Source of the DNA: Candidatus Zixiibacteriota bacterium
GTDB taxonomy: Bacteria; RBG-13-66-14; B26-G2; WVWN01
Assembly (NCBI GenBank): GCA_030613505.1
Contig: JAUWLW010000076.1
Coordinates: 1 to 8,802, forward strand
DNA length: 8,802 nt
Direction of reading: 5' to 3'
Position 1 is the stretch's first letter. Each line of letters begins with the position of its first letter. Shown piece after piece: positions 1-8,802 of the stretch. The notes under the pieces are model-generated. The model was not told the origin of the DNA and made no database searches. It saw only the letters and a program-made list of their open reading frames with translations. Position numbers and translations under genes: made by a program.

Positions 1-856
1 CCGTTTGCGCGTCGAGCTGGAACAGGATGTCGACGATTTGAGAGGGCAGGACCAGGTCGCAGGCGTATTCGCCCACGGCCTTGAGGGCTTTTATGACCAG
101 CGGTCGGGCGCCGGCGCCTTTCTCCTGCGCCTGCTCGAGCGTCTTCACGTACGACGCCACCCCCAGCGCGGATACGCGCTCCGGCCCCAGCGTCTCGGCG
201 CCGTAGACGACGAAGCCGTCCTCGGTCAGGAGGGTGGGGCTTAGCGCCGGGTTGGACGCGAGGCCGGTGGCGTCTATGACGACGCCGGTGTAGTCGCCGG
301 ACGACGCGGGGGCGGTTCCGGGTCTATAGGCGGGCGCGCCGGCGTTCGCCGCCGGGACCTGGGCCGCCAGCGCCGCCAGCCCCCGCGCCGTCGTCATCGG
401 CACCGAGAGCGTGACGGCGCACAGTATGGAGCCGTCGTCCAATATCTCGTGGGTGACCCTGACCTCGTGGGCGTCGCGCACCAGGCCCCGCGTCTGCGTC
501 GTCAGCGCGTCGCTCGTCGCGACGGCGCCGGACACCGTCGTCTTCGAGTTAACCTGAACGCCGTATATCCGCTCGGCGAGTTTGCGGTAGGCGAGGGCGC
601 GGGCCGTCTCCTCGGCCTGGCTCAGCGCGTGGGCCTTGCTCTGCGCGAGGGCAAGGTTGACCGCGCCGACGGCGGTAACTTCTATATATCCGTCGGTCCA
701 GTTGGTCACGGCGACGCCGCCCTCGTCCTCCTCGACGCCGGCGACCATTTCCTCGGCCGCGGTCGCCGCGGCCGCGGCGGCGTCCTCCAGGCCGGCTGCC
801 CGTCCCTGGCCGCCGAGTAACAAGATAATAACGAAAAGAGTTGCCTTGAAGCGCAT
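1..856 (-). CDS. LPP20/FlgP-like secreted protein, 3' end outside window
   Basis: The frame stays open from an ATG at 856 to the window edge, giving 285 codons without a stop. GGAGG (complement of 862-866) lies 5 nt before the ATG and supports this start. Residues 1-21 form a signal peptide: MRFK, a hydrophobic run FVIILLLGG, then GRAAG. There is no lipobox Cys, so the mature protein is probably soluble and periplasmic or surface-exposed, unlike true LPP20 lipoproteins. Residues about 58-155 look like the LPP20/FlgP-type domain: an Ala-rich helix (ALSQAEETARALAYRKLAE), then IYGVQVNSKTTV and a strand ending ILCAVTLSVPM. A second conserved-looking part follows: GVVIDATGLASNPALSP (191-207), GFVVYG (214-219) and PLVIKALKAVG (252-262). 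From memory of related proteins, only some 20-30 C-terminal residues are missing. FlgP-type proteins act at the outer membrane and flagellar base, but no flagellar gene is visible here. The exact role is unknown. It is divergent from the VWA gene at 1048. Confidence 0.82.
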   Translation of the reverse strand, partial: MRFKATLFVIILLLGGQGRAAGLEDAAAAAATAAEEMVAGVEEDEGGVAVTNWTDGYIEVTAVGAVNLALAQSKAHALSQAEETARALAYRKLAERIYGVQVNSKTTVSGAVATSDALTTQTRGLVRDAHEVRVTHEILDDGSILCAVTLSVPMTTARGLAALAAQVPAANAGAPAYRPGTAPASSGDYTGVVIDATGLASNPALSPTLLTEDGFVVYGAETLGPERVSALGVASYVKTLEQAQEKGAGARPLVIKALKAVGEYACDLVLPSQIVDILFQLDAQT

Positions 857-861
857 GTCGG

Positions 862-890
862 CCTCCGGTAAAAGTGGAGCCTTCTTTATA
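862..890 (-). promoter_or_regulatory. Candidate -10 box and ribosome binding site of the LPP20-like gene
   Basis: On the minus strand TATAAA (complement of 885-890) could be a -10 box, which would start transcription near 878 and leave a leader of about 22 nt. GGAGG (complement of 862-866) lies in that leader, 5 nt before the ATG. No good -35 hexamer is seen at 17-18 bp spacing (TCGCCT or TTCGCC), so the promoter part is tentative while the ribosome binding site is clear. Confidence 0.45.
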
Positions 891-916
891 TTTACGACTA
901 TTTAGCGAGGCGAACG

Positions 917-947
917 GTTTAACCGCCGGCCGAACCGCGGGTTAAAC
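917..947. repeat. GTTTAACC inverted repeat in the divergent intergenic region (possible operator)
   Basis: GTTTAACC at 917-924 is exactly repeated inverted as GGTTAAAC at 940-947, with 15 nt between the arms and about 23 bp between arm centres. Inserting one C extends the match inward to GTTTAACC(C)GC. The repeat lies just upstream of the candidate -35 position of the minus-strand LPP20-like gene and about 100 bp before the VWA start. That position would suit a regulator of one or both divergent genes. The rest of 857-1047 holds a ribosome binding site for each gene and AT-rich patches, but no gene. Confidence 0.4.
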
Positions 948-1034
948 TATTTCCGCGCCGCCGCGGTCATATAGGCAAAGGCGGCCTTATTACCCTTTCT
1001 AGCTTTTTTCGAAACGGATATTAACGCCAAAATA

Positions 1035-1041
1035 AGAGGAG
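1035..1041 (+). promoter_or_regulatory. Ribosome binding site of the VWA gene
   Basis: AGAGGAG lies 6 nt before the ATG at 1048. It fixes this start over internal ATGs and is consistent with the signal peptide beginning directly at that Met. I could not identify a convincing -35/-10 pair upstream; the AT-rich stretch from about 986 to 1034 is the likely place. Confidence 0.75.
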
Positions 1042-1047
1042 CGGCAT

Positions 1048-2907
1048 ATGAAAAAGGCATTAATTTTCTTGGTAATTGCGGTTTGCGGCGCGGCGGCTTC
1101 GGCGGCCGATGTCGCGGTTCCCGCACCGGCGAGCGTCGCGCTCCCGGTCGGGGGCGGCGGGGCCGACTACAAGGACGCGGCGATTGCGGTCCTCCCGTTC
1201 GTCAACACCTCGAACTCGACGAGGCTCGACTACCTCGAGCTCGCGCTGGCCAAGATGCTGGTGACGGACCTCAAGCAGTCGCAGAGCCTCAAGGTCGTAA
1301 CGCGCGACAACCTCGACGACGTGTTGGCGGAGCTGAAGTTGGAGCGGTCCGCGCTGGTCGAGCCGTCGAACGCGCAGAAGGTGGGGAAGCTTCTGGGGGC
1401 GGACCTCATCGTCGCGGGTTCCATCGTCGCGGTCTCGAACGCGCTCCGCCTCGACGCCCACGTTATCGACGTCGCGACGGCCGAGGTCGTCGTCGCCCGG
1501 AAGGTGGAGGGCGCCGGCGAGCACGAGGCGCTCCGGATGGTGGATACGCTCGCCATGGCCGTCATATCGGACCTGACCGGCGAAGCGATAGTTTTGAACT
1601 CATACGACCCGCTCCACGGCCTCTTCGACCCGGCGCACTCCAGCGACGCGCTCACCTTCTGGCCCATCCTGGGGAACGAGTACGGCCTGGTGGGTACCGC
1701 CGCTACGGCCTACCTCGAGCTTAAGTTCCGCGCGGGCGAGGTCCCGGCCGCCGTCGCCAAGGACCGGCCGCCGCTGAACCTCTGCCTGGTTATCGACCGC
1801 TCGGGCTCGATGAGGAGCGCGGGCAAGCTGGAATACGTTAAGGAGGCGGCGAAGTACGTCGTCGACAACCTCGGCCCGCAGGACCGCATCAGCATCGTCG
1901 CTTTCGACTCCGACGTCAAAGTGGTTGAGAAGAACACGCGCGTCGAGAATAAGATGCTCCTGAAATCAAAAATAGACGAGCTCTTCGCCGGCACCAACAC
2001 CAACCTGTCGGCCGGCCTGGAGGAGGGCTACGCCCAGGCCAAGAAGGGCAGGAAGAAGAACTACATCAACCGCGTCATCCTGCTCTCCGACGGCCTGGCC
2101 AACGAGGGCATAACGGACCTCGAGAAGCTGGCCTCCATCGCCCGCAACTGGCAGAAGAAGGACGTATACACCACCGCCATGGGCGTGGGCGCCGAATACG
2201 ACGACCAGCTGCTGACGCTCATCGCCACCGGCGGCGCCGGCAACTACTACTACATCGACAAGCCGAGCGCGGTGCCGACTATCTTCGCCCGCGAGCTCTC
2301 GGGCATCGTCAACGTCGCGGCCAGCGGCATCACCGTAGACCTGGCGCTCGAGCCCGGCGTCCGCGTGGCCAAGGTCCACGGCTACCAGTACCGCGACCTG
2401 GGCAATGGCCGCTACGAGATCCCGGTGGGCGACATCGCCTCGAGCCAGGAGTACACCGTCTTCGTGGAGCTGGCGCTGCCGGCGGTGAACGAGGAGAAGA
2501 CCGTGACGCTCGGCACCGTCGCCGTTCGCTACGACGACCAGCTCGCCAAGAAGGCCGTAACGTCGCCGCCCACCCGCCTCGCGATGCATTTCGTGCCGGA
2601 GGCGGAGGTCGTGGCCGCCAACGAGGTACCGGAAGTCGTCAACACGGCGTACCTGATGGAGAACGCCGCGGCGATGGACGAGGCCCAGCGGCTGGTCGGC
2701 GAAGGCCGGCGGGGCGAAGCCGAGGAACTTTTGAAGAAACAGAAGGAACTGAGTCGCGACCGCGCGGCCTCGGGCCAGAGCCAGGCCCTCCTCGACAGCG
2801 CCAATGAGCTGGAGGAGTTGGAAGAGCAGGCGGACGATGACGAAAGCCCCGACGCCGCGGTGATGAAGGCCGCGGGCGCCGCGGCCACCGAGACGAGATA
2901 CCACTAA
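1048..2907 (+). CDS. Periplasmic CsgG/FlgO-like domain fused to a VWA domain
   Basis: A 619-residue protein. Residues 1-19 form a signal peptide (MKKALIFLVIAV then ASA|AD). Residues about 41-180 match the CsgG/FlgO/TolB-N type fold: AIAVLPFVN (45-53), a MLVTDL helix (70-75), LKVVTRDNLDDVL (81-93), GKLLGADLIVAGS (113-125), then LRLDAHVIDV and a closing helix. Residues about 240-430 are a von Willebrand factor A domain with a complete MIDAS: D250-x-S252-x-S254, a Thr in the TNTNLSAG loop (316 or 318), and D348 in LLSDG. A beta-rich segment follows to about 500. Residues about 550-600 are helical and charged (EELLKKQKEL, NELEELEEQADDDE), likely a coiled coil, before an Ala-rich tail. VWA domains with intact MIDAS bind ligands through a divalent metal. 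CsgG/FlgO-type domains occur in outer-membrane secretion and flagellar-base proteins. A scaffold or sensor at the envelope is inferred; the ligand is unknown. A terminator follows, so the gene appears monocistronic. Confidence 0.88.
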   Translation: MKKALIFLVIAVCGAAASAADVAVPAPASVALPVGGGGADYKDAAIAVLPFVNTSNSTRLDYLELALAKMLVTDLKQSQSLKVVTRDNLDDVLAELKLERSALVEPSNAQKVGKLLGADLIVAGSIVAVSNALRLDAHVIDVATAEVVVARKVEGAGEHEALRMVDTLAMAVISDLTGEAIVLNSYDPLHGLFDPAHSSDALTFWPILGNEYGLVGTAATAYLELKFRAGEVPAAVAKDRPPLNLCLVIDRSGSMRSAGKLEYVKEAAKYVVDNLGPQDRISIVAFDSDVKVVEKNTRVENKMLLKSKIDELFAGTNTNLSAGLEEGYAQAKKGRKKNYINRVILLSDGLANEGITDLEKLASIARNWQKKDVYTTAMGVGAEYDDQLLTLIATGGAGNYYYIDKPSAVPTIFARELSGIVNVAASGITVDLALEPGVRVAKVHGYQYRDLGNGRYEIPVGDIASSQEYTVFVELALPAVNEEKTVTLGTVAVRYDDQLAKKAVTSPPTRLAMHFVPEAEVVAANEVPEVVNTAYLMENAAAMDEAQRLVGEGRRGEAEELLKKQKELSRDRAASGQSQALLDSANELEELEEQADDDESPDAAVMKAAGAAATETRYH

Positions 2908-2932
2908 ACTCCGCCCCCATCCGAACGTGAAA

Positions 2933-2961
2933 CGACCCCGCGGTCTCAAGCCGCGGGGTTG
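2933..2961 (+). terminator. Hairpin terminator after the VWA gene
   Basis: CCCCGCGG (2936-2943) pairs with CCGCGGGG (2951-2958) over a 7-nt loop. A-T, G-U and C-G pairs extend the stem to about 11 bp. The tail TTGATTTAT is only moderately T-rich, so it may work as an intrinsic terminator of modest strength or as a 3'-end stabilising hairpin. It lies 25 nt after the stop codon. Confidence 0.6.
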
Positions 2962-2987
2962 ATTTATCGCCGGCGGTGTGATATCTT
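2959..2987 (+). promoter_or_regulatory. Candidate promoter of the lysine-degradation operon
   Basis: TTGATT (2959-2964) and TATCTT (2982-2987) are separated by exactly 17 bp, with an extended -10 TGn directly before the second hexamer. Each hexamer matches consensus at 4 of 6 positions. Transcription would start near 2994, leaving a leader of about 70 nt. The -35 overlaps the base of the preceding hairpin. No strong Shine-Dalgarno precedes the ATG at 3066: the nearest purine run, AAGGGG at 3037-3042, is 23 nt away. Initiation may therefore be weak, or a later promoter may give a very short leader. Confidence 0.35.
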
Positions 2988-3065
2988 TCGCGCCGCAAGA
3001 GAGGGATTTCCCCCGCCTACCGCCGTGTCGCTTTTTAAGGGGTATATCGTTTTTTTCGCGCGGAA

Positions 3066-4382
3066 ATGGACCAACCCACCATAGGCATACGCCGGGAAGA
3101 CGTCAACCCGTGGGAGCGGCGCGCGCCGCTTACGCCGCGGGAAGTGGCGCGCCTCGTCGCGGACGAGAATTTCTCGGTAATAGTCCAACCCTCCGACGTA
3201 CGCGTGTTCGACGACGACGCCTACGCCCGCGCCGGCGCGACCGTTGCCGACGACCTGGGCCCGTGCGACGTCATATTCGGCGTGAAGGAAATCCCGCCCG
3301 AGCGCATCCTGGCCGATAAAGTCTACGTCTTTTTCTCGCACGTGATAAAGGGGCAACCCGCCAGTATGCCGACGCTGAGGTGGCTCGTCGAGCGGCGGTG
3401 CTCGTTGGTGGATTACGAGCGCATCGTCGACGGCGAGGGGCGGCGGCTGGTCTTCTTCGGCCGGTACGCGGGCCGGGCCGGCATGATAGACACGCTGTGG
3501 GCGCTGGGCCGGCGGCTCGCGCGGGAGGGGCGGGAGACGCCGTTCGCCGCGCTCAAGGCCGCGTGGGAATACGAGGATTTAGAAGACGCGCGTGCAGCCG
3601 TGGCCTACGTGGGCGGGCGCGTCGCGGCCGAGGGCGTCGGCGCCGGCCTCGCGCCGCTGGTGGTGGCCTTCGCGGGCTACGGCAACGTCTCGCTCGGCGC
3701 TCAGGAGATATTGGACCTCCTGCCGCACGAGGAAATCGAACCCGGCGACGTCGCCGCGGTGGCGTCGCGAGCCGAACCGTCGGATAAGGTAGTTTATAAA
3801 GTAGTTTTTAAAGAGGAACACATGGTCGAGGCCGAGGAACCGGGAGCCGCGTTCGATCTTCAGGATTACTACGACCAACCCGAAAAGTACGGACCGGTTC
3901 TTGCGGCGTATTTGCCGTACCTCACGGTCCTCGTCAACTGCATCTACTGGGACGGCAAGTATCCCCATTTCGTCTCGAAGGCTGACCTGGCGTCGCTCTA
4001 CGGAGGCGACGTACCGCCGCGATTGCGCGTCATCGGCGACATAAGCTGCGACGTGGAGGGGGGCGTGGAGGCGACCGTCAAACAGGTTGACTCCGCGTCG
4101 CCGGTTTACGTCTACGACGTCGAGCGGGGCGAGGCCGTGGACGGCGTAGCCGGAAACGGCCCGGTGATACTCGCGGTGGCTAACCTGCCGGCGGAATTGC
4201 CGCTTGATTCGTCGGAATATTTCGGCGAGCAGCTCGAGCCGTTCGTGGCGCCCATCGCGCGGGCGGATTGGCGGAAACCCTTCGACGCCGTCGAGCTGCC
4301 GCCGCCGATAAAGGCCGCGACCATCCTCTGCCGCGGCGAGTTTACGCCGGCGTATAAGTACCTCGAGGAATGTATAAGGTAA
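3066..4382 (+). CDS. Lysine-ketoglutarate reductase (AASS N-terminal-half homologue)
   Basis: Predicted to condense L-lysine with 2-oxoglutarate and reduce the adduct with NADPH to saccharopine (EC 1.5.1.8), in the cytoplasm. The 438-residue protein follows the LKR half of human AASS along its length as I recall it: RREDVNPWERRAPLTP (9-24), QPSDVR (41-46), GVKE (72-75), FFSHVIKGQ (89-97), VDYERIVD (115-122), FGRYAGRAGMID (131-142), a nucleotide-binding FAGYGNVSLGAQEI (202-215), GDISCDVEGGVEAT (324-337) and NLPAELP (373-379). The fold is the alanine dehydrogenase/PNT type. K74 and H92 fall where that family keeps its catalytic Lys and His. The ATG at 3066 begins just before the conserved core, as expected, but lacks a clear ribosome binding site. 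The stop is 10 nt before the saccharopine dehydrogenase ATG, so the two are co-transcribed. Yeast-type Lys1 is a related alternative, but the length and the motifs favour LKR. Confidence 0.93.
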   Translation: MDQPTIGIRREDVNPWERRAPLTPREVARLVADENFSVIVQPSDVRVFDDDAYARAGATVADDLGPCDVIFGVKEIPPERILADKVYVFFSHVIKGQPASMPTLRWLVERRCSLVDYERIVDGEGRRLVFFGRYAGRAGMIDTLWALGRRLAREGRETPFAALKAAWEYEDLEDARAAVAYVGGRVAAEGVGAGLAPLVVAFAGYGNVSLGAQEILDLLPHEEIEPGDVAAVASRAEPSDKVVYKVVFKEEHMVEAEEPGAAFDLQDYYDQPEKYGPVLAAYLPYLTVLVNCIYWDGKYPHFVSKADLASLYGGDVPPRLRVIGDISCDVEGGVEATVKQVDSASPVYVYDVERGEAVDGVAGNGPVILAVANLPAELPLDSSEYFGEQLEPFVAPIARADWRKPFDAVELPPPIKAATILCRGEFTPAYKYLEECIR

Positions 4383-4390
4383 GGTTGGAG
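4381..4390 (+). promoter_or_regulatory. Ribosome binding site of the saccharopine dehydrogenase gene, overlapping the upstream stop
   Basis: AAGGTTGGAG spans the last two bases of the reductase stop codon and the short gap. AAGG lies 8 nt before the ATG at 4393 and GGAG only 2 nt before it, so AAGG is the better-spaced candidate. The overlap suggests translational coupling of the two enzymes. Confidence 0.5.
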
Positions 4391-4392
4391 AT

Positions 4393-5715
4393 ATGCCGAA
4401 AGACGTGTTAGTGCTGGGCGCGGGTATGGTGGCGAAGCCGTTGGTAGACTACCTGCTGGCGCAACCCGAACTCCGCGTCGCGATGGCGAGCCGCACCGTG
4501 GCCAAGGCCGAGGCGTTGGTGGCGGGCCATGAGCGCGGCGTCGCGCGACCGCTGAACGTGCAAGACGAGGAAAAACTCGACGCCGACGTCGCCGCCGCGG
4601 ACCTCGTCATTAGCTTCGTCCCCTACATTTATCACGTCGCGATAGCCGAGCGCTGCCTGGCCCACGGCAAGCCGCTCGTCACGACGTCGTACGTGAGCGA
4701 CGAGATGCGCGCCCTCGACGTCCGCGCGCGAGACGCCGGCGTTTTGCTGCTGAACGAGATCGGCCTCGACCCGGGCATCGACCACATGTCCGCGATGAGG
4801 ATAATACACGACGCGCAGGGCCGGGGCGGCCGCGTCGTCTCCTTCAAGTCTTATTGCGGCGGCCTTCCCGCGCCCGAGGCCGACACCAACCCTTGGGGCT
4901 ACAAGTTCTCCTGGAGCCCGCGGGCGGTCATTATGGCGTCGCGCAACGCGGCTCGCTATCTGGAAGAAGGCCACATAGTCGAAGTGCCCCGCGAGGAGCT
5001 CTTCGCCGACTGCCGCGTCGTCGACGTTCCGGGGGCCGGCGAATTCGAGCGCTACCCCAACCGCGACTCTTTGCCGTACATAGAAACCTACGGCTTGGCC
5101 GGCGTCGAGACGATGTTCCGCGGGACGCTGCGGAACGCCGGGTGGTGCGAGACGTGGCTCGCCCTTTCGCGGTTGGGCTTCCTCGGCGACGCGCAGCAAA
5201 ACTGCGGGGGGCTGACGTACGGAGAGTTCTCGGCGCGCGTCCTGGGCGTCGACGCCGCCGACGTCAGGAGCGCGTTCGCGGCTCGGGCCGGCGTGGCCGA
5301 AGATTCGCCGGTAGTCGGCCGGCTCGAGTGGCTGGGCTTCTTTTCGGACGAACCTGTTCCGCAGGCGGAGGCGGCGCCGATGGACGTCCTCGCCGAGCGG
5401 CTGGCCGAGAGGTGTCCCTACGGCGAAGGCGAGCGCGACATGATCGTGCTGCACCACGACTTCGACGTCGACTACGGCGGCCGCGGCGAGCACGTTACGT
5501 CGACGCTGGTCGACTTCGGCATCCCGGGCGGCGATTCGGCGATGTCGCGCACGGTGAGCCTTCCCGCGGCCATAGCGGCGCGCCTTATATTGGAGGGAAA
5601 AATAGCGCTCACCGGCGTTCAGATCCCGGTGGTGCCGGAAATCTACGAGCCGGTCCTGGCCGAGCTCGAGCGTTTCGGCATCACGTGCGTCGAGCGTAAG
5701 GGGCCGCTCGAGTAG
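4393..5715 (+). CDS. Saccharopine dehydrogenase, glutamate-forming (AASS C-terminal-half homologue)
   Basis: Predicted to oxidise saccharopine with NAD+ to glutamate and 2-aminoadipate 6-semialdehyde (EC 1.5.1.9), the second step of lysine breakdown. The 440-residue protein starts with a Rossmann motif, VLVLGAGMVAKPL (5-17). It then shows SFVPYIYH (74-81), TTSYVSDEM (97-105), NEIGLDPGIDHM (121-132), SYCGGLPAPE (153-162), YKFSWSPRAV (170-179), YPNRDS (221-226), RGTLRNAGW (243-251), WLGFFSDE (313-320) and GERDMIVL (346-353). All align by eye with the SDH half of human AASS, from the nucleotide-binding domain to the C-terminal catalytic domain. Length is full for a free-standing SDH. The fungal biosynthetic enzyme (saccharopine reductase, EC 1.5.1.10) is the same family and the reaction is reversible. 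The adjacent AASS-type LKR favours catabolism. No aminoadipate semialdehyde dehydrogenase is in the window. Confidence 0.94.
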   Translation: MPKDVLVLGAGMVAKPLVDYLLAQPELRVAMASRTVAKAEALVAGHERGVARPLNVQDEEKLDADVAAADLVISFVPYIYHVAIAERCLAHGKPLVTTSYVSDEMRALDVRARDAGVLLLNEIGLDPGIDHMSAMRIIHDAQGRGGRVVSFKSYCGGLPAPEADTNPWGYKFSWSPRAVIMASRNAARYLEEGHIVEVPREELFADCRVVDVPGAGEFERYPNRDSLPYIETYGLAGVETMFRGTLRNAGWCETWLALSRLGFLGDAQQNCGGLTYGEFSARVLGVDAADVRSAFAARAGVAEDSPVVGRLEWLGFFSDEPVPQAEAAPMDVLAERLAERCPYGEGERDMIVLHHDFDVDYGGRGEHVTSTLVDFGIPGGDSAMSRTVSLPAAIAARLILEGKIALTGVQIPVVPEIYEPVLAELERFGITCVERKGPLE

Positions 5716-5773
5716 TCTAAGGTTCCTCTATAAAACGTAGGTTGCGGGCGAGTTTTACGCGTCACAGGAAAAA

Positions 5774-5796
5774 GCCGGCCTCGGTCCGAGGCCGGC
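5774..5796. terminator. Bidirectional hairpin terminator between convergent units
   Basis: GCCGGCCTC (5774-5782) pairs with GAGGCCGGC (5788-5796), a 9-bp perfect GC-rich stem with a GGTCC loop. On the minus strand the stem is followed by TTTTT, a good intrinsic terminator for the YHS gene, whose stop is 22 nt away. On the plus strand the tail is CTTATTTC, weaker but usable for the lysine operon ending at 5715. The rest of the 103-nt gap (5716-5773 and 5797-5818) shows nothing else. Confidence 0.8.
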
Positions 5797-5818
5797 CTTA
5801 TTTCACCAGGGAAACCCC

Positions 5819-5992
5819 TTAGCCGCCGCAGCAGCCGCTCTTCTTCTCGCCGCCGAGGTACTTATCCGGGTCGGCCTCGAAGGCCGCCTTACAGCCCGGG
5901 GCGCAAAAGTAATACTTTTCCCCTTGATGTTCGGCGGTCGCCGCCGCGTTCGCCTCGTCGACATCCATGCCACATACCGGGTCTTTAGCCAT
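5819..5992 (-). CDS. Small YHS-domain metal-binding protein
   Basis: A 57-residue protein that begins MAKDPVCGMDVDEANAA and continues through KYYFCAPGC to end in SGCCGG. The hallmark YHS residues are present: P-V-C-G-M at 5-9 (C7), Y27-Y28-F29-C30, C34 and a terminal F38-x3-DPDKYL. This domain is known from heavy-metal transport ATPases and small stand-alone proteins, and the Cys residues probably bind copper or a similar soft metal. The extra C54-C55 pair in the tail could add a ligand site. There is no signal peptide, so it is cytoplasmic. A full AAGGAGGT (complement of 6001-6008) sits 8 nt before the ATG, and a near-consensus promoter lies upstream, so strong expression is expected. No metal transporter or recognisable regulator gene is adjacent. 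A function in metal trafficking or sensing is inferred. Confidence 0.92.
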   Translation of the reverse strand: MAKDPVCGMDVDEANAAATAEHQGEKYYFCAPGCKAAFEADPDKYLGGEKKSGCCGG

Positions 5993-6000
5993 TGCGCGTT

Positions 6001-6008
6001 ACCTCCTT
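6001..6008 (-). promoter_or_regulatory. Full-consensus ribosome binding site of the YHS gene
   Basis: The minus strand reads AAGGAGGT, a full anti-16S match, 8 nt before the ATG at 5992. It is the strongest ribosome binding site in the window and confirms this short gene as real. Confidence 0.9.
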
Positions 6009-6041
6009 AGAAAGGATTTATTTCCGCCCGGGTTAAACCGA

Positions 6042-6071
6042 AGTTAATTACTAATGTTTTATAAATTAACT
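6042..6071. repeat. Inverted repeat flanking the -10 box of the YHS promoter (possible operator)
   Basis: AGTTAATT (6042-6049) and AATTAACT (6064-6071) are perfect 8-bp inverted arms separated by 14 bp, so arm centres are 22 bp apart, about two helical turns. One arm lies in the promoter spacer directly upstream of the -10. The other covers the start of the transcript. A dimeric repressor bound here would block RNA polymerase. The arms are AT-rich, so chance is not excluded. Confidence 0.4.
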
Positions 6072-6086
6072 CGCCGTTTTTGTCAA
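6058..6086 (-). promoter_or_regulatory. Near-consensus sigma-70 promoter of the YHS gene
   Basis: The minus strand reads TTGACA (complement of 6081-6086), a 17-bp spacer, and TATAAA (complement of 6058-6063): 6/6 and 5/6 consensus matches. Transcription should start near 6051, giving a leader of about 58 nt. The -35 begins 46 nt after the DUF3604 stop codon, and no terminator is seen between them, so readthrough from that gene is also possible. Confidence 0.8.
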
Positions 6087-6132
6087 GGGTTTCTCGGCCG
6101 TCGCCTGCAACTTCGCGCCGACCGCGCGCGCG

Positions 6133-8745
6133 TTATTCGTAGGAAACTTGTTGGACCTCTATTTTATCGACGTATAGTATGGCGTTGCCGATGTACCTGA
6201 CCTTGAATTCGCAGACCGACTTCTCGAGCAGTTCGAAGTCCAACGCGAATATTTTATAGCCTTGGCCGTCTGCGAGAGAGGCTACGCTGAGCACCTTGGC
6301 GGTCGTCGGCGTTGGCGTCACCCACGTACCCGCCTTGGCGACGGCCACGCTTATCTCCGTGGCCCGTTTGGACGACGTGGGGTCGCCGTCTGCGCGAAGG
6401 TAGAAGTGCGCCCGGTACTCGCCGGGCTCGAACGTCGGATACGGCCCCCACAAAATCGTCTCCTTGTATAAGTTGTCGGCCGGCGAGACGCGCAAGGCCG
6501 AGGCGCCGGAGGCGAACGTATCCTCGACCTTATTGCCCAGAAACGTTTTTTCCGTGTCCTCGGCCTCGAACGTCCACCAGCGCCCTACCCACCGCGGCTC
6601 GCGCCAGGGATACGGGTAGACGCACGCTTCGGTTACTTTTAACGGCGTCCCCCCTTCATATTCGAGGCTAACGTCCCACTTTTGCGGCGCGGCCTTGAAG
6701 TTGACGGTGATATCTTGTTCGCCCGCCGCCATTTCGGCGGTCGCTGCGACGTCGCTTCCCGCGACTACTTTTAACTCGCCGGGGCCGGCCGCGGTTGCCT
6801 TTAAGCGGACGGCGTAGTTTTCGAACTCCCGGTTCGGGGGGGCCGGGAGCGCGAGTTTTTCGCCGGGCGCGAGCTCGCGGCCTTGCGCGGGGTCGATGTT
6901 CAGCCATTGGCCGCCCGCTACCCACACCGGCGTCGCGAACGCCACGTGGCCGTCTTCGGAGGTAAGGCGTAAGTAGTAATAACTCGGCGCGCCGTCGTAC
7001 CCCTCGTCGCGCCAGGTGAACGCGACGTGGTCGCGGCCTGCGGCCCCCAACACCGTATATACCGTCTCGCCGCCGCGGACTACTTCGAGCGATTTTATGA
7101 CCCCCTCGGCGGCGACCTCCCCTTCGACCAGCGGCCGGCCCTCGACCGGCGTAATGCTGGCCATACCGGCGCCGTCGACGGCGAGGTCGACGAAGTCCCG
7201 GTTGCCGGCGGTCGCGTAGACTTGGCGGTTATAAAGCGCGTCGAATATGGCGGCGCGCGTATTCTCCTTTACGAGGCACGCCGTAATGCCGCCGTAGTAG
7301 GGCATGTGGCGCATGCGGCTCGGGCCGTGGTTTTGCCCGGGCGCGCCGTTGTGATTGTCGCCGCCGCCGACGAACCCCAGGAGGTAGTAGGAGTTAAGCG
7401 CGTCTACGACGCCGCCGCCCCGCCAGACGCGGCGGGTCCAGAACGGGTTGCCCTCGTATTCGGACGAGCCCCAATGCGACACGATTTCTACGCACCGGTC
7501 GTAGGCGGGGTCGAAGTTGCTCCACCGGAAACCGGACAACGTGGCGTGGGGTATCATCACTACTTCGCCCGGGCGGTATTTCGCCCACAGCTCCGCCGGC
7601 GTGTCGGATTCCTCGTGGTACGAGTTGTAATACGAGCCGCCGCCGCCCCGGTAAAAAACGCAGCGGTGGCCGTAGCCGCCGGACCATGCGTCGCTGGTCC
7701 ACTCGTACGCGACCAGCGTTACGAAGGCCGGCGGGTCGTTCTTGGCGTTGGCGATCGCGACGAACGTGGGCCACTCGTCGTCGTACAGGTTCTCGGCGTG
7801 GTCGGTCAAAAGGGTGGCGTCGAGCAAGCCTACGTAGCGGCCGTAGTCGAAGTACTCGTCCGGCTGCCGCATACCGTCCGAAAACGCGGAGTGGCCCTGT
7901 TCGTCGCACCAGTATATCCGGCGGCCCCAACGCTCCCGGCAAACGACGGGATTGCTCCGGCCGTCCAGGCCGCGGCCGCGCACCTCTACGCGGTATACCC
8001 CCGGCGCGCCGACCGAGAAACCCTCGAGCTCCAGGTAATTTCCGTCCTTCTTTTTTATCGACGCTTCGGCGGGGCCGGCGACGCCGGCGCCGGCTAGCGT
8101 TAGGCGGCCCTTCCAAAGTTTGCCGGCAGGATTGTTGTTTTTGTCCAAGACGGCGACCTTGACCGCGAACGTTTCGCCGGGTGTAACGCAAGTCGGCGCC
8201 ACGACGCGGAATTGCGCCGGCGGCCCGCCCGGGATGTGGACCACCGTCGCTTGGCCCTCGGCGATTATGGGCCGTTGGCCGTCGTCGCCCGGCGGCCCTT
8301 TTACGTATGTGGCGAAGGCCTTTTCGTCGTGGTTGAAGGGGTGCGTGTGCTCGCGCGTTAAGTACAGTTTGAATTTCTTTCCTCGCTTCAATAGCCCTAT
8401 TTTAACCGTGGCCCGGATAACGTAGTTGCGGGCGCTCACTTCCTCGGCCGAAAGGGCGAGCTCCGCCTCGCGTGGAGGTTTTGCGCTCAGGTAGTTATCG
8501 GCGTTGGCGTCTTCGGTCTGGGGCAGGCCGAAGTGATACGGGATCTCGATCTCGACCGCCCAGCCCGCCGGCGCTTCCACCGGCATCTTGACCTCGAAAG
8601 TTATTTTGGGGATGACGGTCCCGGCGGGTAAGACGTCGGGCTTGACCTTTACCCACGGTTTCGCGGGTTTGGTTTCTTCGGCGGCGGCTACGGCCGTAGC
8701 CGCCGCGACCAGCCACGCGACGGTTAAAATTGTGCGCCACATCAT
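6133..8745 (-). CDS. Secreted DUF3604/PHP-superfamily protein with Ig-like and CBM-like domains
   Basis: An 870-residue protein. Residues 1-22 are a signal peptide (MMWRTILTVAWLV to AVAAAEE). Residues about 25-270 are beta-rich, with an Ig-like unit around FRVVAPTCVTPGETFAVKV. Residues about 278-600 match the DUF3604 branch of PHP metallohydrolases: IYWCDEQGHSAFSDG (277-291), TDHAE (314-318), YEWT (347-350), GHR (359-361), PHATLSG (399-405), EIVSHWGSSE (420-429) and GGGDNHNG (460-467). The usual metal ligands H285, D315/H316, E348, H400, D463 and H465 can be assigned, but the first His of HxH is Q283. Residues about 725-868 begin FEAED and contain FEPGEYRAHFYLRAD, a jelly-roll carbohydrate-binding-like module. 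The substrate is unknown; an extracellular hydrolase acting on or near a polysaccharide is inferred. AAAGGGGA precedes the ATG. A second ATG directly follows (8742) and is an equally possible start. Confidence 0.88.
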   Translation of the reverse strand: MMWRTILTVAWLVAAATAVAAAEETKPAKPWVKVKPDVLPAGTVIPKITFEVKMPVEAPAGWAVEIEIPYHFGLPQTEDANADNYLSAKPPREAELALSAEEVSARNYVIRATVKIGLLKRGKKFKLYLTREHTHPFNHDEKAFATYVKGPPGDDGQRPIIAEGQATVVHIPGGPPAQFRVVAPTCVTPGETFAVKVAVLDKNNNPAGKLWKGRLTLAGAGVAGPAEASIKKKDGNYLELEGFSVGAPGVYRVEVRGRGLDGRSNPVVCRERWGRRIYWCDEQGHSAFSDGMRQPDEYFDYGRYVGLLDATLLTDHAENLYDDEWPTFVAIANAKNDPPAFVTLVAYEWTSDAWSGGYGHRCVFYRGGGGSYYNSYHEESDTPAELWAKYRPGEVVMIPHATLSGFRWSNFDPAYDRCVEIVSHWGSSEYEGNPFWTRRVWRGGGVVDALNSYYLLGFVGGGDNHNGAPGQNHGPSRMRHMPYYGGITACLVKENTRAAIFDALYNRQVYATAGNRDFVDLAVDGAGMASITPVEGRPLVEGEVAAEGVIKSLEVVRGGETVYTVLGAAGRDHVAFTWRDEGYDGAPSYYYLRLTSEDGHVAFATPVWVAGGQWLNIDPAQGRELAPGEKLALPAPPNREFENYAVRLKATAAGPGELKVVAGSDVAATAEMAAGEQDITVNFKAAPQKWDVSLEYEGGTPLKVTEACVYPYPWREPRWVGRWWTFEAEDTEKTFLGNKVEDTFASGASALRVSPADNLYKETILWGPYPTFEPGEYRAHFYLRADGDPTSSKRATEISVAVAKAGTWVTPTPTTAKVLSVASLADGQGYKIFALDFELLEKSVCEFKVRYIGNAILYVDKIEVQQVSYE

Positions 8746-8781
8746 TTATTTCCCCTTTTTAACGAGCCACCGTTGGGCGTC

Positions 8782-8787
8782 ATTATA
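8782..8787 (-). promoter_or_regulatory. Consensus -10 box upstream of the DUF3604 gene
   Basis: The minus strand reads TATAAT, an exact -10 hexamer, about 37 nt before the ATG at 8745. Transcription would start near 8775, giving a leader of about 30 nt that contains the AAAGGGGA ribosome binding site. The matching -35 would lie just past the end of the window and cannot be judged. Confidence 0.6.
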
Positions 8788-8802
8788 ACTCAGCTGCGCC
8801 CC

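Follow-up and report, generated by a model that had tools for sequence, protein, structure and literature searches.

This locus raises the question of whether a bacterial gene pair that follows the domain order of the fused lysine-degrading enzyme of animals and plants has a special place in the history of that enzyme, and what the pair does for its own host. The window, i.e., the whole stretch of DNA analyzed, is an entire contig of 8,802 bases from a 2.86-Mb assembly that is 93% complete. On its plus strand, positions 3066 to 4382 encode LKR, a predicted AASS-type lysine-2-oxoglutarate reductase (saccharopine-forming) of 438 amino acids, and positions 4393 to 5715 encode SDH, a predicted saccharopine dehydrogenase (glutamate-forming) of the Lys9/AASS-SDH family with 440 amino acids, both assigned by homology, Pfam domains, and individual residues. 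The two ORFs are complete, with LKR extending from an ATG at 3066 to a TAA at 4380 to 4382 and SDH from an ATG at 4393 to a TAG at 5715, and they are separate ORFs rather than parts of one fused polypeptide; the spacer between the LKR stop and the SDH start (4383 to 4392, plus strand) comprises 10 nt and carries a GGAG-like ribosome-binding sequence. The description in the first-pass annotation of two full-length genes lying 10 nt apart in the order LKR-SDH was thus borne out by the intact ORFs, by matches from end to end that lie well outside what chance would give, and by conservation in relatives.

Downstream of SDH, a terminator scan detected a terminator-like hairpin at 5774 to 5796 (plus strand), featuring a 10-bp stem with 9 G-C pairs followed by CTTATTT; the scan called 6 sites of this type compared with 3.2 expected by chance, and the one behind SDH has the strongest stem. 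A further G+C-rich hairpin, CCCCGCGG...CCGCGGGG, was read by eye at approximately positions 2936 to 2960 (plus strand), between an upstream VWA gene and LKR, and was not called in the terminator scan. This upstream hairpin suggests that LKR and SDH form a transcription unit of their own, and the two hairpins together make a two-gene unit flanked by both of them likely; the genes are probably co-transcribed. The VWA gene (1048 to 2907, plus strand) encodes a 619-residue protein that has a signal-peptide-like start and combines a VWA domain with a CsgG/LpoB-like one at the N terminus; it is located upstream of LKR also in genomes G005 (locus L011) and G006 (locus L010). On the other side of the pair, the minus strand encodes a 57-residue YHS-domain protein (5819 to 5992; PF04945, 1.8e-15), probably metal binding, and an 870-residue protein that is predicted to be exported and matches DUF3604 weakly (6133 to 8745), the latter being found beside the pair also in genomes G004 and G006.

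The best match of LKR in the PDB is the LKR half of human AASS (8dda, 3.7e-79), spanning residues 5 to 434 of 438 with 35% identity. Yeast Lys1 scored 6.9e-15 overall, with the best stretch restricted to the N-terminal third (residues 7 to 141) and a second, weak stretch at residues 283 to 394, and alanine dehydrogenase reached only 8e-4; Pfam assigns an AlaDh_PNT_N domain. By these scores, assignments of LKR as a Lys1-type enzyme or an alanine dehydrogenase were ruled out, and LKR is, judged by its sequence, of the AASS type, as the first-pass annotation had held. Fungal Lys1 (3ugk, 2qrj) does share a homologous N-terminal domain with LKR, but the overall match amounts to only 58 bits, compared with 270 bits for human LKR. 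Within the shared domain, K74 and H92 of LKR align with K77 and H96 of yeast Lys1, which we take, from the established work on Lys1, to be the catalytic pair, so that the equivalents of both residues are kept. Likewise, A135-G136 corresponds in the alignment to A154-G155 at the nicotinamide site of human LKR, and R46, which is invariant, corresponds to human R65; K74, H92, A135-G136, D325, and D329 are invariant across 84 prokaryotic LKRs and the human enzyme. K249 aligns with human R267, with a one-residue gap in the alignment of that loop. For human LKR, the NADPH phosphate has been assigned to R267 (PMC9490328), a position that is basic (K or R) in 72 of the 84 prokaryotic LKRs, with Lys in the window. 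The basic residue at this position may be read as a sign of NADPH use by LKR.

SDH matches Pfam families Sacchrp_dh_NADP (PF03435, 77 bits) and Sacchrp_dh_C (PF16653, 282 bits) over its full length. Among solved structures, the fungal Lys9 saccharopine reductases (1e5l, 2axq) rank first, with 8.8e-98 for the Magnaporthe enzyme (1e5l) and 3.8e-92 for yeast Lys9, followed by human AASS-SDH with 2.6e-83 and 37% identity. The Rossmann motif GAGMVAKP is followed, after the second strand, by SRT, placing an Arg at position 34. Yeast and Magnaporthe share this Arg with the window, as do 58 of the 69 prokaryotic rows, whereas human AASS-SDH has Asp; overall, 57 columns of the SDH alignment are more than 97% conserved. 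The cofactor site thus appears Lys9-like, with the Arg-Thr motif of the fungal enzyme shared, which is suggestive of NADP(H). Taken together, K249 in LKR and Arg34 in SDH point to an AASS-like LKR combined with an SDH whose cofactor site is Lys9-like, and NADP(H) would be used by both enzymes. Fungal Lys9 works together with Lys1 in lysine biosynthesis, whereas the partner of SDH in the window is an AASS-type LKR and not Lys1. The likeness to human AASS (LKR, 8dda/8e8u; SDH, 5l78/5o1n) extends over both halves, which are homologous end to end and follow one another in the order LKR, then SDH, with the key LKR residues shared; the window, in contrast, encodes two proteins where the human enzyme is one fused mitochondrial protein. 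The claim that the pair matches both halves of the animal enzyme motif by motif is consequently not exact, as the cofactor motif of SDH departs from the human one. The genome also encodes a second saccharopine-dehydrogenase-family protein of 380 amino acids (L015:10232-11371; G000:C40, minus strand) with both PF03435 and PF16653, which shows 26 to 36% identity to the SDH of the window and has no LKR beside it.

The host is probably a member of Candidatus Coatesbacteria. Comparison of the window with two genomes of the same genus yielded dN/dS values of 0.19 to 0.23 for both genes, and since these values are about 0.2, LKR and SDH are under purifying selection. The LKR-SDH order is retained within the genus, in another family of the order, and in another family of the class, and the genes flanking the pair change outside the genus. 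LKR was absent from the seven genomes of family f5 and from genome G001, and in G005 the LKR gene runs into a stretch of N where SDH would follow.

When 84,980 species genomes were scanned for LKR of the AASS type, at least 583 stretches were confirmed, a number that makes it fair to call the pathway much less common in bacteria, as had been stated in the first-pass annotation. The best 80 of these at least 583 stretches, ranked by their match to the LKR of the window, were examined for the position of SDH. At 66 of these 80 loci, SDH is located on the same strand no more than 400 nt downstream of LKR; in 3 it lies farther off, and in the remaining 11, several of them at contig ends, none was seen in the available DNA. 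Lineages represented among the best 80 loci include Acidobacteriota, Aminicenantes, Bacteroidota, Bipolaricaulota, Chloroflexota, and Myxococcota, as well as Zixibacteria, Neomarinimicrobia, Cloacimonadota, Thermoplasmatota, and Heimdall- and Hodarchaeota. With 66 of the 80 loci, in dozens of lineages from many bacterial phyla, Thermoplasmatota, and Asgard archaea, LKR and SDH as a split pair in this order are the common prokaryotic form. Among the same 80 loci, i.e., the best-ranked LKR matches, from which distant relatives may differ, no ORF with fused LKR and SDH was found; apparent fusions suggested by long ORFs in L022, L057, and L010 were rejected, as the two genes occupy separate reading frames there, in DNA rich in G+C. 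The Heimdallarchaeota and Hodarchaeum genomes with a split pair (L080, L089) bear on the origin of the eukaryotic enzyme. Conserved additional operon members were also considered and rejected: the recurring neighbor clusters look like lineage synteny (in Aminicenantes, Bacteroidales, and Thermoplasmatota), with none of them widely shared. A mobile origin was likewise dismissed, with no relative in viral contigs and only remote relatives on plasmids (best identity, 27%).

A comparison of LKR and SDH trees had been proposed as a check in the first-pass annotation. Path distances in the two trees are correlated, with Spearman coefficients of 0.58 (70 shared rows) and 0.42 (one row per lineage) that are rough values derived from quick trees of 70 to 72 rows, in which a constrained search beat the free search. 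None of 500 permutations gave a correlation as high, as for genes mostly travelling together. The topology was taken instead from careful trees of 34 to 36 rows. In these, the clade of the window is placed inside the bacteria, human LKR is located beside a Thermoplasmata archaeon (99/91) on a very long human branch, and the SDHs of human and fungi group together in a single clade (100/98). As far as sequences can tell, the trees lend no support to a special link between the pair and animals. The first-pass annotation had seen in the operon a possible pre-fusion state or a transfer in either direction, and the corresponding explanation, i.e., that the bacterial lineage of the window and eukaryotes exchanged the operon, or that animal and plant LKR-SDH arose by fusion directly from it, could draw on the gene order, which matches the domain order of the fused enzyme, on the identities of 35% and 37% to the human halves, and on AU tests in which forcing the clade of the window together with eukaryotes (including one animal LKR) was not rejected (P = 0.162 for LKR and 0.384 for SDH). 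The split order is, however, widespread among prokaryotes, other prokaryotic LKRs and SDHs are closer to the human enzyme than those of the window (up to 41% versus 35% and 43% versus 37% identity, respectively), and human LKR groups with the archaeon while the clade of the window stays within bacteria. We regard this explanation as extremely improbable; nothing singles out the bacterium of the window as a relic or as a transfer partner. Of the initial proposal, the split bacterial pair of AASS type remains, and the significance attached to it as a pre-fusion state or transfer is not supported.

With regard to function, we consider it likely that the pair serves the degradation of imported lysine via the saccharopine route in an auxotrophic Coatesbacteria host. 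LKR and SDH would represent the first two enzymes of this route as separate proteins: according to its predicted activity, LKR would form saccharopine from lysine and 2-oxoglutarate with NADPH, and SDH would convert saccharopine, probably with NADP+, to 2-aminoadipate 6-semialdehyde and glutamate, the net effect being that the ε-amino group of lysine would be moved to glutamate. Catalytic activity, cofactor preference, and direction are what we infer here. The genomic context is one of apparent inability to make lysine, histidine, and tryptophan, so that the lysine broken down would be imported. Specifically, lysA (diaminopimelate decarboxylase) is absent from the genome of the window and present in only 1 of 14 genomes of the phylum (control, 13/14), dapF and hisG were each found in none of the 14, the genome of the window included, and in that genome trpB is missing and no LysX scored above the cut-off. 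At 93% completeness, single absences could be gaps, but those of lysA, dapF, and hisG recur across the 14 genomes, and the genome looks like that of a multiple amino acid auxotroph. Together, the missing lysA, dapF, hisG, trpB, and above-cut-off LysX favor import and breakdown of lysine over its biosynthesis. With dapF absent from all 14 genomes, one may also ask which compound takes the place of meso-DAP in the cell wall, provided that the cells have one. Regarding the step after SDH, the genome contains several aldehyde dehydrogenases, including one P5C dehydrogenase above the cut-off; among those scanned, none exceeded the cut-off for piperideine-6-carboxylate dehydrogenase (best, 357 versus 730 bits), and no aldehyde dehydrogenase was recognized among the recurring neighbors of the pair, whose clusters were read from sequence; this counts against the degradation reading.

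The same absences of lysA, dapF, and an above-cut-off LysX would also fit the reverse direction, in which lysine is made from 2-aminoadipate semialdehyde, as by fungal Lys9 and Lys1, in place of the DAP and LysW routes. Arg34 of SDH is found also in the biosynthetic fungal enzyme, which counts against degradation, and in vitro the LKR reaction can proceed both ways (PMC9490328); the human LKR paper, on the other hand, argues that saccharopine formation is driven by NADPH (PMC9490328), and the LKR of the window is of AASS type, not a Lys1, and is basic at the position assigned to the phosphate of NADPH. A single HMGL-like gene, whose best match is homocitrate synthase, shares a stretch with an aconitase gene, as a biosynthetic route might have it, but at 156 bits it falls well short of all cut-offs for homocitrate synthase (463), and a position near aconitase would fit a citrate-forming enzyme equally well. 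The stretch in question (L115:2-6357; G000:C19, minus strand) encodes the HMGL-like protein of 466 amino acids, which may be a Re-type citrate synthase. Moreover, hisG and trpB are missing as well, making auxotrophy the simpler explanation, and the sister family f5 lacks lysA and also any LKR. Lysine synthesis by the pair therefore appears unlikely, and less likely still is its specific form, in which a bacterium without DAP and LysW routes would, in the manner of a fungus, reverse the reactions of an AASS-type LKR and of an SDH that is Lys9-like and NADP-dependent. A comparably slim chance is given to a mainly osmotic or stress-related role, with pipecolate or aminoadipate serving as compatible solutes and not for carbon and nitrogen supply. 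Bacterial lysine catabolism, pipecolate, and aminoadipate have been linked to osmotic stress, according to papers citing Neshich et al. 2013 (PMC4334477, PMC6397837), and no dedicated downstream aldehyde dehydrogenase was identified among those scanned in the genome; beside the pair, however, no osmotic-stress gene or regulator was recognized, and the window offers no support for such a role.

Breakdown of imported lysine, the preferred reading, is in accordance with known bacterial systems. Serrano et al. 2012 (FEBS Lett 586:905; cited in PMC11169572 and PMC9490328), to judge by the title, deals with LKR/SDH of bacteria and with how it relates to its plant and animal counterparts, and Ruegeria/Silicibacter pomeroyi is reported to catabolize lysine by the saccharopine pathway, several genes of which have been verified (PMC4334477, citing Neshich et al. 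2013, ISME J 7:2400). As far as the citing papers describe them, those LKR and SDH are likewise bacterial enzymes of lysine catabolism, whereas the window differs in its Coatesbacteria host, the apparent auxotrophy, and the lack of an adjacent AASADH. Our search for literature on lysine metabolism in Coatesbacteria found none. The bacterial saccharopine pathway has been described already, and the pair is an ordinary further example of it. Its value lies in extending saccharopine-route lysine degradation among bacteria to an uncultured phylum, and in the observation that bacteria and archaea, Asgard archaea included, ordinarily have LKR and SDH as a split pair in this order. Such a sample, combined with more eukaryotes, would allow a proper test of where the fused enzyme of animals and plants came from.
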